A stretch of DNA of 64,000 bases from Lacticaseibacillus parakribbianus (GTDB taxonomy: Bacteria > Bacillota > Bacilli > Lactobacillales > Lactobacillaceae): positions 248,001 through 312,000 of the forward strand of contig NZ_JANQBA010000002.1 in the NCBI RefSeq assembly GCF_025490915.1, in the 5' to 3' direction. Under the pieces are notes generated by a model. That model made no database searches, was not told where the DNA came from, and saw only the letters and a program-made list of their open reading frames with translations. The position numbers and the translations under genes are program-made. Positions within the stretch are counted from its first letter, which is position 1, and each line of letters starts with the position of its first letter. Shown here one piece after another: positions 1-64,000 of this stretch.

Positions 1-1445
1 ACCTCCGTCAGGCTGCGGTTCATGTCCCACTTCACGTAGCTGACCTTGGCGGTGCCCAGAATCGCGCTCATCTGCTGGTACAAGGCGTCGACCACCTCAG
101 GCTTGGAGAAGTCCAAGACGTACTGGTGCCGCCCGACCGAGGCCACGCGGTCCGGGGTCCTAAGCACCCACTCGGGATGGGCCCGAAACAGGTTGGAGTC
201 CGGGTTGACCATCTCGGGCTCGAACCACAGGCCGAACTTCAGGCCCAGCTCGGTGATTTTGTCGGCCAAGCCGGTGATGCCGCCGGGCAGCTTGGCCAGG
301 TTGGCCTGCCAGTCACCCAAGGCGCGTTGGTCGTCGTGGCGTTCGCCGAACCACCCGTCGTCCAAAACGAAGAGCTCGACGCCGACCTTTTTGGCCGTCC
401 GGGCGATGCCCAGGAGCTTGGCCTCGTCGAAGTCAAAGTACGTGGCCTCCCAGTTGTTCAGGAGAATCGGCCGCGGGGCGTCGCGGTACGGGCCGCGAGC
501 CAGCCGATGCGCGAACAGGTCGTGGAAGGCCTGGCTCATCGCGTTGAGCCCGTGGGTCGCGTAAACCATCACCACCTCGGGCGTCTGCAAGGCACCGTCG
601 ACATCCAGCCGCCAGGCAAAATGATCGGGGTGAATGCCCATCACCACCCGCGTCTTGTTCATCGTGTCGGCGTCGACCAGCCCCTGGAAGTTGCCGCTGT
701 AAACCAGCGCCAGGCCGATCGCATCCCCGGCGAACTCGGTGGTGTGCGGCCGGCGCAGCACCATGAACGGGTTGAACTGGGCGCTTGAGTGACCGCGCAG
801 GCTCTGAATGGCGGCGATGCCCGGCACCACCGGCCGCGTGGTGATCGCGCGTTCCCGGGCCCAGGCACCGGTCAGGGTCATCAGCTCGTAGTCTTGATCC
901 GGGAGATCCAGCGCCAAGCTGGCGGCCCGGGTGACGGTCAAAGGCGTCGTGGTCGCCTCGAACCGGGCGTTACGGGTGATTACCGGCCGGTGCTCGTAGA
1001 TCGTGTAGGACAAGACCAGGGTCGCGTCGATCACCGCGTCGTGCAGCGTGATGGCAAGCGTCGTGGCCTCGCTGTCGTCTTCCACGTAGGTCGCCGGCAG
1101 CCCGGCCAGGCGCGGCTTGCCCGGGGTGATGGCGTGGCTTTGGTAGGTGAAATTGGTGACGTGGCTGCCGCTTGGCTGGGCGACCTCAAAGGCCGGGGTC
1201 CGCATGTCGCCGGTGCCGAACGTCGGGTACTCCTGCCGCACTTGGTCCATCTGGTTGGCGTCGGGTTCTTTTGGATCGAAGGTCAGCGGGGCGTCGATCA
1301 GGTCGGACAGGTGCTCCCGGTCGGGGATGCGCGGGCCAAAATACACCTGGCCGAGCTGGCCGTTGGGCAGCACCGCCAGCACGTAGCTGAGCTGCGCGTT
1401 GGTCAGGTGGAACGTCGAATCCGTCTTGTGGTATACAACCGTCAT
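1..1445 (-). CDS. Alpha-galactosidase, GH36 (partial, 3' end outside window)
   Basis: Hydrolyses terminal alpha-1,6-galactose from melibiose/raffinose-type sugars, presumably in the cytoplasm because no signal peptide is seen. The visible 481 residues cover the N-terminal beta-sandwich and most of the TIM barrel. LDDGWFG (about residues 361-367) and KWDMNR with the likely nucleophile Asp474 are GH36 hallmarks. The family is usually about 730 residues, so roughly a third is missing beyond position 1. The ATG at 1445 follows an AGAGGA ribosome-binding site. It diverges from an AraC-type regulator, the common layout for inducible alpha-galactoside genes. The family call is firm; the exact substrate is inference. 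Confidence 0.93.
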   Translation of the reverse strand, partial: MTVVYHKTDSTFHLTNAQLSYVLAVLPNGQLGQVYFGPRIPDREHLSDLIDAPLTFDPKEPDANQMDQVRQEYPTFGTGDMRTPAFEVAQPSGSHVTNFTYQSHAITPGKPRLAGLPATYVEDDSEATTLAITLHDAVIDATLVLSYTIYEHRPVITRNARFEATTTPLTVTRAASLALDLPDQDYELMTLTGAWARERAITTRPVVPGIAAIQSLRGHSSAQFNPFMVLRRPHTTEFAGDAIGLALVYSGNFQGLVDADTMNKTRVVMGIHPDHFAWRLDVDGALQTPEVVMVYATHGLNAMSQAFHDLFAHRLARGPYRDAPRPILLNNWEATYFDFDEAKLLGIARTAKKVGVELFVLDDGWFGERHDDQRALGDWQANLAKLPGGITGLADKITELGLKFGLWFEPEMVNPDSNLFRAHPEWVLRTPDRVASVGRHQYVLDFSKPEVVDALYQQMSAILGTAKVSYVKWDMNRSLTE

Positions 1446-1535
1446 ATGCGTTTTCCTCTTCTCTCTCCAGTCTACCCCCTCATTCTAGGGACCGGGCGAC
1501 CCCAATGATATGGACTGACCGGCTTTGAATGCGGC

Positions 1536-1550
1536 GAAATGCGCTTTTTC
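1536..1550. promoter_or_regulatory. Upstream copy of a GGCGAAANGCGCTT motif (weak cre-like / regulator site)
   Basis: The sequence GGCGAAATGCGCTT at 1533-1546 repeats, 58 bp upstream, the motif that overlaps the cre box at 1591-1604. Both lie in the divergent region between the GH36 gene and the AraC-type regulator. It matches the cre core only weakly, so it may instead be a site for the AraC protein. Confidence 0.4.
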
Positions 1551-1559
1551 CTAGCATTA

Positions 1560-1587
1560 TTGACATGTTCTCGCATTCTGCTATACT
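1560..1587 (+). promoter_or_regulatory. Promoter of the AraC-type regulator
   Basis: A consensus -35 TTGACA (1560-1565) and -10 TATACT (1582-1587) are separated by 16 bp, with the coding start at 1666. A cre box starts 7 bp after the -10, in a position that would block transcription. Confidence 0.8.
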
Positions 1588-1593
1588 CGAGGC

Positions 1594-1607
1594 GAAAAGC
1601 GCTTACA
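1594..1607 (-). promoter_or_regulatory. cre box (CcpA operator)
   Basis: On the minus strand this reads TGTAAGCGCTTTTC, matching the cre consensus TGNAANCGNW exactly and failing only in the last two bases. It sits just downstream of the -10 of the AraC-type gene, so CcpA would repress this promoter in glucose. This fits a secondary-sugar locus. Confidence 0.7.
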
Positions 1608-1665
1608 GCGTGGTCGGCCGAGAGGGGGGCCGGCCGCCATTGTCGTGGGCGCCAGGAGGAGGACC

Positions 1666-2559
1666 ATGGAAACCGATAAATTGCTGACGCTTGCACAAGA
1701 GGAAATGCTCGACCTTCGGCTGTACCAGGCCGGCTTTGCGGCCTGCGAGCCGCTGCACTACTACGGGCCGGTCAAGCGCAACCACTTCTTGTTTCACCTG
1801 ATCATCGACGGCAAGGGGACGCTGCAGTCGACCCGCTCGACCGGCGAAACCGTCGACTACCACCTGAACAAGGGCAGCGGCTTTTTGATTGTGCCCGAGC
1901 AGGTCAACACCTACTACGCCGACCGGGAGCTGCCCTGGTCTTACGTGTGGATGGAATTCGACGGGCTGCAGGCGTATCATTTGCTGAAGCTGGCCGGGCT
2001 CAGCCAGGACAGCCCGATTTTTCGCACGCCCAACGACCACCTGTTCCGGCACCTGCAAACCGAGATGATGTACCTGGCCAACAACGCCGACCAGTCGCCC
2101 CTGAACCTCTTGGCTCACACCTACCTGGCCGTCGATTACCTGACCAAGCGGCACAACGACGACGCGCTGAACGCCTACGCCAGAAGCGATCAGCGCCAGC
2201 TGGATTACGTGCTTCGCGCCATCGAGTTCATCGAGTACCACTACGCCGAGCCGATTTCCGTGGAGGACATCGCGGAGTTTTGCAACCTCAGCCGCAGCTA
2301 CCTCGGGGCGGTGTTCAAGAAAATGTATTCCAAGAGCATCCAGGAGTTTTTGATCAACTACCGGCTGGCCAAGGCGACGGAGATGCTGCGCTTTTCCAGC
2401 GATTCGATCAAGCTGATTGCCGAAAAGGCGGGTTACGCCAACCAGCTGAACTTCTCACGGGCCTTCCAGAAGCGCTTCACCATGGCGCCGAGCGAGTGGC
2501 GCCGCCTCAACCGTCCCTGCCTCGATCCCATGGAAGGAATCAACATTCATGAAGCCTAA
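1666..2559 (+). CDS. AraC-family transcriptional regulator, MsmR/RafR-like
   Basis: Predicted sugar-responsive activator of 297 residues. Residues 1-150 form a cupin-like AraC ligand domain; the last 100 carry two helix-turn-helix motifs, including ISVEDIAEFCNLSRSYLG and the AraC signature region IAEKAGYANQLNFSRAFQKR. The ATG at 1666 is preferred over an in-frame GTG at 1645 because AGGAGGAGG lies at 1654-1662. It diverges from the alpha-galactosidase and overlaps the DUF624 gene by 11 bp, so the two are co-transcribed. Control of the galactoside genes is inferred from position. Confidence 0.88.
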   Translation: METDKLLTLAQEEMLDLRLYQAGFAACEPLHYYGPVKRNHFLFHLIIDGKGTLQSTRSTGETVDYHLNKGSGFLIVPEQVNTYYADRELPWSYVWMEFDGLQAYHLLKLAGLSQDSPIFRTPNDHLFRHLQTEMMYLANNADQSPLNLLAHTYLAVDYLTKRHNDDALNAYARSDQRQLDYVLRAIEFIEYHYAEPISVEDIAEFCNLSRSYLGAVFKKMYSKSIQEFLINYRLAKATEMLRFSSDSIKLIAEKAGYANQLNFSRAFQKRFTMAPSEWRRLNRPCLDPMEGINIHEA

Positions 2560-3226
2560 AAACATCGTCCTCAAGGCCATCGACAAGATCTACCTGGCCC
2601 TGCAGCTGTCCTGCCTGATTCTGGTCGCCAACTTGCCGCTGCTCATCGCCTTCATCCTCTTTCAAGCCGAGCTGTTCAAGAGCTTTTTGGCCTACCTGGT
2701 CTTGCTGCCCTTCATCCCCAGCCTGATTGCCGCCTTGGCCTTGATGGGCAAGCAGCTGCGCGGCGAGTCGCCGCGCATGATCCGCGACTACCTGCACTAC
2801 TACCGCCAGGGGGTGCTGCAAAATTACGGCTTCTCGCTGGTTCAAACCGTGCTGTTTCTGCTGTTGACCACGTTTTTTGCCTTCAGCGTTCAAAACGGTA
2901 ACCCAATTCTGATCGTCTTTCCGGTGTTGCTCCTGCTGCTCCACGCCTACATCACGATTTTCGGCAGCGCCTTGATCGGTCGCTTCACCGTCACCCTGCC
3001 CCACCTGTACCTGTTCATTTTGGGCAAGCTCTACCACCAGTTCGGGCTGTTGTTCAAGCTGGACTCGCTGGCCGTCTTCGCCCTGCTGGCGCTGTACTAC
3101 CAGCCGCTGTTCGCGCTGTTTCTGGCGGCCGGGTTCTTCACCTTCTTCGCCGCCAAGGTGTGCTTCCCGGCCCTGCAGACCTTCGAGGCCCAGGTAGCCG
3201 CCCACGCGGCGGCGGCCGGCAAGTGA
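2549..3226 (+). CDS. DUF624 (YesL-type) membrane protein
   Basis: A 225-residue integral membrane protein with about five hydrophobic segments (roughly residues 17-37, 45-65, 95-115, 122-142 and 165-205) and few charged residues between them. YesL/DUF624 proteins are typically found beside carbohydrate ABC transporters and glycoside hydrolases; their function is unknown. The start lies inside the end of the AraC-type gene, with GGAAGGA about 10 bp upstream, showing translational coupling. The family call rests on length, topology and neighbourhood, so it is good but not certain. Confidence 0.75.
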   Translation: MKPKNIVLKAIDKIYLALQLSCLILVANLPLLIAFILFQAELFKSFLAYLVLLPFIPSLIAALALMGKQLRGESPRMIRDYLHYYRQGVLQNYGFSLVQTVLFLLLTTFFAFSVQNGNPILIVFPVLLLLLHAYITIFGSALIGRFTVTLPHLYLFILGKLYHQFGLLFKLDSLAVFALLALYYQPLFALFLAAGFFTFFAAKVCFPALQTFEAQVAAHAAAAGK

Positions 3227-3383
3227 GCGGCTAGGCGCGGCTGACAATCCGGGCCCCGGCCCGGACGCACCAGCGCTACGGCGCCAGGCCGGGGCGGCGG
3301 TCCGGCGGAGCCTCCGCCGTCGCTCGTGACCTTCGAGGCTAAATACAGACTGATCGGATTGTCAGATTCGGCTTCCAAACCCA

Positions 3384-3412
3384 AAAACCCCACGGCGCAG
3401 CCGCGGGGTTTT
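3384..3412. terminator. Intrinsic terminator after the AraC-DUF624 operon
   Basis: AAAACCCC pairs with GGGGTTTT and an inner CGG/CCG closes a short loop. It is followed by a short T run on the plus strand and is symmetrical enough to work in both directions. Confidence 0.75.
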
Positions 3413-3437
3413 CGTGTCTCCAGGCCCGTGTTGTCCA

Positions 3438-3479
3438 GTCGCGTCGGTGTTGCACCACCTGGCGTAACACCGACGCGAC
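3438..3479. repeat. Perfect 14-bp inverted repeat
   Basis: The arm at 3438-3451 (GTCGCGTCGGTGTT) is exactly complementary to 3466-3479, with a 14-base loop. It lies between two convergent genes and immediately before a 12-bp tandem repeat, whose units resemble the right arm. Confidence 0.85.
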
Positions 3480-3574
3480 CACCAACGCAACCGCCAACGC
3501 AACCGCCAACGCGACCGCCAACGCAACCGCCAACGCGACCGCCAACGCGACCGCCAACGCGACCGCCAACGCGA
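3473..3574. repeat. 12-bp tandem repeat, about 8.5 units
   Basis: Units read ACGCRACCGCCA, varying mainly at one A/G position; the first unit has one further change. The array is intergenic. The number of units is likely to vary between strains by slippage. Confidence 0.9.
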
Positions 3575-3622
3575 ATAAGCCAGCCCTCACCGCGGCGCCG
3601 GCGCGATGATGACTGGCTTATT
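3574..3622. terminator. Inverted repeat at the 3' end of the GH97 operon
   Basis: AATAAGCCAG (3574-3583) pairs with CTGGCTTATT (3613-3622). The enclosed 29 bases are themselves GC-rich and partly palindromic. It lies 21 bp past the GH97 stop. There is no T run on the minus strand, so termination is inferred from position. Confidence 0.5.
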
Positions 3623-3642
3623 TGGGCTGTGCTGACGCCTGG

Positions 3643-6210
3643 TCAGGCCGGCTGCAGGGTCAGGTTGACTAGGTTGGGCAGCTGCCCGGCGGTGGTCAGT
3701 TCGATGCGGTTGGCGCCGGCGACCAGGTCGACCAGCACCTCGCGGGTCAACAGCTCGCCGACCTGGGTCGCCCCCCAGACGCCGACGCCGCCAAGCCCCG
3801 CCTGGACCTGCTGGCCGCCGTTGACCGTGACGGTGGCGGTGCCACCGGCGGCGGCGTAGTAGTTCACCGCCAGGATGTAGCGGCCGGTGTCGGCGACGAA
3901 CACCGGATCGAAGGTCGCGCTACTTTTTGCATCCAAGCCGACCAGCACGGCCGGCGTCGCCTCGGTCAGATGCGCGTGGCCGCTCAGGGCCGCGCTGGCG
4001 ACGTCAAGCGTCAGCGGTGCGGGTTCGACCGCATGGCCGATCTGCACCGCTGACAGCAGCGGTGCCGGTCCGGCCTGCCGGGTCAGCGTCAGGTTGAACG
4101 GACCGCCGACCAGCGGGAAGCTGACGTCATGCACGGCGAACACGGTGCCGCCGTGGCTGGCCGGGGGCAGCGTCACGGTTTGGCGCGTGTGGCCGTCACC
4201 CAGCGTCAGCGTGATCGGCTCAAGCGCCGCGTAGGTCAGGCGCAGCCGGTGCGAGCCGGCCGCGAAGTTTTCCGGGCAGGCGATCGTCGCGGTGTGGTTG
4301 AGCTGCAGCACCGCGCGGCCGTCCTCATCGGAAACCGCGGACCGGACGCTGCCCAAAAGCGGGGTCATCGAACTGGCCGGGTAGGTCACCTGCCCCGCCG
4401 CCATGAAGCGGCCGGTCGGCTTGACCGCATAAGGGGTGACGTGCCGGGCGATGTAGAGCCCGGCCCCGCCGTGCTCCAGGAGTCGCAGCAGCAGCTTGCT
4501 GTCGCGGGTCACCTTCTGGGTGGTGACGTGAATCTGATCGCCGAAGCGGTCGTCTTGGTACAGCTCGACCTCAAACTCGCCCTCGGGCAAAAAGCTCAGG
4601 TCAAGCGTCAGGTCGCGCCGCTCGTTGACGATCACGCCGATCACATAAGCGTCTTTGGTCCAGCGCAGCATCGCCACGTGGCTGCCGGGTTCGCCGGCCA
4701 ACAGCCGCATGCCGTCGTACTTGGCGGCCAGCCGCTGCAAAAAGCGGGTGCCGGTCCAAGGCAGCAGGTTGTAGATGCTGGCGGCGTAGTCTTGGCAGCC
4801 GGACTCGAACACCGCGGCCAAGGCCGCCTGATGCGCCATGGTGGTGTTGCGGTTGGCGTTGATGAAGCCGGTCGGCGTGTAGTCCATCGGCCCCACCGCG
4901 TTGCGAATGAACGGCACGGTGCAGTTATGCTCGGCGGTCGGGCCACTGCTCCACTTGTAGTACTCCATGCCTTCGATGCCCTCGGCGGCGATGAAGTGCG
5001 GCCAGGTGCGGCCTTCGCCCATCGGCTTGGTCGAGCCGTGGAAGTTGACCATCAGCTTTTCTCTGGCCGCGATTTCCGCCATCATTTTGTACTGCTTGGC
5101 GGTATGAGCCGAGTCGTTTTCGAAAAAGTCGATCTTGACGCCGTCGACGCCCCAGCGCTTCCACAGCGGGAGGTGGGCCTCGGCGGATTCAACCGTGTCG
5201 ATCGCCTGCATCGCCGTCCAGACCCAGGCCTGGACGTGATGGGCATGGGCGTAGGCGCAAAACGCCTGAATCCAGCTGGCATCCCAGCCGGCGTCGAGCA
5301 GCACGGCCTCAAAGCCGTTGGCCGCCGCAAAGTCGACGTAGGCCTTGGCCTCGGTGAACTTCTGGGCCCCCAAGTCGTTGCTCCACCAGGCCCAAAGCGT
5401 CCGGGCCGGGTGAATCCAGCTGGTGTCTTCGATGATCGAGGCCGGGTTCAGGTCGTAGTTAAAATGCGCCCGGACCACGTCGTCGAGCGTCGGCGCCACC
5501 AGCAGGTAACGCCAAGGCGTCTCAAGCGGCAGCGTGGTCGCCACCGGCCGGCCCTTTTCCTCAAGCGCAAACTCGAGGTCAAGCCCCGCCCCGGCGGTGC
5601 CCACCACGTGGCTGATGCAGTAATTCTGCTCGAGGTTCAACACCCCGGCCTCGTTGACCATCAGCCAAGGGGTCTCGGCGCCATGGACTAAGGCCGGCAG
5701 GTTGTAGCGCTGTCCCTGCCGCGCCTGGCCCCAGTGGCCGTGGTTGTACGGGCCTTCGTAAGACGCGACGATGTCTTGCAGCCAGACATCGGTCAGCCCC
5801 GCTGCGAAGTTGAAGGCCGTGGCCTCCCTCACCACCGCCGTCGCCCCGGTCGCACCAGGCACCCGGTAGCGCCAGGCAAATCCGTTGTTGGCCAGGCGAA
5901 ACTCGAGCTCAAAGGCCTGCGTCCCCTGGGCGAAGCGCAGCACGTAGGCCCAACCTGCGCTGTGGTACTCGGCCAGCTTGCCGGCCGGCAGCGCGTAACG
6001 CTCGTCGACGCGCGACCGGGTCGGGCCGGCCGCAAAGGTCAGGTCGCGGGTCAGATCGGCGCCGGTCAAAACCAGGCCAAGCGGCGATTCGGTCATCAAG
6101 GGCGTCTGATCCAGCGCCAAGGCGTAGGTCAGCTGCCCCTGGGCATCCAAGTTGATGGTGGCCACCAGGTGGCCGTCCGGAGACGGCAGCGGCCAGTGCA
6201 TAGGTTTCAT
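3643..6210 (-). CDS. Glycoside hydrolase family 97, retaining type, with C-terminal carbohydrate-binding region
   Basis: An 855-residue enzyme predicted to cleave alpha-galactosides or alpha-glucosides. An N-terminal beta-sandwich (about 1-270) precedes a TIM barrel in which GVKIDFFEND gives Asp361 at the nucleophile position of retaining GH97 enzymes; Glu410/413/416 in AAEGIEGMEYY are acid/base candidates. Residues from about 600 to 855 look like one or two sugar-binding beta-sandwiches, longer than the basic family. No signal peptide is seen, so it may be cytoplasmic. It starts 9 bp after the DUF5107 gene, behind AGGAGGA, and is in that operon. Characterised retaining GH97 enzymes are alpha-galactosidases, which fits the nearby GH36 gene, but the substrate is unproven. 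Confidence 0.82.
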   Translation of the reverse strand: MKPMHWPLPSPDGHLVATINLDAQGQLTYALALDQTPLMTESPLGLVLTGADLTRDLTFAAGPTRSRVDERYALPAGKLAEYHSAGWAYVLRFAQGTQAFELEFRLANNGFAWRYRVPGATGATAVVREATAFNFAAGLTDVWLQDIVASYEGPYNHGHWGQARQGQRYNLPALVHGAETPWLMVNEAGVLNLEQNYCISHVVGTAGAGLDLEFALEEKGRPVATTLPLETPWRYLLVAPTLDDVVRAHFNYDLNPASIIEDTSWIHPARTLWAWWSNDLGAQKFTEAKAYVDFAAANGFEAVLLDAGWDASWIQAFCAYAHAHHVQAWVWTAMQAIDTVESAEAHLPLWKRWGVDGVKIDFFENDSAHTAKQYKMMAEIAAREKLMVNFHGSTKPMGEGRTWPHFIAAEGIEGMEYYKWSSGPTAEHNCTVPFIRNAVGPMDYTPTGFINANRNTTMAHQAALAAVFESGCQDYAASIYNLLPWTGTRFLQRLAAKYDGMRLLAGEPGSHVAMLRWTKDAYVIGVIVNERRDLTLDLSFLPEGEFEVELYQDDRFGDQIHVTTQKVTRDSKLLLRLLEHGGAGLYIARHVTPYAVKPTGRFMAAGQVTYPASSMTPLLGSVRSAVSDEDGRAVLQLNHTATIACPENFAAGSHRLRLTYAALEPITLTLGDGHTRQTVTLPPASHGGTVFAVHDVSFPLVGGPFNLTLTRQAGPAPLLSAVQIGHAVEPAPLTLDVASAALSGHAHLTEATPAVLVGLDAKSSATFDPVFVADTGRYILAVNYYAAAGGTATVTVNGGQQVQAGLGGVGVWGATQVGELLTREVLVDLVAGANRIELTTAGQLPNLVNLTLQPA

Positions 6211-6219
6211 TTTGTCCTC

Positions 6220-9200
6220 CTACAAAGTCTCAAACAGTGGGTCAGCCAATCGTTGCAGCAAGGTGATGGCGCCGAGGTGATCCGGCACCGCGGCCAGCAC
6301 TGCGGTCGCCAGCTGCCGCGCCAGGTCGTGCTGGCCCAGGCCGTAGTGGCCCAGCGCCAGCAGGTAGCGGCAGTAAATTCGGTGGTTCTTGGTGATGTCG
6401 GCCTTGAACACCGTGGTCTGCGGCATCGACACGGCGAAGTAGTCGTAATGCGCGACGTCGTGCAGGTGCTTTTGGCCGTAAGTGGTCAGCGCGTAGAAGC
6501 AGCGCTTGGCCGCCTTGGTCTCGCCCAGGCGCAGGTAGGCCAGCCCCATGTAGAGGATCAGGTCGGCCGGCTGGTCGTTGTAGTACAAGACGTCGCCGGG
6601 CTCCTGGTCGCCGATCGTCGCCTTTTCAAAATGTTCCCGGGCCGCCTCGGGGTCGTTGAGCTTGTCGTAGGCCACCCCGAGCAGGTACTCGCTGAGGTTG
6701 TCGTGGTAGTTGGCCAGCTTCCCCTCGCCGAGGTTGGCCGGCCGCTCCAGCGAGCGGTTGAGCAGGACGATCGCCTTTTGGGGAGCCGTCGCCAGCGCGG
6801 CCTTCGCTAGTTCGGTCAGGGCCGTCACGTACTGCGTGGAGACCTTGCCCTCCCCGCCTTCCCACGGGTGGAACTGGCGGTGCATGATTTCGGCCAGCGC
6901 GTCTTGGTAGCGGCCACTCGCGTTGAGCAGCGTGATGTACTCGACCAGCAAGTCGTCGCGCTGGTGGACCAAGTCGAGCTTGCCCTCAAGCCCCGCCAGC
7001 CGCGTCGCCACCGGCTGCCCGGCCAGCTGCTGCAGCGAGTTGAGCTCTAGCAGCAGCCGCGCGTCGGTCGGATCAAGCGCCTGAGCCTTGGCCTGAAGCG
7101 CCAAGGCGCCTTTCAGGTCGTCTTGGACGTTGTAGCGAGCGAAGGCCAGGTTGCGCAGCAGGGTCGGAAAATCGGGCAGCTGTTCCTGCGCCTTTTCCCA
7201 GGCCGCGATGGCCGCTTCGTGGCGCCGCTTATCGTACAACAGGTTGCCCAGGTAGTAGGACGCATGCGGTGTGTCGTCCGGAAAGGCCGCAATCAAGGTG
7301 GTCAGCACCCGGTACTCGCGCAGCTTGTTGGGGAAGCAGTAGGTCGGATCCGCCGCCTCGGCCGCGGCCAGCTCGGCTGCGGCCTGCCGTGGGTCGCCCT
7401 GGGCCAACGCCAGCGCCGCCAGGTAGTAGTGCGGCATCGGACCGGCCGGCGCCGCCTGCAAAATCGCCGCGGCCGCCGTCAGCTCGCCCATCTGCCAGTA
7501 GTCATCGGCCAGCTCCAGGTAGTTGTTCAACGACTGGCGCATCGCCTGCTGCCAGGTCGCCTGGGCCGCGACGTCACCGCGGCCGGCCTCGTAAAGGCTG
7601 CCGAGATCCAGCGGGTCGATCGCGAGGTTGGCCGCAATCGCCGCGTCAACCGGCTGGCCCAACCGCCGCATCAACACCACCTGCAGCACCCGTGCCTTGA
7701 GGTGGTGGGTGTTGCGGGTCAAGGCCTGCGTGACGAAGGCCAGCGCCTGGCGGTCGTTCCCCTGCCGGGCGGCGGCCAGGGCCAGCTGGAAGAAGGCCGG
7801 GCCCTTGGTGTCGTCGTTCCAGGTCGCCTTGTAGAAGCTGTCGAAGGCCGCGGCGTCTTCGCCCAGCGCCAGCTGTGCAAGCCCCAGGTTGAAACGCGGG
7901 GCCCCGGTGTCGGGGTTGGGCGTGTGCAGTTCCTGTCTGGCCACGGCCCTGGCGAAGTGGGCCTTGGCCGCCTTGAACTCGGCGCGGCGGTACAGGTACA
8001 GGCCGTAGCCGTTGTTCAGCCGAATGTCCGAGGCATCGCGGCGCAGCCCCTCTTGGTAGTAGGCCGCCGCGTCCAGCGTCGCGTGGCGGTACTGCTCGAT
8101 GTGCTGGGCGGCCAAGAAAAGCTCCTCGGTGGTTTTGATTGCGGTCGGCTCGCCGATAGCGGCCGCCGGATCCGGCAGGTCGGCGATGGCGGCCGGGGCC
8201 CCTTGGTAGGCGACGATCACGCCGTGGTCGTCGCTCAAAGTCAGCTTCACCCGCTCGTCGATCGCGGCGATCGGCGTGTCGAGCAGCTTCTCGTAGGCGG
8301 CGTTGGGGGTCAAGGCGACGTGGTCGGTGAACAGCACCTCATCGTCCAGGGCCAAGGTTAGCTGGGCCGAGAGCTTGCTTGAGGCGTAGACGGCCACGCG
8401 GGTCTTGCCGTCGGTCAGCTCGACGTTGATCGCCGCGTCCTTGGTCGCGTTTTTGATGTGGCCGACGCCCTTGTACGGCATGAAGTACTGGGTGAAGGTC
8501 TTCTCCTCGTACGGGGCCAGCCACGAGAAGTCCGGCTGGTTGTCGGTGAACACGCCGGTCATCAGCTCGATGTACGGGCCATCGTGGTCGGTCAGGTTGC
8601 GGTCCCAGGCCTGGCCGAAGTCGCCGGAGCCCCAGGTCCACTGCTTTTTGCCCGGCGAGACGTGGTGGTCGGCGACGTGCAACAGCCCCGCCGCGACTTT
8701 CTCGTCGTAGTTGCCCATGAAGTTGTAATCCGAGTGGTAGGCCATGTACGAGGTCGGCACCTTGACGTTCTTGTAGCGCGAGATGTCCACGCCATCGGAG
8801 TAGTCGTACTTGTAGTAGGTTCCCGTCGCGATGGGGAAGCTCGACACCGCGCGTTTGCCGTGGTCCATCACCGCGTTGACGTCGGGCGGGAAAACGGAGT
8901 AGGTATGGTCATTGACCGGCACCGCCGGGTTGGCCCACCACAGGAAGGTCTGCGGCAGGTCCGTGCGGTTGTACAGCTGCCCGTCAATTTGGATGTAGGC
9001 CTTGTCCGGGTAAAGCGTGAACCGCGCCTCCCCCTTGGTGCCGTACATCTGATCGATTTCCGAGACGATCACGGTTTGGCTGCCGTCGGCGTTTGGAACC
9101 AGCTCGTGCTCCACCGGCATGAAGGTCGACGGCCGGTGGTGCTGCGGCCAGTTGAACTCGATGCCCCCAGAGATCCAGGGCCCGACCAGCCCGACCAAGG

Positions 9201-9501
9201 CCGGCTTGATCACGTGGTTGAAGTAGATGAAATCGTAGCCGTTGGTCTTGTCCAGGGCCCGTTGGATGCGGCCGCCGAGCTCCGGCAGAATCATCACCTT
9301 CAGGTAGTCGTTTTCGAGGTAGACGGCGCGGTAGGTCTTGTCCGTCGGCTTGTCCGCGATTTTTTCGGTCACCGGCAGCGGGTAGACCTTGCCGCTGGAT
9401 CCCTGGTAGACGCGCTTTTCCAAAAACAGCGGGTTCTTATCCGGCTTGGCCACCTCATAGGTCGGCAGCACAACGTTCTCTTCCCAAGCTTTCACTTGCA
9501 T
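6220..9501 (-). CDS. DUF5107 domain / TPR-repeat protein
   Basis: A 1093-residue cytoplasmic protein. Residues 1-430 are a beta-rich region resembling the DUF5107 domain, a fold related to sugar mutarotase-like hydrolases (ISGGIEFNWPQHH, about residues 108-120). The rest is helical with many TPR-like repeats. Such proteins occur in Firmicute and actinobacterial sugar loci; their role is not firmly known to me. The ATG at 9501 is chosen because AAAGGAGT lies 9 bp upstream; a longer frame to 9582 would run through the promoter region. It is the first gene of an operon with GH97 and diverges from an AraC-type regulator. A glycosidase activity is possible. Confidence 0.75.
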   Translation of the reverse strand: MQVKAWEENVVLPTYEVAKPDKNPLFLEKRVYQGSSGKVYPLPVTEKIADKPTDKTYRAVYLENDYLKVMILPELGGRIQRALDKTNGYDFIYFNHVIKPALVGLVGPWISGGIEFNWPQHHRPSTFMPVEHELVPNADGSQTVIVSEIDQMYGTKGEARFTLYPDKAYIQIDGQLYNRTDLPQTFLWWANPAVPVNDHTYSVFPPDVNAVMDHGKRAVSSFPIATGTYYKYDYSDGVDISRYKNVKVPTSYMAYHSDYNFMGNYDEKVAAGLLHVADHHVSPGKKQWTWGSGDFGQAWDRNLTDHDGPYIELMTGVFTDNQPDFSWLAPYEEKTFTQYFMPYKGVGHIKNATKDAAINVELTDGKTRVAVYASSKLSAQLTLALDDEVLFTDHVALTPNAAYEKLLDTPIAAIDERVKLTLSDDHGVIVAYQGAPAAIADLPDPAAAIGEPTAIKTTEELFLAAQHIEQYRHATLDAAAYYQEGLRRDASDIRLNNGYGLYLYRRAEFKAAKAHFARAVARQELHTPNPDTGAPRFNLGLAQLALGEDAAAFDSFYKATWNDDTKGPAFFQLALAAARQGNDRQALAFVTQALTRNTHHLKARVLQVVLMRRLGQPVDAAIAANLAIDPLDLGSLYEAGRGDVAAQATWQQAMRQSLNNYLELADDYWQMGELTAAAAILQAAPAGPMPHYYLAALALAQGDPRQAAAELAAAEAADPTYCFPNKLREYRVLTTLIAAFPDDTPHASYYLGNLLYDKRRHEAAIAAWEKAQEQLPDFPTLLRNLAFARYNVQDDLKGALALQAKAQALDPTDARLLLELNSLQQLAGQPVATRLAGLEGKLDLVHQRDDLLVEYITLLNASGRYQDALAEIMHRQFHPWEGGEGKVSTQYVTALTELAKAALATAPQKAIVLLNRSLERPANLGEGKLANYHDNLSEYLLGVAYDKLNDPEAAREHFEKATIGDQEPGDVLYYNDQPADLILYMGLAYLRLGETKAAKRCFYALTTYGQKHLHDVAHYDYFAVSMPQTTVFKADITKNHRIYCRYLLALGHYGLGQHDLARQLATAVLAAVPDHLGAITLLQRLADPLFETL

Positions 9502-9557
9502 GTGATCCACACTCCTTTTGTTAATCGCCCCTATCGTAGCCGCTCCCGGCGGCAAAA

Positions 9558-9571
9558 TGAATGCACTTTCA
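9558..9571 (-). promoter_or_regulatory. cre-like box between DUF5107 operon and AraC-type gene
   Basis: The minus strand reads TGAAAGTGCATTCA, matching cre TGNAANCGNWNNCA at every defined position except the central C. With GAAAGCATT downstream it also forms a 9560-9583 inverted repeat overlapping the -35 of the AraC-type gene, so it may serve the AraC protein as well. Confidence 0.55.
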
Positions 9572-9581
9572 GCCGAAAGCA

Positions 9582-9610
9582 TTGACTATCCGCCACTCCC
9601 GCGGTATAAA
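9582..9610 (+). promoter_or_regulatory. Promoter of second AraC-type regulator
   Basis: TTGACT (9582-9587) and TATAAA (9605-9610) are separated by 17 bp and lie 18 bp before the ATG at 9628. The -35 overlaps the inverted repeat at 9560-9583. Confidence 0.7.
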
Positions 9611-9627
9611 GGGCCCGAGGTGATCGT

Positions 9628-10509
9628 ATGACGATTCAAAAAAAGGCCGGCTTTGCCGGCGAGCGCTACTTGCTGTTGCCGATGCGCGATTCGGCGGCGC
9701 TTTTGGCCCACGCGCTGGTCAACCAAAACTACATCACGGAGATCGGCTACTACCCCGCCGCGCGGTTTCACTACCGCGAGCGGCCGCACGGGGCGGCCCA
9801 GACCATCTTCTTGTTTTGCGTCGCCGGCCGCGGCACCGTCGAATTCGGCGGCGCGACCTACCCGATGACCGCCGGCACCATCTGCTTCATTCCGGCCAAC
9901 ACGCCGCACCGCTACTTCGCCGACCCGGCGGCGCCTTGGACCATCATGTGGTTTCATTTTGCCTCCCAGACCTTCGCGCAGATTCAGGCGACCGATCAGA
10001 CCAAGTTGCTGCACCTCGGCGCGGCCAAGCAGGCGCGAATCGAGCAGCACTTCTCGGAGCTCTTGACCCTGCTCGAGCAGGAGGTCTCGATCGCCAATCT
10101 GATCTGCGCCTCCAACTACCTGACTTTGATCATCACCGAAAGCTACTTCATGCAAAATACGCCGGTCCAGGACCTGAAGGCCAAGCTGGTGTCCGATTGC
10201 ATCGCCTACATGAACAGCCACCTGGAAACCGACCTCACCGCGGCCGCCCTGGCCAAACACGCCGGCGTCTCGATCAGCTACCTGAACCAGCTGTTTCGCC
10301 AGTACGCCGGCCGCTCGCCGATCGAGCTGTTCATCGAGTCGCGCATGAACCGCGCCTGCAGCTACCTGCGCCTGACCGACATGCGCGTCGGGGCGGTCGC
10401 GACGACCCTGGGCTACCACGACCCCTTCTACTTCTCCAAGCTGTTCAAAAAAACCATCGGCCTGTCGCCCAAGGCCTACCGCGAGCAGGCGACCGCGCCG
10501 ACGCCGTAG
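9628..10509 (+). CDS. AraC-family transcriptional regulator
   Basis: A 293-residue AraC-type regulator. The N-terminal half is a cupin (AGRGTVEFGG, then GTICFIPANTPHRYF), the C-terminal 100 residues hold paired helix-turn-helix motifs ending in the AraC signature (LGYHDPFYFSKLFKKTIG). It diverges from the DUF5107-GH97 operon and is its probable activator; that operon has a poor -35, consistent with activation. The ATG at 9628 has only a weak ribosome-binding site (CCCGAGG). It is a distinct relative, not a duplicate, of the regulator at 1666-2559. Confidence 0.88.
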   Translation: MTIQKKAGFAGERYLLLPMRDSAALLAHALVNQNYITEIGYYPAARFHYRERPHGAAQTIFLFCVAGRGTVEFGGATYPMTAGTICFIPANTPHRYFADPAAPWTIMWFHFASQTFAQIQATDQTKLLHLGAAKQARIEQHFSELLTLLEQEVSIANLICASNYLTLIITESYFMQNTPVQDLKAKLVSDCIAYMNSHLETDLTAAALAKHAGVSISYLNQLFRQYAGRSPIELFIESRMNRACSYLRLTDMRVGAVATTLGYHDPFYFSKLFKKTIGLSPKAYREQATAPTP

Positions 10510-10510
10510 C

Positions 10511-10566
10511 GGTCAGGCGGCGAGCGGTCGGGCGGCGAGCGGTCGGGCGGCGAGCGGTCGGGCGGC
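10511..10566. repeat. 15-bp tandem repeat, 3.7 units
   Basis: Units of GGTCGGGCGGCGAGC (first unit with one A) begin two bases after the stop codon of the AraC-type gene. Their role is unknown. Confidence 0.9.
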
Positions 10567-10643
10567 TTGGCCACGGGCCAGCCGGCGACCGCGAAATAAC
10601 CGCTGCCCGAGGTCGCGGCGGCGGCGCCACCCGCCGGTCCGAG

Positions 10644-10719
10644 GCCGCCCAATTTCTGATCGCGGCGGTTCGCACCAACGCGTGAGCCGCAGCCCAAATC
10701 AAATCCCGGTGCCGCCGAT
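10644..10719 (+). pseudogene. Relic tail of a duplicated TipAS-type MerR gene
   Basis: These bases repeat, almost base for base, the last 42 bases and following 32 bases of the MerR-type gene ending at 11598. In frame they encode AAQFLIAAVRTNA and a stop, against AAQFLIAAVRANA in the intact gene. The similarity also covers the first arm of the downstream terminator. Upstream of 10644 there is no similarity, so only the tail of a former copy remains. Confidence 0.7.
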
Positions 10720-10730
10720 CGTCGGCGACC

Positions 10731-10761
10731 GGCCGGCGCGAAACCGCCGGCCATTTTTTTT
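10731..10761 (+). terminator. Intrinsic terminator before the MerR-type gene
   Basis: GGCCGGCG (10731-10738) pairs with CGCCGGCC (10745-10752), followed by an eight-T run. It probably ends transcription of the AraC-type gene and the relic. Confidence 0.85.
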
Positions 10762-10772
10762 GGCAATCGCCC

Positions 10773-10803
10773 TTGACCCTGACGTCGCGTCAGCCCTTAT
10801 GCT
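10773..10803 (+). promoter_or_regulatory. MerR-type promoter with 19-bp spacer and dyad operator
   Basis: TTGACC (10773-10778) and TATGCT (10798-10803) are separated by 19 bp, the over-long spacing typical of MerR-family promoters. The spacer contains the dyad CTGACG-TCG-CGTCAG (10779-10793). This strongly suggests autoregulation of the following gene. Confidence 0.75.
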
Positions 10804-10842
10804 ACTGAGTGGGGCCAACCCGGCCCCGAACGGAGGAATGAG

Positions 10843-11598
10843 ATGCCCACTTACACCACCAGCCAGTTTGCCGCCTTGACCGGCCTGACGCCTCGCACCC
10901 TGCGCTACTACCACCGGCTCGGGCTGCTGCACCCGCACGTCGCGGCCAACGGCTACCGCCTGTTTTCAAGCCAAGACGCCGACCGGGCGCAGCTGATTCG
11001 CTTCTACGCGGCGCTTGGCCTGAGCCTGACCAGCATCGCCGCGCTGCTGGCAGTCGACGCCGCGACGCGCGTTTCGGCACTGAGGGCCCAACGCGCCAGG
11101 CTGGTCGCCCAGCAGCAGGCGCTGGGTCACCTCATCGCCGAGCTGGACAGCACACTCACCAATCAGGAGGGACAACCGATGACAGATACCGACAAATTCG
11201 CCGCCTTCAAGCAGGCGGCCCTCGCCCACAACGACGCCGAGTTCGGCCAGGAGGTCTTGGCCAAATGGGGCCCGGCGGAAAAAGCGGCCGCCGACCGCCA
11301 CTTCGCAGGCCTCGATGAGGCCACCTACAACCGCGCCCAGGCAATCGAGCGGCAGCTGGCCCAGGCACTGCGCCAGGCAACGGCTGCTGGCGCCGCCCCC
11401 GCCGGCCCCCAAGGCCAACAGGTCTACACCCTGCACCGGCAGTGGCTTGAGATCATGTGGCGCAAGTACGACCCGGTCATGCACCGCAACCTGATGGCGC
11501 TGTACGAAGGCGACAGCCGCTTTGGCGCCTACTACGACGCGCTGGCCGGCGCCGGCGCCGCCCAATTTCTGATCGCGGCGGTTCGCGCCAACGCGTGA
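10843..11598 (+). CDS. MerR-family regulator with TipAS ligand-binding domain
   Basis: A 251-residue TipAL-like regulator. Residues 1-70 hold the winged helix MerR domain (RTLRYYHRLGLL), 75-110 a coiled-coil linker, and about 115-250 a TipAS-type domain, which in Streptomyces TipA binds thiopeptide antibiotics. In lactobacilli such proteins are probable multidrug or stress sensors. The ATG at 10843 follows GGAGGAATGAG. It is monocistronic, with its own MerR-type promoter and terminator. Ligand and targets other than itself are unknown. Confidence 0.88.
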   Translation: MPTYTTSQFAALTGLTPRTLRYYHRLGLLHPHVAANGYRLFSSQDADRAQLIRFYAALGLSLTSIAALLAVDAATRVSALRAQRARLVAQQQALGHLIAELDSTLTNQEGQPMTDTDKFAAFKQAALAHNDAEFGQEVLAKWGPAEKAAADRHFAGLDEATYNRAQAIERQLAQALRQATAAGAAPAGPQGQQVYTLHRQWLEIMWRKYDPVMHRNLMALYEGDSRFGAYYDALAGAGAAQFLIAAVRANA

Positions 11599-11612
11599 GC
11601 TACGCCAAAATC

Positions 11613-11658
11613 AAATCCCGGTGCCGCCGACCCGAACGGGTTGGCGGCACCGGGATTT
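11613..11658 (+). terminator. Strong intrinsic terminator of the TipAS-type gene
   Basis: A perfect 16-bp stem (11613-11628 with 11643-11658) encloses a second small stem, ACCCG/CGGGT, and ends in T residues. Confidence 0.9.
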
Positions 11659-11674
11659 TGGCGTTGCGGCATTC

Positions 11675-11701
11675 AAAAATCCGGCGCAGCGCTGCGCCGG
11701 A
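11675..11701 (-). terminator. Terminator at the end of repeat element copy A
   Basis: The 22-bp perfect palindrome at 11680-11701 (TCCGGCGCAGC and its complement) is followed on the minus strand by five T residues. It is placed to end a transcript of roughly 400 nt from the promoter at 12086-12114. Confidence 0.7.
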
Positions 11702-12120
11702 CGCGCCGGAGCCACCGCGGGTCTCGACCCGTGGCGGCCTCGGTCTTCTTGTTGATCGGTGCGTTCTTGTGCTGATTGACCCGCGGCGGCCGCGTTGCGG
11801 CACGGTGCCTTGGGACAAGAAGCCGCCTGTCAGTCGGCGCCGCAGCTACCTCGCGATGCGAGTAGGCGCCAGGCTTTGCGGCAGGCGGATGGTGGTCCAC
11901 ACCCTGGTGGTCGGTCCCAATCGGAGGGGACCGTTGCACGAAAACGTCGGCGTTGTTGCCTGGTACGGCATGGCATGGGTGGGGGTACTGGGAATGCTTA
12001 TGTCCCGGACCTTCCCCCTAAGCAGTAGAGTTGCAAGCGCCGCGGCCGCGGCGTTTTCCCTGCCCGTTGACAATCATCTGATTCTAATGTAAGCCCCGTC
12101 ACCGCCGGCGTCAACTTTTT
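11690..12120 (-). repeat. Dispersed about 430-bp structured element, copy A
   Basis: This region is similar along its length to 42967-43393, with very high identity over 11880-12020. Conserved pieces include a minus-strand promoter, a CGGTCCC/GGGACCG hairpin (11912-11933) and a GGGA...TCCC hairpin near 12000. No convincing long protein is conserved in both copies. It may encode a small RNA of about 400 nt, a type I toxin-antitoxin pair, or be a short mobile repeat. It fills most of the 660-bp gap between the TipAS-type and serine hydrolase genes. Confidence 0.65.
12086..12114 (-). promoter_or_regulatory. Conserved promoter of element copy A
   Basis: On the minus strand, TTGACG (12114-12109) and TACATT (12091-12086) are separated by 17 bp. 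The equivalent promoter in copy B has the same -35 and spacing while the spacer sequence has diverged, which points to selection for transcription. Confidence 0.65.
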
Positions 12121-12261
12121 AGCTCACGTGATTGGGTGCCGGCTTGCGCGATCGACGGCCGCCGATTCAGCCCCCGGCGACCGCCGGCCTGCGCCGGCTC
12201 ACGGTTGCGACCGGTCGGCAACTGACGGCTCCGGTTCCGTGAGGCGGCACCCCGCCAGTGT

Positions 12262-13287
12262 TCAGTCCCCGTACACGATTTGCTGAACGCGCGTCGCGAC
12301 GGTTTGGACCAGCGACCAGTCCATGTAGTCCTGGTTGGTGGTCAACACGGCCAGCAGGTAGCGCTGGCCGTTGGGCAGCGTGACGATCGCCGCGTCGTTG
12401 TCGGTCGATTCCAGCCAGCCGACCTTGTCTTGCACCACGGCCTTGGGCGTCAGGCTCGCCACGGCGGCGGGAATGCCGTCGCGGTAGACCTGCGTCGCCA
12501 TGTCACCGGTCAGTTTGCTGGCCAGGCTGGCGTTGGCAAAGGGCGCCTGGCGCAGCGCGATGCGCCGCAGCATGGTGACCAGGTCGTTGGCCGTCGTTTT
12601 GGCGATGCCGTTGCCAAACACCGGGCTGACGATGCCCAGGCTTGCGAAGTAGGCGTTCATCGCCGTGGCGCCGTAGCGGTAGAGCTGGGCCTCGCCGTAC
12701 TCGTTGGCGGAGTTGACGATCATGTTGGTGAAGCCGGTTTCGTCCTCGCTCGTCCAAGTCCGGGCCCCGCTTTCGACTTGGTGGAACAGGTAAGCGGTGA
12801 TGTACAGCTTATAGGTGCTGGCGGCGGTCCAGCTGGTGGTGCCGTTGACGCTGGCCGCCAGGGCCCCTTGCTGGTAAACCGCGGCGGTCCGAGCCTTGGC
12901 CGCGGCACTGTCAGCGGTTGGGCTCAGGTTGTAGAAGCTGACGGCGACGTTGCCGCTAGCCCCGACCTCCTTCAGGTAGGCCGCAAGCTTGGTGCGAATG
13001 CTTTGTTGGCGCTGGGTCACCTGGGCCGCCGTCAGCGCCGTGGTCGCAGCGGCCTTTTTGACCGTCGCGGTCTTGGCCGCGCTGGTGCTGGCCGCGCTGC
13101 TGCCTGTGGTCTCGGCGCTGGCGTCCGTTTCGGCCTTGGCCGCCGTCGCCGGCTCGTCCAGGCCGTCGTCTGGCGCCACCATGGTGTGGACGCCCCAGCC
13201 CAGCAGGCTGAGGACCAGCACGGTGCAGCCGGCCGCCATGGCGACGCGATCCCAGCGCAGGCGCCGGTGATGATGATGTTTGCTCAT
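12262..13287 (-). CDS. Membrane-anchored serine hydrolase, class A beta-lactamase-like
   Basis: A 341-residue exported protein: a basic His/Arg-rich N-terminus, one hydrophobic segment (about residues 14-38), an Ala/Thr-rich linker to about 95, then a penicillin-binding/beta-lactamase fold. Motif 1 is STYK (Ser-x-x-Lys), motif 2 NSANEYG supplies Ser-Ala-Asn, and motif 3 is degenerate (QDKVGW in place of KTG). Lactobacilli carry several such proteins, thought to act on the cell wall rather than confer resistance. The ATG at 13287 is chosen because GGAGGGA precedes it by 6 bases. It stands alone, with no clear terminator. Confidence 0.8.
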   Translation of the reverse strand: MSKHHHHRRLRWDRVAMAAGCTVLVLSLLGWGVHTMVAPDDGLDEPATAAKAETDASAETTGSSAASTSAAKTATVKKAAATTALTAAQVTQRQQSIRTKLAAYLKEVGASGNVAVSFYNLSPTADSAAAKARTAAVYQQGALAASVNGTTSWTAASTYKLYITAYLFHQVESGARTWTSEDETGFTNMIVNSANEYGEAQLYRYGATAMNAYFASLGIVSPVFGNGIAKTTANDLVTMLRRIALRQAPFANASLASKLTGDMATQVYRDGIPAAVASLTPKAVVQDKVGWLESTDNDAAIVTLPNGQRYLLAVLTTNQDYMDWSLVQTVATRVQQIVYGD

Positions 13288-13387
13288 GTCGTCCCTCCGT
13301 ATGGGCGAGTCCCCGCCCATCACTTTTGATTATGCCGATAATTTGTGAATTTATCTACATTAATTAAGGATTTTTTGAGGTCACGCC

Positions 13388-13416
13388 AAAAAGGGCCGCT
13401 GCGGTGGCAGCGGTCC
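13388..13416 (-). terminator. Terminator of the WxL cluster
   Basis: GGGCCGCTGC (13393-13402) pairs with GCAGCGGTCC (13407-13416) around a four-base loop, followed on the minus strand by five T residues, 12 bp past the LRR gene stop. Confidence 0.9.
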
Positions 13417-13427
13417 TTGAACAAGGC

Positions 13428-14993
13428 TCAGTCGGCGGTGGCGGAGACCCCGCTGACGATGCTCCAGTTGACGGTGGCGGAATACGCCGTCGCGGTGACG
13501 GTCGTCTGGTCCGGCAGCTGCAGGCTCACGTTGCCGACGGATTGGCTCACGGTGACCGCCGCGGTGCCGGTATTTTCGATCAACGTCTGCGGCGTTCGGC
13601 CCAGTACCGTGGTCCCCCACAGGCCGCTCACCGCCGGCAGGGTCATCGCGCCGGCGAAGCTCGCCCCCGCCGCGTTTTGCCAAGGCGAGATGGCGACGGT
13701 CAGGCGGCTGTTGGCCGGCAGCGTTGCGGCCAGGCTGACCAGCCCGGTGCTGGTCACCGCGCTTGGCAGTTGGCCCAGCGTCAGGGTGCCGAAGTTCCAA
13801 GTGCTACTGACGGCCAGGGTTGCCGATGGTTGCTGCAGCTGCGCCAGCCAGTCTTGAAGCGCCTGGCGGGTCGCGGCGGAAAGATGGGCGTTGTTGTCCA
13901 GCAGGCTTTGAATCGAAGCGGCGGTCATCTGCGGCAAAAACACGCTGACCGCGTGGTCGTTCATCTCGGGAATGCCGCTGTACGGGTTGGCGGTGGCCGT
14001 CACGATCGCGTTGACGCTTTGGTCGGACAGGCTCAGGCTGCCGGTGTCCATGTTGACCAGGTTCAGGATGTAGATAATCGTGTTCCAGTTGCTGACATCC
14101 AGGTCGCTGTCGCTGAGGTCGGAGTCGCCGGCGTTGGTGATTACCGTCTGCAGCATCGAATTCAGGGTGCTTGAAATCCACATGACCGCGTTGCCGGCCA
14201 GGTTCAGCTTGGTCACGTACGTCACCGCGGCGAACTTGCGGTCCCACGCCAGCTGCAGGATGCGGTTGGTGTTCAGGTCGAGCGTGGTGATGCGCTGCGC
14301 TGCCGTGGCGTTGAGCAGCGTGTCGGCGACATGCGAGTAATTCAGCATTCCCAGGTTGTTGTGTCCCAACATGAGCGTGGTCAGGTGCGGCAGCCGCGGC
14401 GTGTCGAAGAGGCTCATCAGCTGCTGGGCCAGGCTCGAATCGCCAATGCGCTCGGTCACCCCGGTGAGGTCGACGGTGGTCGCGTTCGTCGCAGCGGCCG
14501 CCACCAGCATCAGCATGTTGAACGGTGGGTGGTACTGCTCGCTCGCCGATTTGCCATCGAAGCTCAGGGCGTTGTCGGCCAGCGCCTGGTCCGACTGCCC
14601 GGCGATCAGCACCTGGTTGTAGATGTTTTCGCTGACGTCGTAGCCGGTCGGCCCCTGGGCCAGGCCGGCCACCCAGTTGCTGACGGTGGCGCTGGAGGTG
14701 GAAACCACCGCACCGCTGGCCGTCGTGCTGCGTTCGGCCAGGCTGAAGGTCGTCAGCTGCGCGACGTCGGCCATGGTGAAGGTTGCCGGCTGCTGGCCAC
14801 GCGCCTGTGGGGTCTGGCCGTCGGCGTAGGTGCTGTTGGCCAGCACCACCTGAATCACGGCGTCCGGAATGCCGTAGGTCTCAAGGGTGTTGCCGGCGTA
14901 ATCCGCGGCAGTGGCGGCCTGCACCGGTCGGGCGCAGGCCCAAAGCCCGAACAGGATCGTCAACGCGATGATGATGCGGCTCAGTCTGTGCAT
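13428..14993 (-). CDS. Secreted leucine-rich-repeat protein with WxL-like C-terminus
   Basis: A 521-residue exported protein with signal peptide (residues 1-26, ending VQA). A middle region of short leucine-rich repeats (about 165-300; LTTLMLGHNNLGML, ITTLDLNTNRIL, VTKLNLAGNAV) suits binding to protein or sugar. The C-terminal 160 residues are beta-rich and end with NWSIVSGVSA, like the second motif of WxL wall-binding domains, but the first WxL motif is not obvious. The ATG follows AAAGGAGG. It is third in a cluster with a DUF916 protein and a WxL protein, and probably attaches to peptidoglycan with them. Confidence 0.75.
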   Translation of the reverse strand: MHRLSRIIIALTILFGLWACARPVQAATAADYAGNTLETYGIPDAVIQVVLANSTYADGQTPQARGQQPATFTMADVAQLTTFSLAERSTTASGAVVSTSSATVSNWVAGLAQGPTGYDVSENIYNQVLIAGQSDQALADNALSFDGKSASEQYHPPFNMLMLVAAAATNATTVDLTGVTERIGDSSLAQQLMSLFDTPRLPHLTTLMLGHNNLGMLNYSHVADTLLNATAAQRITTLDLNTNRILQLAWDRKFAAVTYVTKLNLAGNAVMWISSTLNSMLQTVITNAGDSDLSDSDLDVSNWNTIIYILNLVNMDTGSLSLSDQSVNAIVTATANPYSGIPEMNDHAVSVFLPQMTAASIQSLLDNNAHLSAATRQALQDWLAQLQQPSATLAVSSTWNFGTLTLGQLPSAVTSTGLVSLAATLPANSRLTVAISPWQNAAGASFAGAMTLPAVSGLWGTTVLGRTPQTLIENTGTAAVTVSQSVGNVSLQLPDQTTVTATAYSATVNWSIVSGVSATAD

Positions 14994-15086
14994 GCCCGAC
15001 CTCCTTTACCGGTGCGGCCTCGCGATTGCGTTGGGCGCCGCCTCACTTTTGGTTTTCGTGAAAGCGCGATTGCATCAACGCCGCGC

Positions 15087-16130
15087 TTACTGCTTGCGGC
15101 GCCTCAATAGTAGCACGACCAGCAGCGCAATCACCAGCAGCAGCACGGCGAACGCCGCGCTGGCGGCGTAGACGAACCACGGCCAGCCGCCGCGCTGGGC
15201 GGCCGCCGCCTTCGCCTGGGCCGCCTGGGCCGCCGCCGTCAGGGTGACGGTTTGGCGGTTGGTCAGCCGGTAACGGTAGCGCTGACCCTTGGGCCCGACG
15301 TATGCGCCCTTGGCGTCTTCGACGTAATACGCCGCGGTGGTCACCTGGTAGCGGCCGGCCTGGTCGCCTGGCAGTGCCAGCTGGAAGCCGAATTGCGAGT
15401 TCGGCGCCATTTGCATCCCGGTCGCCTGGCGCTTGGTGGTTTTGCCGGTGGTCAGGTTCTTAACGGTGGTGGTGACGGCCAGCTGGTTCAAAAACGTCGC
15501 GCTGGTGTTGGCCAGCGTCAGCGTCGCAGTTTTGGCCCCGGCCACCGTCGCGATGGTGGTGCGGCCGGCCGCCAGCTTCGGCGTGAAGGTGCGGTCGGTG
15601 TTTCGCGCGACCACCGCAATGCTGTAGCTGTAGCGGTTGACGATGGCCAACCCCGAGCCTTGCGCCTTGGCCGCCTTGGCCGGGCTGAAGGTCAAGGCCC
15701 CGGCGATTAGGCCATCCAACGCGGTCTTGGGCATGGTCAACGTGGCCTTGTAGGTCACCTGCCCCTTGGCCGGAATCGTCACGCTTTTGGCCCCGGTCAC
15801 CAGGTCGGCCAGCGCCACCTTCAAGGTCGCCGCTGGCTTGCTGGTGCCGGCGTAATCCACCTGGCCGTTGGCGCCGGTGGCGGCGGTGTGGAACCGCACC
15901 GCCACCTTCACCGGCTTGGCCGTCGTGTTCTTCAGCACCACGTTAAGCGGCGTCGCCTTGCCCGGCGCCACCACGACGTCGAAGTACGAGCCGGCCCCCT
16001 TGCGCTGCGCCGTGCCGGTTTGCGCCTGAACCGAAAAAGGCAGGCTAGCCGCCTGCACGATTGGGCCTCGCAGTCCCAGCCCGAGCATGAGCCCGAGCAG
16101 CAGTGCGAGGAAGAAGTTTTGTCTTTTCAT
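15087..16130 (-). CDS. WxL-interacting protein (DUF916/DUF3324)
   Basis: A 347-residue surface protein: signal peptide (1-27), DUF916-type beta-sandwich (about 30-150), a second beta-domain resembling DUF3324 (about 155-295), then a C-terminal membrane helix (about 315-340) and an RRRKQ stop-transfer tail. Such proteins are encoded beside WxL proteins and bind both them and peptidoglycan. The start lies 2 bp after the WxL gene stop, so the two are translationally coupled, and the LRR-WxL gene follows 93 bp later. The family assignment is strong from architecture and context. Confidence 0.87.
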   Translation of the reverse strand: MKRQNFFLALLLGLMLGLGLRGPIVQAASLPFSVQAQTGTAQRKGAGSYFDVVVAPGKATPLNVVLKNTTAKPVKVAVRFHTAATGANGQVDYAGTSKPAATLKVALADLVTGAKSVTIPAKGQVTYKATLTMPKTALDGLIAGALTFSPAKAAKAQGSGLAIVNRYSYSIAVVARNTDRTFTPKLAAGRTTIATVAGAKTATLTLANTSATFLNQLAVTTTVKNLTTGKTTKRQATGMQMAPNSQFGFQLALPGDQAGRYQVTTAAYYVEDAKGAYVGPKGQRYRYRLTNRQTVTLTAAAQAAQAKAAAAQRGGWPWFVYAASAAFAVLLLVIALLVVLLLRRRKQ

Positions 16131-16132
16131 AA

Positions 16133-16702
16133 TTAGTCTTGGGTGGTGCTTGCCGCCGCGGTCAGGTTCCAGTTCAGCGCGTTGGTGTAGCTGCCGGCCT
16201 TGATGGCGGTCTCCTTCGGGATGTCGAGGGTCACGGTCGTGTCCTTAACCGGGGTCTCACCGGTCGTACCGGAGGCAATCAGGAAGCCATCGGCGAGGTT
16301 GGCGCTGGTGGCGTCTTGGGCGTCGCCTTGAGTCGCGGTCAGCGTCGCGTTGGCGTTGAGAATGGCGGCGCCGGCCGCGGAGCCGTCCGAACCGGCCACC
16401 CAACCGGCGGCCTTCACGCTCAGCATCCAGTTGTCGTTGTCCAGGCCCTGGAAGTCGGTGACGGTGGCGGTCAGCGTGTTATCGGCGGCTTCGTTGAAGC
16501 CCTTGGTCCAAACGCCTTCAACGGTGAGATCGGAGCCGAAGTTGGCCGTCTCCGTCACGTTGGTCAGGCTCAGGTCGCCGGCCTTGAAGTTGATCGTACC
16601 GGTGGTGGTCCCAGTGGTTTCGGCAGCGGCAACGGGGTTAACGGTGGCCAGCGCAACGCCGGCGAGTGCAGTGAGCAGAACAGGTGCGATCAATTTCTTC
16701 AT
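16133..16702 (-). CDS. WxL domain surface protein
   Basis: A 189-residue secreted protein with a signal peptide (residues 1-26, ending VAAAE) and one WxL domain covering the rest. The first motif is WMLSVKAAGW, the second the C-terminal ALNWNLTAA. WxL domains bind peptidoglycan non-covalently, and this is the first gene of the cluster. The ATG at 16702 is preferred to an upstream in-frame start because AAGGAG precedes it and the signal peptide begins there. It likely forms a wall complex with the two downstream products. Confidence 0.92.
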   Translation of the reverse strand: MKKLIAPVLLTALAGVALATVNPVAAAETTGTTTGTINFKAGDLSLTNVTETANFGSDLTVEGVWTKGFNEAADNTLTATVTDFQGLDNDNWMLSVKAAGWVAGSDGSAAGAAILNANATLTATQGDAQDATSANLADGFLIASGTTGETPVKDTTVTLDIPKETAIKAGSYTNALNWNLTAAASTTQD

Positions 16703-16794
16703 GGTAATTTCTCCTTGCTTACATTTTGTATGTTTATTTCGTCTGGTGAATATCGGCCATGTGGCAGGTTTCTGAAAACTTGCCGGCACTATCT

Positions 16795-16822
16795 AGTATA
16801 CCGGATGAACAATTAGTTGCAA
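16795..16822 (-). promoter_or_regulatory. Promoter of the WxL cluster
   Basis: On the minus strand TTGCAA (16822-16817) and TATACT (16800-16795) are separated by 16 bp. The untranslated leader is about 85 bases. Confidence 0.7.
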
Positions 16823-17200
16823 GCAATAATTTCATTTTCATTACAAAAAACTGTTGCAGCGGCCTTCGCCGGTCCCTTACGCCGGGCCTTTCGTCCGCTG
16901 TGGTCGGTTTCGCGAGCTCACGCGGTCCGACGCGGTGCCGCCGTTGCGACGGCGTTGTTGCATAAACTATGCATATACTGTTTTATTAGTTTCGCCGGTG
17001 ACCGCGACGCTCTCCGGGCCCAGGACGCGGCCGCGACACCGCGTCGACGGGCGGAGGCCGATGGTTGCCAGGCCATTTTCAGGAAGGACACGGGCGGTCA
17101 AAGTTGGTCGCCAGACCATGTTTGCGTTTCCAGAATGCGGGTTGCCGACCAAAAAAGGCGACCTTTCGCGAAAAGCCCCCCGCTGGTCGCCAAGTCTTTG
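16823..17200. other. Intergenic region upstream of terC, no gene recognised
   Basis: About 380 bases without a supported gene. It contains GGTCGCC at 17105-17111 and 17185-17191 and its complement GGCGACC at 17157-17163, so the last two can form a 7-bp stem just before the terC -10. I looked for the manganese (yybP-ykoY) riboswitch often found before terC and did not recognise it. Confidence 0.5.
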
Positions 17201-17206
17201 TATAAT
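17201..17206 (+). promoter_or_regulatory. Consensus -10 (TATAAT) before terC
   Basis: A perfect TATAAT lies 31 bases before the probable start of terC. No good -35 is visible at the right spacing; the GGCGACC/GGTCGCC inverted repeat occupies that place, so an activator is possible. Confidence 0.55.
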
Positions 17207-17236
17207 GACCTATAGAACCAGAAGGGAGAACCTCGA

Positions 17237-17989
17237 ATCGATACGCTGATCAAACTTTACGCCCCATTCTTCTCCGGTGCGGAGTGGCATGCCGCCATCA
17301 TGACCGGCAGCGGCCTGATGACCATCCTCACGCTGGCCATCATGGAGTGCCTGCTGTCGGTGGACAACGCCGTGGTACTGGCCGCCCAGACGGCCACCTT
17401 GAAGGAGCCGCACAAGGAGCACATGGCCTTGATGTACGGCCTGTGGGGCTCTTACGTTTTCCGCTTCATCGCCATCGGCCTCGGGAGCTTTTTGATCAAG
17501 TTCTGGGCGGCCAAGGCGATTGGCGCCGCCTACCTCTTGTACATGTCGCTGCACTTCTTCTACGAACAGCACCGCCCCAACCAGCCGAGCGAGGCCGAAA
17601 AGCTGACCAAGCCGCGGTCCTTCGCCGGCACGGTGGCCGCGATCATCCTGCTGGACATCGTGTTCTCCATCGACTCGATTCTCACCGCCCTGGCGATCGA
17701 CAACAACCCCGTGATCGTCCTGATCGGCGGCTGCATCGGCATTCTCGCCATGCGGTTCGTCGCCTCGATGATGATCGTGCTGCTCGACAAGGTGCCGGAG
17801 CTTTTGATCATGGCCTACATCCTGATCGGCTTCATCGCCTTGAAGCTGGGGCTGAGCCTGCCGATGATCAACATCGAAATCTCCAACACCTTCTTCAGCA
17901 TCTTCGTCCTGGTCGCCTTCGCCGCCACCTTCGCCTTGCACTGGTGGCACGTGCGACACCCCAAGGGCCAGCAGCAAGAAGCCAAATAA
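17237..17989 (+). CDS. TerC-family membrane protein, probable non-AUG start
   Basis: A multi-spanning protein of about 250 residues, related to TerC/Alx proteins implicated in manganese export. LLSVDNAVVLAAQ and DIVFSIDSILTALA carry the conserved Asp residues; about seven membrane segments are seen. The first in-frame ATG is at 17300, but upstream codons read IDTLIKLYAPFFSGAEW, which matches the normal N-terminus of the family, and a stop at 17213 prevents an earlier ATG. GAAGGGAG at 17221-17228 positions an ATC at 17237 as start, where relatives have Met. CTG at 17246 is an alternative. Confidence 0.85.
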   Translation: MDTLIKLYAPFFSGAEWHAAIMTGSGLMTILTLAIMECLLSVDNAVVLAAQTATLKEPHKEHMALMYGLWGSYVFRFIAIGLGSFLIKFWAAKAIGAAYLLYMSLHFFYEQHRPNQPSEAEKLTKPRSFAGTVAAIILLDIVFSIDSILTALAIDNNPVIVLIGGCIGILAMRFVASMMIVLLDKVPELLIMAYILIGFIALKLGLSLPMINIEISNTFFSIFVLVAFAATFALHWWHVRHPKGQQQEAK

Positions 17990-17998
17990 GCAACGCCG

Positions 17999-18026
17999 CA
18001 TCCCCCGCCAGCTGACGGGGGATTTT
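17999..18026 (+). terminator. Terminator after terC
   Basis: ATCCCCCG pairs with CGGGGGAT, followed by TTTT, starting 10 bp past the stop. Confidence 0.9.
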
Positions 18027-18041
18027 GCTTGTCCGGGTGAA

Positions 18042-18085
18042 AAAAATGGGGTCCCACCGTATCTTGCAGGTGGGACCCCATTTTT
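18042..18085. terminator. Bidirectional terminator between terC and GNAT gene
   Basis: A perfect 17-bp stem (18042-18058 with 18069-18085) has A and T runs on both flanks and serves the convergent genes. Confidence 0.93.
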
Positions 18086-18101
18086 GGCGGGTGGCGCTAG
18101 C

Positions 18102-18614
18102 TCACGGCCGGTCGACCGCAAAGCCGTAGTGCGGCATGGCCAAGCCGTAGTAGTGCTTGACGTCCCGGCCTCGCACCAGCATGCCGTTGCGAATCGCGAC
18201 GTTCATCGACGCGAAGTTGGTGTCGCGGATGATCGACCAGACCCTCGGCACCGCAAGCGTCGAGAAGGCGTAGGCCTTGGCGCCGATCGCCGCCTCGCAG
18301 GCGTATCCTTGGTGCCAATAGTCGCGCTGCAGCAAGTAGCCGATTTCGATCACCGGCCGACCCAAAAATTGCTGCTTCGTCAGGCCGCACTGGCCGACGA
18401 AGCGGCCGTCGGTTTTGCGCTCAAGGGCCCACAGCCCGAAGCCGTCCTCGCGGTAGCGGCGCAGCTGATTGTCCAGCCACGCCTGAACCTCGGCTTCGCT
18501 GAAGCCATGGGCGTAGGCATACATCGTCGCCGGGTCGCACAAGGTCAGGCTCAGGCTGGTCCAATCGGCCTGCGTCAGCGGCCGTGCGATCAGCCGCTTG
18601 GTTTCGTAAATCAT
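18102..18614 (-). CDS. GNAT-family N-acetyltransferase, RimJ/RimL type
   Basis: A 170-residue acetyl-CoA-dependent acetyltransferase of the RimJ/RimL type (acetyl_transf_3). It opens with ETKRLIARPLTQADW, continues with EIGYLLQRDYWHQGYACEA, the acetyl-CoA-binding QGYACEA segment, and a C-terminal strand set. The substrate, a protein N-terminus or small molecule, cannot be told. The ATG at 18614 follows AAAGGAGC by 4 bases and is preferred to an upstream in-frame ATG at 18629. It is monocistronic. Confidence 0.88.
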   Translation of the reverse strand: MIYETKRLIARPLTQADWTSLSLTLCDPATMYAYAHGFSEAEVQAWLDNQLRRYREDGFGLWALERKTDGRFVGQCGLTKQQFLGRPVIEIGYLLQRDYWHQGYACEAAIGAKAYAFSTLAVPRVWSIIRDTNFASMNVAIRNGMLVRGRDVKHYYGLAMPHYGFAVDRP

Positions 18615-18642
18615 AGCAGCTCCTTTCATCGCGGCATCAAAA

Positions 18643-18672
18643 CGGCCCCACGCAAACGCTCACGTGGGGCCG
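18643..18672 (-). terminator. Terminator of the four-TM protein gene
   Basis: CGGCCCCACG (18643-18652) pairs with CGTGGGGCCG (18663-18672), followed on the minus strand by TTTT. It lies just before the GNAT gene start. Confidence 0.85.
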
Positions 18673-18690
18673 CCGGCGCAACTCGGCGGG

Positions 18691-18780
18691 TTGCCGCCGG
18701 TTCCGTTCAAGCCAGCGCCGGGTTACCGCCGGTTCCGTTCAAGCTAGCGGCGGCTGTTCCGCCGGTTCTCTTGACGCCAT
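18691..18780. repeat. About 32-bp imperfect tandem repeat, three units
   Basis: Units share a CCGCCGGTTCCGTTCAAGC core at 18694, 18726 and, degenerate, 18759. They lie in the 3' untranslated region of the four-TM protein gene. Confidence 0.75.
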
Positions 18781-18809
18781 TGCCAGGTTGTCGCAAGGCC
18801 TGCCGCGGG

Positions 18810-19265
18810 TCAGGCCTCTGGGTTCTCTTGGTCGAAGGCGAGCTTCTTCTCGCGGTTGTAGCCGATGAAGGCGAACACCGTGCCGATGATGCGAACCACC
18901 CAGGAGGCGAAGCCGAAAATCATCGACGCCATCAGGCCGCCGACCATCTGGACGGCCTGCTTGTCGGACAAGGCGTCGAGCTCTTCCTTCAGGTTGTTGA
19001 GGTTGGTGACCACGTTGTGAACCGACGAAATCGCGATGACCAAAAACACGATCTGCAGCCCGGTCGCCACGAGAAACAGGATCAGCGCGGTGCGGCGCTT
19101 CTTGTCCCCCCGCGGAATTTTGACCATCATGTAAATCGCCAGGCCGGCCAGGACCAGCGCCAGCGCGGTGTTGGCGACGCCGCCAAAGCCGGTGCAGGTG
19201 ATGACCCCCAGGATTGCCAAGATCAGGTACAGCGTCTGGTAGGTCTGCTTTGATTCTTCTTCCAT
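18810..19265 (-). CDS. Four-TM membrane protein of unknown function
   Basis: A 151-residue protein with hydrophobic segments near residues 12-30, 33-50, 62-82 and 112-135, a basic loop KIPRGDKKRRT and an acidic C-terminus (DQENPEA). A short amphipathic stretch lies between the third and fourth helices. I do not recognise a family beyond generic small membrane proteins of lactobacilli. The start at 19265 follows GGGGGAA about 6 bases upstream. It is a single gene with its own terminator. Confidence 0.7.
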   Translation of the reverse strand: MEEESKQTYQTLYLILAILGVITCTGFGGVANTALALVLAGLAIYMMVKIPRGDKKRRTALILFLVATGLQIVFLVIAISSVHNVVTNLNNLKEELDALSDKQAVQMVGGLMASMIFGFASWVVRIIGTVFAFIGYNREKKLAFDQENPEA

Positions 19266-19401
19266 TGTAATTCCCCCTCACGCCACCTGCGACGCGCAGG
19301 TGAGTACTCCTGTTCATTATCGCCCAAAAAGGCCAAAAGTGCCAGCGCGACCGCGGCACAAGCGCGTATACTAGCCTTATTCCACTTTCGGAGGCACTGC
19401 C

Positions 19402-19842
19402 ATGACCGACCGTTTTTACCCCACCGAGCTCACCTGCTTTTGCCTAGTTCAAAGCCAAGGCCAGCTCCTGGTTCAGCACAAAACCGACTCCGAGTTCGCC
19501 CCCAGCCTGACCTTCCCCGGCGGCCACTGCGAGCCCGGCGAATCGCTGACCGCAAGCGCCACCCGCGAGCTGCAAGAGGAGTGCGGCCTGACCGTCGCCG
19601 ACTGGCGGCTGGCCGGCGTCGTCAACTTCAGGCGCGAAGACGGCAACAAGGAGCTGATCTTCGCCTTCGCGGCCACGCTGCCCGAGCCAACGCCCACCCG
19701 TGTCACGCCTGGGACCAAGAACGAAGGCGCGACCGCGTGGCTGCCGCTGGCCCAAGTCGCCCAGGCGCCGCTGAACGCCGTGGTGCGAGGCGTCTGGGAC
19801 GCTTACCGCAAGGGCGAGCCGCGCGAGCTGTACTTCGACTAG
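19402..19842 (+). CDS. NUDIX hydrolase
   Basis: A 146-residue pyrophosphohydrolase of nucleotide derivatives. A complete Nudix box (Gx5Ex7REUxEExGU) runs from GGHCEPGESL through TRELQEECGL at about residues 39-61. It resembles the MutT/8-oxo-dGTP type in length, but the substrate cannot be assigned. The ATG follows GGAGGC, and a possible -10 TATACT lies near 19366. It is monocistronic, ended by a terminator. Confidence 0.9.
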   Translation: MTDRFYPTELTCFCLVQSQGQLLVQHKTDSEFAPSLTFPGGHCEPGESLTASATRELQEECGLTVADWRLAGVVNFRREDGNKELIFAFAATLPEPTPTRVTPGTKNEGATAWLPLAQVAQAPLNAVVRGVWDAYRKGEPRELYFD

Positions 19843-19852
19843 CCGTGACCGC

Positions 19853-19891
19853 AAGTTTGGGCAGTCGCGCGACGACCCCAAACTTTTTTTT
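19853..19891 (+). terminator. Terminator of the NUDIX gene
   Basis: AAGTTTGGG pairs with CCCAAACTT across an 18-base loop containing CGCGCG, followed by eight T residues. Confidence 0.85.
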
Positions 19892-19893
19892 AT

Positions 19894-19924
19894 TTGACGC
19901 TTGCCTTCGAGTCCACTCTAAGGT
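19894..19924 (+). promoter_or_regulatory. MerR-type promoter and operator dyad
   Basis: TTGACG (19894-19899) and TAAGGT (19919-19924) have a 19-bp spacer. The dyad CCTTCGAGT-CC-ACTCTAAGG (19904-19923) fills it, as in MerR-family promoters that sense aldehydes or oxidants. It should control the three-gene operon that follows. Confidence 0.85.
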
Positions 19925-19949
19925 GTAGCTTAGTCCAAGAGGTGATCAC

Positions 19950-20381
19950 ATGACTTATCGCATCGGCGAGTTTGCCGCCCGGCTCGGCCTGTCCAGCTAC
20001 ACCCTGCGCTACTACGAGAAAGAGGGGCTGGTGGCGCCGCACCGAGACGCCAACGACCAGCGCTACTACACGGATGAAGACGGCGCCTGGCTGCTATTCT
20101 TGTTGCACCTGAAGGGTACCGGCATGACCATGGCGCAGCTGCGCGAGTACGTGCGGTTGCGGGCCCAGGGCGACGCGACGATGACCGCGCGGCTGGCGCT
20201 TTTGCAAGACGTGCGGGAAGAGGCCCAGGCCCAGATTCGCGCGTTGCAGCACAACCTGGCCGTGCTGGACGATAAGGTCGCGTGGTACCAAGGCAAGCTC
20301 GCCGGCACGATTGACGCCGCCGAGACCTTCGCCGCTTACCTGCAACGCATCAACCACGAGGAGGACTCAGACCATGACTGA
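19950..20381 (+). CDS. MerR-family regulator (AdhR-like)
   Basis: A 143-residue MerR regulator with an N-terminal winged helix (YTLRYYEKEGLVAPHRD, about residues 18-34) and a coiled-coil dimerisation helix (about 80-120). The AdhR/YfmP-type subgroup senses carbonyl or redox stress. It lacks a separate ligand domain. It overlaps the cupin gene by 8 bp and is first in an operon behind a MerR-type promoter, so it probably regulates the cupin and decarboxylase-like genes and itself. Confidence 0.88.
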   Translation: MTYRIGEFAARLGLSSYTLRYYEKEGLVAPHRDANDQRYYTDEDGAWLLFLLHLKGTGMTMAQLREYVRLRAQGDATMTARLALLQDVREEAQAQIRALQHNLAVLDDKVAWYQGKLAGTIDAAETFAAYLQRINHEEDSDHD

Positions 20382-20781
20382 TCAAGTTTCCAAGCTTTAC
20401 CCGCGCGGCGCCGCCAATGTCGACTACGCGCAGTTTTTCACCGGCAACAGCTACCTGAAGACGCTGATTGCCGACCCCGCCATCAGCGTCGGCGTCGGCG
20501 AGGTGACGTTCGAGCCGGGATGCCGCAACCACTGGCACATCCACCACGACGGCTTCCAGCTGCTGATTGTGACCGGCGGCACCGGCTGGTACCAGGAGGC
20601 CGGGCAAAAGGCGCGGCTGCTGCACGTGGGTGACGTGGTGGTGACCCACGATGGCGTCAAGCACTGGCACGGCGCGACCAAGGACTCCTGGTTCGCCCAC
20701 CTCGCGATCACCGCCGGCACCCCGGAGTGGCTCGAGGCCGTCTCGGACGCCGACTACAACGCACTGGAGGACAATGACTAA
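20374..20781 (+). CDS. Cupin-domain protein
   Basis: A 135-residue single-domain cupin. Motif 1 is HWHIHHDGFQLLIVTGG and motif 2 GDVVVTHDGVKHWHG, giving the usual His/Glu-type metal ligands with Gln or Asp at the acidic position. Many lactobacilli have the same MerR-cupin-carboxymuconolactone decarboxylase set; a role in quinone or aldehyde detoxification is suspected but not shown. The ATG at 20374 is inside the end of the MerR-type gene behind GAGGA, and the stop overlaps the next start (TAATG). Confidence 0.87.
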   Translation: MTDQVSKLYPRGAANVDYAQFFTGNSYLKTLIADPAISVGVGEVTFEPGCRNHWHIHHDGFQLLIVTGGTGWYQEAGQKARLLHVGDVVVTHDGVKHWHGATKDSWFAHLAITAGTPEWLEAVSDADYNALEDND

Positions 20782-21107
20782 TGGCCAAACAAACCGCTGG
20801 TCGCGACGCGCTGGGCGACTTCGCCCCGCAGTTCGCGGCCCTGAACGATGACGTGTTGTTCGGCCAGGTCTGGGCCAAAGAGGACGAGCTTTCGCCGCGC
20901 GACCGCAGCCTGATCACGGTGTCGGCGCTGATGGCCCAGGGCCTGTTCCCGCAGCTGGAGGCCCACATGAAGCTGGCCAAAACCCACGGCGTCACCCAGA
21001 CCGAAATGGTTGCCTTGATCACGCAGCTGGCCTTTTACACCGGCTGGCCCAAGGCGTGGTCGGCCTTTGGCATCGCCAAGACCGTTTACGAAGGCACCAC
21101 CGCCTAA
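20781..21107 (+). CDS. Carboxymuconolactone decarboxylase family protein
   Basis: A 108-residue all-helical protein of the CMD/AhpD-like family, with DRSLITVSALMAQG and the C-terminal LAFYTGWPKAWSA segments typical of the gamma-carboxymuconolactone decarboxylase group. No CxxC redox motif of AhpD is present, so peroxidase-type activity is unlikely. It is the third gene of the MerR-cupin operon, with overlapping stop and start. The true substrate is unknown. Confidence 0.87.
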   Translation: MAKQTAGRDALGDFAPQFAALNDDVLFGQVWAKEDELSPRDRSLITVSALMAQGLFPQLEAHMKLAKTHGVTQTEMVALITQLAFYTGWPKAWSAFGIAKTVYEGTTA

Positions 21108-21117
21108 CCGCACCACC

Positions 21118-21184
21118 AAAACAGGGACCGGCCCGGACCCGGCAGCGTGATTGCACGTTGTCGGACCCGGACTGGCCCCTGTTT
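21118..21184 (+). terminator. Long hairpin after the MerR-cupin-CMD operon
   Basis: AAAACAGGG pairs with CCCCTGTTT and most of the intervening 50 bases continue the stem with bulges. The T run is short. Confidence 0.6.
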
Positions 21185-21204
21185 GAATGGCGTCAGGTGC
21201 GGCC

Positions 21205-21501
21205 TCAACGTCCAGCTCTTGCACCGGTCTTAGCTTGCTGCGGCGACGCGACCAGCGAGAGCTTGACGGTCAGCCCCAGCCCGGCGGCGTAACGTCCGAG
21301 CGTGGCCAGTGTCGGTAGTGAATCCAGCCGCTCGATTTTGGCCAGCTGCGGCTGCGTCATGCCGATGCGCTGGGCAAGGTCACGCTGCGACAGCCCCTGC
21401 CGCTGGCGCTCGGTTTGCAGCTGCGCCAGCGTCTCAATGATGCTTTGCTCCGTTGGCGTCACAGTGCTCAACTGATTTTTGACCATCTGCCAAGTTTTCA
21501 T
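21205..21501 (-). CDS. HigA-type antitoxin, XRE family
   Basis: A 98-residue antitoxin. A helix-turn-helix of the Cro/XRE type occupies about residues 37-75 (LSQRDLAQRIGMTQPQLAKIE). It should bind the toxin encoded just upstream and repress the shared promoter. The start is one base after the toxin stop (TGA-G-ATG), the toxin-first order typical of higBA. The C-terminus is short and basic. Confidence 0.85.
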   Translation of the reverse strand: MKTWQMVKNQLSTVTPTEQSIIETLAQLQTERQRQGLSQRDLAQRIGMTQPQLAKIERLDSLPTLATLGRYAAGLGLTVKLSLVASPQQAKTGARAGR

Positions 21502-21502
21502 C

Positions 21503-21868
21503 TCAGTTCCCCTTTCGCCTCATCCAGTCCGTCATCAAGATCACGGCCCGTTGAACCTGGCGCGGATCCGTCTTATCCCGGCGCTTCGTAAAGTGGTTCA
21601 AAATCACATAAGTACTGGGCCGCCAAGGCGAATAAAACACGCGTTCAGGTAGCGGTCGCAGCTCGTGAAGCGGGTAGCGAAAGCCCCTTAGCGCCTTGGC
21701 GTGAGGCATTCCGAGTGCCGGGCCTTGCATCTGAAGGAGGCTCATCTGATAGCTAATCTTACGTAGCATCACGCGAGCGGTCTTCGCCCGGCTTCGGTCC
21801 AACTGGTTCAAGAAATCCTCAAACTCGCAAAACCCGTTGCGATCTTCGTAAAGCACCACCTCATACAC
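21503..21868 (-). CDS. HigB-type toxin (RelE/ParE superfamily, Gp49-like)
   Basis: A 121-residue toxin of the phage-derived Gp49-like group (DUF891), which usually cleaves mRNA on the ribosome. Typical features are the N-terminal EFEDFLNQLD and the core RGFRYPLHELRPLPERVFY followed by HFTKRRDKTD. The GTG at 21868 is preferred to a TTG at 21877 because AAAGGGG then has proper 9-base spacing. It forms a two-gene unit with the XRE antitoxin behind a palindromic operator. Confidence 0.82.
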   Translation of the reverse strand: MYEVVLYEDRNGFCEFEDFLNQLDRSRAKTARVMLRKISYQMSLLQMQGPALGMPHAKALRGFRYPLHELRPLPERVFYSPWRPSTYVILNHFTKRRDKTDPRQVQRAVILMTDWMRRKGN

Positions 21869-21899
21869 CGCCGCCAACCCCTTTCGCGATGTGGCTCAT

Positions 21900-21929
21900 A
21901 TGATAGCATTATTGCTATCAGCCTGTCAA
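21900..21929 (-). promoter_or_regulatory. higBA promoter with 8-bp palindromic operator
   Basis: TTGACA (21929-21924) and TATCAT (21905-21900) are separated by 18 bp. The spacer and -10 contain the perfect inverted repeat TGATAGCA-TTAT-TGCTATCA (21901-21920), the expected site for the antitoxin. Confidence 0.85.
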
Positions 21930-22223
21930 TCAATCCCCCGCGCGACCGCCGCTTATAAATTACGCCAATGGTCTTAATCGGCCACACCACCGCTTAACGA
22001 CCGCACACAAATAGGCGTCAGTTGCGGCCGCCTTAACGACACGGGCAAACTTGCCCCTTGGTCGCTGCGACTGGTCCTTGGTTGAACGCGGCCTGGCCGC
22101 TGCTAAGTCGCGTCGCCAGGCCGCACCTAGGGCCTGGACCTGGCCGAAACCGACCGGCAGGCGATCATCGCCGCGACCAAGCGAGACATCACCCGGTACC
22201 TGACGGCAGTCGCACAGAACTGA
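21930..22223. other. Non-coding interval with possible gene remnant
   Basis: No complete gene is supported. At 22134-22223 the plus strand reads 29 residues (LDLAETDRQAIIAATKRD and on to AVAQN) that look like a protein C-terminal helix, but a stop lies just upstream. A GGCCTGGC/GCCAGGCC hairpin sits at about 22089-22121. Confidence 0.35.
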
Positions 22224-22276
22224 CAACAGCACCTGGCGCCTTCAAGGCTTAACCTTGAAAGACGCCAGGTGCTGTT
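22224..22276 (-). terminator. Long hairpin ending the copper operon
   Basis: CAACAGCACCTGGCG at 22224-22238 pairs with its complement ending at 22276, and CTTCAAGG/CCTTGAA extends the stem to about 23 pairs. The T run on the minus strand is weak. Confidence 0.75.
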
Positions 22277-22292
22277 GCGTTGTCGCCTGGGC

Positions 22293-24218
22293 TCACGCCG
22301 CGACCCGGCGCCGGACGCCGAGCTTCGTGCGGTTTAAGAGCAGCGAGCTTGTGACCACCGACAAGGACGAGGCCGCCATGGCCAGCCCGGCCAACTCTGG
22401 GCTCAGGGTGACACCCAGGGCCGCGAACACGCCGGCGGCGACGGGAATGCCCAGCACGTTGTAGACGAAGGCCCAAAAAAGGTTCAGCTTGATGCGGCCG
22501 AAGGTTTTTTGGCTCAGGGCCAGCGCCGTGGCGACGTCGCGCAGGTCGTTTTTGACCAGCACGATGCCCCCGGCGTCGATCGCGATGTCCGTGCCGGAGC
22601 CCATCGCGATGCCCAGGTCGGCCGTGGTCAGGGCCGGCGCGTCGTTGATGCCGTCGCCGACAAAGGCCACCTTGCCGCTTGCCTGCAGCCGCTGGACCGC
22701 TTCGGCCTTGTCCTGCGGCAGGACGTCGGCGATCACCTGATCGATGCCGACCTGCTTGGCGATAGCCGAAGCCACGCGTTCGTTGTCGCCGGTCAGCATC
22801 ACCGTCTTCAGGCCGCGGTCGTGCAGCGCCTGAATAGCCGCCTGCGAGGTGGCCTTGGCGGTGTCTTGAATCGCGATCAGGCCGACGACCGCGCCGTTTT
22901 CACCGACGTACACGACGGTTTTGGCGGCGTCTTGCAGCGCCGTCGCCTGGGCGGCCAGGGCGGTCGGCACGGCGCCTGACGCGAGCTTCGCGCTGCCGAC
23001 GAAGGCCGAATGACCCGCCACCGTGCCGGTGACGCCCTTGCCGGCGACGGCGGCGAAGTCGGCCACCGGTGGCACGGTCAGGCCGAGCGCTTCGGCCTTG
23101 GCCACTACGGCGGCGGCCAGCGGGTGTTCGGAGGCCGCCTCAAGCGCGGCGGCGAGGCGAACCACGGCCGTCTCATCCCCGATCACGTCGGTGACCACCG
23201 GGGTCCCGTTGGTGATGGTGCCGGTTTTGTCGAACACTACGGTGTCGATGCCGTTGGCGGCCTCCAGCACCTCACCATTCTTGATCAAAATCCCGGCCCG
23301 GGCGGCGCGGCCGGTGCCGACCATCAAGGCGGTCGGCGTCGCCAGCCCTAAGGCACACGGGCAGGCGATGACCACGACGGACACGGCGAAAATCAGGCTG
23401 GTCGCGACGCCGGCCCCGACCAGCACGAACCAGATCCAAAACGTCGCGATGGCGGCGATCAGCACCACCGGCACGAAGACGTCGGCGACCTTGTCCGTCA
23501 GCTTTTGAATCGGCGCGTGGGAGTTCTGCGCGTTTTGGACCATCGCGACGATCTGCGCCAGCATCGTGTCCTCACCCACCTTGTCGGCGGTGAAGTCGAC
23601 GGTGCCGGTGCCGTTGATGGTCGCACCGATCACGCGGTCACCGGCCGCCTTGGCGACCGGCAGGCTTTCGCCGGTCACCATCGACTCGTCGATGCTGGTG
23701 GTGCCGCTGACGATCACGCCATCCACCGCAATTTTTTCCCCTGGCAAAACCCGGATGCGATCGCCGACCACGATTTGGTCGATCGGCACCCGCACCACCC
23801 GGCCGTCTCGCACGACGCCGGCGTCTTTGGCCTGCAGGTTGGCGAGCTTGGCCACGGCGTTGCTAGCGTTATCGCGCATGCGTTCCTCAAAGACTTGGCC
23901 GAGCATGATGAAGGTCACCACCACCGCCGCGGTTTCGAAGAACACCGGCCGGCCGGTCGCCATCGCGTAGAGGCTGTAGAAGTAGGTGATCGCCGTGCCC
24001 AGCGCCACCAGCGTGTCCATGTTGGCGTGGTGCTTGGTGAAGCTGGCCCAGGCGCTTCGCCAAAACGGCACGGCGGTGACCGCCATGATCACGGTGGTCA
24101 GCCCCAGGGCCAGCCACTCGCCACCCGGCATCATGATTCCGAATGGCATCAACACCATCTGCGCCAGCATCGGCAGGCTCAAAACCAGCGCGACCCAAAA
24201 CCGTGTGCGAATCGACAT
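22293..24218 (-). CDS. Copper-translocating P1B-type ATPase without N-terminal metal-binding domain
   Basis: A 641-residue copper-exporting ATPase. Visible motifs are TGES (VTGESLP) in the actuator domain, the membrane CPC site ([15 protein letters not shown]), the phosphorylation site DKTGT, HP (SEHPLA) and GDGINDAP. The usual N-terminal HMA domains are missing: the protein starts about 10 residues before the first membrane helix. The ATG at 24218 overlaps the stop of the cupredoxin gene (TGATG), so they are co-translated. Copper is inferred from CPC and the CopY-type repressor; silver is also possible. Confidence 0.93.
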
Positions 24219-24490
24219 CAGCGAATCACCACTTTGCCGTGGAACATGTCCATGCCGCAACTGAAGTCGTACTCGCCGGCCGCCGTCGTGTTCAGCGCGA
24301 CGGTTTGCGGCTGGTTCAGCGGCAGCGCGGTTTCAAACCCGAGCTGCTGGGAATGCACGACATCCAGACACCCCTGGGCGCTGGTGCGGTTGAAGGTCAA
24401 GGTGGCGGGAACGCCGGCCTTGAGGACAACGACCTGCGGCTGGTAGCCGCCTGCGACTTCGATGTTGACGTTTTGACTTGCTTCACTCAT
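24218..24490 (-). CDS. Cupredoxin-domain copper-binding protein
   Basis: A 90-residue protein made of one cupredoxin-like beta-sandwich without signal peptide or membrane anchor. Probable copper ligands are Cys in QGCLDVVH and Cys, Met and His in [10 protein letters not shown] near the C-terminus. It probably hands copper to the ATPase encoded immediately downstream, taking the place of the CopZ chaperone. The ATG at 24490 follows GGAGGAAAA. It is paralogous to the gene just upstream. Confidence 0.82.
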
Positions 24491-24509
24491 GTTGTTTTCC
24501 TCCGTGGAA

Positions 24510-24881
24510 TTATTCAATGACTAACTGGCCGTGGAACATGTCCATCCCACAGGCCCAGGTGTAGGTACCCGGCTTGCTGGTGTCGATGGTGATCGCCTGG
24601 GGCTCGCCCTGCGGCAGCGCCTGGTTGATGCCAAAATCCGGGAACACCACCCGGTCCAGGCAAGACGACGGGTCGCTTCTAGTGAAGGTCAACACCGCCG
24701 GCACCCCGCGGCGCAGCACCACGTGTTCCGGGGTGTAGCCGCCCAGCACCTTGATCGCGATGCTTTGGGTCTCACCTTGAAGCTTTGCCGTGCCGCTTGC
24801 GACCTGGTGCTTGCCGAAGAACCACCAGACGATAAAACCGATCAGGGCCACCGCCCCGATGGTCACGCTAATCTGTGCCAT
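24510..24881 (-). CDS. Membrane-anchored cupredoxin-domain protein
   Basis: A 123-residue protein with an N-terminal membrane helix (about residues 5-22) followed by a cupredoxin-like domain with the same ligands as its neighbour: Cys in SSCLDRVVF and [10 protein letters not shown]. The helix probably anchors it at the outer membrane face, or it is an uncleaved signal. It overlaps the end of copY by 14 bp. With the soluble paralogue it may form a relay to the ATPase; this is inference from order. Confidence 0.82.
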   Translation of the reverse strand: MAQISVTIGAVALIGFIVWWFFGKHQVASGTAKLQGETQSIAIKVLGGYTPEHVVLRRGVPAVLTFTRSDPSSCLDRVVFPDFGINQALPQGEPQAITIDTSKPGTYTWACGMDMFHGQLVIE

Positions 24882-25317
24882 TGCTTGTTGCCTCCTTCAT
24901 CTCACAGGTGCAGGTGTCGCCCAGGCAGTTGCAGGCCACCTGCGTTGGGGCCGTCTTCGCCTTGGTCGCCAACAGCGCCTGGAGCTTGGCGATGTCGGCC
25001 TGGCTCAGCGTGGTGTCTTGCACCAGCGTGGTCAGCACCGCGCCTTTTTTCATATCGCACAGCCGGGCGAAAAAGTCGCCGGCCTCCTGCTGCATCGTCG
25101 CCTGTTCGCCGATTCTCGGCGTGTAGGTGAACTGGCGACCGGCCTTGGTCGTCGCCAGCGCCTTCTTGGCGACTAGCCGGCGCAGCAGGGTCTTAATCGT
25201 CGAGTCGGCCCAGTCGCGCTTTTGCGCCAGCACCGCGATGATGTCGCCGCTGGTCGCCGCCCCCTTGGTCCAGACGACGCGCATGACCTCCCACTCGGCC
25301 CGAGACATTTCTTGCAT
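24868..25317 (-). CDS. copY: CopY/TcrY-family copper-responsive repressor
   Basis: A 149-residue repressor: BlaI/MecI-type winged helix (about residues 1-70, MSRAEWEVMRVVWTKG) and a C-terminal CxCx4CxC motif, CNCLGDTCTC, that binds Cu(I) and releases the protein from DNA. The ATG at 25317 is chosen because AAGGAGGG precedes it and the homologous N-terminus starts there. It is the first gene of the copper operon and lies behind two cop-box sequences. Confidence 0.94.
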   Translation of the reverse strand: MQEMSRAEWEVMRVVWTKGAATSGDIIAVLAQKRDWADSTIKTLLRRLVAKKALATTKAGRQFTYTPRIGEQATMQQEAGDFFARLCDMKKGAVLTTLVQDTTLSQADIAKLQALLATKAKTAPTQVACNCLGDTCTCEMKEATSNGTD

Positions 25318-25334
25318 AGTGACCCTCCTTGGTT

Positions 25335-25344
25335 TACATCTGTA
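25335..25344. promoter_or_regulatory. cop box (TACANNTGTA)
   Basis: TACATCTGTA is a perfect CopY operator, 18 bp before the copY start and just downstream of the -10. Confidence 0.9.
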
Positions 25345-25357
25345 ACTCACAAGATTC

Positions 25358-25386
25358 ATGATAGCCGTCGGGTTTACGTTTGTCAA
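25358..25386 (-). promoter_or_regulatory. copper operon promoter with second, imperfect cop box
   Basis: TTGACA (25386-25381) and TATCAT (25363-25358) are 17 bp apart. TACGTTTGTC at 25375-25384, an imperfect cop box, overlaps the -35. Confidence 0.85.
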
Positions 25387-25397
25387 CGACGAATGTC

Positions 25398-25427
25398 AAA
25401 AAAACCGCCGGTCGCCCTGACCGGCGG
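25398..25427 (-). terminator. Terminator of the fetAB-type operon
   Basis: CCGCCGGTC pairs with GACCGGCGG around a five-base loop, followed on the minus strand by seven T residues. Confidence 0.92.
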
Positions 25428-25441
25428 AACGTCTCAATGTC

Positions 25442-26200
25442 TCAGCGCAGCTGCTCGTCCTCGTTGTAAAAGCGCGGGTAGGCCAGGTAGCAGGCGATTA
25501 CCGAACCGATGCTGGTGGCCGCCAGCAGCATGAAGGTGACCATGATCTGGTACATGATCGCCTTGGTCGGGTCGACGCCGGCGAAGATCAGCCCGGACAT
25601 CATCCCCGGCAGGCTGACGATCCCCACCGTCTTGGCCGAGTCGATGGTCGGCGCCATGCCGGTGCGAATCGACTCGCGAACGATGTGGCGCGAGGCCTGG
25701 CGTAGGTCGGCGCCAAGCGCCAGCCGCTCCAACACCCCTTGGCGCTGGTCGTGAAACTGGGTGTTCATGCTGCGGTAGGCCAGGCCGATGGCGACCATCG
25801 TGTTGGACGCGATCATCCCGGACACCGGCACGATCTGGCTGGGCGTGAACCGCACGGCTCGCGTCGCCACCAAAAGCACTAGGGTCAAAATCGTCGCGGT
25901 CCCAATCGCCAGCAGGCTGATCGCGAAGGCGTGGGGAATGCCGGCCGCGCGTTTGTTGGCGTTCAGGGCCGCGTTGAACAAGATGATGGCGACCATCAGC
26001 CCGGTCAGCCACAGCCGGTCGACCTTGATGATGTAGGTCAGGACGTACCCGACCACGGTCAGCTGAACGACCGCCCGCACGACGCCGATCACCATGTCTT
26101 TTTCCAGGCCGATCTTCTCGTGCAGGTTGATTGCCAGGGCAATCAGCACCAGCACGATGGCGAAGGTCAGGGCCAGCGGGCTCACAATCAGATTAGTCAT
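25442..26200 (-). CDS. fetB: Iron-export-type ABC transporter permease (UPF0014/FetB family)
   Basis: A 252-residue permease with about seven membrane segments. Conserved family stretches include GMIASNTMVAIGLAYRSM and TVGIVSLPGMMSGLIFAG. In E. coli FetAB exports iron and protects against peroxide; other members are linked to metal or redox balance. The start overlaps the ATPase gene stop by 8 bp. It follows the copper operon in the same direction but has its own terminator. Substrate is inferred from family. Confidence 0.87.
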   Translation of the reverse strand: MTNLIVSPLALTFAIVLVLIALAINLHEKIGLEKDMVIGVVRAVVQLTVVGYVLTYIIKVDRLWLTGLMVAIILFNAALNANKRAAGIPHAFAISLLAIGTATILTLVLLVATRAVRFTPSQIVPVSGMIASNTMVAIGLAYRSMNTQFHDQRQGVLERLALGADLRQASRHIVRESIRTGMAPTIDSAKTVGIVSLPGMMSGLIFAGVDPTKAIMYQIMVTFMLLAATSIGSVIACYLAYPRFYNEDEQLR

Positions 26201-26837
26201 GCTGCACCTCCCCGCCGCGGATGGTCACAAGCGTCTGGGCCGCCGCGATCTCGGTTTCGTCGTGGGTCACCGACAGCACCGTCAGCCCGGCCGCCACCTG
26301 CGCCTCGACCAGGTGATGGACCAGCGCCTTGGTGTCGGCGTCAAGCCCGGTGGTCACCTCGTCGAGCAAGAGCACCTTGGGCTTGAAAAGCAGGTTGCGA
26401 ATCAGGGCCACGCGCTGCTTCTCGCCGCCGGACAGCGCGGTCACCTTGGCCGTCAGCTGGCTGGCGTCAAGCGCCACCGCGTCAAGCGCCGCGAGGGCCC
26501 GGGCCTGGTCGAAGGCCTCGTTGCGGATGGCGAAGGGAAACGCCAGGTTGTCTCGCACCGTCTCGCCGAACAGGCTGGGCTGCTGGAAGCAGTAGGACAC
26601 CTGGCGGCGATAGTCGGGCTTGGCGATCGCCGCTTGCGGCTGCCCGGCGTAGGTGATGGTGCCGCTGGTCGGCGTCAACAGCGTGGCCAACAGCCGCAGC
26701 AGGGTGCTTTTGCCCGACCCCGACGGCCCGGTGATGGTCCAGTAGGCCCCGGCCGGCACGGTCAGGTTGATGTCCTTGAGAATCGGCCGGCCGCCCGGGG
26801 CGAAGCCGACGTGGGAAAGCTCAAACATAACTGTCAT
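26193..26837 (-). CDS. fetA: ABC transporter ATP-binding protein (FetA-type)
   Basis: A 214-residue ATPase with Walker A GPSGSGKST, Q-loop SYCFQQPSLF, signature LSGGEKQR, Walker B VLLLDEVT and switch His (SVTHD). It powers the permease encoded just downstream. The ATG at 26837 has AGGAGGA 8 bases upstream, better than an internal ATG three codons later. The order ATPase-permease with overlapping genes matches fetAB. Confidence 0.88.
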   Translation of the reverse strand: MTVMFELSHVGFAPGGRPILKDINLTVPAGAYWTITGPSGSGKSTLLRLLATLLTPTSGTITYAGQPQAAIAKPDYRRQVSYCFQQPSLFGETVRDNLAFPFAIRNEAFDQARALAALDAVALDASQLTAKVTALSGGEKQRVALIRNLLFKPKVLLLDEVTTGLDADTKALVHHLVEAQVAAGLTVLSVTHDETEIAAAQTLVTIRGGEVQHD

Positions 26838-26934
26838 GGTCTAATCCTCCTGCCCCCAGTCTACACGCTCGTGGCCAAAATGCCACTGTCAGGGTCGCCA
26901 GTCGCCGGGCCGCACAGCGGCCGGTCACCGGTAC

Positions 26935-26948
26935 CTGGTCCTCAGACC
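26935..26948. promoter_or_regulatory. Distal operator-like repeat upstream of galactarate dehydratase
   Basis: CTGGTCCTCAGACC matches 26977-26990 in 13 of 14 bases, 42 bp away, about four helical turns. Confidence 0.5.
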
Positions 26949-26976
26949 GCAACCGGCCAGCAGCGGCGGCCAAAGT

Positions 26977-27019
26977 CTGGTCCCCAGACCCTATCGCCGG
27001 CCGATGCAAGCGCTATACT
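26977..27019 (+). promoter_or_regulatory. Galactarate dehydratase promoter: activator-like site, cre box, -10
   Basis: CTGGTCCCCAGACC (26977-26990; with flanking bases a GTCTGG-TCC-CCAGAC palindrome) abuts the place of a missing -35. The -10 is TATACT (27014-27019). A cre-like box TGCAAGCGCTATAC (27005-27018), matching the first ten consensus positions, overlaps the -10. This suggests induction plus catabolite repression. Confidence 0.6.
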
Positions 27020-27049
27020 TGTTCTGTAAACCATTAGGAGGAACGCGGA

Positions 27050-28573
27050 ATGAAAGTCATTCAGTTAACGCCTCAAGACAACGTGGCCGTGCTGGTGGAG
27101 GCCGGCCACCGCGGGGATGCGGTCGACGGCCACCCGGGCCTGGTGCTGCAAGAAGACATCCCCCAGTCCCACAAGGTCACCTTGGCAGACGTCGCGCAAG
27201 GCGAGCCGATTCGCCGCTACGGCGTGGTGCTGGGCTATGCCCTGCGCGACTACCCCAAGGGGTCTTGGATCAACGAAACCAGCCTGCGCCTGCCCAAGAG
27301 CCCGGCGCTTGACGCCTTACGCGCCAATCCAGACTTCAAGTCGCCGACCGATATTCGCGAGCCCAAGCAGGACTTTTTCATGGGCTACGCCAACGACCCG
27401 GCCTTTTCCCCCTTCGCCGGCACCCGCAACATCCTGGCGATTCACACCACCGTGCAGTGCGTGATCGGCATCGTCAACGCGGCGATTGCCAAAATCAAGC
27501 AGGACCTCTTGCCACAGTTCCCCCACGTCGATGACGTGATCGCCATCAACCACCAGTACGGCTGCGGCGTGGCGATCAACGCGGAAAACGCCGAGATCCC
27601 GATTCACGCGCTGCAAAACCTGGTGCATCACCCGAACTTCGGCGGCGAGATCATGTGCGTGTCTTTGGGCTGCGAGAAGCTGCAGCCGACCATGCTGCTG
27701 CAGGAGCACTGCACCGCAGACAACTTGGTGATCCTGCAGGCCCAGCACGGCTTCAAGGGCATGATCGACGCGATCGTCAAGATGGCCGCCGTTAAGCTAG
27801 CAAAGCTGGACCAACGGCGCCGCACCCCGCAGCCGCTGAGCAAGCTGCTGATCGGCCTGCAGTGCGGCGGCTCGGATGCCTTTTCCGGCGTCTCCGGCAA
27901 CCCCTCGGTCGGCTATGCCGCCGACATGCTGGTGCGAGCCGGCGCCACGGTGATGTTCTCCGAGGTCTCCGAGGTCCGAGACGGGGTCCCCTTCATCGCC
28001 AATCGCATCACCAGCCCCGCGACCTGCGAGACCTTCAAGCAGCAGGTCTCCTGGTACGACGACTACCTGGCCAAGGGCAAGGTCGACCGCTCGGCCAACC
28101 CCAGCCCCGGCAACAAAAAGGGCGGTCTTTCGACCATCGTTGAAAAATCGATGGGCTCGATCGCCAAGTCCGGCAGCCAGGAGATTCAAGAGGTGCTGGT
28201 CCCGGGCGGCATCCCGACCAAGCGCGGCATGATTTTCGCCGCCACCCCGGCCTCCGACCTGGTCTGCGGCACCATGCAGATGTGCTCCGGCGCCACGCTG
28301 CAGGTCTTCGTCACCGGTCGCGGCACCCCTTACGGCCTCGCCGCCCTGCCGGTGCTGAAGGTCTGCACTAGAAACGAGCTGAAGGCCAAGTGGCCGGATG
28401 TGATCGACATCAACACCGGTTCGGTTTTGACCGCCGGCACCAGCATCCAGGACATGGGTGAGTCGATCTGCGACACCATTTTGAGCGTCGCGTCCGGCAC
28501 CACCAAGCCGTTCACCGAGCAGTACGGCATCTACAACGACATCTGCCTGTTCAACCCGACGCCGAACACCTGA
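27050..28573 (+). CDS. garD: Galactarate dehydratase (UxaA/GarD family)
   Basis: A 507-residue enzyme predicted to dehydrate galactarate to 5-keto-4-deoxyglucarate. An N-terminal SAF domain (about 1-95) precedes the UxaA catalytic region, with conserved INHQYGCGVAIN, SLGCEKLQP, GLQCGGSDAFSGVSGNP and TPASDLVCGT segments. Length and the GGSDAFSG stretch favour GarD over altronate dehydratase. The ATG follows TAGGAGGA. It stands alone without aldolase or kinase genes nearby, so the rest of the pathway must be elsewhere. Specificity between galactarate and related aldarates is inference. Confidence 0.87.
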   Translation: MKVIQLTPQDNVAVLVEAGHRGDAVDGHPGLVLQEDIPQSHKVTLADVAQGEPIRRYGVVLGYALRDYPKGSWINETSLRLPKSPALDALRANPDFKSPTDIREPKQDFFMGYANDPAFSPFAGTRNILAIHTTVQCVIGIVNAAIAKIKQDLLPQFPHVDDVIAINHQYGCGVAINAENAEIPIHALQNLVHHPNFGGEIMCVSLGCEKLQPTMLLQEHCTADNLVILQAQHGFKGMIDAIVKMAAVKLAKLDQRRRTPQPLSKLLIGLQCGGSDAFSGVSGNPSVGYAADMLVRAGATVMFSEVSEVRDGVPFIANRITSPATCETFKQQVSWYDDYLAKGKVDRSANPSPGNKKGGLSTIVEKSMGSIAKSGSQEIQEVLVPGGIPTKRGMIFAATPASDLVCGTMQMCSGATLQVFVTGRGTPYGLAALPVLKVCTRNELKAKWPDVIDINTGSVLTAGTSIQDMGESICDTILSVASGTTKPFTEQYGIYNDICLFNPTPNT

Positions 28574-28587
28574 TTCCGACAGCAAAA

Positions 28588-28622
28588 ACGGCCGCCTCTC
28601 ACACGCTGAGGGGCGGCCGTTG
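28588..28622 (+). terminator. Terminator of galactarate dehydratase
   Basis: ACGGCCGCC pairs with GGCGGCCGT, extended by CTC/GAG, around a seven-base loop. Confidence 0.8.
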
Positions 28623-28641
28623 GCGTCTTGCGGATGTTTTG

Positions 28642-28825
28642 CCGAGGCGGCGCTTGGGTCTTGTGGCGCTTGCGCCAGGAGCGGCGCTTGCGGCGGGTGG
28701 CTCTGACACTGAGGCGGCGCTTGCGGCCTGTGGGGCCTGCGCCGAAAGGCCGCGCTGTGTCTTGCGGGGCTGATGCCGAGAGCCGCGTTTGCGTCCTGTG
28801 AACCTTAGCCGAGACGGCGCGACGC
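28642..28825. repeat. Degenerate about 33-bp tandem repeat, five to six units
   Basis: Units begin with variants of GCCGAGGCGGCGCTTGCG and end with CTTGTG-like sequence, with many substitutions. They fill the 300-bp gap between the galactarate dehydratase terminator and the giant surface-protein gene. No reading frame is preserved. Confidence 0.6.
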
Positions 28826-28884
28826 CATGTGCGATCGCCGGCAGGTCACTGGCACCGGCGTGGCGCTAGCGCTTGGAAAACCCG

Positions 28885-31800
28885 CTACTGGCCGCGGAAG
28901 TTGACCCAGCGCCGCAGCCACCGGCGGCTCACCGCGCCGATGCCGGCCAGGCCGACCAAAAGCGCCGCGCCGAGCCACGCGAGACCCCGGGCCTGGGCCT
29001 CGCCGGTTTGCGGCATCGCGGCCTGCTGGTGCTTGGTCGCGGCCGAGTCGGCCCGACCGCGGCCAGTCGCCGCCGGATCCACCCGGCCGTGACCGGCCTG
29101 AGCCGGGGTGGCTGGGCCGCTGCCCGGCTGCTGATCCGGGTTCTGGCCCGGCTTCTGACTTGGCTCTTGTCCCGGCTTCTGGCCCGGCTTCTGACCCGGC
29201 AACTGATCCGTTCCCTGACCCGGCTTCTGGCCGGGCTTTGCGCCAGGTGCCGGCTGCTCGCCAGGCAGCGGCTTATCGCCGGTGCCCGGTTGCGGCTTGG
29301 TCCCGGCGTCGGTGCCGGTTGACGCGTCGCCCGAGCCGCCTGTGCCATCCGAGCCTGCGGAACCGCCCTGGCCATCGCCCTTGCCATCGTTTTTGCCGTC
29401 TTGCTCGCCGGCGTCGCTGCCGTCACCCTTGCCGTCTTTGCCACCCTGGTCGCTGCCACCCTGGTCGGTGCCGTCCTGGTCGGTGCCGTGATTGCTGTCG
29501 CCACCGGTAGCCAGCGGCTTCAACGCCTTTTGGGCGGTCGTCAGCGCCGCCAGCGCCGCGTCGCGGTCGGCCGGGGCCAGGCGATCTTGGGCCAGCGCCT
29601 TTTGCGCGGCGGCCAGGGCCTTTTGGAAGGCCGGTTGGCCGGCCGGGTCGTACTGCGCAAGCACCACGGCCTCGGCCTTGGCGACTGCGGCCGCCAGCTT
29701 GCTGCGATCCAGCGCATGGGCGACCAGCGTGGTGTCGTCGACCACGGTGCCGTCCGGCTGCTGGGCGAGCAGCTGCAGGTGGTTGCCGGCGACATGCGCG
29801 GTCAGGTAAATTTTTTGGTCGGGGTCCTGCTGCAACTTGGCCCAGACGCCAGGCTGCGTCGGCGCAATCTCGTAAGTCTTGTCGCCGGTATGGCCGGCCG
29901 CGACGTAGACGGTACCGCCGGCCTTGGCCTGATCCGCCACCAGCGGCTTGGTGCGGCCGTACGAGTGGTCGTGCCCGTTGAACACCAAGTCGATGCCCAG
30001 CTCGTCGCAGACCGGGGCCAGCTGGTCGTGAAAAAGCATGGCCCCGGCGTCGGCCGGGTTCTTGTTGTACACCGGCTGGTGGGTCAAGACGATTTTCCAG
30101 GTGGCCGCGCTGTGGTTCATGTCCCGCCGCAGCCAGTCCATCTCCGCCTTCATCGTGGCGGCCGAGTCGGTCCAACCGATGGTCGCGATGTGCAGGTTGC
30201 CGTAATCCACCGCGTAGGTTCCGGTCGGGTTGACGCTGGCGCCGTTGCCCCGCGGCACCCCCATCATCGCGGCCGACTTGGTGCCGTCGTCGCCCATGTA
30301 CTCGTGGTTGCCCAGCACGTGCAGCAGGTCCAGCGAGTCGAAGCCGGGGTGGCGGTTGAACATCGCCGCGGTCATGTCGGCCTCCTTGAACAGCGACTGA
30401 TCGTCGTTCCAGTCGCCGACGTGAATCGCGAAGTCCGATTTTTGCTTGGCGCCTTCGATGGCCGTCAGCACCCGGTCAAAATCGGCCAGCCCGGCCGGGT
30501 TCGTGACCTGGGTGTCGCCGAACACGTTGAAGGTCAGGTGGTCAACGGCGGCCAAGGTGGTGAACTGGCGAACGTCGGACCAGTGCGTGCCATCGCCGAC
30601 CCGGTAGCGGTAGGTGGTGTTGGGCGTCAGCTTGGTCGCGGTGACGCTGGACAACTGCAGCGCCTTGCCGTCGCCGCTGTAAGTCAAAAGCTGCGTGGTG
30701 CCGGCCACGTCGGTCCAGCCGGCCGCGGCCGCATCACCGGCGGCCGCCTTGGCGCCGGCAACCTTCGCACTGGTCGCCTTGGCGCTGGCCGCCTTAGAGC
30801 TGACCGCTTTGGCGCCGGTCGCCTTCGCGTGGTCGCCGGAAGCCCCGGCCGTCACCGGTGCCAGCTGCAAGATCGCCTTTTCGGTACCGGGGGCGGTCAT
30901 CCAGGTGAAGGTCTTCATCGTGGTCGGATCGGCGGTGGCACCGGTCAGCAGGTTGGTCGGCGCCGCGGTGAGGCTCGGGGCGAAGACCTGGGTGCTGTAA
31001 TTGAAGGCGTAGGCCTGATCCTTTTGGGCCGTCAGCGTGAGCTTTTGGGCCTTGGCGGTCAGGGCGGCGCTGCTCAGATGCCCGAGCGCGTCGGTGCTAC
31101 CCAAAGCCAGTGGCTTGCCGGCGGCGGTCACGGCCGCCACCTTGACGCCGGCCACCGGCTGGCCGAGGGCGTCGGTGACGGTGACCACGCCCGGGCGGCC
31201 GCTGACCAGCGGGGCCGTGGCCAGGCGCAGCCCCGCCTCAATGGTCGTGGTCTGCGGCGCCGTCGCGAAGGTGCCGGTGGTGTCGTGGCCCGTCGCACCG
31301 GCGAAGCTCACGGTCCCGGCGGTCACGCTGGTGGTCAGCGCGGTGCCGGCCGCCGTCGGCGCCGGCACGGCCACGTCGAGCGTCGCCAGCGGGGCCTGGG
31401 CCCTGGTGGCGGCCTCGGCACCGCGGGTCAGCTGCAGGCTGACGGTCCCGGCGACCGGGTCGGCCTGCCAGGTGCCGGTGACGCCAGGCGCCATAGTCAC
31501 GCCGCGAACCGGGAAGTCGCGACCGACCTGAACGGTGGCCTTGACCGTGCGAACCGCCGCCGGGTTAGCCGCGGTCAAGGCGACGTGAGCGGTGCCGCCT
31601 AGCGCGGCGGTTGACGGGGCGGCCAGGCCGATGGCGGTGTCTTTGGCGGCGGTCGCCACGGTAAAGGTCGCCGTTTGCTCCCCTGTGTTGCCGAAGCCGT
31701 CGGTGGCCACCACCCGGACGCGGTGGGTGCCGTCGGTGAAGTGCAGCCCGTTCAGGCTCAGGGTGCCGTCCTTGTCGTAGGAGTAATGGCCCTTGGCCCC

Positions 31801-33924
31801 AGTGAAGTCCTGCCCGTCGACGAAAATCTGGTTGTGGGTCCAGTCGATCCCGGTGGCATGGGCGTCTTGGGGGTCGTGCAGGGCCGCCGTGATGTTGACG
31901 GCGGCGGTGTGGAACGTGCGATCGGCGACGCTGATTGAATCGACCACCGGTGCGGTCAGGTCGTCGACGTTGGCCCCGTAGACCGCCCGGACGTTGTCGA
32001 CGTACAGCGTCCCCTTGGTCTTGGGACCGCCGCCGGGCAGGCCGGACTTCAGCGACAACAACCGGATCATCTGCCGCGGGAAGGTGGTGAACGGCCCGGC
32101 GTAACTGGCCGGAATCTCGGCCTCGACGTACTTCCAGCCGGTCCAATCCACCCCGTTCTTCTGGTCGGTCAGGTTGATCGGCTTGGTCGAGCCGGTCGGG
32201 TCGGTGATGTACATGCGCAGCCAGTAGCCACGCGCCGCGGCGTCGGCATGGACCCACATGCCCAGCGCGGTCGGGGCCCCGGGAATGCGCAGTGCCTGAC
32301 TCGGCCCGGCGTATGCGCCGAGCGTCGTGCCGGTTTGGGCCTTGGTGAAGTCGTACTGAAGCGCCAGGGAATGGGCCCCGAACCGCACCGGCCCGTCGCC
32401 GGCCTTGGTCGCGACCACGGTGCTGGTTTCGCCGCGGCCGGCGGTGCTGGACTGCCAGTCGCCCAGCCCGTTTTCAAAATCGTACAGGACGCTTGGCAGC
32501 TGCCCCACCGTCAGGCCAAGCGTCGCGCTCAGCTTGGTGTTGGCCACCGTGGCGACCACCGATCCGGCCTGGGACGTGGCGGCGCTGTGCAGCTGGTTGG
32601 CCGCGTCGATGTGGCCGAGCTTGGCGTCGTACTGCCAGGTGATGTCGCCGTCGTGCAGCACCACCGGGCGGCCCTTGTAGGTCGCGCGAAGGCCGAGGTC
32701 GACCACCGCCCCCATTTTGACCGACAGGGCCGGCTGGGTGAAGGCGATCGCGTCCGGCGTCGCGATGGTCAACGTGCTGGTGCCGACCACCTGCGAGCCG
32801 CGGCACAGCTGCACGGTCAGGTCGCCGGTCCGGCCGTTGCCGGTGAAGCGGCCGCTGGTCGCGTCGATGGTGCCAAGCGCCGGCGTCTTCAGCCGCCAGG
32901 TCAGGCCGCTCGGCAGGGCCGCGGTCGCCCCGGAGGCGTCGAGGCCCTTGGCGGTGAAGGCAATCTGCGACCCCGGGGTGTAGACCTGATGGTGCGGCGC
33001 GACCGTCGCGCTGGCGAATTGGTGATCCGCCTTCGCCTTGGACACGATCAGCCAGGAGTCGGCCACCGTGCGTTCCTCGCGGTCGGAAGGCGAGTTGGAC
33101 ACCGACAAGGCGTCTTCACCGGGCTTTCTGGTGACCAGCGTCGTGGAGCCGCCGCCGTCGATGTCGACCGCCTCCACCGCGCCTTTTTCGATCATCAGGG
33201 CCGCCAAGTCGGCCATCGAGCTGCCGTTGCTGTACGGCGCCTGCTGCCCGTCGATGGTGACGAAGAAGACGTCGCCGGCGGCCGTGATGCCGACCGCGGT
33301 TCGCGCGGCGTTGTCGTTAGAAATCGGCGCGGTGTCTTGGACCTTGCCCTGATGCACCAAGATGTTTTGCGACCCCAGCGCCTCTTGGAGGCTCGCCTTC
33401 ACGCTCGGGTACTGCTCGCGGGTGCCGATTACCGGGGTGCCGTCCTTGCGAATGCCGAAAAACGAGCGGTCGGCGCCGCCCGGGGCGTGAAGCTCCACGC
33501 CTTTTTCAATCACGGTGCCGTGCGGCTCGCCGGTCGCCATGTTGAAAAAGTCGGCGTTGACCGCGGCCACCACGTTTTGCCCGTGCTCAATGGCGGCGTT
33601 GGCCATGCCCCGCACCGTCTGCATCCCCACCTTGGTGCCGTCGTTGGGCAGCGCCGCGGCGATGGTCGCCTGGCCGCCCAGGTCGACTCGCACGATATGC
33701 GCGACGGTCTGCTCGCCCCGCTGGTTGATGTATGTATCCTGCTGCGCCGACACGCCCGGTGCCAGCGTCGTGGTGTGTTGCGAGATCAGCTGCTTGGCCA
33801 CCGCCTTGGCGGAGCGGTTGACCGCCACCGCCGGAATGTGTGGCACCGCGGTGACCCCCAGGCCGCCCAATACGCTGGCCGACGTCAGCACCACGGCCCA
33901 TTTTTGCCAATGTTTCACTCTCAT
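28885..33924 (-). CDS. Giant wall-anchored phosphodiester glycosidase / metallophosphatase
   Basis: A 1679-residue exported protein. After a signal peptide (about 1-32) comes a phosphodiester glycosidase (NAGPA) domain (about 60-290; AAVNADFF, DIDGGGSTTL), Ig-like and jelly-roll domains (about 300-950), a purple acid phosphatase-like Fn3 and metallophosphoesterase domain (about 1040-1400; GDTQV, GDWNDD, GNHEY, GHDHS), a helical region, a Gly/Asp-rich and Pro-Gly-Gln-rich wall-spanning segment, and MPQTG (Met1637), a variant sorting signal with Met for Leu, then a membrane helix and basic tail. It may release phosphate or sugars from phosphodiester polymers such as teichoic acids. The ATG at 33924 begins the signal peptide. 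Confidence 0.88.
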   Translation of the reverse strand: MRVKHWQKWAVVLTSASVLGGLGVTAVPHIPAVAVNRSAKAVAKQLISQHTTTLAPGVSAQQDTYINQRGEQTVAHIVRVDLGGQATIAAALPNDGTKVGMQTVRGMANAAIEHGQNVVAAVNADFFNMATGEPHGTVIEKGVELHAPGGADRSFFGIRKDGTPVIGTREQYPSVKASLQEALGSQNILVHQGKVQDTAPISNDNAARTAVGITAAGDVFFVTIDGQQAPYSNGSSMADLAALMIEKGAVEAVDIDGGGSTTLVTRKPGEDALSVSNSPSDREERTVADSWLIVSKAKADHQFASATVAPHHQVYTPGSQIAFTAKGLDASGATAALPSGLTWRLKTPALGTIDATSGRFTGNGRTGDLTVQLCRGSQVVGTSTLTIATPDAIAFTQPALSVKMGAVVDLGLRATYKGRPVVLHDGDITWQYDAKLGHIDAANQLHSAATSQAGSVVATVANTKLSATLGLTVGQLPSVLYDFENGLGDWQSSTAGRGETSTVVATKAGDGPVRFGAHSLALQYDFTKAQTGTTLGAYAGPSQALRIPGAPTALGMWVHADAAARGYWLRMYITDPTGSTKPINLTDQKNGVDWTGWKYVEAEIPASYAGPFTTFPRQMIRLLSLKSGLPGGGPKTKGTLYVDNVRAVYGANVDDLTAPVVDSISVADRTFHTAAVNITAALHDPQDAHATGIDWTHNQIFVDGQDFTGAKGHYSYDKDGTLSLNGLHFTDGTHRVRVVATDGFGNTGEQTATFTVATAAKDTAIGLAAPSTAALGGTAHVALTAANPAAVRTVKATVQVGRDFPVRGVTMAPGVTGTWQADPVAGTVSLQLTRGAEAATRAQAPLATLDVAVPAPTAAGTALTTSVTAGTVSFAGATGHDTTGTFATAPQTTTIEAGLRLATAPLVSGRPGVVTVTDALGQPVAGVKVAAVTAAGKPLALGSTDALGHLSSAALTAKAQKLTLTAQKDQAYAFNYSTQVFAPSLTAAPTNLLTGATADPTTMKTFTWMTAPGTEKAILQLAPVTAGASGDHAKATGAKAVSSKAASAKATSAKVAGAKAAAGDAAAAGWTDVAGTTQLLTYSGDGKALQLSSVTATKLTPNTTYRYRVGDGTHWSDVRQFTTLAAVDHLTFNVFGDTQVTNPAGLADFDRVLTAIEGAKQKSDFAIHVGDWNDDQSLFKEADMTAAMFNRHPGFDSLDLLHVLGNHEYMGDDGTKSAAMMGVPRGNGASVNPTGTYAVDYGNLHIATIGWTDSAATMKAEMDWLRRDMNHSAATWKIVLTHQPVYNKNPADAGAMLFHDQLAPVCDELGIDLVFNGHDHSYGRTKPLVADQAKAGGTVYVAAGHTGDKTYEIAPTQPGVWAKLQQDPDQKIYLTAHVAGNHLQLLAQQPDGTVVDDTTLVAHALDRSKLAAAVAKAEAVVLAQYDPAGQPAFQKALAAAQKALAQDRLAPADRDAALAALTTAQKALKPLATGGDSNHGTDQDGTDQGGSDQGGKDGKGDGSDAGEQDGKNDGKGDGQGGSAGSDGTGGSGDASTGTDAGTKPQPGTGDKPLPGEQPAPGAKPGQKPGQGTDQLPGQKPGQKPGQEPSQKPGQNPDQQPGSGPATPAQAGHGRVDPAATGRGRADSAATKHQQAAMPQTGEAQARGLAWLGAALLVGLAGIGAVSRRWLRRWVNFRGQ

Positions 33925-33973
33925 TCTCTCGTCTCCCCAAACCCAGTTTGGTCCGGCCCTGCCGGACTCAGCC

Positions 33974-33979
33974 AGTGTA
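33974..33979 (-). promoter_or_regulatory. -10 of the giant phosphatase gene, with poor -35
   Basis: TACACT lies about 50 bases before the start. At 17-bp spacing the -35 is only TTAGCG, consistent with a promoter needing an activator. Confidence 0.5.
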
Positions 33980-34007
33980 GCGCGTGAATGTATCCCCGCT
34001 AACGCCG

Positions 34008-34040
34008 CAGTGTAAGGGTTGCGTAAAAATTGCGTAAAAA
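34008..34040 (-). promoter_or_regulatory. Three 11-bp direct repeats resembling a Pho box
   Basis: On the minus strand the units read TTTTTACGCAA twice and then CCCTTACACTG, so TTTACG, TTTACG and CTTACA recur every 11 bp immediately upstream of the weak -35. PhoP-type regulators bind TTnACA-like hexamers at this spacing. The downstream phosphatase domain makes phosphate control plausible. Confidence 0.6.
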
Positions 34041-34127
34041 CGCCGGCGAATGAGACGAAACGGCCAGCACACAATCACCTCCAAGCAAAAGCCGCAATAC
34101 CGGGATTTGTACTGGACTAACGGCAGA

Positions 34128-34162
34128 AAAACGGCCCCTCGAAAAAGTCGAGGGGCCGTTTG
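34128..34162 (-). terminator. Terminator of the MucBP adhesin gene
   Basis: AAACGGCCCCTCG pairs with CGAGGGGCCGTTT around a seven-base loop, with T residues on both sides. It lies 155 bp past the adhesin stop; 34163-34316 holds nothing recognisable. Confidence 0.88.
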
Positions 34163-34316
34163 CGCCAGCGTGGGGCTGGCATGGGGAATAGGGTTCGTGC
34201 AGTTCTTGCGGTGGCGCGACGGGCGGCGTCAGTGGGGGCTAGCGTGGCCCGTGTCTGAGAGACGTCGGCGGTCGTCGCAACCTTGGCGCTGAACTGCAGT
34301 CATCGTGGTGCCAGCG

Positions 34317-37300
34317 CTAGTGAGCCCGGCGCTTCAGGAACGCACCGGCCAGGCCAAACGCCAGGATTGCGAGTCCCGCAACCACCACCGCGGTGTTCTT
34401 GACCTCGCCGGTTTGCGGCAAGGTATCACCGCTGGTCGTGGCCGGCGTTGCGGCTGGACTGTTCAGCGACGTCGCGGTTGCACCGCCGGTAATTGGCAAC
34501 GTTGTCGGTGTCGCTGTGGTGCGACCGGTGGTCAGGTTCGTGGCCCGAGCCGGCGTCGTGGCAGTGTTCCCGGTTGGCGTTGCCGTGGCAGTGTTACCGC
34601 CAGTGATTGGCAACCCAGTGAGCGGAGTGCCCGTCGGCGTCGTATCAGTCGGCGTCGTGTCCGTCGGCGTCGTGTCCGTCGGCGTCGTATCCGTCGGTGT
34701 CGTATCGGTTGGCGTCGTGTCCGTTGGCGTCGTATCCGTTAGCGTCGTGTCCGTCGGCGTCGTATCCGTCGGCGTCGTGTCCGTTGGGGTCGTATCCGTC
34801 GGCGTCGTGTCCGTTGGGGTCGTATCCGTTGGCGTCGTATCCGTCGGCGTCGTGTTGGTTGGCGTCGTGTCCGTCGGTGTCGTATCCGTTGGCGTCGTGT
34901 CCGTCGGCGTTGTATCGGTTGGCGTCGTATCCGTCGGCGTCGTGTCCGTCGGGGTGTCGCTGTCCTTGCCGTCAGGGGTCGGCTCAGTCACATCGCCGTT
35001 GTCGTCGGTGTCCGGCGTGGTATCATCACCATTGTCTCCCGGGGTGATATCCGTCCCGTTTTCGGTCTCGTTACCATCCGTGGTGGTGGAACCACCGTTA
35101 GCGACTGCCGTGGTAGAACCGCCGTTGTCAGTGGTCGTCGTGGTTGAATCGCCATTTTCAACAATCGTGGTATCGCCGCTGTGATCGGTGTTCGTCGTGT
35201 TGGTCTGGCTGTTATCCGTGTCACCGGAAATCGAGGTGTCGCCAGTCGTCTGACTATTGTCCGTATCACCCGAGATTGTGGTATCACCAGTCGTCTGGCT
35301 GTTATCCGTGTTGGTGTCTCCGGTAGTCTGGCTGTTGTCGGTCGTCGTGTCACCACTCGTCACCGTCTGGCTGTTGTCCGTTTCACCGGAAATCGAGGTG
35401 TCGCCAGTCGTCTGACTATTATCCACATCACCCGAGATTGTGGTGTCACCGGTAGTCTGGCTGTTATCGGTCGTCGTGTCACCACTTATCACCGTCTGGC
35501 CGTTGTCCGTGTCACCGGAAATCGAGGTGTCACCAGTCGTCTGGCTGTTGTCCGTATCACCCGAGATCGTGGTGTCACCAGTAGTCTGACTGTTATCCGT
35601 GTTGGTGTCGCCAGAAATCGTGGTATCACCCGTAGTCTGACTATTGTCGTTGTTCGTGTCCCCGGAGATGACAGTTTGACTGTTGTCCGTGTTGGTGTCG
35701 CCCGAGGTCACGGTCTGACTGTTGTCCGTGTTGGTATCGCCCGAAATTGTGGTGTCGCCGGTGGTCGGATTGTTCGAACCGATGGTGACATCCCCAACCG
35801 TCGTGTCGTGACTGTCGATGTTGATGGTCACGTCGCCGGTGGTGTCGTCCTCATCCGCGGCGGCAGGCGAGTTCAGCACGATGGTGAACAGCTGCTCCTT
35901 GCCGTCGTTGGCGTCGAAGGTCAGCCCTTTTTCAGGAAAATCGTTGCTGATCAGCGTGTAGCCCTGAGTCAAGTATGCCTGAATTGTCGCTGTAGGATCG
36001 TAATCACTAGCTTGGTTGGTCCGGCCGGTCAACGTGTCCGTGCGTAAAACGGTTTTGCCCTTCGCGTCGATGTAGGTGACCGAGGCGGTTTGGGTGTCGG
36101 CCTCGTAAAGAAGCGTCAGTGTCTGCTTCTTGGCGGTGAATGTGCCGCGCAACTCACCGGTTTTGGCCGCGACGAAGGTGAAGCCCTTGAAGCTCGGCAC
36201 CGCAATCTTGTACTGGCGGCCGACCTTGCGCGTAATCACATTTTGCTTGTGGATAATGTTGCCTTGCGCGTCGACGTAGTTCACCACCAGCTTACCCTTC
36301 TTGACCACGGCCGGCTTGGTCGTCGTGGTTCCCGGGTCCGTGGTTGTGGTTCCCGGGTCCGTCGTCGTGGTTCCTGGGTCTGTGGTTGTGGTTCCTGGGT
36401 CCGTCGTCGTGGTTCCCGGGTCTGTGGTCGTGGTTCCCGGGTCTGTGGTCGTGGTTCCCGGGTCCGTCGTCGTGGTGGTCGGCTTCTTGACCATTTTGAT
36501 CACGTAGGTGTTGACGGTGAATGGGTCGTCTGGGCCGGTGACGTACTGATCCGGCACGTTGTCGGAGACGTAGACGTAACCCTCCTTCTCCAGATCTCTG
36601 GTCACGTAGTTGTAGTCGTACGACATCGGCGGGGTACCCCAGGCACCGCGGGCCGTCTGCTGGGTGATTGGAACCGGGTTGTCCGGGTCGGTGACATCCA
36701 CGAATAGGAAGTTACGGGTAAACTGCTTAGGCTCTGGGTTCTTGGTGTAAGTGAAGGTCACCTGGGTCTCACTGTTCTGGTTGCTGCCGTGCTTGACCGT
36801 CTGCTTGGCATCGCCCTTAACGGTGTAGCCGCCGATGTGCGGGGCGGTCACGGTTTCCTCGGTGCCGGCAGTGCCCTGCTTGGACTCGGTCGGCGGCACC
36901 AGTTCCTTGCCGTTCTCGTCGACGTAATGGGTCTTCACGGTGTCAAAACCGACCCACTTGTACCAGATCACAGCGTTTTGAGTCCCAAGCGGTAGCCGCA
37001 GCTCCTTGCTGGTCGGCCCGGTCGCGGTGGACGAGAGCAACGTGCCGGCGGCCTGGGGCACATAGCCCAGGATGTCAAGCGGTTGAACCGTGTAGGTCGC
37101 ATCGACGTTGCCGTTGATCCACATATCCGGCGCGATGGCGGTGGAACCGTTGCCGTTGTCAATCCGGTACATCAGGTCGATGTGACCCGGATACTTGTTG
37201 TCGATGGCGGCGCTGAGCTCCAGGCCGGTGCTCGTGATGGTGGTCGCCACCGGCTCCATGGTCGGCTGCGCCGGGTTGGCCGCCTGCACTTTGGTTCCGC

Positions 37301-37427
37301 CGACGGAAGCGGTACCAATCGCAACCGCAAAAATACCGGCGGTCAGCCACAGCTTTCCCTTCTTGTACATCTTGAAGTGTTCCTTGGCTGCGCCTGGCGC
37401 AACCCGCTGATTCGTCAATCGACTCAT
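34317..37427 (-). CDS. MucBP-domain LPxTG adhesin with low-complexity repeats
   Basis: A 1036-residue surface protein. The N-terminus has a KxYKxGKxW signal peptide (KMYKKGKLW). A beta-rich region (about 30-150) leads to MucBP-like domains (YVDENGKEL near 165; YVDAQGNII and YIDAKGKTV near 390-460), separated by seven TTTTDPG repeats. Then follow a Thr/Asp/Ser/Asn repeat region based on GDTTISGDTDNSQT, and about 23 TPTDT units. The C-terminus has LPITGG at about 939 and 977 and the final LPQTGE at 1003, then a membrane helix and KRRAH. It probably binds mucus or host surfaces. The ATG at 37427 follows AAGGAGG and a second AGGAG. Confidence 0.9.
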   Translation of the reverse strand: MSRLTNQRVAPGAAKEHFKMYKKGKLWLTAGIFAVAIGTASVGGTKVQAANPAQPTMEPVATTITSTGLELSAAIDNKYPGHIDLMYRIDNGNGSTAIAPDMWINGNVDATYTVQPLDILGYVPQAAGTLLSSTATGPTSKELRLPLGTQNAVIWYKWVGFDTVKTHYVDENGKELVPPTESKQGTAGTEETVTAPHIGGYTVKGDAKQTVKHGSNQNSETQVTFTYTKNPEPKQFTRNFLFVDVTDPDNPVPITQQTARGAWGTPPMSYDYNYVTRDLEKEGYVYVSDNVPDQYVTGPDDPFTVNTYVIKMVKKPTTTTTDPGTTTTDPGTTTTDPGTTTTDPGTTTTDPGTTTTDPGTTTTDPGTTTTKPAVVKKGKLVVNYVDAQGNIIHKQNVITRKVGRQYKIAVPSFKGFTFVAAKTGELRGTFTAKKQTLTLLYEADTQTASVTYIDAKGKTVLRTDTLTGRTNQASDYDPTATIQAYLTQGYTLISNDFPEKGLTFDANDGKEQLFTIVLNSPAAADEDDTTGDVTINIDSHDTTVGDVTIGSNNPTTGDTTISGDTNTDNSQTVTSGDTNTDNSQTVISGDTNNDNSQTTGDTTISGDTNTDNSQTTGDTTISGDTDNSQTTGDTSISGDTDNGQTVISGDTTTDNSQTTGDTTISGDVDNSQTTGDTSISGETDNSQTVTSGDTTTDNSQTTGDTNTDNSQTTGDTTISGDTDNSQTTGDTSISGDTDNSQTNTTNTDHSGDTTIVENGDSTTTTTDNGGSTTAVANGGSTTTDGNETENGTDITPGDNGDDTTPDTDDNGDVTEPTPDGKDSDTPTDTTPTDTTPTDTTPTDTTPTDTTPTDTTPTNTTPTDTTPTDTTPTDTTPTDTTPTDTTPTDTTPTDTTLTDTTPTDTTPTDTTPTDTTPTDTTPTDTTPTDTTPTGTPLTGLPITGGNTATATPTGNTATTPARATNLTTGRTTATPTTLPITGGATATSLNSPAATPATTSGDTLPQTGEVKNTAVVVAGLAILAFGLAGAFLKRRAH
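34628..34962. repeat. 15-bp coding repeat (TPTDT), about 23 units
   Basis: Nearly identical 15-base units encode the Thr-Pro-Thr-Asp-Thr spacer of the adhesin, with single changes to Asn, Leu and Gly. Such arrays vary in length between strains. Confidence 0.9.
35160..35760. repeat. Coding repeat (GDT-NSQ-type) in the adhesin
   Basis: Units of about 15-20 residues based on TTGDTTISGDTDNSQ recur with single and double unit insertions, pointing to recombination inside the gene. Confidence 0.85.
36325..36478. repeat. 21-bp coding repeat (TTTTDPG), seven units
   Basis: Seven tandem units differ only at silent positions and link two MucBP-containing parts of the adhesin. Confidence 0.9.
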
Positions 37428-37632
37428 TCTCCTAATTCCTCCTTGAGATTGACCGTCCAAATTCCCCCAAATGACACTGCAGCGGCGGATCAAAAACCGG
37501 CGCCGTAATTACCAATTAGTATAGCCAGAACGTTTTGAACGCGTTTTCGAATCTCAAGTTAAGTTGATATTTCGGAAATATTTTTCGATTTTCGCCTGCC
37601 GCAGCTCACCCGCTGAAAACTCGGCCGGCTAG
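37428..37632. other. Intergenic region between adhesin and DUF1048 gene
   Basis: About 200 bases, AT-rich between 37500 and 37600, that should hold the adhesin promoter on the minus strand. No clear -35/-10 pair was fixed and no other feature is seen. Confidence 0.4.
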
Positions 37633-37671
37633 TTGACATCACGGCTACTCATTGTTATTATGTACCGGTAC
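37633..37671 (+). promoter_or_regulatory. Promoter of the DUF1048 gene with GTACCGGTAC palindrome
   Basis: TTGACA (37633-37638) and TATTAT (37656-37661) are 17 bp apart. The perfect palindrome GTACCGGTAC (37662-37671) follows the -10 directly and is a candidate operator. Confidence 0.7.
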
Positions 37672-37769
37672 CTAGTGATAACATTTAGCTTAGCAAGACT
37701 GTGCGTCTCAACCGCCGCCCGATGGCAATAACCGGCGACGCGGCGACGACCAGTCAGAGGAGACCGACC

Positions 37770-38108
37770 ATGACAACGGGATTGACCAAGATGATTCGCG
37801 ATAAGAAGCGCTACAGGCAGTTTTTGAAGGACGTCAACGCCCTGCCGGCACCTTACGCCCAGACGCTGTTGGCGCTGCAGGCCTACCTGTGGAACTTCGC
37901 GCGGAGCGGCGACTTGATAGAGCCGCTGGAGGAGATGCTGCGCATGTTTCAGGAAAGCGCGGCCGAGCAAGTGCCGGTCGCCCAGATTGTCGGGCCCGAC
38001 CCGGTGGAATTCGCTGCCAACCTGATGGCCCAGTACCCAGACGACCTGTGGCTGATCAAGTACCAAAACCGACTGCGCAAGCAGGTCGAAGCCGCCGAGC
38101 AACAGTAG
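37770..38108 (+). CDS. DUF1048-family protein
   Basis: A 112-residue cytoplasmic, helical protein (KMIRDKKRYRQFLKDVNALP then AYLWNFARSGDLIEPLEEML). Length and helix pattern fit DUF1048, a family of unknown function usually encoded next to a PadR-type regulator. Here no PadR gene is adjacent. The ATG at 37770 follows AGAGGAGA and is preferred to an in-frame ATG at 37701. It is monocistronic with its own promoter and terminator. Confidence 0.75.
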   Translation: MTTGLTKMIRDKKRYRQFLKDVNALPAPYAQTLLALQAYLWNFARSGDLIEPLEEMLRMFQESAAEQVPVAQIVGPDPVEFAANLMAQYPDDLWLIKYQNRLRKQVEAAEQQ

Positions 38109-38131
38109 GCGACCACCGGCACGGCGGGTCC

Positions 38132-38167
38132 AAAAAAGCAGTTCAACGATTGGTTGAACTGCTTTTT
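38132..38167 (+). terminator. Terminator of the DUF1048 gene
   Basis: AAAAAGCAGTTCAAC pairs perfectly with its complement around GATTG and ends in five T residues; it can act in both directions. Confidence 0.92.
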
Positions 38168-38299
38168 GGCGTCCCGCCGCGGAGGCAGCCACCACGCCGC
38201 CTCACCGGTCAACCGGCACCGCTTGGCCACGGGCAGCCGTCACGTTCCATCACGCGGTGGCGGTCAGGCCCCGCCACCAGACGGCCGCCACGCCGCCGG

Positions 38300-39445
38300 T
38301 CAGGACCCTTGGCCGCCGGTGCCATCCGCCTGCGGGACAATGCGGTTGCGGCCGCTGTGCTTGGCCGCGTAGAGGTTGCGGTCGGCCTGCTTGTAGACGT
38401 CCTCGGCGCTGTAATCCGCGTCCTGCACCCGGGCCTGGCCGATCGAGCAGGTGATGGTCAGCCCCTCTGCCACGTCGTTGAACTGAACGAGCTGCAGCAG
38501 CTCCAGGAAGCGGTCACCGATTGCCTGGGCCGCGGCCTGGGACAGGTCGGTTCGGGCGATGATGGCGAACTCTTCACCGCCCAGCCGGTAAGCGGTCGCC
38601 GAGAACGGCAGCCCGTCGGCAAAACCGGCCAGCTCACGCGCCAGCCGCCGCAGCACGGCGTTGCCGCCGAGGTGGCCGTAAGTGTCGTTGATCTGCTTGA
38701 AGTGGTCGAGGTCGCCTTCAAACACCGAGTAGCCCGTGCCGTTTTTCTGAAACTCGGCAAAAAGCCGCCCGAGCTCCTTGGTGAAGGTGCCGAAGTTTTG
38801 CACCCCGGTCAGCTCATCGACCCGCGTCTGCACCACCAGGCGGTTGGTGCGAGCAAGCGTTCCGGCCAACAAGGCGGCCGCCCCGTGACCCAGCCCGGCC
38901 AACAGCGCCAGGCCCAAGAGCTCGCGGCCCCAAAACGCCGGCCCGGGTGCCGGCGCCACCCACTGCGCCTGGGCCACCAACAAGCCGGCGGCCAGCGCAA
39001 TCAGCAGCCCGAATTCAACCAGGCCGTGCCGCTGCCGCGCCGCTGCTGCGGCGAATCGCCCCGCAAGCGCCGCGACGGCGACCAGCAACCCCGCGACCGC
39101 AAGCCACGTGGCGCGGTGGCCGAGCGCGACCAGCGCATAGGCCGCAAGCATCGTCCCACCCAGCCAGGCCCGTGGCCGCCCGAGCGGCCTTAGGCTGAGC
39201 AGCGCAAGCGCCACGATCAGCAGGTTCAAGGCGGTCCAGCGCGTCGCCGCGTTCAACAGCAACCCGCCCAGGTACAAGGTCCCCACCACCGCGCCGGCGC
39301 CTAGCAGCGCCTCGCGATGCGCCACGACCCAGGGTGCGGCGGTGCTGGCCCGAACCCAAGTGGCGAAGGCGAGGCCGCCGAGCACGACCAGCAGTGCGGT
39401 GCCCAGCGCCAGCACGTCGGACAATAAGAAATTAAACTGACTCAT
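38300..39445 (-). CDS. Membrane diguanylate cyclase (GGDEF domain)
   Basis: A 381-residue protein with six or seven membrane segments in its first 200 residues and a C-terminal GGDEF domain (about 215-370). The active-site motif is GGEEF (RLGGEEFAII), preceded by DELTGVQNFGTF and DLDHFKQINDTYGH, so it should make cyclic di-GMP. No RxxD inhibitory site was identified. The ATG at 39445 follows a modest GGGGAAG. No EAL, PilZ or polysaccharide gene lies nearby. Cyclic di-GMP signalling is uncommon in lactobacilli. Confidence 0.9.
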   Translation of the reverse strand: MSQFNFLLSDVLALGTALLVVLGGLAFATWVRASTAAPWVVAHREALLGAGAVVGTLYLGGLLLNAATRWTALNLLIVALALLSLRPLGRPRAWLGGTMLAAYALVALGHRATWLAVAGLLVAVAALAGRFAAAAARQRHGLVEFGLLIALAAGLLVAQAQWVAPAPGPAFWGRELLGLALLAGLGHGAAALLAGTLARTNRLVVQTRVDELTGVQNFGTFTKELGRLFAEFQKNGTGYSVFEGDLDHFKQINDTYGHLGGNAVLRRLARELAGFADGLPFSATAYRLGGEEFAIIARTDLSQAAAQAIGDRFLELLQLVQFNDVAEGLTITCSIGQARVQDADYSAEDVYKQADRNLYAAKHSGRNRIVPQADGTGGQGS

Positions 39446-39556
39446 AAGCTTCCCCAAAAATGAATTTCATCACCCCTCAAGAATAGCACAAAACCCCGCG
39501 GCGGTCGGCGGAGATGTCCGACCCGTCGGCCGATAAATAACGGTAGGTTGACCCCG

Positions 39557-39585
39557 TTGACTGGGCCGCAATAAGGCGCTAAACT
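39557..39585 (+). promoter_or_regulatory. Promoter of the SEC10/PgrA-like gene
   Basis: TTGACT (39557-39562) and TAAACT (39580-39585) are 17 bp apart, giving a leader of about 210 bases. Confidence 0.6.
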
Positions 39586-39663
39586 CGCCGTATAAGTATT
39601 TTTATAACATGCTTACATCGTTCTATTTATTGTGATTTCGATGAGAACATCTCGAAACTCGCG

Positions 39664-39718
39664 TGCATATATGCAAATCCGGCGAAGCAGGCGGAAATCC
39701 ACATGCATATATGTAATT
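39664..39718. repeat. Direct repeats of TGCATATATG in the leader
   Basis: TGCATATATGCAAAT (39664-39678) and TGCATATATGTAATT (39704-39718) are 40 bp apart in the untranslated leader of the SEC10/PgrA-like gene. Each is nearly palindromic, so they may bind a regulator. Confidence 0.6.
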
Positions 39719-39801
39719 TTCGGCTGCGATGGCGGGCGCAACAATTATCGATCACGACCGATATTGCAGCCGAGCAAATAAAGTTTGGAGGCACACGTAT
39801 T

Positions 39802-42765
39802 ATGACGCAAACACGTCAGGATTATCGAGCGCAACGGCTCCCCCAAGGGCCGACCCTACATAAAGGTAAGTTGACACTTGCCGCCACGCTGGCGGCGGCC
39901 GCAATCACCGGTATCGGCGGCCACGCCGTCGTGCAGGCCGACACAACGGCCCCGACCCCCGCCCCGGCCGATCAGACCCAGCCGACCACCACCGCGACGG
40001 CAACCAGCGCCACCCCGGTAGAGCAGGCGCAAGCGGCCGTCACCACCGCCCAGGCCCAAGCCACCACCGCGACGCAGGCACAGGCCGCGGCACAGGCCAA
40101 AGCCGATTCGGCGACCGCAGCCGAAACCAAGGCCGCCCAAACCGTGACCGCCGGTGAGGCCCAGGCCCAAGCGGCCGCCCAAACCGTGAAGGCGGCCCAA
40201 GCCAGTGTCGCCACGGCGCAGGCCGACGTCACCGCCGCCCAAAGCGCGGCCGAACACGCCACCCCGGCCGATCAGGCGGCCGCGGCGCAGGCCGTGACAG
40301 AGGCTACGGCCGCCGTTGCGGCCAAAACCGCAGCCCAGACCAAGGCCCAGTCAACCGTTGACGCGGATGCCGGCACCGTCCAGACCGCCAAGACCGCCGT
40401 CACCACCGCCACCCAGGCGCAGGCCGAGGCCAAGGCCCAAGCCGCGACGGCCGACGCCGCGGTGGCTGCCGCAGCCAAGAAAACCGACACCGGCAAGGCC
40501 CTGACGGCACTCAACAACGCCAAGGCCGCCGAAGCAAAAGCCCAGGCCGTCGTCGACCAGGCCCAGGCCGCCGTCGCCGCTGCGACTAAGGCGAGCGACA
40601 ACGCCGCCACTGCCCAGGCCAAGGCCGCCTTGACCACTGCCCAACAAGCACTCACCAAGGCCACAGCCAACCTGACCGCCGCCAAGGCCGCCGTCAAGAC
40701 GGCCCAAACCGGCGTCACCACGGCGCAGCAGGCACTGGATCAGGCCACCGCGGCCTTGACCGCCGCCAAGCGCCAATCCAGCACCAAGAGCGGCGTCAAG
40801 GTGACCGTCACCGCAACGCTGAAGAAGGCGGTGACCAAGTACATCCAAGACACCCAGGCCCAAGCCAGCGTCAAGACCCGCGTCGCCGACATGAACGCGA
40901 TCAACCAGGCGTTCGGCGGCGACTCCGCCAACGGCCATTTGACCCTCGCCTACACCGGCAACACCGCCAACGACAAAAAGGTCTTCAAGATCTCGCGCGA
41001 CTACAACGACACGCTCAAGCAGCTGAACTCCGCCGAGATCACCGAGCTGGTGCAGACGCTGGCCGGCGCCATCAACGAGATTCGCACCCAGTTCGGGATC
41101 ATCGACAAGGTCGGCGCGGTCAAGGTCAACCAAGACACCATCGCCTTGGCCAAGGCCGTCAATGCGGCCGCGGTCAAGGGTGGCGACATCACCGATACTT
41201 TGGACCACCTCGCCAAGACCTCGGGCGTCGACGAGAACCTGATCATCCAGCAAGTCGTGTCCGATGACCAAGACGTCGGCATCGCGGATTGGTCCGTCAC
41301 GCAACACACCATGACCTTCAAGGAGGTCAAGGAACGCGCCTTGATGGCCTTCGTCTTCAATCAGGTCTACAGTGTCGGGGCCGACATCTACGCCGACCGC
41401 ACCGCCACCGTTGAGAACGACACCACCTTCTTGCCCGGCAAACAGATCCTGGGCATCGCCAACTACCAGTTGGCCTCGATTGCCGCTAACGGCGTCCACG
41501 ACGCCTTCTTCGGGGCCTGGGACACCTTCTTCGGCGCCGACCCGGCGACCATGGAGGCCTACCGCATGATTTTCGTGCCGGACACCGCCGCGTCTTTCGG
41601 CAACGCCGCCAATTTTGACCGCACCGTGATCACCACGCCTGGCCTGACCAGCGGTGCCAAGGTCGACACCACCAAGCAGGCGGCGGCCGTCGCCACCGCC
41701 ACCGCCCAGCTGACAGCCGCCAAGGCGGCGCTGACCCAGGCCAAGGCCGCGCAGACCGCGGCGCAAACAGGCGTCACCACCGCCACTGCCGCCGTCGCCC
41801 AAAAGAAGGTCACCCAGCTGACCGCCGGCAGCAAGGCCAACGCCGCCGCACTGGCCGCCGCCCAAAAGACGCTGGCCAAGGCCCAAGACGCACTAAAAAA
41901 GGCCCAGGCCGCAACCGCCAAGGCGCAGACCGCCTACACCAACAGCCTGAAGTCGCAGTCCGAACAGGCCGCCGCGCTGAAGCAGGCCCAGGCCACCGCC
42001 GCTGCCGCCCAGGCCGCGCTGAAGCAGGCCACGTCAACGCTGACCAGCGCCAAGCAGGCACTGACCGCGGCCCTCGCCAAGCAAAAAGCCGACACGACGG
42101 CGCTGACCGCCGCCAAGGCCGCAGTCGCCAAGGCTCGGGCCGCGTTGGTTGCGGCCCAAAAGCAGGCCGCCCTGCTGGCCGATGTGCCGGCGGCCCAAGC
42201 GTCGGCGTTAGCCGCCCTGGCCGCGGCGAAGACCGAACTGGCCGCGGCCCAAACCGCCTACGACCAGGCCACGGCCAAGCTCGCCGCCTTGAAGCAATCC
42301 CTAACCGCCGCCAAGACCACCGCTCATACCGCCAAGGCGGCGCTGGCCGAGGCCACAGCCGCAACCGCCGCCGCCCAAACCAGGCTCGCCGCCGCCAAAA
42401 CCAAGCTGGCCAAGCTGACCCACACGGAATCGCTTGAGGACAATGTGGCGCGTCAGCAACACGCGCTGGCCGGCAAGCCGGCCGCCGGCACCGCGACCCA
42501 CGCAGTCGCCGTCGCCCACCCGGGCAAGCTAACCGCCGTCGCGGCCGGCGCGGCTGACAAGGCCGGCGTGACCGCCGTCAACCCGGTGATCGCGGCCGCA
42601 CCAACTGCCACGACCACCGCGACCGGCGCCGCCAAGGCTGCCGGCCGCGATCTGCCGCAAACCGGCGAGGCGACCCGGGCGGCCGCCTTGCTGAGCGTGA
42701 CCGGCGTGGCCGCGCTGCTCTCGCTGTTCGGCCTCACCGGATGGCGCAAGCGCCGCGAGTACTAA
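39802..42765 (+). CDS. Alanine-rich coiled-coil LPxTG surface protein, SEC10/PgrA-like
   Basis: A 987-residue wall-anchored protein: signal peptide (1-46, ending VVQAD), an Ala/Gln/Thr/Lys heptad-rich coiled coil (about 60-330), a globular region (about 335-620) resembling the SEC10/PgrA surface-exclusion domain, a second coiled coil (about 635-905), then LPQTG (Leu951), membrane helix and KRRREY. Relatives are surface-exclusion or aggregation-related proteins of enterococcal plasmids and lactobacilli. The ATG at 39802 follows TTTGGAGG. It is monocistronic. Ligand unknown. Confidence 0.88.
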   Translation: MTQTRQDYRAQRLPQGPTLHKGKLTLAATLAAAAITGIGGHAVVQADTTAPTPAPADQTQPTTTATATSATPVEQAQAAVTTAQAQATTATQAQAAAQAKADSATAAETKAAQTVTAGEAQAQAAAQTVKAAQASVATAQADVTAAQSAAEHATPADQAAAAQAVTEATAAVAAKTAAQTKAQSTVDADAGTVQTAKTAVTTATQAQAEAKAQAATADAAVAAAAKKTDTGKALTALNNAKAAEAKAQAVVDQAQAAVAAATKASDNAATAQAKAALTTAQQALTKATANLTAAKAAVKTAQTGVTTAQQALDQATAALTAAKRQSSTKSGVKVTVTATLKKAVTKYIQDTQAQASVKTRVADMNAINQAFGGDSANGHLTLAYTGNTANDKKVFKISRDYNDTLKQLNSAEITELVQTLAGAINEIRTQFGIIDKVGAVKVNQDTIALAKAVNAAAVKGGDITDTLDHLAKTSGVDENLIIQQVVSDDQDVGIADWSVTQHTMTFKEVKERALMAFVFNQVYSVGADIYADRTATVENDTTFLPGKQILGIANYQLASIAANGVHDAFFGAWDTFFGADPATMEAYRMIFVPDTAASFGNAANFDRTVITTPGLTSGAKVDTTKQAAAVATATAQLTAAKAALTQAKAAQTAAQTGVTTATAAVAQKKVTQLTAGSKANAAALAAAQKTLAKAQDALKKAQAATAKAQTAYTNSLKSQSEQAAALKQAQATAAAAQAALKQATSTLTSAKQALTAALAKQKADTTALTAAKAAVAKARAALVAAQKQAALLADVPAAQASALAALAAAKTELAAAQTAYDQATAKLAALKQSLTAAKTTAHTAKAALAEATAATAAAQTRLAAAKTKLAKLTHTESLEDNVARQQHALAGKPAAGTATHAVAVAHPGKLTAVAAGAADKAGVTAVNPVIAAAPTATTTATGAAKAAGRDLPQTGEATRAAALLSVTGVAALLSLFGLTGWRKRREY

Positions 42766-42781
42766 CATTTCCGAAGCATTG

Positions 42782-42869
42782 AAAAACCGCCAGACCGAAT
42801 TGAGGGACCCCATAATCATCAGACGCCTTGTCTAATGATTGCCCGGGACTCAATGGTCTGACGGTTTTT
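42782..42869 (+). terminator. Very long nested hairpin terminator
   Basis: An 88-base hairpin: AAAAACCG/CGGTTTTT, CAGACC/GGTCTG and TTGAG/CTCAA form the outer stem and AATCAT-AGAC/GTCT-ATGATT the inner stem with a GCCTT loop. It ends in TTTTT, just after the SEC10/PgrA-like gene. Confidence 0.9.
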
Positions 42870-42966
42870 GCTTGCCGTGGCCACGGTGCCGCGGTCCAAG
42901 CGGTGACGCCGGCAGGCAATCGTCGACCCGCGCCACGCAGCGCCTGGCCCACACCGGCCCCAAATG

Positions 42967-43393
42967 CGCCGGACGCGCCGAAGCCACCCAGCGACTTGCG
43001 CTCGGCGGCTAAGGCTTGCTGATTGGTGATTGACGCTGGTTTCGCCCCCGCGAGCCGGCACAGGTCGACTCGCGGTACATGCTGGCTGGTACAAGCTCCC
43101 TGTCAGTTCGGCACCGCAGCTACCTCGCAAGCGAGTAGGCACCGGACTGTGCGGCAGGAAGATGGTGGTCCACACCCTGGTGGTCGGTCCCAATCGGAGG
43201 GGACCGTTGCGCGAAAACGTCGGCGTTGTTGCCTGGTACGGCATGGCATGAGTGGGGTACTGGGAATGCTTATGTCCCGGACCGTTCCCCATAGACAGTG
43301 GTCGTGCTGCGGCTGTGATCAAAGCCGCCTCCCCGTCCTAAGATAATCATCTGAGGCTAGTGTAAGCCCTGTCATTTTGCCCGTCAACTTTTT
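42967..43393 (-). repeat. Dispersed about 430-bp structured element, copy B
   Basis: Similar to 11690-12120, nearly identical over about 43155-43285. The promoter and both main hairpins are kept, but the second half of the terminator palindrome of copy A is missing: similarity stops at about 42967. Together with the long terminator this fills the 750-bp gap between the SEC10/PgrA-like gene and rpsI. Confidence 0.65.
43359..43387 (-). promoter_or_regulatory. Conserved promoter of element copy B
   Basis: TTGACG (43387-43382) and TACACT (43364-43359) are 17 bp apart on the minus strand. Confidence 0.65.
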
Positions 43394-43425
43394 AGCTCGC
43401 CACGTGGCGCAGAAGGCACAAAAAT

Positions 43426-43451
43426 AAGCCCACTCGCAATGAGTGGGCTTA
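43426..43451 (-). terminator. Terminator of rplM-rpsI
   Basis: TAAGCCCACTC pairs with GAGTGGGCTTA around a short loop, followed on the minus strand by TTTTT. Confidence 0.93.
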
Positions 43452-43516
43452 CCTTGTCCGTAAGCCGGACCAGTCGGCCGCCGAAGCAACCGCTCGCAGC
43501 ATCGAATCGAGAACGA

Positions 43517-43909
43517 TTAACGCTTGGAGAACTGACTAGCCTTACGGGCCTTCTTCAGACCTGGCTTCTTACGTTCCTTCATGCGAGGGTCACGCGTGAG
43601 CATGCCGGCACGCTTGAGGGGACCGCGGAAGTCTGGGTCAACGGTGAGCAGCGCACGGGAAATCCCGTGACGAATGGCACCGGTCTGACCGGTGAAGCCG
43701 CCGCCATTGGCGTTAACCAAGACGTCGTACTGACCGGTGGTTTCGGTGATACCGAAAGGCTGGGTCAGATCAAGGATCAGGTTTTCATATGGCAGGTAGT
43801 CGTGGACGTCCTTGCCGTTGATTGTGATTTTGCCGGAGCCAGGAACCAGACGGACCCGGGCAACGGAGTTTTTGCGGCGACCAGTGCCGCTGTAAGATAC
43901 TTGAGCCAC
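43517..43909 (-). CDS. rpsI: 30S ribosomal protein S9
   Basis: A 130-residue small-subunit protein; its basic C-terminus ([17 protein letters not shown]) reaches the P-site tRNA in known structures. The N-terminal [16 protein letters not shown] and [16 protein letters not shown] are diagnostic. It follows rplM by 13 bp, the universal rplM-rpsI pair, and a strong terminator ends the operon. Length is normal and the start follows a GGAGG-type site. Confidence 0.98.
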
Positions 43910-43922
43910 AGTTGTATCCTCC

Positions 43923-44369
43923 TTAGATTAGGTTGGTGATGTCGAGTACTTCTGGCTTCTGTGCTTCGTGGGAGTGATCTTCCCCGGCGTACACGTGAAG
44001 CTTCATGAATTGCTGGTGACCAAGCGTGTTCTTGGTAGGCAGCATCTTCTTGACAGCGTATTCGACCAAGCGTGCTGGGTCGTTCTTCAGCAGATCGCCA
44101 GCAACTTCATGCTTCAAACCACCTGGATGTTGGCTGTGACGGTAGTAGATCTTGTCGCTGGCCTTGTTGCCGGTCAGCTTCAGGTTCGCGGCGTTGATGA
44201 CGATGACATTGTCACCGGTGTCAACGTGCGGGGTAAAGGTCGGCTTGTTCTTGCCGCGCAGGATGGAAGCGACGACGGAAGCCAAACGGCCAAGGCTGAT
44301 GTCCGTTGCGTCGATCACATACCATTTACGTTCGATTTCGCCTGGCTTAGCCATAAATGTTGTACGCAC
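43923..44369 (-). CDS. rplM: 50S ribosomal protein L13
   Basis: A 148-residue large-subunit assembly protein. [17 protein letters not shown] near the start and [18 protein letters not shown] are conserved. It starts with GTG at 44369 (GTG-CGT-ACA), behind TTGGAGG, giving the usual MRTT N-terminus; an internal ATG five codons on is less likely. First gene of the rplM-rpsI pair, 370 bp downstream of truA, so probably with its own promoter. Confidence 0.97.
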
Positions 44370-44535
44370 GATTTGTTTCCTCCAATGTTTCTGTGCTTGT
44401 TTGACACGTCATAAGTTTCCGGGGCTTATCGTGGGGCAAACAATACCAGCTACTAACATACCAAAAATGCGGCGGGAAGTCAACGCGACTGACGCGTTTT
44501 TCGCGTCAACTCCACCAGGCGTTTCCCAGTAGCCA

Positions 44536-44742
44536 TCACGCCTGAATCTTCGGGCCACGCAGCACCACGCCACCGCAGCCGCCCAGCAGCGCCGTCAGGC
44601 CCAGACACAGCGCGAACACCGCCGCCCAGCCGAGCCGCTGGCCCAACCACGCGCAACCCGGGGCCAAGCTCACCGCCGCATCCGCCGCCCCGCGACGGCC
44701 GCCTTGCCGGTCCGCTACCCAACAGGCGCCAACGCCCGTCAC
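44536..44742 (-). pseudogene. Possible membrane-protein C-terminal remnant overlapping truA
   Basis: A GTG overlapping the truA stop (GTGA) opens a 68-codon frame with one good membrane helix (GWAAVFALCLGLTALLGG) and a short tail. It looks like the last membrane segment of a larger transporter, for example an MFS protein, whose body is absent. It could also be a small membrane protein coupled to truA, or chance. Confidence 0.3.
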
Positions 44743-45506
44743 TGCCGCGCCCGGTCGTCCTCCGGGTAGTACACTTCCTTCAGGTACAGCCCCGAGGCCG
44801 GGGCGGTGCCGCGAGCCTGCTGGCGGTCCAACACCTCGTACAGGCGCAGGAAGTCGTGAACCGGGCGCCGGCCGTTGCCGATTTCCAGCAGCGTGGCGAC
44901 CAGGATCCGCACCATGTTGTAGAGAAACCCGTTGCCGTAAAACTCAAACACGATCTCGTTTCGCGCGACGTCTTCTCGCACGGTCGCCTCGTAAATCGTG
45001 CGCACCTTGTCGACAATCACGCCGCCGCTGGCCGCAAAGCTCGTGAAGTCGTGGGTCCCGACGACATCCGGCAGCGCCGCGCGAATCAGGTCGAGATCCA
45101 GGGGGTACGGGTAGTGGCCGGTGTAGAGGCGGTTGAACGGGTCGGTGAAGCGGCCACGCGCAACCCGGTACAGGTAGCGCTTGCCGATGGCCGAGTACCG
45201 GGCGTGAAACGCGCTGGGGACGATCTCGGCCTTCAGGATCTCAATGTCCAGGGGCATCAGCGAGTTCATCGCGAGCAGCATCGACCGGGCGGGAATATTT
45301 CCCGGGAAATCAAAGGAGACCACCTGGCCCAGCGCATGCACCCCGGAGTCGGTGCGACCGGAGCCGTCGACGTGAATGGACTCGCACTTGGCCATTTTGC
45401 CCAAGGCCTTTTGCAACACCCCCTGCACCGTGCGTTGGCGGGGCTGCACCTGGTAGCCGGCGAACTTGGTACCGTCGTAAGCCAGCGTCAGTTTGTAATG
45501 CGTCAT
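44739..45506 (-). CDS. truA: tRNA pseudouridine synthase A
   Basis: A 255-residue enzyme converting uridine 38-40 in tRNA anticodon arms to pseudouridine. [14 protein letters not shown] carries the catalytic Asp53; [10 protein letters not shown] and [11 protein letters not shown] are conserved. It follows ecfT by 65 bp in the ecfA1-ecfA2-ecfT-truA order normal for lactobacilli. Full length; the ATG start has a weak upstream AAAGG. Confidence 0.97.
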
Positions 45507-45571
45507 CGTATGCCTTTCCGGCAGTCAAAAGCGGCCGACCACATGGCCCGACCGCCGACTGCAACACTTGT

Positions 45572-46366
45572 CTACGCGCGAAGCAGCACCAGCGCCGCCG
45601 TCAAGACCACCATCGCGAGTCCGGCGAACACGTCGGCCCTGTGATAGTTCAGGACGCGGTACTTGGTGCGGTTGTCGCCGCCCTGGTAGCCACGGGCATC
45701 CATCGCCGTCGCGAGGTCCTCGGCAATCGTGAACGAATCCACGAACAACGGAATCAGAAGCGGCACCACCGCCTTCATCTGCTGAAACAGGTTGCCGGAG
45801 CCAAAATCGACCCCCCGGGCCCGTTGCGCGTTCATAATCTTGGTCGTCTGGTCCATCAGGGTCGGCACGAAGCGCAGCGCGATCTGCAGCACCAAGGCCA
45901 GCTCGGTCACCGGCACGTGTAACTTACGCAGCGGCCGCAGCAGCGACTCCACCGCATCCGCCAGAGACAGCGGCTGCGTGGTCAGCGTCAGAAGCGTCGA
46001 GACGAAGATGATCAAGACGAAGCGCATGAAGATGAACGCGCCGTTGACCAGCCCGAACTGCGTGATCGCCAGCCACCCGAAGGACCAATACGTCGGTCCC
46101 CCCTTGGTGAAGAAAATCTGCAGCACGACGGTGAACAGGATCAGCCAGATCATCGGCCGCACCCCACGCAAGAAGAAGCCCAATTTGATTTTGGATGCGG
46201 CGAGCATCGCCATGGTCACGGCGAACATCAGCAGGTAAGACTGCCAATTGTTGGCCAGGAAAATGATGGCGATGTAATAGAAGCTGGCCATCAGCTTGGT
46301 TCGCGGATCCAGCCGGTGGACCCAGGAGTCGCCGGGCAGGTAACGCCCTAGCAGCAGCTTATTCAC
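45572..46366 (-). CDS. ecfT: ECF transporter transmembrane protein EcfT
   Basis: A 264-residue membrane scaffold that joins the two ATPases to exchangeable vitamin-binding S components. Several membrane segments are followed by coupling helices with the ARG signatures ([11 protein letters not shown] and MDARGYQG). It starts with GTG at 46366, behind GGAGGGG, overlapping the end of ecfA2 by 8 bp. No S-component gene is in the window, as expected for a shared (group II) ECF module. Confidence 0.95.
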
Positions 46367-47225
46367 GGGCGTCCCCTCCAATCTGTGGCAGCAGCTGATC
46401 CGCCAAGGCGCCGGCGGTCAGCGGCAGCGGATCGAACTGGAAGCCCTTGGCCGCCAGCTTCTCGGCCATCACCGCCGTTTTGGGCAGCCCCAGCGAGTGC
46501 TGACGCAGCCAATCCGGGTCGGCGAACACTTCGGCCGGGGTCCCTTGCCGCACCAGCTCGCCGTTTTGCATCACCAGCACGTTGTCGGCGTAGTCGGCCA
46601 CGTCGTCCATCTGGTGGGTGACCAGCACGATGGTCAGCCCCGACTCCTGGTGCAGCCGGTTGAACATCTGCATCATTTCCTGGCGGCCGGCGGGATCAAG
46701 CCCCGCGGTCGGCTCGTCCAAGACCAGCACCTCCGGCTGCATCGCCAGCACCCCGGCGATCGCCACGCGGCGCATCTGGCCGCCCGACAGGTCAAAGGGC
46801 GAGCGTTCGAGCAGCGCCTCCGGCAGCCCCACCAGCGGCATCATTTTGGCCGCCAGCGCCAGCGCGTCCTTCTCAGGCACCCCGAAGTTCTTGGGGCCAA
46901 AGGCGATGTCTTGCGCCACGGTCTGCTCGAACAGCTGATTTTCGGCGAACTGGAACACCATGCCGACCTTCTGGCGCAGCGGCCGCAGGTTCTTGTTCGA
47001 CGTCTCGCTGGTGATGGTGAAGTCGCCGATGGTCACGGTGCCGCTGGTCGGCTTGATCAAGGCGTTCAGATGCTGCAGCAGCGTCGACTTGCCGGAGCCG
47101 GTGTGGCCGATGATGGCCGTGTAGGCACCGCCCTTGATGGTGGTGCTGATGTCCTTGAGTCCCAGCCCGGAGAACGGTGTCCCGGCCTGGTACGTGTAGC
47201 TCACATGGTCGAATGTAATGTCCAT
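46359..47225 (-). CDS. ecfA2: ECF transporter ATPase EcfA2
   Basis: A 288-residue ABC ATPase with Walker [11 protein letters not shown]-loop [16 protein letters not shown], signature DLSGGQMRR, Walker [13 protein letters not shown] and switch His (VTHQM). Forms a heterodimer with EcfA1 to drive vitamin uptake. Its start lies 25 bp inside ecfA1 and its end overlaps ecfT. The LSGGQMRR signature and longer C-terminus distinguish EcfA2 from EcfA1. Confidence 0.95.
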
Positions 47226-48037
47226 AAGTAATCCACCAGGCCTTCCTCAGACAGGTATGTCGCCGGCACCTTGACGCCACGCGCCGCCAGTGCCGCCTTC
47301 AGCTTCTCCGGGTACGGGACGTCCAGCCCCAGCTTGATCAGCTCGGGACCGTAGGCGAAGATCTCATCCGGCGTCCCCGCCTCGCGAATCTCGCCGTCGT
47401 TGAGCAAAATGACGCGGTTGGCCTTGGCCGCCTCGTCGATATCGTGGGTGATCGACAGCACGGTCAGGTCGGTGTCCGCCCGCAGCTTCTGGATCAGCGC
47501 GACAATCTCGGCACGGCCGGCGGGGTCCAGCATCGACGTCGCCTCGTCCAAAATGATGATGTCCGGGCGTTGCGCCACGATGCCGGCGATCGCGACGCGC
47601 TGCTTTTGACCGCCCGACAGCCGTGCCGGCTCACGGGTCGCAAACTCGCTCATCCCGACGGCCTCAAGCGCGTCTCGCACCCGCACCAGCATCTCCGGCC
47701 GCGGCACCCCGCGGTTCTCCAGCCCGAACGCGACATCGTCGGCCACCGTCGCGCCGACGAACTGATTGTCCGGGTTCTGGAACACGATGCCGACCTTGGC
47801 CCGGATGTCCCACACGGTGTCTTCGGCCAGCGTCAGGCCGCCGACCACCACCGTGCCGGAATCCGGCGCCAGCAGGCCGTTGATGTTCTTGGCCAGCGTC
47901 GACTTGCCCGACCCGTTGTGGCCGATGATGGCGACCCACTCGCCTTGATGCACGGTCAGGCTGATGTCCTTGAGCGTGGGATGATCCGCATCCGGATAAT
48001 GAAAATTCAAATGATCGATCGTGATCGCTTCGGCCAT
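47201..48037 (-). CDS. ecfA1: ECF transporter ATPase EcfA1
   Basis: A 278-residue ABC ATPase with Walker [11 protein letters not shown]-loop [16 protein letters not shown], signature RLSGGQKQR, Walker [13 protein letters not shown] and switch His (SITHD). First gene of ecfA1-ecfA2-ecfT-truA. It has its own promoter and is separated from rplQ by an unknown gene and a structured element. Start follows AGAGGGG. Confidence 0.95.
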
Positions 48038-48059
48038 GATGCCCCTCTTTTCCGATTTT

Positions 48060-48099
48060 GCATGACGGAATCATGATACCATATTTGCATCTGTCATGC
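48060..48099 (-). promoter_or_regulatory. ecfA1 promoter with extended -10 and inverted repeat
   Basis: The minus strand has an extended -10, TGGTATCAT (48081-48073), 35 bp before the start, and no strong -35. GCATGAC (48060-48066) and GTCATGC (48093-48099) form an inverted repeat flanking it, a possible operator. Confidence 0.55.
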
Positions 48100-48227
48100 T
48101 TCTAAAACGCTAACTGTATCACTCTCACCACGCCACTGTCACCGCAACCACCGCACCGGGTCACCGAATCCCGTGCGGCCACGCGGCACCTGATTCCCCG
48201 CGCTGACGCCGCCGGCCTGAAAACACC

Positions 48228-48260
48228 AAAAAGGCGGCCCCGTGGTGGCGGTCGCCTTTT
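48228..48260 (-). terminator. Terminator of the small unknown gene
   Basis: AAAAGGCG pairs with CGCCTTTT around a GC-rich loop, followed on the minus strand by T residues. The preceding 48103-48227 shows nothing recognisable. Confidence 0.7.
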
Positions 48261-48269
48261 GATCTGGGC

Positions 48270-48572
48270 TCACCCCATGTACGACCGCCGCCCGTTGCGG
48301 TACAGGTCGTCGCCGTCGTAGCGCACCGCATTGACGGCGAAGGTGTTGTCCGGATTGATGTCGATGGCGTTGGCGGGAATGTAGCTGGCGGCGCTGGTTT
48401 GCATCATGGCCCCAAGCGTCTTGGCCGTCACCTTGCGCGAGGCCCCGGCGGTGATCTGCTTGTTGACCGGGCTTCGCACGTAGCGAACCTCGCCGTCTCG
48501 ATAGGTCACGCGCAAAAACAGGTTCGGCAGCATCGCCACGCCTTCAACGCGTGGCACGGTAGCGTCTGTCAT
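48270..48572 (-). CDS. Small protein of unknown function between rplQ and ecfA1
   Basis: A 100-residue soluble protein without signal peptide or membrane segment (VTYRDGEVRYVRSPVNKQIT; NTFAVNAVRYDGDDLYR). It has beta-strand character and a basic middle. I do not recognise it. The ATG at 48572 has GGGGA six bases upstream. It interrupts the normally adjacent rplQ and ecfA1, suggesting a lineage-specific insertion. Coding is supported by codon bias, length and a terminator. Confidence 0.65.
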   Translation of the reverse strand: MTDATVPRVEGVAMLPNLFLRVTYRDGEVRYVRSPVNKQITAGASRKVTAKTLGAMMQTSAASYIPANAIDINPDNTFAVNAVRYDGDDLYRNGRRSYMG

Positions 48573-48722
48573 GGTCGTCCCCACTTTCTCGTTGCGTCAG
48601 CGGCGTCCTCTCGACACTTCCATCGTAACACGGCCACCCGCCGGCGGAAAAGCCAGACCCCGTGGCCGCCGCCGGCACCACGGCCGGTGCGGCCCGGTGG
48701 CAGCGCCGCGCGACCACACGAA

Positions 48723-48745
48723 AGGCCCCCGCTTTCGCGGAGGCC
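48723..48745 (-). terminator. Distal terminator of the ribosomal operon
   Basis: GGCCCCCGC pairs with GCGGAGGCC around TTTC, followed on the minus strand by TTT. Confidence 0.7.
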
Positions 48746-48753
48746 CAGTATGT

Positions 48754-48883
48754 AAAAAAAATCATTTGAGATGGAGACACCGGTTGCCCGGTGCTCGCAA
48801 GCTAGACTCGGCAGGCCGAGGCCTGGGGCTGACGCCCATACCAAAAGGTAGCCAACATCGTAACGCTCCATCGATCAAATGAT
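48754..48883 (-). ncRNA. Structured 123-base element after rplQ (candidate RNA or terminal-repeat element)
   Basis: ATCATTTGA (48761-48769) with ATGGAG (48771-48776) pairs perfectly with CTCCAT (48866-48871) and TCAAATGAT (48875-48883). Inside are four or five separate hairpins: CACCGG/CCGGTG, GCT/AGC, CTCGGC/GCCGAG, TGGG/CCCA and TACC/GGTA. On the minus strand the outer stem is followed by eight T residues. It could be an elaborate terminator or processed RNA of the ribosomal operon, or a short mobile element with terminal inverted repeats. Confidence 0.55.
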
Positions 48884-48939
48884 CAAAGTGAACCGGCCAC
48901 GGGGGTCGGCTCGGTTTTGAAAAAAGTGGTCAGGCGAAC

Positions 48940-49320
48940 TTAGACGAGTTCGATGATGACCATTTGTGCGGCATCGCCACGACGAGGCGCGGTCTTCAAC
49001 GTGCGGGTGTAACCGCCGTTGCGTTCTGCGTAGCGTGGGGCAACGTCAGAGAACAGCTTCTGCAGGGCAGACTGAACGACTACCTTGTCGCCGTCTTCCT
49101 TGACGTCCGCGATTTCGTTGCGCAGGAATGCGGCAGCCTGACGGCGTGCGTGCAAGTCGTTGCGCTTGCCCAAGGTGATCATCTTTTCCGTCGTGGAGCG
49201 GATTTCCTTGGCGCGGGCTTCGGTCGTCGTGATCCGTTCGTTGATGATCAGATCCGTCGTCAGATCGCGAAGCAGTGCTTTACGTTGAGAGCTCGTACGC
49301 CCTAATTTCCGGTAACTCAT
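48940..49320 (-). CDS. rplQ: 50S ribosomal protein L17
   Basis: A 126-residue large-subunit protein. [18 protein letters not shown] at the N-terminus and the [15 protein letters not shown]-terminus are typical. Last gene of the long ribosomal-protein transcription unit, 21 bp after rpoA. Length is normal for Bacillota. Confidence 0.98.
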
Positions 49321-49341
49321 GGATTGGCCTCCTTTACGAGA

Positions 49342-50280
49342 TTAATCTTCTTTGCGCAGACCCAGGCCCAAGTCGGATAACTTGTTCTTCACTTCTTCAA
49401 GTGATTTGCGGCCGAGGTTGCGCACCTTCATCATATCGGCTTCTGTTTTGTTGGTCAGTTCCTGAACCGTGTTGATGCCAGCACGCTTCAGGCAGTTGTA
49501 GGAGCGAACAGACAAGTCGAGCTCTTCGATGGTCATCTCGAGCATCTTTTCCTTGTGAGTCTCTTCCTTTTCAACCATGATTTCGGCGTTCTTGGCTTCA
49601 TCGGTCAAGTTGACGAAGATGTCGAGATGTTCGGTCAAAATCTTCGCGGCCAGGCTGATGGCCTCGCGCGGAGAGATCGAACCATTAGTCCAAACATCCA
49701 AAGTCAGCTTGTCGAAGTCGTTACGCCGCCCAACACGAGCACTTTCAACTTGGTAGTTGACCCGACTGATGGGGGTGAAAATGGAGTCGACAGGCAGTAC
49801 CCCGATCGGCATGTCGTCGCTCTTGTTTTGGTCCGCCGGCACGTAGCCGCGACCAGTGCGAACCGTCATCCGAACGTGGAAGCGGCCGCCCTCAGCAACG
49901 GTACAGATGTACTGCTCAGGGTTAAGCACTTCGACGTCACTATCGGTCACGATGTCGGCAGCCGTCACCGTTGCCGGGCCGGCCACGTCGATCTCGACGG
50001 TTTTGTCATCATCCGCGGTCATCTTCAAAGCGAGCTTCTTGATGTTGAGGATGATCTGGGTGACGTCTTCCAACACGCCGTCAATCGTGGAGAACTCGTG
50101 GAGCACACCGTCGATTTGGATGTTGGAGACCGCAGCACCAGGCAAAGAGGATAACAGGATGCGACGCAGCGAGTTACCTAACGTGGTCCCGTAGCCGCGT
50201 TCGAGCGGCTCGACCACGAACTTGCCGTAGTTGGTGCTTTCGTCAACTTTGGTGATGTTCGGCTTTTCAAATTCGATCAT
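49342..50280 (-). CDS. rpoA: RNA polymerase alpha subunit
   Basis: A 312-residue protein. The N-terminal domain (about 1-230) dimerises and nucleates polymerase assembly ([19 protein letters not shown]); the C-terminal domain (about 245-312) contacts UP elements and activators ([19 protein letters not shown], then [13 protein letters not shown]). It lies between rpsK and rplQ as is normal. No unusual residue noted. Confidence 0.99.
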
Positions 50281-50346
50281 CTAGTCTGTACCCCTTTCAA
50301 AACGAGAAGTGAACATTGTCAACCAAGACGAGTCGTCTGGTCACAA

Positions 50347-50736
50347 TTACACACGACGACGCTTTGGAGGACGGGAACCGTTGTGCGGAACCGGTGTAAC
50401 ATCGCGGATCGCGGTCACTTCAAGTCCAGTTGCCTGGAGGGAGCGAATCGCGGCTTCACGACCAGAGCCAGGGCCCTTGACGGTGACTTCAACAGACTTC
50501 ATGCCGTGTTCCATGGATTCCTTCGCTGCGGCTTCCGCGGCCATCTGAGCGGCGAAAGGCGTGGACTTACGGGAACCCTTGAAGCCAAGGCTACCAGCTG
50601 AGGACCAAGCGATCGCGTTGCCGCGAGGGTCGGTGATCATAACGATCGTGTTGTTGAACGTGGAGTGAATGTGAGCCACACCGGACTCGATGTTCTTCTT
50701 CACCCGGCGCTTACGAGTTGTTTTGCGTGCTGCCAT
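50347..50736 (-). CDS. rpsK: 30S ribosomal protein S11
   Basis: A 129-residue small-subunit platform protein. [19 protein letters not shown] and the C-terminal [17 protein letters not shown] are conserved. It begins 21 bp after the rpsM stop and precedes rpoA by 66 bp, with a GGAGG site before the start. Confidence 0.99.
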
Positions 50737-50757
50737 CGAATATTACCTCCTTCTTAA

Positions 50758-51123
50758 TTATTTCTTCTTGCCGGCAATGGTAACTTTCTTACCCTTGCGC
50801 GTCCGTGCGTTGTTCTTGGTGTTTTGACCGCGAACAGGCAGACCACGGCGGTGACGGATCCCACGATAGGAACCGATTTCCTGAAGCCGCTTGATGTTCA
50901 GGCTGACTTCGCGACGGAGATCGCCTTCAACCTTGATGTTGTCAACGGCTGCGCGGATCTTGTCTTCTTGATCTGGGGTCAGGTCTTCTTGGCGGACGTT
51001 TTCAGGAACGCCTGCTTCCTTGAGGATCTTCTGAGCGGTGGTCTTGCCGATCCCAAAAATGTAGGTCAGGGCAATAACGATTTGCTTACCACGTGGTAAG
51101 TCGACACCAGCGATACGAACCAT
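50758..51123 (-). CDS. rpsM: 30S ribosomal protein S13
   Basis: A 121-residue small-subunit head protein that contacts the P-site tRNA and bridges to the large subunit. [20 protein letters not shown] opens the protein and [20 protein letters not shown] marks the C-terminal tail. It lies between rpmJ and rpsK. Confidence 0.99.
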
Positions 51124-51155
51124 ACGATGGACACCTCCTATTTGTGTTTTAGGTT

Positions 51156-51272
51156 TTAGCCTTGGCGTTGCTTATGCTTTGGGTTAGCAGGGCAAATGAT
51201 CATGACACGGCCTTTGCGGCGGATCACTTTGCAGTGCTCGCACATCTTTTTAACAGATGGACGTACTTTCAT
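51156..51272 (-). CDS. rpmJ: 50S ribosomal protein L36
   Basis: A 38-residue protein reading [20 protein letters not shown] then a [12 protein letters not shown] tail. The zinc ligands C-x2-C, Cys and His are all present, so this is the zinc-binding (C+) form. It starts at 51272 and lies between infA and rpmJ's usual partner rpsM. Confidence 0.98.
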
Positions 51273-51358
51273 GATTAAGCCTCCTCTGGGTGGGCCATAA
51301 TGCGGCCCCGGTTAAGTGGATATCTTGTCAGGCACGTGGCAAGGGCTGCAGCGCAACC

Positions 51359-51577
51359 CTACTTGAAGCGGTACGTGATCCGGCCCTTGGTCAGATCGTA
51401 CGGCGACAGCTCCACGGTCACCCGGTCGCCAGGCAGGATGCGGATGTAGTGCATCCGAATCTTCCCGGAGACATGGGCCAGGATGGTCGCCCCGTTTTCA
51501 AGCTCGACTTGGAACATCGCGTTCGGTAAAGTATCGACCACGGTGCCTTGAATCTCGATTACATCGTCTTTTGCCAC
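51359..51577 (-). CDS. infA: Translation initiation factor IF-1
   Basis: A 72-residue OB-fold factor that binds the ribosomal A site during initiation. [20 protein letters not shown] and [19 protein letters not shown] are diagnostic. It sits between adk and rpmJ, with an AGGAGG site before the start. Confidence 0.99.
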
Positions 51578-51714
51578 TAAGAATTTCCTCCTAAATGTCT
51601 GGTTCTACGCGCGAAAAGGGTGAGGCCACTGGCACTCACCGCACATACCGCGATATTGTACCATAAAAAATGAATTTTGAAAACAGTCAGGGGTATTTGC
51701 AAAAGACGCGTGAT

Positions 51715-52371
51715 CTACTTGGCGATCGCCTTCAAGATCTTCTCGATCTCTGCAAAGACCAGGTCAATGTCTTGGTCCCCATTGACTTCAAACAAGAGGT
51801 TGCGGGACTTGTAGAAGTCCAGCAGCGGGGTGTTCATCTCAATGTTGACCTTGAGGCGGTTCTTCACCGTTTCGGGCTTGTCGTCGTCGCGCTGGAAGAA
51901 CTCGTGGCCGCCGCAGCGATCGCACGTGCCGGCCACCTTGGTTGGGTGGTACAGCTTGTGGTAGGTCGCCCCGCAGGTCTTGCAGATGAACCGGCCGGAA
52001 AGGCGATCCACCAAGACCTCGGGTTCAACGGCGATGTTGATCACGGCCTCGACCGGCTTGGCCAGGTCGGCCGTGATCTGCTCGAGCGCTTCCGCCTGCG
52101 CAATGGTGCGTGGGAAGCCGTCCAGCATGTAACCGGCGTCGGTGTCGGACTCGCCTAAGCGTTCCTTCACGATGGCCTCGGTCACCTCATCCGGGACCAA
52201 AGACCCGGAATCCATGTAAGACTTGGCTTTGAGTCCCAGCGCCGTGCCGGCCGCCATGGCCGCACGGAACATGTCCCCTGTACTGATGTGGGCAATGGGG
52301 TACTCGGCCTCGATTTTCTCGGCCTGGGTCCCCTTACCTGCACCGGGAAGTCCCATTAAAATGAGATTCAC
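51715..52371 (-). CDS. adk: Adenylate kinase
   Basis: A 218-residue enzyme making 2 ADP from ATP and AMP. The P-loop is [10 protein letters not shown] (residues 7-16) and the AMP-site segment [11 protein letters not shown]. The long LID has four Cys ([15 protein letters not shown]) that bind structural zinc, as in Gram-positive enzymes. It follows secY by 22 bp within the spc operon. Confidence 0.99.
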
Positions 52372-52393
52372 GTTGCATCCTCCTCGAAATTGA

Positions 52394-53707
52394 CTAGTCT
52401 GTGATGAGATCGTCTCGAATGAAGCCGACGTACTCGCGCTTCATCAAGAGTCCGTCCAGCTGGCGAACCAGCTCAACGGCGGTCATGACCACGATCAGGA
52501 GGCTCGTGCCGCCCAGCCCGATGGACTGTGGCAGGCCCCAGATGTTCGCGGCCAGCTGTGGCATCAGGGCCACAACGCCCAGGAACAGTGCCCCGACGGT
52601 GGATAACCGCATCAAGACGCCGGACATGTACTTCTCGGTCTCCTTACCGGGCCAAACACCTGGGATGTAACTCCCCTGCTTGGTGAGGTTTTCGGCGACC
52701 TTCTCCGGGTTGACCTGGACGAAGGCGTAAAAGAAGGTGAAGACGACGATCAACAGGGTGTAGATCGCGGTCCCGGCCGGCTTTTGCATGTTGAAGATGT
52801 TGGTCATCACTTGGTACCAACCATCGCCGGCATGCTTGGCCTGAAAGGCCATCAGAATGGTCTGCGGGGTCACGATGAACGAGCTGGCGAAGATGACCGG
52901 AATCACCCCAGCCACGTTGACCTTCAGCGGCAGGTAGGAATTGCTCCCCGCTGCCGTGACGCGCCGCGTGTACTGGATTGGAATCTTCCGGTTGGCTTGC
53001 TGCACCCAGGTGACGAAGGTCACGACGGCGATCAGCAAAACCGCCAGCGCGATCAGGAACAACGCGCCCTTCCAACGGTCGCTCGGATCGTTGTTGACGA
53101 TGTTGTCCGTGAAGAGCTGCTGGAAACCGCTTGGGAGACGTGCGATGATCCCGGCAAAGATGATCATCGACACGCCGTTGCCGATCCCCTTATCGGTGAT
53201 CTGCTCACCCATCCAAGTCAAAAGCATCGTGCCGCCGGTCAGGATAATCCCGATGACGACATAGGTCTCGATGCTCGGGTTCTTCACCAGGCCGTATACG
53301 GACAGGGTTTGGAACCCGGCCGTGATCCCAATTGCCTGGAAGAACCCAAGGCCGATGGTCAGGTAACGGGTGACCTGGTTCAGCTTGCGCCGACCGACCT
53401 CCCCTTGCTTGCTCCATTCGACGAACTTGGGCACGATGTCCATCTGCAACAGCTGGACCACGATCTGCGCCGTGATGTATGGTGAAACCCCCATGGAGAA
53501 AATCGAGTAGTTCGAAAGGCCGCCACCACTGACAGTGTCAAGTAACGGGATCAAGCCACTCTCACTGATTTTGGTCAACGCCGAAGCATCGACGCCAGGA
53601 ACCGAGATCTGAGATCCTAACCGGTAAACCAGCAAAACGCCTAAGGTGAAGAGGATCTTGTTGCGGATCTCCTTGACTTTGAGCGCGTTAATGAGGGTCT
53701 TCAGCAT
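52394..53707 (-). CDS. secY: Protein translocase subunit SecY
   Basis: A 437-residue channel-forming membrane protein with ten membrane helices. [18 protein letters not shown] near the first helix, the [20 protein letters not shown] plug/helix-2 region and the C-terminal loop are typical. The start overlaps the rplO stop by one base (coordinates meet at 53707). It exports the many signal-peptide proteins seen elsewhere in the window. Confidence 0.99.
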
Positions 53708-54147
53708 TAGATCACCTCGATCGAACCGCCTGCGGCATTCACCGCTTCAACTGCAGCTTCGGACGCCTTGTTGACCTTGATGGTCAGCTTCTTGTCGAGT
53801 TGACCGTCAGCCAGCAACTTGATGCCGTCCTTCGCGTCCTTGACCAGGCCGCTTTCGATCAGCAATGCTGGGTTGACTTCGGTCCCGTCTTCGAACTTGT
53901 TGAGATCCTTCAAGTTGATCACAGCAAAGTCCTTCCGGTTGATGTTCTTGAAACCGCGTTTTGGCATGCGGCGGAACAGTGGCATCTGGCCACCTTCGAA
54001 CCCAAGACGGGTCTTGCCGCCCTGACGTGCCAGTTGGCCTTTTTGACCCTTACCGGCGGTCTTACCCTGACCGCTGGAAGTACCGCGGCCGAGGCGCTTG
54101 CCGTGTTGGCGTGAGCCTTCGCTTGGCTTTAATTCATGCAACTTCAT
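53707..54147 (-). CDS. rplO: 50S ribosomal protein L15
   Basis: A 146-residue large-subunit assembly protein. [20 protein letters not shown] and [17 protein letters not shown] are conserved. It directly precedes secY, with overlapping ends, and follows rpmD by 31 bp. Length is normal. Confidence 0.99.
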
Positions 54148-54178
54148 ACTCTAGGACACCTCCGTTTCGTGTGTAGTT

Positions 54179-54364
54179 TTAGTCCTTGATCTCTTCAACG
54201 GAAACCAAGTGGGAAATCTGGAAAATCGCACCGCGGGTGGCTGCGTTGTCGGGCTTAACAACAGAGCTGTTAACCCGACCAAGACCGAGTTCCTTCACAA
54301 TCGTGCGTTGCTTAGGCAACCGGTGAGCAGCACTCTTGGTCAACGTGATTTTTAATTGAGCCAT
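54179..54364 (-). CDS. rpmD: 50S ribosomal protein L30
   Basis: A 61-residue protein. [20 protein letters not shown] and the [15 protein letters not shown] segment identify it. It lies 11 bp after rpsE and before rplO, the conserved spc-operon order. Confidence 0.98.
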
Positions 54365-54375
54365 TATGTGCCCTC

Positions 54376-54879
54376 CTAGTCTTGTAAGTGAGAAACGGAC
54401 ACGCCGCGAAGATCTGCGGTTTCTTCAATCGTCTTGAGCTGCTTGAGCCCTTCAACGGTTGCGCGGATCATGTTGATCGGCGTGTTGCGGCCGAGGGACT
54501 TGCTGGTAACGTCAGAGATACCGGCGAGTTCCATGACGGCACGGACAGCGCCCCCAGCAGCGACCCCGGACCCTTCAACGGCAGGCTTCAGCAGTACTTC
54601 GCCGGCGCCGAAGTGACCGATCACTTCATGCGGAATCGTCGTGCCGACGACCGGCACTTCGATCAGGTTCTTCTTGGCGTCTTCAACGGCTTTGCGGATC
54701 GCTTCAGGCACTTCCTGCGCCTTACCGGTACCGAAGCCGACGTGGCCGTGCTTGTCGCCGACGACCGCGATGGTTGCAAAACGCAGCCGACGACCACCTT
54801 TGACAACTTTGGTGACGCGGTTGATCGCAATGACGCGGTCTTCCAAGTCGAGTTGGTTTGGATCGATGTATGATGCCAT
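54376..54879 (-). CDS. rpsE: 30S ribosomal protein S5
   Basis: A 167-residue small-subunit protein important for decoding accuracy. The N-terminal double-stranded RNA-binding-like domain contains [20 protein letters not shown], the spectinomycin-contact loop region; [20 protein letters not shown] lies in the C-terminal half. No residue change typical of resistance was assessed. Confidence 0.99.
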
Positions 54880-54900
54880 GTGTTGGTTATCCTCCTTTGA

Positions 54901-55260
54901 TTAGAATTCGAGGCCGTTTTCACGCGCAGCTTCAGCTAAAGCCTGCACGCGACCATGATAGAGGTAACCACCACGGTCAAAGACCACATCTTTGTGACCG
55001 GCGGCAATGGCCCGCTTGGCGATCAGTTCACCAACGGCGGTTGCCTGGGCGGTCTTGTTGTCGGTTGCGGCAATTTCTTTATCAAGAGTGGAGGCACTTG
55101 CTAGCGTCACACCCGCTACGTCATCAATTAATTGCGCGTAGATGTTCTTGTTAGAACGGAAAACGTTCAAGCGTGGGCGCTCGCTCGTACCAGAAATCTT
55201 ACCCCGGACACGCGCGTGACGCCGCTGCCGAGTTTTGTTTTTATCTGGCTTAGAAATCAC
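54901..55260 (-). CDS. rplR: 50S ribosomal protein L18
   Basis: A 119-residue 5S rRNA-binding protein. [20 protein letters not shown] and [20 protein letters not shown] are conserved. A GTG at 55260 is chosen as start because AGAGGTG lies six bases upstream and gives the usual [10 protein letters not shown]-terminus; a GTG at 55269 would overlap the ribosome-binding site. Confidence 0.97.
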
Positions 55261-55291
55261 AATGTTCACCTCTTGTTTAGTTTGCTAACGA

Positions 55292-55822
55292 CTACTTACC
55301 GGTCTTACCTTCCTGACGACGGACGTATTCGTCAACGTAACGAATACCCTTGCCCTTGTAAGGTTCTGGGGAACGAACGGCGCGGATTTCGGCTGCGAAC
55401 TGACCCACAACCTGCTTGGAAATCCCGGACACGTTGATTTCGGTGTTGCTTGGCACATCGAATTCAACGCCGGCAGGGGCTTCCATCTCGACCGGGTGGG
55501 AGTAACCGACGGCCAGGACCAGCTTAGCACCTTGCTTTTGGGCACGGTAGCCGACCCCGACGAGCTTCAGCTTCTTGACGAAGCCTTCGGTCACGCCGAC
55601 GATCATGTTGTTCAGGTTCGCACGCATCGTGCCGTGCATCGCCTTCCAGGAATCATCCGGGCGCGTGAAAGTAATTTCTGCGCCTTCCTGGTGCATTTCG
55701 ATTTCAGGCGCAAAGTGGCGAGTCAATTCGCCCTTAGGACCCTTAACGGTGATGTTCTCGCCGTCGGCAGTGATGGTGACACCAGCTGGGACGGTGATTG
55801 CTTTATTACCAATACGACTCAC
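55292..55822 (-). CDS. rplF: 50S ribosomal protein L6
   Basis: A 176-residue protein of two similar domains near the factor-binding site. [17 protein letters not shown] opens it and [20 protein letters not shown] closes it. It lies between rpsH and rplR with 30-bp gaps and an AGGAGG site. Confidence 0.99.
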
Positions 55823-55852
55823 TTGTAGGCACCTCCTTTTGAATTGTTTGTC

Positions 55853-56251
55853 TTACCAGACGTACGCGAGCACTTCGCCGCCAACGTTCTTCGCGCGGGC
55901 TTCTTTGTCAGTGATGACGCCTTCTGGAGTGGAAAGGATCGCGATGCCCAGGCCGTTCAATACCTTCGGCACTTCGTTTGCCTTCACGTATGAACGCAGA
56001 CCAGGCTTGGAGATCCGCTTCAAGCCGGAGATGACGCGTTCGTTGTTCTTCCCGTACTTCAGGAAGAGGCGGATCACGCCTTGCTTGTCGTCTTCGATGA
56101 CTTCGTAATCACGAATGAAGCCTTCGGACTTAAGGATCTCGGAAATGTTGATTTTCATCTTAGATGCAGGTACGACCAGGGATTCGTGACGAACCATGTT
56201 GGCGTTACGGATCCGGGTCAAGTAATCTGCGATTGGATCGGTCAAGACCAT
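55853..56251 (-). CDS. rpsH: 30S ribosomal protein S8
   Basis: A 132-residue central-domain 16S rRNA-binding protein, the likely translational regulator of the spc operon by analogy with E. coli. [19 protein letters not shown] and the C-terminal [20 protein letters not shown] are diagnostic. Confidence 0.99.
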
Positions 56252-56280
56252 TGATTTAACCTCCTTTGACTTGTGGTTGT

Positions 56281-56466
56281 TTACCAGCTAGCTTTGCGCA
56301 TACCTGGGATTTGACCGGCATGTGCTAATTCACGAAGGCAAATCCGGCAGAGTTTGAATTTACGGTAGACGGAATGCGGACGGCCACAACGTTGGCAGCG
56401 TGTGTATTCTTGCACTGCGAACTTTGCAGGCCGATTGTTCTTCACGATCATTGACTTCTTAGCCAA
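56281..56466 (-). CDS. rpsN: 30S ribosomal protein S14, zinc-binding type
   Basis: A 61-residue S14 of the short type (often called rpsZ). Two Cys pairs, CQRCGRPH and CRICL, bind zinc. The ordinary place of S14 between rplE and rpsH is kept. The C-terminal IPGMRKASW is typical. Confidence 0.98.
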
Positions 56467-56478
56467 GTGTGTCCCTCC

Positions 56479-57021
56479 TTATTTGGCGAATGGCATCCCA
56501 AGCTTGGAAAGCAGCTCGAGTGCTTCTTCATCGGTGTTAGCAGTCGTGACGATGACAACGTCAAGACCCCGAACGTGGTTAACCTTGTCGTAATCCACTT
56601 CAGGGAAGATCAGTTGTTCCTTAACCCCAAGCGTGTAGTTCCCACGCCCGTCGAAGGACTTCGCGGAGATACCGTGGAAGTCACGAACTCGAGGCAAGGA
56701 AACGTTGATCAGCTTGTCAAGGAAGTCGTACATGCGTTCACCGCGCAGGGTAACCTTGGCACCGATAGCCATGCCTTCACGCAGGCGGAAGTTCGCGATG
56801 GACTTCTTGGCCTTGGTGATCAAAGGCTGCTGACCGGAGATGAGCTTCAGCTCGGCAACGGCTTCGTCAAGGTTCTTGGCGTTTTGGGTCGCGTCGCCGA
56901 CACCCATGTTCAGGACGATTTTTTCGACCTTAGGGGTCTGCATCGTGCTCTTGTAGCTGAATTTCTCAACCAGAGCAGGCGCGATCTCAGTGTTGTAGCG
57001 TTCTTGTAAACGGTTGGTCAT
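56479..57021 (-). CDS. rplE: 50S ribosomal protein L5
   Basis: A 180-residue 5S rRNA-binding protein. [20 protein letters not shown] and [20 protein letters not shown] are conserved. It lies between rplX and rpsN, separated by 12-25 bp, with a GGAGG site. Confidence 0.99.
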
Positions 57022-57045
57022 GCGAGTTTAGTCCTCCTTTCTGAA

Positions 57046-57357
57046 TTACTTTTCGATTGCGGAACCGGACTTCTTGGCGATCCGCACTTTTTTACCATCT
57101 TTAACGGCGGAACCGATGCGCGTTGGCTTATCGGATTCCGGGTCAAGCAGCATCACGTTGGACACGTGAATCGCTGCTTCCTTGTCGATAATGCCGCCCT
57201 GAGGGTTGGCATTGTTTGGCTTTTGGTGCTTCTTGATCATGTTGACGCCTTCGACAATGACCTTGTCTGCGTTGAGCAGAACCTTGGTCACCGTCCCTGT
57301 CTTGCCGGCATCTTTACCGCGCATGACCCGCACTTTGTCACCAGTTTTGATTTTCAT
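57046..57357 (-). CDS. rplX: 50S ribosomal protein L24
   Basis: A 103-residue KOW-domain protein that starts large-subunit assembly. [20 protein letters not shown] is the KOW motif. The ATG at 57357 is preferred to one three codons earlier because AGGAGGTG then has the proper spacing. Confidence 0.97.
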
Positions 57358-57381
57358 GTTTCGCACCTCCTATTGGTCAGA

Positions 57382-57750
57382 TTACAGAACTTCGGGCGCT
57401 AAGGAAACGATCTTCATGAAATCGCCGTCACGCAGCTCACGTGCGACTGGTCCAAAGATACGAGTCCCCTTTGGGCTCTTGTCGGCGTTGATGATGACAG
57501 CCGCGTTCTCGTCAAACTTGATGTAGGAGCCGTCTGCACGACGCGCACCGGACTTGGTGCGGACGATGACAGCCTTCACAACATCAGCCTTCTTGACAAC
57601 GCCACCTGGTGTAGCTTGTTTTACAGTTGCCACAACGATGTCACCGATGTTACCGGTCTTGCGGTAGGAACCGCCAAGCACTTTGATGACAAGTAATTCG
57701 CGGGCACCGGAGTTGTCCGCCACTTTAAGACGACTTTCTTGTTGAATCAC
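57382..57750 (-). CDS. rplN: 50S ribosomal protein L14
   Basis: A 122-residue subunit-interface protein. [20 protein letters not shown] and the C-terminal [12 protein letters not shown] are diagnostic. It lies between rpsQ and rplX with AGGAGG before the start. Confidence 0.99.
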
Positions 57751-57780
57751 GGGTTGGTCCTCCTTTCGTCTCGATCTCGA

Positions 57781-58044
57781 TTAGATACGAACTGCCTTTT
57801 CGACAACGTTCAATAAACGGAAACGCTTGTTGCGAGACATCGGACGAGTTTCCATGATGCGGACCAAGTCGCCGGTCTTAGCGGTGTTTTCCTCATCGTG
57901 GGCGTAGTACTTCTTTGAGTACTTCACACGCTTGCCGTATACCGGGTGAGTCTTAGTCGTCTTGACTTCGACGGTAATGGTCTTGTCCATTTTGTCCGAA
58001 ACGACGCGGCCTTGATAAACTTTACGAGAATTACGTTCTTCCAA
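57781..58044 (-). CDS. rpsQ: 30S ribosomal protein S17
   Basis: An 87-residue OB-fold protein of the 30S body. [20 protein letters not shown] is the family signature, and [20 protein letters not shown] follows. It is 20 bp after rpmC. Confidence 0.98.
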
Positions 58045-58064
58045 GGTGATTGTCTCCTTTCCGA

Positions 58065-58259
58065 TTATTTGTTGAGTTCTTGCTGCCGAAGGACCGTTTT
58101 GATCCGTGCGATGTTGTGACGCACTTGCTTCAAGCGAGCAGTGTTTTCAAGCTGACCAGTTGCTTGTTGGAAGCGCAGGTTGAAAAGTTCTTCTTTGTAC
58201 TGCTTTTCCTTTTCGAGCATCTCAGCAGCGCTTAATGCCGTAATTTCCTTAGCCTTCAT
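58065..58259 (-). CDS. rpmC: 50S ribosomal protein L29
   Basis: A 64-residue two-helix protein near the exit tunnel. [20 protein letters not shown] is typical. The ATG at 58259 overlaps the end of rplP by 11 bp and follows AGGTGAG; a GTG at 58271 would give four extra residues and is less likely. Confidence 0.95.
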
Positions 58260-58683
58260 TAGATTGCTCACCTACTTCCTCGCGTTTCACGATCTTGGTG
58301 CGAACCGGGAGTTTGGTCGATGCCAGGCGCAGTGCTTCCTTGGCAACTTCTTCAGGAACTCCAGCAACTTCGAACATGATCTTTTCGCGCTTAACAACTG
58401 CGACCCAGCCGGATGGCGCACCCTTACCATTACCCATGCGGACCCCAACACCCTTACTGGTGTAGGACTTTTGAGGGAAAATGCGGATCCAAACCTTCCC
58501 GCCACGCTTCATGTAACGAGTCATCGCGACACGAGCGGCTTCGATCTGGCGGTTGGAGATCCAGTGGGATTCCAGGGCTTCCAGACCGTATTCACCAAAG
58601 CTGACTTCCTTGCCACCCTTGGCTGCACCGCGCATCTTGCCGCGGAATTCGCGACGGTGCTTAACACGCTTAGGTACTAACAT
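58249..58683 (-). CDS. rplP: 50S ribosomal protein L16
   Basis: A 144-residue protein at the A-site finger and peptidyl transferase region. [20 protein letters not shown] and [18 protein letters not shown] are diagnostic. It begins 3 bp after the rpsC stop and overlaps rpmC. Confidence 0.99.
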
Positions 58684-58686
58684 TGG

Positions 58687-59349
58687 TTATTTCCCTCCTT
58701 TCGCTTGAGGACGGTTAGGCTTATCAGGCAGCACTTCGCCCCGGTAGATCCAGGTCTTGATGCCGATCTGGCCGTACGTCGTCGTCGCTTCTTCCCATGC
58801 GTAGTCGATGTCGGCACGCAGGGTGTGCAAAGGCACGGTGCCTTCGGAGTAGTGCTCACGACGGGCAATATCCGCACCGTTCAAGCGACCAGCAGCCTGG
58901 GTCTTGATGCCCTTGGCGCCGGAACGCATGGTGCGTTGCATCGCCTGCTTCATCGCGCGGCGGAAGGCCACACGCTGTTCAAGCTGAGCGGCGATGCTTT
59001 CGCCAACCAGCTTGGCGTCCAAGTCAGGCTTTTTGATTTCGACGATGTTGATGTGAACCTTGCGGCCGGTCAAGTCGTTGAGCTGCTTGCGCAGACTTTC
59101 AACTTGGGCACCGCCCTTGCCGATCACCATGCCAGGCTTGGCAGTGTGAATGGAAATGTTCACGCGGTTTGCAGCGCGTTCGATTTCGATAGTCGAAACG
59201 GAGGCTTCTGCAAGCTTGTCGTTGATGAATTTACGGATCTTGATGTCTTCGTGAAGGTACTTAGCAAAGTCTTTGTCTGCGTACCACTTGGATTCCCAGT
59301 CACGAATGACGCCAACACGGAAACCGTTTGGATTGATTTTCTGACCCAC
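58687..59349 (-). CDS. rpsC: 30S ribosomal protein S3
   Basis: A 220-residue mRNA-entry-site protein. An N-terminal KH domain ([18 protein letters not shown]) and C-terminal S3 domain ([12 protein letters not shown]) are complete. It lies 13 bp after rplV. Its start follows AGGGATAA-type spacing with a GGAGG site. Confidence 0.99.
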
Positions 59350-59362
59350 GCGTTATCCCTCC

Positions 59363-59716
59363 TTATGCTTCTTTTTCGGCAACAACCACGGTAATGTGGC
59401 TGGTGCGCTTGTTGATCGGTGATGCAGAACCCTTGGCGCGCGGACGGAACCGCTTCAAGGTTGGGCCTTCGTTAACGTAGGCTTCCTTGACGTAAAGGTT
59501 TTGCGCATCTAAGTCAAAGTTATGTTCCGCGTTTGCGATAGCGGACTTGAGAACTTTCTCAACGAGCGGGGAACCCGCACGAGGCGTGAAGTCCAAGATC
59601 GCCAATGCTTCGGCAACGTCGCGGTCACGGATCAGGTCGATCACCAAACGCGCTTTGCGAGCAGCGATCCGAACCGTCTTGGCCGTTGCGGTTGCAGACG
59701 TAATTTGTTCAGCCAT
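59363..59716 (-). CDS. rplV: 50S ribosomal protein L22
   Basis: A 117-residue protein whose loop lines the exit tunnel and affects macrolide sensitivity. [20 protein letters not shown] and the [20 protein letters not shown] loop are conserved with no obvious deletion. Confidence 0.99.
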
Positions 59717-59730
59717 GAATATGCTCCTTT

Positions 59731-60012
59731 CTAGCGCCCTTTGGTCTTCTTGTCGTCCTTAGCGTGACCACGGAAGGTACGGGTTGGGACGAATTCGCCC
59801 AGCTTGTGACCAACCATGTCTTCGGAAACATAAACTGGGACGTGCTTGCGACCATCGTAAACGGCGATGGTGTAACCGATGAAACTTGGGAAAATGGTAG
59901 AGCGACGAGACCAGGTCTTGATGACGGTCTTCTTGTCGCTGTCCGCCTGTGCTTCGATCTTCTTCATCAGATGAGCGTCGGCGAAAGGTCCTTTTTTAAG
60001 ACTGCGACCCAT
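59731..60012 (-). CDS. rpsS: 30S ribosomal protein S19
   Basis: A 93-residue head protein. [20 protein letters not shown] and [20 protein letters not shown] are diagnostic. It lies between rplB and rplV. Confidence 0.99.
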
Positions 60013-60051
60013 TGTGTGACCTCCTTTATTCGATGTGATTCAGTAAGTGGC

Positions 60052-60891
60052 TTACTTCGTCTTACGGTGACGAACGATGAACTTCTCGGACTTGGCCTTG
60101 TGATCACGGGTCTTCTTGCCGAGGGTCTTCTTACCCCATGGAGAAAGCGGAGATGGACGGCCGATAGGTGCCTTACCTTCACCACCACCATGCGGGTGAT
60201 CGTTAGGGTTCATAACCGAACCACGGACGGTCGGACGGAAGCCCAACCAGCGCTTGCGGCCGGCCTTACCGATGCTGATCAGTTCGTGCTGTTCGTTGCC
60301 GACAGCGCCGATGGTCGCACGGTTAACAGCCAGAACCATCCGCACTTCACCGGAAGCCAGGCGAACCGTGACGTACTTGCCGTCATCGTTCTTACCCAGC
60401 AGCTGGGCAGAGGCACCGGCGGAACGGGCCAGTTGGCCGCCCTTACCAGGCTTGAGCTCGATGTTGTGAATCGTGGTCCCATCCGGGATGTTCTTCAGCG
60501 GCATTGCGTTGCCGACCTTGATGTCGACCTCTTCGCCGGAAACGATCTTGTCGCCAACGTTCAGGCCCTTAGGTGCCAGAATGTAGGTCTTGACCCCGTC
60601 TTCGTAGTGCAGCAGTGCAATGTTAGCGGTCCGGTTTGGATCGTATTCGATTGCCTTGACCGTTGCAACGACACCGTCTTTTTGACGCTTGAAGTCAATC
60701 GTCCGGTAGAATTGCTTGTGGCCGCCGCCACGGTGACGAACCGTGATGTGACCGTATGAGTTACGGCCAGCCGTGTGGCTCTGGCTTTCAAGCAGTGTCT
60801 TTTCAGGACGCGTCTTGGTGATTTCAGCGAAATCAGAGCCAGACATGTTACGCCGACCGTTGCTGGTAGGTTTGTACTTAATAATACCCAC
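60052..60891 (-). CDS. rplB: 50S ribosomal protein L2
   Basis: A 279-residue protein essential for subunit joining and peptidyl transfer. The C-terminal [18 protein letters not shown] segment, with the key His residues, is intact. It lies 30 bp after rplW. Confidence 0.99.
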
Positions 60892-60921
60892 GCTTGTTCC
60901 CTCCTATGCTTATTATTTGAA

Positions 60922-61206
60922 CTAGTCTTCGAAGATCTTGATTTCTTTGGAATCAGCAGTCAAGGTCACGATGGCCTTGCGGCGCTTGCGGGTGTAGCCC
61001 ACGAAGTTGCCTTGACGCTTCTTTTTGCCCTTGACGTTGGCAATGTTGACGCTGGCGACCTTGACGTCGAAGATCTCTTCAACGGCACGGCGAACGGCGG
61101 TCTTTTCGACATGCAGGGCAACTTCGAAGGTGTACTTCTTGTCGTCCATGGCTGCCATGGATTGCTCGGTCACGATTGGGCGTAAAATGATGTCGCGTGC
61201 TTCCAT
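60922..61206 (-). CDS. rplW: 50S ribosomal protein L23
   Basis: A 94-residue exit-tunnel protein that docks trigger factor and [21 protein letters not shown] and [20 protein letters not shown] are typical. The start overlaps the rplD stop by one base. Confidence 0.99.
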
Positions 61207-61829
61207 TATGCGAGCACCTCCTCAATCTTTGAGAGTGCGGATTGGGTCACGATCAGCTTGCCGTAGTTGACAACGTCCAGGACGTTGACACCGTCAGCCG
61301 GGATCACCTTGACGTTCGGCAGGTTGCGGGCAGCCAAAGCTGCGTTGTCGTTGCCGGCTTCAAGAACGACCAGTGCCTTCTCGGAAACCTTCAGCGCGGA
61401 AAGCGCCGCGGCGAAGTCCTTGGTCTTCGGTGCATCGAAGTTCAGCCCGTCGACAACGACGAGTTCGGAATCGGTGACCTTCTGAGACAGAACGGACTTG
61501 ATTGCCAGGCGGTAAGCCTTCTTGTTGATGCGGTAAGCGTAGGAACGCGGGTGTGGGCCAAAGACGATCCCACCGCCACGCCACTGTGGGCTGCGGATCG
61601 AGCCCTGACGCGCACGGCCAGTCCCTTTTTGGCGCCATGGCTTGCGGCCACCGCCGGAAACTTCGTGGCGGTTCTTAACTTTAGAAGTGCCTTGACGAAG
61701 GGAAGCGCGTTGCATCACAACTGCGTCAAACACGACGTTTTCGTTTGGTTCGATCGCCCAGATTGCATCGTTCAGTTCAACGGTGCCGTTCTCGGAGCCA
61801 TCTTGCTTGTATAAAGTAACGTTTGCCAT
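61206..61829 (-). CDS. rplD: 50S ribosomal protein L4
   Basis: A 207-residue protein. The tunnel loop [20 protein letters not shown] is complete. In E. coli L4 also represses its own operon by binding the S10 leader; whether that holds here is unknown. It lies between rplC and rplW. Confidence 0.99.
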
Positions 61830-61851
61830 TAGTTATTGTCCTCCCTTCGTA

Positions 61852-62487
61852 TTACTTGGTTGCTGCTTTAACAGCGGAACGGATCGTCACGAACGACTTG
61901 TTGGCGCCAGGAACGTTCCCCTTGATCAGGATAACGTTGTGCTCCAGGTCGGTCGAGATAACGGTCAGGTTTTGCATGGTGCGGGTGTGGTTACCCATCC
62001 GGCCAGGCAGCTTCTTGCCCTTGAACACCTTGTTGATGATGGCGCCAAGAGAACCTGGGCGACGGTGGTAACGAGAACCGTGAGCCATAGGGCCGCGAGA
62101 TTGGCCATCCTTCTTGATGTTACCTTGGTAACCGTGGCCCTTGGAAGTACCGGTGACATCCACGATGTCGCCAGCAGCAAATTCGTCAGCCTTGACTTCC
62201 TTGCCTACTTCGTATTCGCTAAGCGCTACATCACGGATTTCCTTAATGAAGCGCTTAGGGGTCGTGTCCGCCTTCTTGGCGTGACCGACGCTTGGCTTGT
62301 TGCTAAGGATTTCACGCTTATCGCCGTAGCCCAGCTGAACTGCTTCGTAACCGTCAGATTCAACGGTCTTGACTTGCAGGACGATGTTTGGGGTCACGTC
62401 GATCACGGTAACGGGAACGAGTTCGCCGTTAGCGGTGAAAACTTGCGTCATGCCAATTTTCTTACCTAAGATTCCTTTACGTGTCAT
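61852..62487 (-). CDS. rplC: 50S ribosomal protein L3
   Basis: A 211-residue assembly-initiating protein. [20 protein letters not shown] opens it; the central loop [13 protein letters not shown] reaches the peptidyl transferase centre. It follows rpsJ by 23 bp. Confidence 0.99.
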
Positions 62488-62510
62488 GGGTACACCTCCA
62501 ATACTATAAA

Positions 62511-62819
62511 TTATAATTTGATTTCGATGTCAACGCCGCTTGGCAGATCGAGCTTCATCAGCGCGTCAACGGTCTTGGGCGTCGGGTTAACGATGTCGAT
62601 CAGGCGCTTGTGGGTGCGCATTTCGAACTGTTCCCGAGAGTCCTTGTACTTATGCGGCGAACGCAGCACCGTGTAAAGCGTGCGTTCCGTCGGCAGAGGG
62701 ATCGGACCTGAGATAGTAGCACCTGTGCGCTTGGCTGTCTCGACGATCTTATCTGCGGATTGATCTAGGATGCGGTGTTCGTAAGCCTTCAACCGGATCC
62801 GAATCTTTTGTTTTGCCAT
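62511..62819 (-). CDS. rpsJ: 30S ribosomal protein S10
   Basis: A 102-residue protein (NusE), also part of antitermination complexes. [20 protein letters not shown] and [20 protein letters not shown] are diagnostic. First gene of the long operon; AAGGAGG precedes the start, behind a leader of about 165 bases. Confidence 0.99.
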
Positions 62820-62991
62820 TGTGTGACCTCCTTCGTCTATTATCAGTTAGTAGACTAGCTCCGTGAAAATTTCCGCCACGCCGCCGTGGCAAAGCGGCCG
62901 GGCGTGTCGCAACCTCTCACATCCACGCTACCGTGGCCCAACACGAGCCAGAAGTGCATAGTAACCCACTAGATTACACAGCACTCTTGAT
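62820..62991 (-). promoter_or_regulatory. S10 operon leader
   Basis: About 165 untranslated bases. CACGCC/GGCGTG with GGCCG/CGGC pairing at about 62877-62907 can form a hairpin. A regulatory leader is plausible, but no known leader motif is recognised. Confidence 0.4.
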
Positions 62992-63020
62992 AGTATACAG
63001 AAGCGGCCGCCAAAACGCAA
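62992..63020 (-). promoter_or_regulatory. S10 operon promoter
   Basis: On the minus strand TTGCGT (63020-63015) and TATACT (62997-62992) are separated by 17 bp. Confidence 0.8.
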
Positions 63021-63122
63021 GGTAAATCGCGGTGTTTCGCAAACTTTTTTGCCGGTCAAAGGCCGTCGCGCCGGCGTTAAGGCTGCCTGGAATGCACACG
63101 GTTTCACGAGCGTTAAGATGTC

Positions 63123-63150
63123 TTGACAACGCCCGGCTTTCTGCTACAGT
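63123..63150 (+). promoter_or_regulatory. Promoter of the isochorismatase-family gene
   Basis: TTGACA (63123-63128) and TACAGT (63145-63150) are 16 bp apart, 21 bp before the ATG. Confidence 0.75.
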
Positions 63151-63171
63151 TGGCAGCAGGAGGTGTTACAA

Positions 63172-63720
63172 ATGCCAAAAGCCCTGTTGATTATCGATTA
63201 CACCAATGATTTTGTCGCGGCGCAAGGCGCTCTGTCGGCCGGCGTCCCGGCTCAGGCGATTGCGCCTCGCATCGTCGCCTTGGCCGAGCAGTTCCGGGCG
63301 GCCGGCGACTTCGTCTACCTGCCCACCGATGTTCACACGCCGCACGATCCCTACCACCCGGAAAGCAAGCTGTTCCCGCCGCACAACGTTCGCGGCTCCT
63401 GGGGTCGCGAACTCTATGGGCCGCTCGCCCCGTGGTACACGGAACACCAAGCGGAAGCGAACGTCACGCTTTTCGACAAGACGCGCTACTCCAGTTTCGC
63501 CGGCACTCCGCTGGACCTGTGGCTGCGTGAGCGGCAGGTCACTGAACTCCATCTGGTCGGCGTCTGCACGGACATCTGCGTCCTGCATACGGCGGTCGAC
63601 GCCTACAACCTGAACTACCCGCTGGTGATCCACCAAGACGCCGTGGCGACCTTCAAGCCCGGCGGTCAGGCCTGGGCCCTTGAGCACTTCAAGACTGTGC
63701 TGAACGCCAGCATCGTCTGA
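63172..63720 (+). CDS. Isochorismatase-family cysteine hydrolase, probable nicotinamidase
   Basis: A 182-residue enzyme probably hydrolysing nicotinamide to nicotinate for NAD salvage. The catalytic triad reads Asp9 (LLIIDYTNDF), Lys103 (FDKTRYSSF) and Cys136 (GVCTDICVLHT). Asp53 and His55 in PTDVHTPHDP are likely metal ligands. The ATG at 63172 follows AGGAGGTG. It lies alone between the rpoC-like gene and rpsJ, on the opposite strand to both. Another amide or ureide substrate is possible. Confidence 0.88.
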   Translation: MPKALLIIDYTNDFVAAQGALSAGVPAQAIAPRIVALAEQFRAAGDFVYLPTDVHTPHDPYHPESKLFPPHNVRGSWGRELYGPLAPWYTEHQAEANVTLFDKTRYSSFAGTPLDLWLRERQVTELHLVGVCTDICVLHTAVDAYNLNYPLVIHQDAVATFKPGGQAWALEHFKTVLNASIV

Positions 63721-63787
63721 GCCAGGGCGAGGCCCAGACGCCACTGGTGGCCAGGCTGCTTAGGACGCGGCCGGCCAGCGGCCACGC

Positions 63788-63830
63788 AAAGAGGCACCGA
63801 CAAGCGCATTGCGCTGGCCGGTGCCTCTTT
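63788..63830. terminator. Bidirectional terminator between the hydrolase and rpoC-like gene
   Basis: AAAGAGGCACCG pairs with CGGTGCCTCTTT, and GCGC/GCGC extends the stem inside; T runs occur on both strands. Confidence 0.9.
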
Positions 63831-63839
63831 TAGTGTCGC

Positions 63840-64000
63840 CTAGTCTTGAGTCGGGGTGTCGGTGTTGGCGGCAGCCTTGGCTGCCTCCTTGTCCTTCATC
63901 TGCTTTTCGATGTCGGCAATTGAGTAGACGCTGTCGGATACGGTGCCGACGGTCTTGGGTTCCATGTGACGGTAGGTCGCCATCCCGGTACCGGCCGGAA
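63840..64000 (-). CDS. rpoC: RNA polymerase beta' subunit, C-terminal end (partial)
   Basis: The last 53 codons of a minus-strand gene that enters from the right edge. [15 protein letters not shown] corresponds to the conserved LIPAGTGM segment near the RpoC C-terminus, and [15 protein letters not shown] with an acidic Ala-rich tail is the usual lactobacillar ending. The stop is TAG (63842-63840), followed by a bidirectional terminator. The body of the gene lies outside the window. Confidence 0.85.

Follow-up and report, generated by a model that had tools for sequence, protein, structure and literature searches.

The window analysed here, a 64-kb stretch of Lacticaseibacillus parakribbianus DNA with a GC content of 62%, carries two related segments, copy A and copy B, which lie at the positions stated in a preliminary description of the same DNA. 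Their features, with the ends of the copy A RNA (from ~12079 to ~11675) placed by its promoter and terminator, are as follows.

11674..12125, minus strand: copy A, whole unit from GAG box to terminator, with a predicted RNA of ~405 nt
12115..12125, minus strand: conserved box GAGCTAAAAAG of copy A, directly 5' of the -35
12086..12114, minus strand: promoter of copy A (-35 TTGACG at 12109-12114, 17 bp, -10 TACATT at 12086-12091)
11835..12018, minus strand: conserved 5' domain core of copy A, the input for covariance models R1 and R2
11952..12002, plus strand: peptide frame VVAWYGMAWVGVLGMLM of the preliminary description, unconserved and judged not to be a gene
11913..11932, minus strand: hairpin GGTCCC-CTCCGATT-GGGACC of copy A, with a compensatory change in copy L027
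11840..11866, minus strand: near-invariant motif CCTACTCGC..GCGAGGTAGCTGCGG of copy A
11747..11821, minus strand: variable 3' region of copy A, which differs widely among copies of subfamilies 1-3
11704..11739, minus strand: 3' closing stem GGCCGCCACGGG..CCCGCGGTGGC of copy A
11674..11702, minus strand: intrinsic terminator of the copy A RNA
42954..43398, minus strand: copy B, whole unit with an intact promoter and a degenerate 3' terminator arm
43359..43387, minus strand: promoter of copy B, TTGACG-17-TACACT
43186-43205, minus strand: hairpin of copy B
43109..43291, minus strand: conserved 5' domain core of copy B

What the preliminary description had read in the two segments is confirmed: (i) a minus-strand promoter, a hairpin and a near-invariant block of ~140 bp in both, (ii) a terminator in copy A that predicts an RNA of about 400 nt and (iii) a plus-strand peptide frame in copy A that is broken by a stop in copy B. 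At the 3' end, our terminator script scored a stronger hairpin further downstream of copy A rather than its own terminator, and it scored no terminator in copy B, where the 5' arm is present and the U-run absent. Both copies score 202 bits with R1, a model built from these two and 36 others, and there is no further R1 match inside the window at E values up to 1. Rfam returns nothing at gathering score in the window except an L13_leader (RF00555, 44390-44447, minus strand, 51.8 bits), an ordinary ribosomal protein leader directly upstream of rplM-rpsI, the other matches being sub-threshold. Large surface-type proteins are encoded at 28885-34074 (minus strand) and 39703-42765 (plus strand), one with an LPXTG anchor match over the cut-off and one with a surface exclusion domain match below it.

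Two copies, the number originally given, is a considerable undercount. BLASTN, a check suggested in the preliminary description, and the two covariance models brought to light many further copies: in the genome of origin (2.82 Mb, a draft in 32 contigs), copy A has 44 matches from ~40 loci, R1 has 55 and the broader covariance model R2 has 59 (150 candidates scored). A subfamily 7 query added four fragments at contig ends, of which two hold the 5' part and two the 3' part; they imply at least two further copies, bringing the total to 61 or more. When 795 kb were scanned directly as 40 tiles, with tile ends every 20 kb at which a border copy could escape, 20 copies came up, all at E <= 7e-14, and nothing else below E 0.02; these are identical to the R2 set for the same stretches, and BLAST recovers the same 20. 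We predict that each segment is a noncoding RNA gene that stands on its own, one member of a larger family.

Besides our species, the one carrier found to date is its sister, Lacticaseibacillus kribbianus, with 14 R2 matches. R2 matched these two of 30 Lacticaseibacillus genomes and none of the 28 others (84 candidates per genome scored, 88 in the R1 search), nor did it match a third genome among 397 of the family (6 candidates per genome); these genome-wide searches score part of the candidates, so absence elsewhere is a weaker result than presence. Outside the family, 295 genomes of the order (8 candidates per genome) gave four weak matches of 18-22 bits that we take as chance; the two that were inspected both align over a short piece only, and one of them (L198) runs antisense to an open frame. 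Scanning all named genome contigs for a motif gave seven hits: five belong to L. kribbianus, and the other two (Rhodobacteraceae and Gracilibacillus) have no R2 match. Phage, plasmid and viral-contig collections held no convincing copy for the queries tried, which were copy A, L131 and L095 against both phages and plasmids, L079 against plasmids only, and three patterns for viral contigs, whose single match had no R2 match. Seven loci of other subfamilies gave no Rfam match at gathering score, only sub-threshold ones.

Among the 73 copies in hand (59 of our species and 14 of L. kribbianus), two (L045 and L076) run into a contig end short of a full promoter, which leaves 71 with a readable 5' region, and 69 of these have a sigma-A-type promoter with a spacing of exactly 17 bp. 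Later-found copies were anchored on the -35 by a script, and the exceptions, sought by hand, are L030, which lies near a contig start and has its upstream sequence present, and L093 of L. kribbianus, which has lost its 5' part. These four copies stand outside the 69-copy counts; the alignments are without L030 and L045, and the cross-species comparison is also without L093. The -35 and -10 positions are near invariant, spacer positions and flanks are variable, and most copies (51 of 56 own, 8 of 13 in L. kribbianus) have a GAG box 11-12 nt 5' of the -35. A terminator-like hairpin with a T-run follows in 58 of 69 copies, as scored by a script that picks the strongest hairpin and not always the last one of the RNA, and the same script finds none in 11, copy B included. 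Two copies, L078 and L089, were wrongly positioned in this count and in the identity comparisons, L078 also in the test on subfamilies of neighbours; once re-anchored, each shows its promoter. The distance to the terminator is ~375-420 nt in most copies and ~410-520 nt in subfamily 5, the predicted RNA is ~390 nt long in most copies, and subfamily 7 units reach ~680 bp. The RNA begins with a conserved 5' domain of ~300 nt, at the very 5' end of which a small hairpin is possible on our reading, and has a variable 3' region in subfamilies 1-3. The units have sharp boundaries and unrelated flanks.

Two subfamilies carry further signals. The -35 of subfamily 7 (L131-L134) is TTGCCA, and an inverted repeat CAGGTAA..TTACCTG, a possible repressor site, overlaps it and the spacer. 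Shortly 3' of the terminator in subfamily 5 (L085, L086, L094-L097 and L099) lies a palindrome-like sequence, TACTTTGC..GCAAAGTA, which is imperfect in some copies; by eye, a PadR-like regulator gene starts next at L085 and L097.

The helices predicted for the RNA are supported by covariation. In the 184-nt core, 98.2% of cells are paired vs 89.6% in shuffles, 108 cells are changed on both sides vs 33.3, and pairing drops to ~50% when partners slide by one column; two of the five core measures are weak, with 12 pairs changed on both sides vs 9.6 in shuffles (a level that 23 of 500 reach) and 32 further pair types vs 29.8 (reached by 92 of 500). For the whole RNA, aligned in 31 copies of subfamilies 1-3, 42 of 106 pairs are changed on both sides vs 31.0 and 290 cells vs 92.9, with neither count reached in 500 shuffles; these values, like those for the core, are strong evidence rather than formal probabilities, since the structures come from the same alignments and the shuffles ignore relatedness. 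When all subfamilies are aligned, the automatic consensus retains only 12 base pairs, which we take as a limit of the alignment. The preliminary description had staked its case on further copies and on compensatory changes, and both were found. Two specific roles were set aside: anti-Shine-Dalgarno action via a CCTCC loop, because subfamily 4 does not have CCTCC in the loop, and use of the variable region as a phage guide, for which the copy A region gave seven weak partial matches (E 0.3-0.9) taken as chance.

These units seem to make no protein. There is no conserved reading frame: 1-nt indels occur among the copies, and the longest frame of a copy varies between 32 and 129 codons in sense and between 36 and 126 in antisense orientation. 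One explanation put forward early on was a decayed type I toxin with antisense RNA, in favour of which copy A does have a hydrophobic frame of 17 residues. However, this frame is uninterrupted in only 10 of 38 aligned copies, being shifted or stopped in the others, and its sequence is strongly unlike that of copy A in six of those ten, which refutes a type I toxin as the general role of the family and makes even a decayed one highly improbable.

Within each species, the copies appear to have evolved in concert. At five usable shared loci (the L075/L089 pair being left out), the RNAs share 54-67% identity across the two species, whereas each matches the closest paralogue in its own genome at 86-100%. 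Among the 40 pairs of highest similarity, identity is 97-100% over the first 150 nt but falls to 15-38% over the stretch 60-120 nt upstream, L091/L092 (78%) being the one exception; the promoter region lies in between, its -35 and -10 preserved. Gene conversion among copies would leave such a pattern. Since neither carrier genome (our own being the 32-contig draft) has a match to reverse transcriptase (PF00078), which is found in 11 of 30 genomes of the genus, DNA-level recombination would be the simpler cause, and spread by a retroelement or cDNA was rejected on the same ground.

Several loci, recognised by neighbouring proteins or DNA, are common to both species and are therefore old. L009 and L093 lie in the same gene interval, with the RNA in opposite orientation in the sister species. 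Other sites differ in occupancy: the matched flanks of copy A are 77 bp apart in L. kribbianus vs 663 bp here, with no RNA between them. For copy B only the rpsI side could be matched: in L. kribbianus a similar terminator comes after rpsI, beyond it the DNA is different, and the 2.8 kb examined hold no RNA; an L. kribbianus copy of another subfamily (L096, at position 35302 of contig C1 of that species) lies ~4 kb further on, which counts against a simple reading of this absence. In subfamily 7, copies at unrelated sites share 95-99% identity with L131 along ~680 bp, and visual inspection of the ends of its four full copies showed neither terminal inverted repeats nor target duplications.

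In our species the copies are spaced along the chromosome more evenly than expected by chance. According to gene calls made with a simple codon-usage script, none of 70 copies (both species) lies inside a called gene, and the gene upstream has the same direction as the RNA in 54 of 70; the gene downstream has the same direction in 39 and the opposite one in 31. Neighbours differ from copy to copy in the part of the neighbour listing examined by eye, and 34 of the 56 own copies have at least four consecutive T no more than 75 nt upstream of the -35 (a raw count). The 59 matches and four fragments define 44 within-contig intervals, the shortest of which is 19.1 kb; none is below 15 kb vs 14.7 expected, and their coefficient of variation (CV) is 0.56 vs 0.91 expected, values reached in 0 of 20000 simulations. 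Sampling from gene ends rather than random points on the three tiled contigs gave P values of 5e-5 (minimum) and 1e-4 (CV), whereas the 14 copies of L. kribbianus show no clear evenness (P 0.05 for the minimum and 0.44 for the CV). There is no clear tendency for adjacent copies to belong to different subfamilies (P 0.48 and 0.055). As for orientation, 17 of 20 tiled copies follow the local gene majority, and on contig C1 of our species copy direction switches where GC skew changes sign, except for one subfamily 7 copy; over short flanks, only 33 of 56 copies have a skew in favour of the RNA strand. At ~120000-160000 of this contig the direction of the genes and the GC skew both change, suggesting a replication terminus, and the RNA copies that flank it are 76 kb apart.

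The segments most likely encode trans-acting structured RNAs, and our preferred reading, to which we give a probability of about one half, is that each would be a separate gene whose product is a long structured noncoding RNA of several domains, the copies forming a redundant trans-acting pool kept by host selection. What the sequence itself shows is a promoter, a predicted ~390-nt RNA, usually a terminator, and covarying helices in ~60 dispersed copies. Beyond this, (i) the copies would be transcribed, (ii) their RNAs would act in trans as a redundant pool, (iii) the conserved 5' domain probably serves as a scaffold or as a docking surface to which a protein, the ribosome or another RNA attaches and (iv) the variable 3' hairpins may either tolerate change or tune individual copies. 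Gene conversion would cause the likeness within species, and selection at the level of the host would maintain nearly all promoters. Frequent ectopic recombination could both homogenise the RNAs and remove copies landing too close together, which would explain the minimum spacing because close direct repeats delete the intervening DNA unless a needed gene lies inside. A multicopy regulatory RNA, one of the explanations offered in the preliminary description, is the one that fits best, given the promoters, the covarying helices and the want of a conserved frame, with regulation itself as a putative role. Several points weigh against such RNA genes: even spacing lies outside a simple dosage model, so that the recombination just mentioned has to be assumed in addition; restriction to two species is unusual for a useful regulator; two copies (L030 and L093) are promoterless and 11 of 69 are terminatorless by script; and neighbours are not clearly of different subfamilies, two core covariation measures are weak and the all-subfamily consensus has 12 pairs.

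Nearly as good an account of these facts is a selfish element whose copies avoid one another. It would be a non-autonomous mobile element, with a transcript that aids its own spread and an avoidance of near copies resembling transposon target immunity, and we regard it as possible, if rather doubtful. Sharp boundaries with unrelated flanks are what such an element would show, as are near-identical subfamily 7 copies at unrelated sites, the 19-kb minimum in 44 intervals and the bias towards sites after genes of the same direction. The matching copy A site in L. kribbianus, where the element is missing, and the absence of copy B directly after rpsI there point the same way, and in this difference in presence between species the small mobile repeat of the preliminary description is partly right. 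Against it, visual inspection (subfamily 7) showed neither transposon ends nor duplicated targets and no protein is encoded, to which are added the missing reverse transcriptase match in both carriers and the fact that none of the queries used brought up a convincing copy from phages, plasmids or viral contigs. What tips the balance to a host RNA gene is that promoters are intact in 69 of 71 copies and that several loci are shared and old. The even spacing could also be that of a chromosome-organising element, that is, evenly spaced, replication-directed transcribed units acting as boundaries or supercoiling barriers, for which the act of transcription would matter more than the RNA. Orientation with the local gene majority and, but for one copy, with GC skew on contig C1 agrees with this. 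The detailed covarying structure and the homogenised sequence argue that the RNA itself matters, L. kribbianus has only 14 copies with no clear evenness and short-flank GC skew agrees poorly, all of which makes such an element unlikely. The position of most copies after a gene of the same direction would also suit a cis-regulatory leader or 3' element of neighbouring genes, as would the repressor-like palindrome that follows subfamily 5 units and the PadR-like gene at two of them. However, the units have their own promoter and mostly their own terminator, the downstream gene is opposite in 31 of 70 and the neighbours vary, and we consider a cis element very improbable.

About sixty such RNA genes, evenly spaced and directed with replication, might together make up a lattice across the whole genome, with recombination both homogenising the RNAs and fixing how close two copies can lie, a chromosome-scale RNA system that could be functional or selfish. 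This is a tentative proposal that we hold to be more doubtful than not by a good way; if true, it would be a kind of system undescribed in the literature searched, which was covered in part. By our estimate (61 copies of ~0.45 kb), ~1% of a small genome belongs to one RNA family that has no Rfam match, and its copy number, even spacing and concerted evolution are surprising for a noncoding RNA of bacteria other than rRNA and tRNA. With ~60 copies in one species and 14 in the other, the pair makes the role of multicopy large RNAs in lactobacilli directly testable.

The literature searched, again with partial coverage, yielded no paper on this RNA family, which shares traits with several known systems. 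With insertion sequences and MITEs it has in common presence or absence at matching sites of relatives (both flanks for copy A, one for copy B). With sibling trans-acting sRNAs, such as LhrC, which are short and present in few copies, it shares an organisation in standalone paralogous units with predicted transcription (promoter in 69 of 71 and terminator-like hairpin in 58 of 69). LhrC and other Gram-positive sibling sRNAs have several related loci per genome, according to the part of the source available (PMC13350326). FopS of Bacteroides thetaiotaomicron, in the sections available, comprises 14 paralogous sRNAs with a conserved 5' end and diverse downstream sequence, much like the present copies, but these sRNAs belong to another phylum and have a known protein partner, RbpB, and known targets (PMC11697453), whereas here there are ~60 long structured copies known from sequence alone. 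ROOL and GOLLD, the latter named partly after Lactobacillales, are also large ornate RNAs, described in the extract available as of unknown or poorly understood function, phage- or prophage-borne and often near tRNA islands (PMC12286853); they differ in being phage- or prophage-encoded, and here no Rfam covariance model matches the two window copies or the seven loci of other subfamilies at gathering score. The closest precedent in kind would be the L. plantarum supermotifs (LPSMs), which are compared here by description only. In the portion available of the paper that cites them, these are intergenic RNAs, transcribed and stable, that occur in many copies, measure 800-1000 nt, are described as cruciform and were not found in other Lactobacillus species (Wels et al., 2009, cited in PMC5643018). 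The present family is likewise a large intergenic structured RNA with many dispersed copies and a species-restricted distribution, in two sister species instead of one; as far as that portion describes LPSMs, it differs from them in length (~390 nt in most copies, ~680 bp in subfamily 7), in its even spacing and in its concerted evolution.
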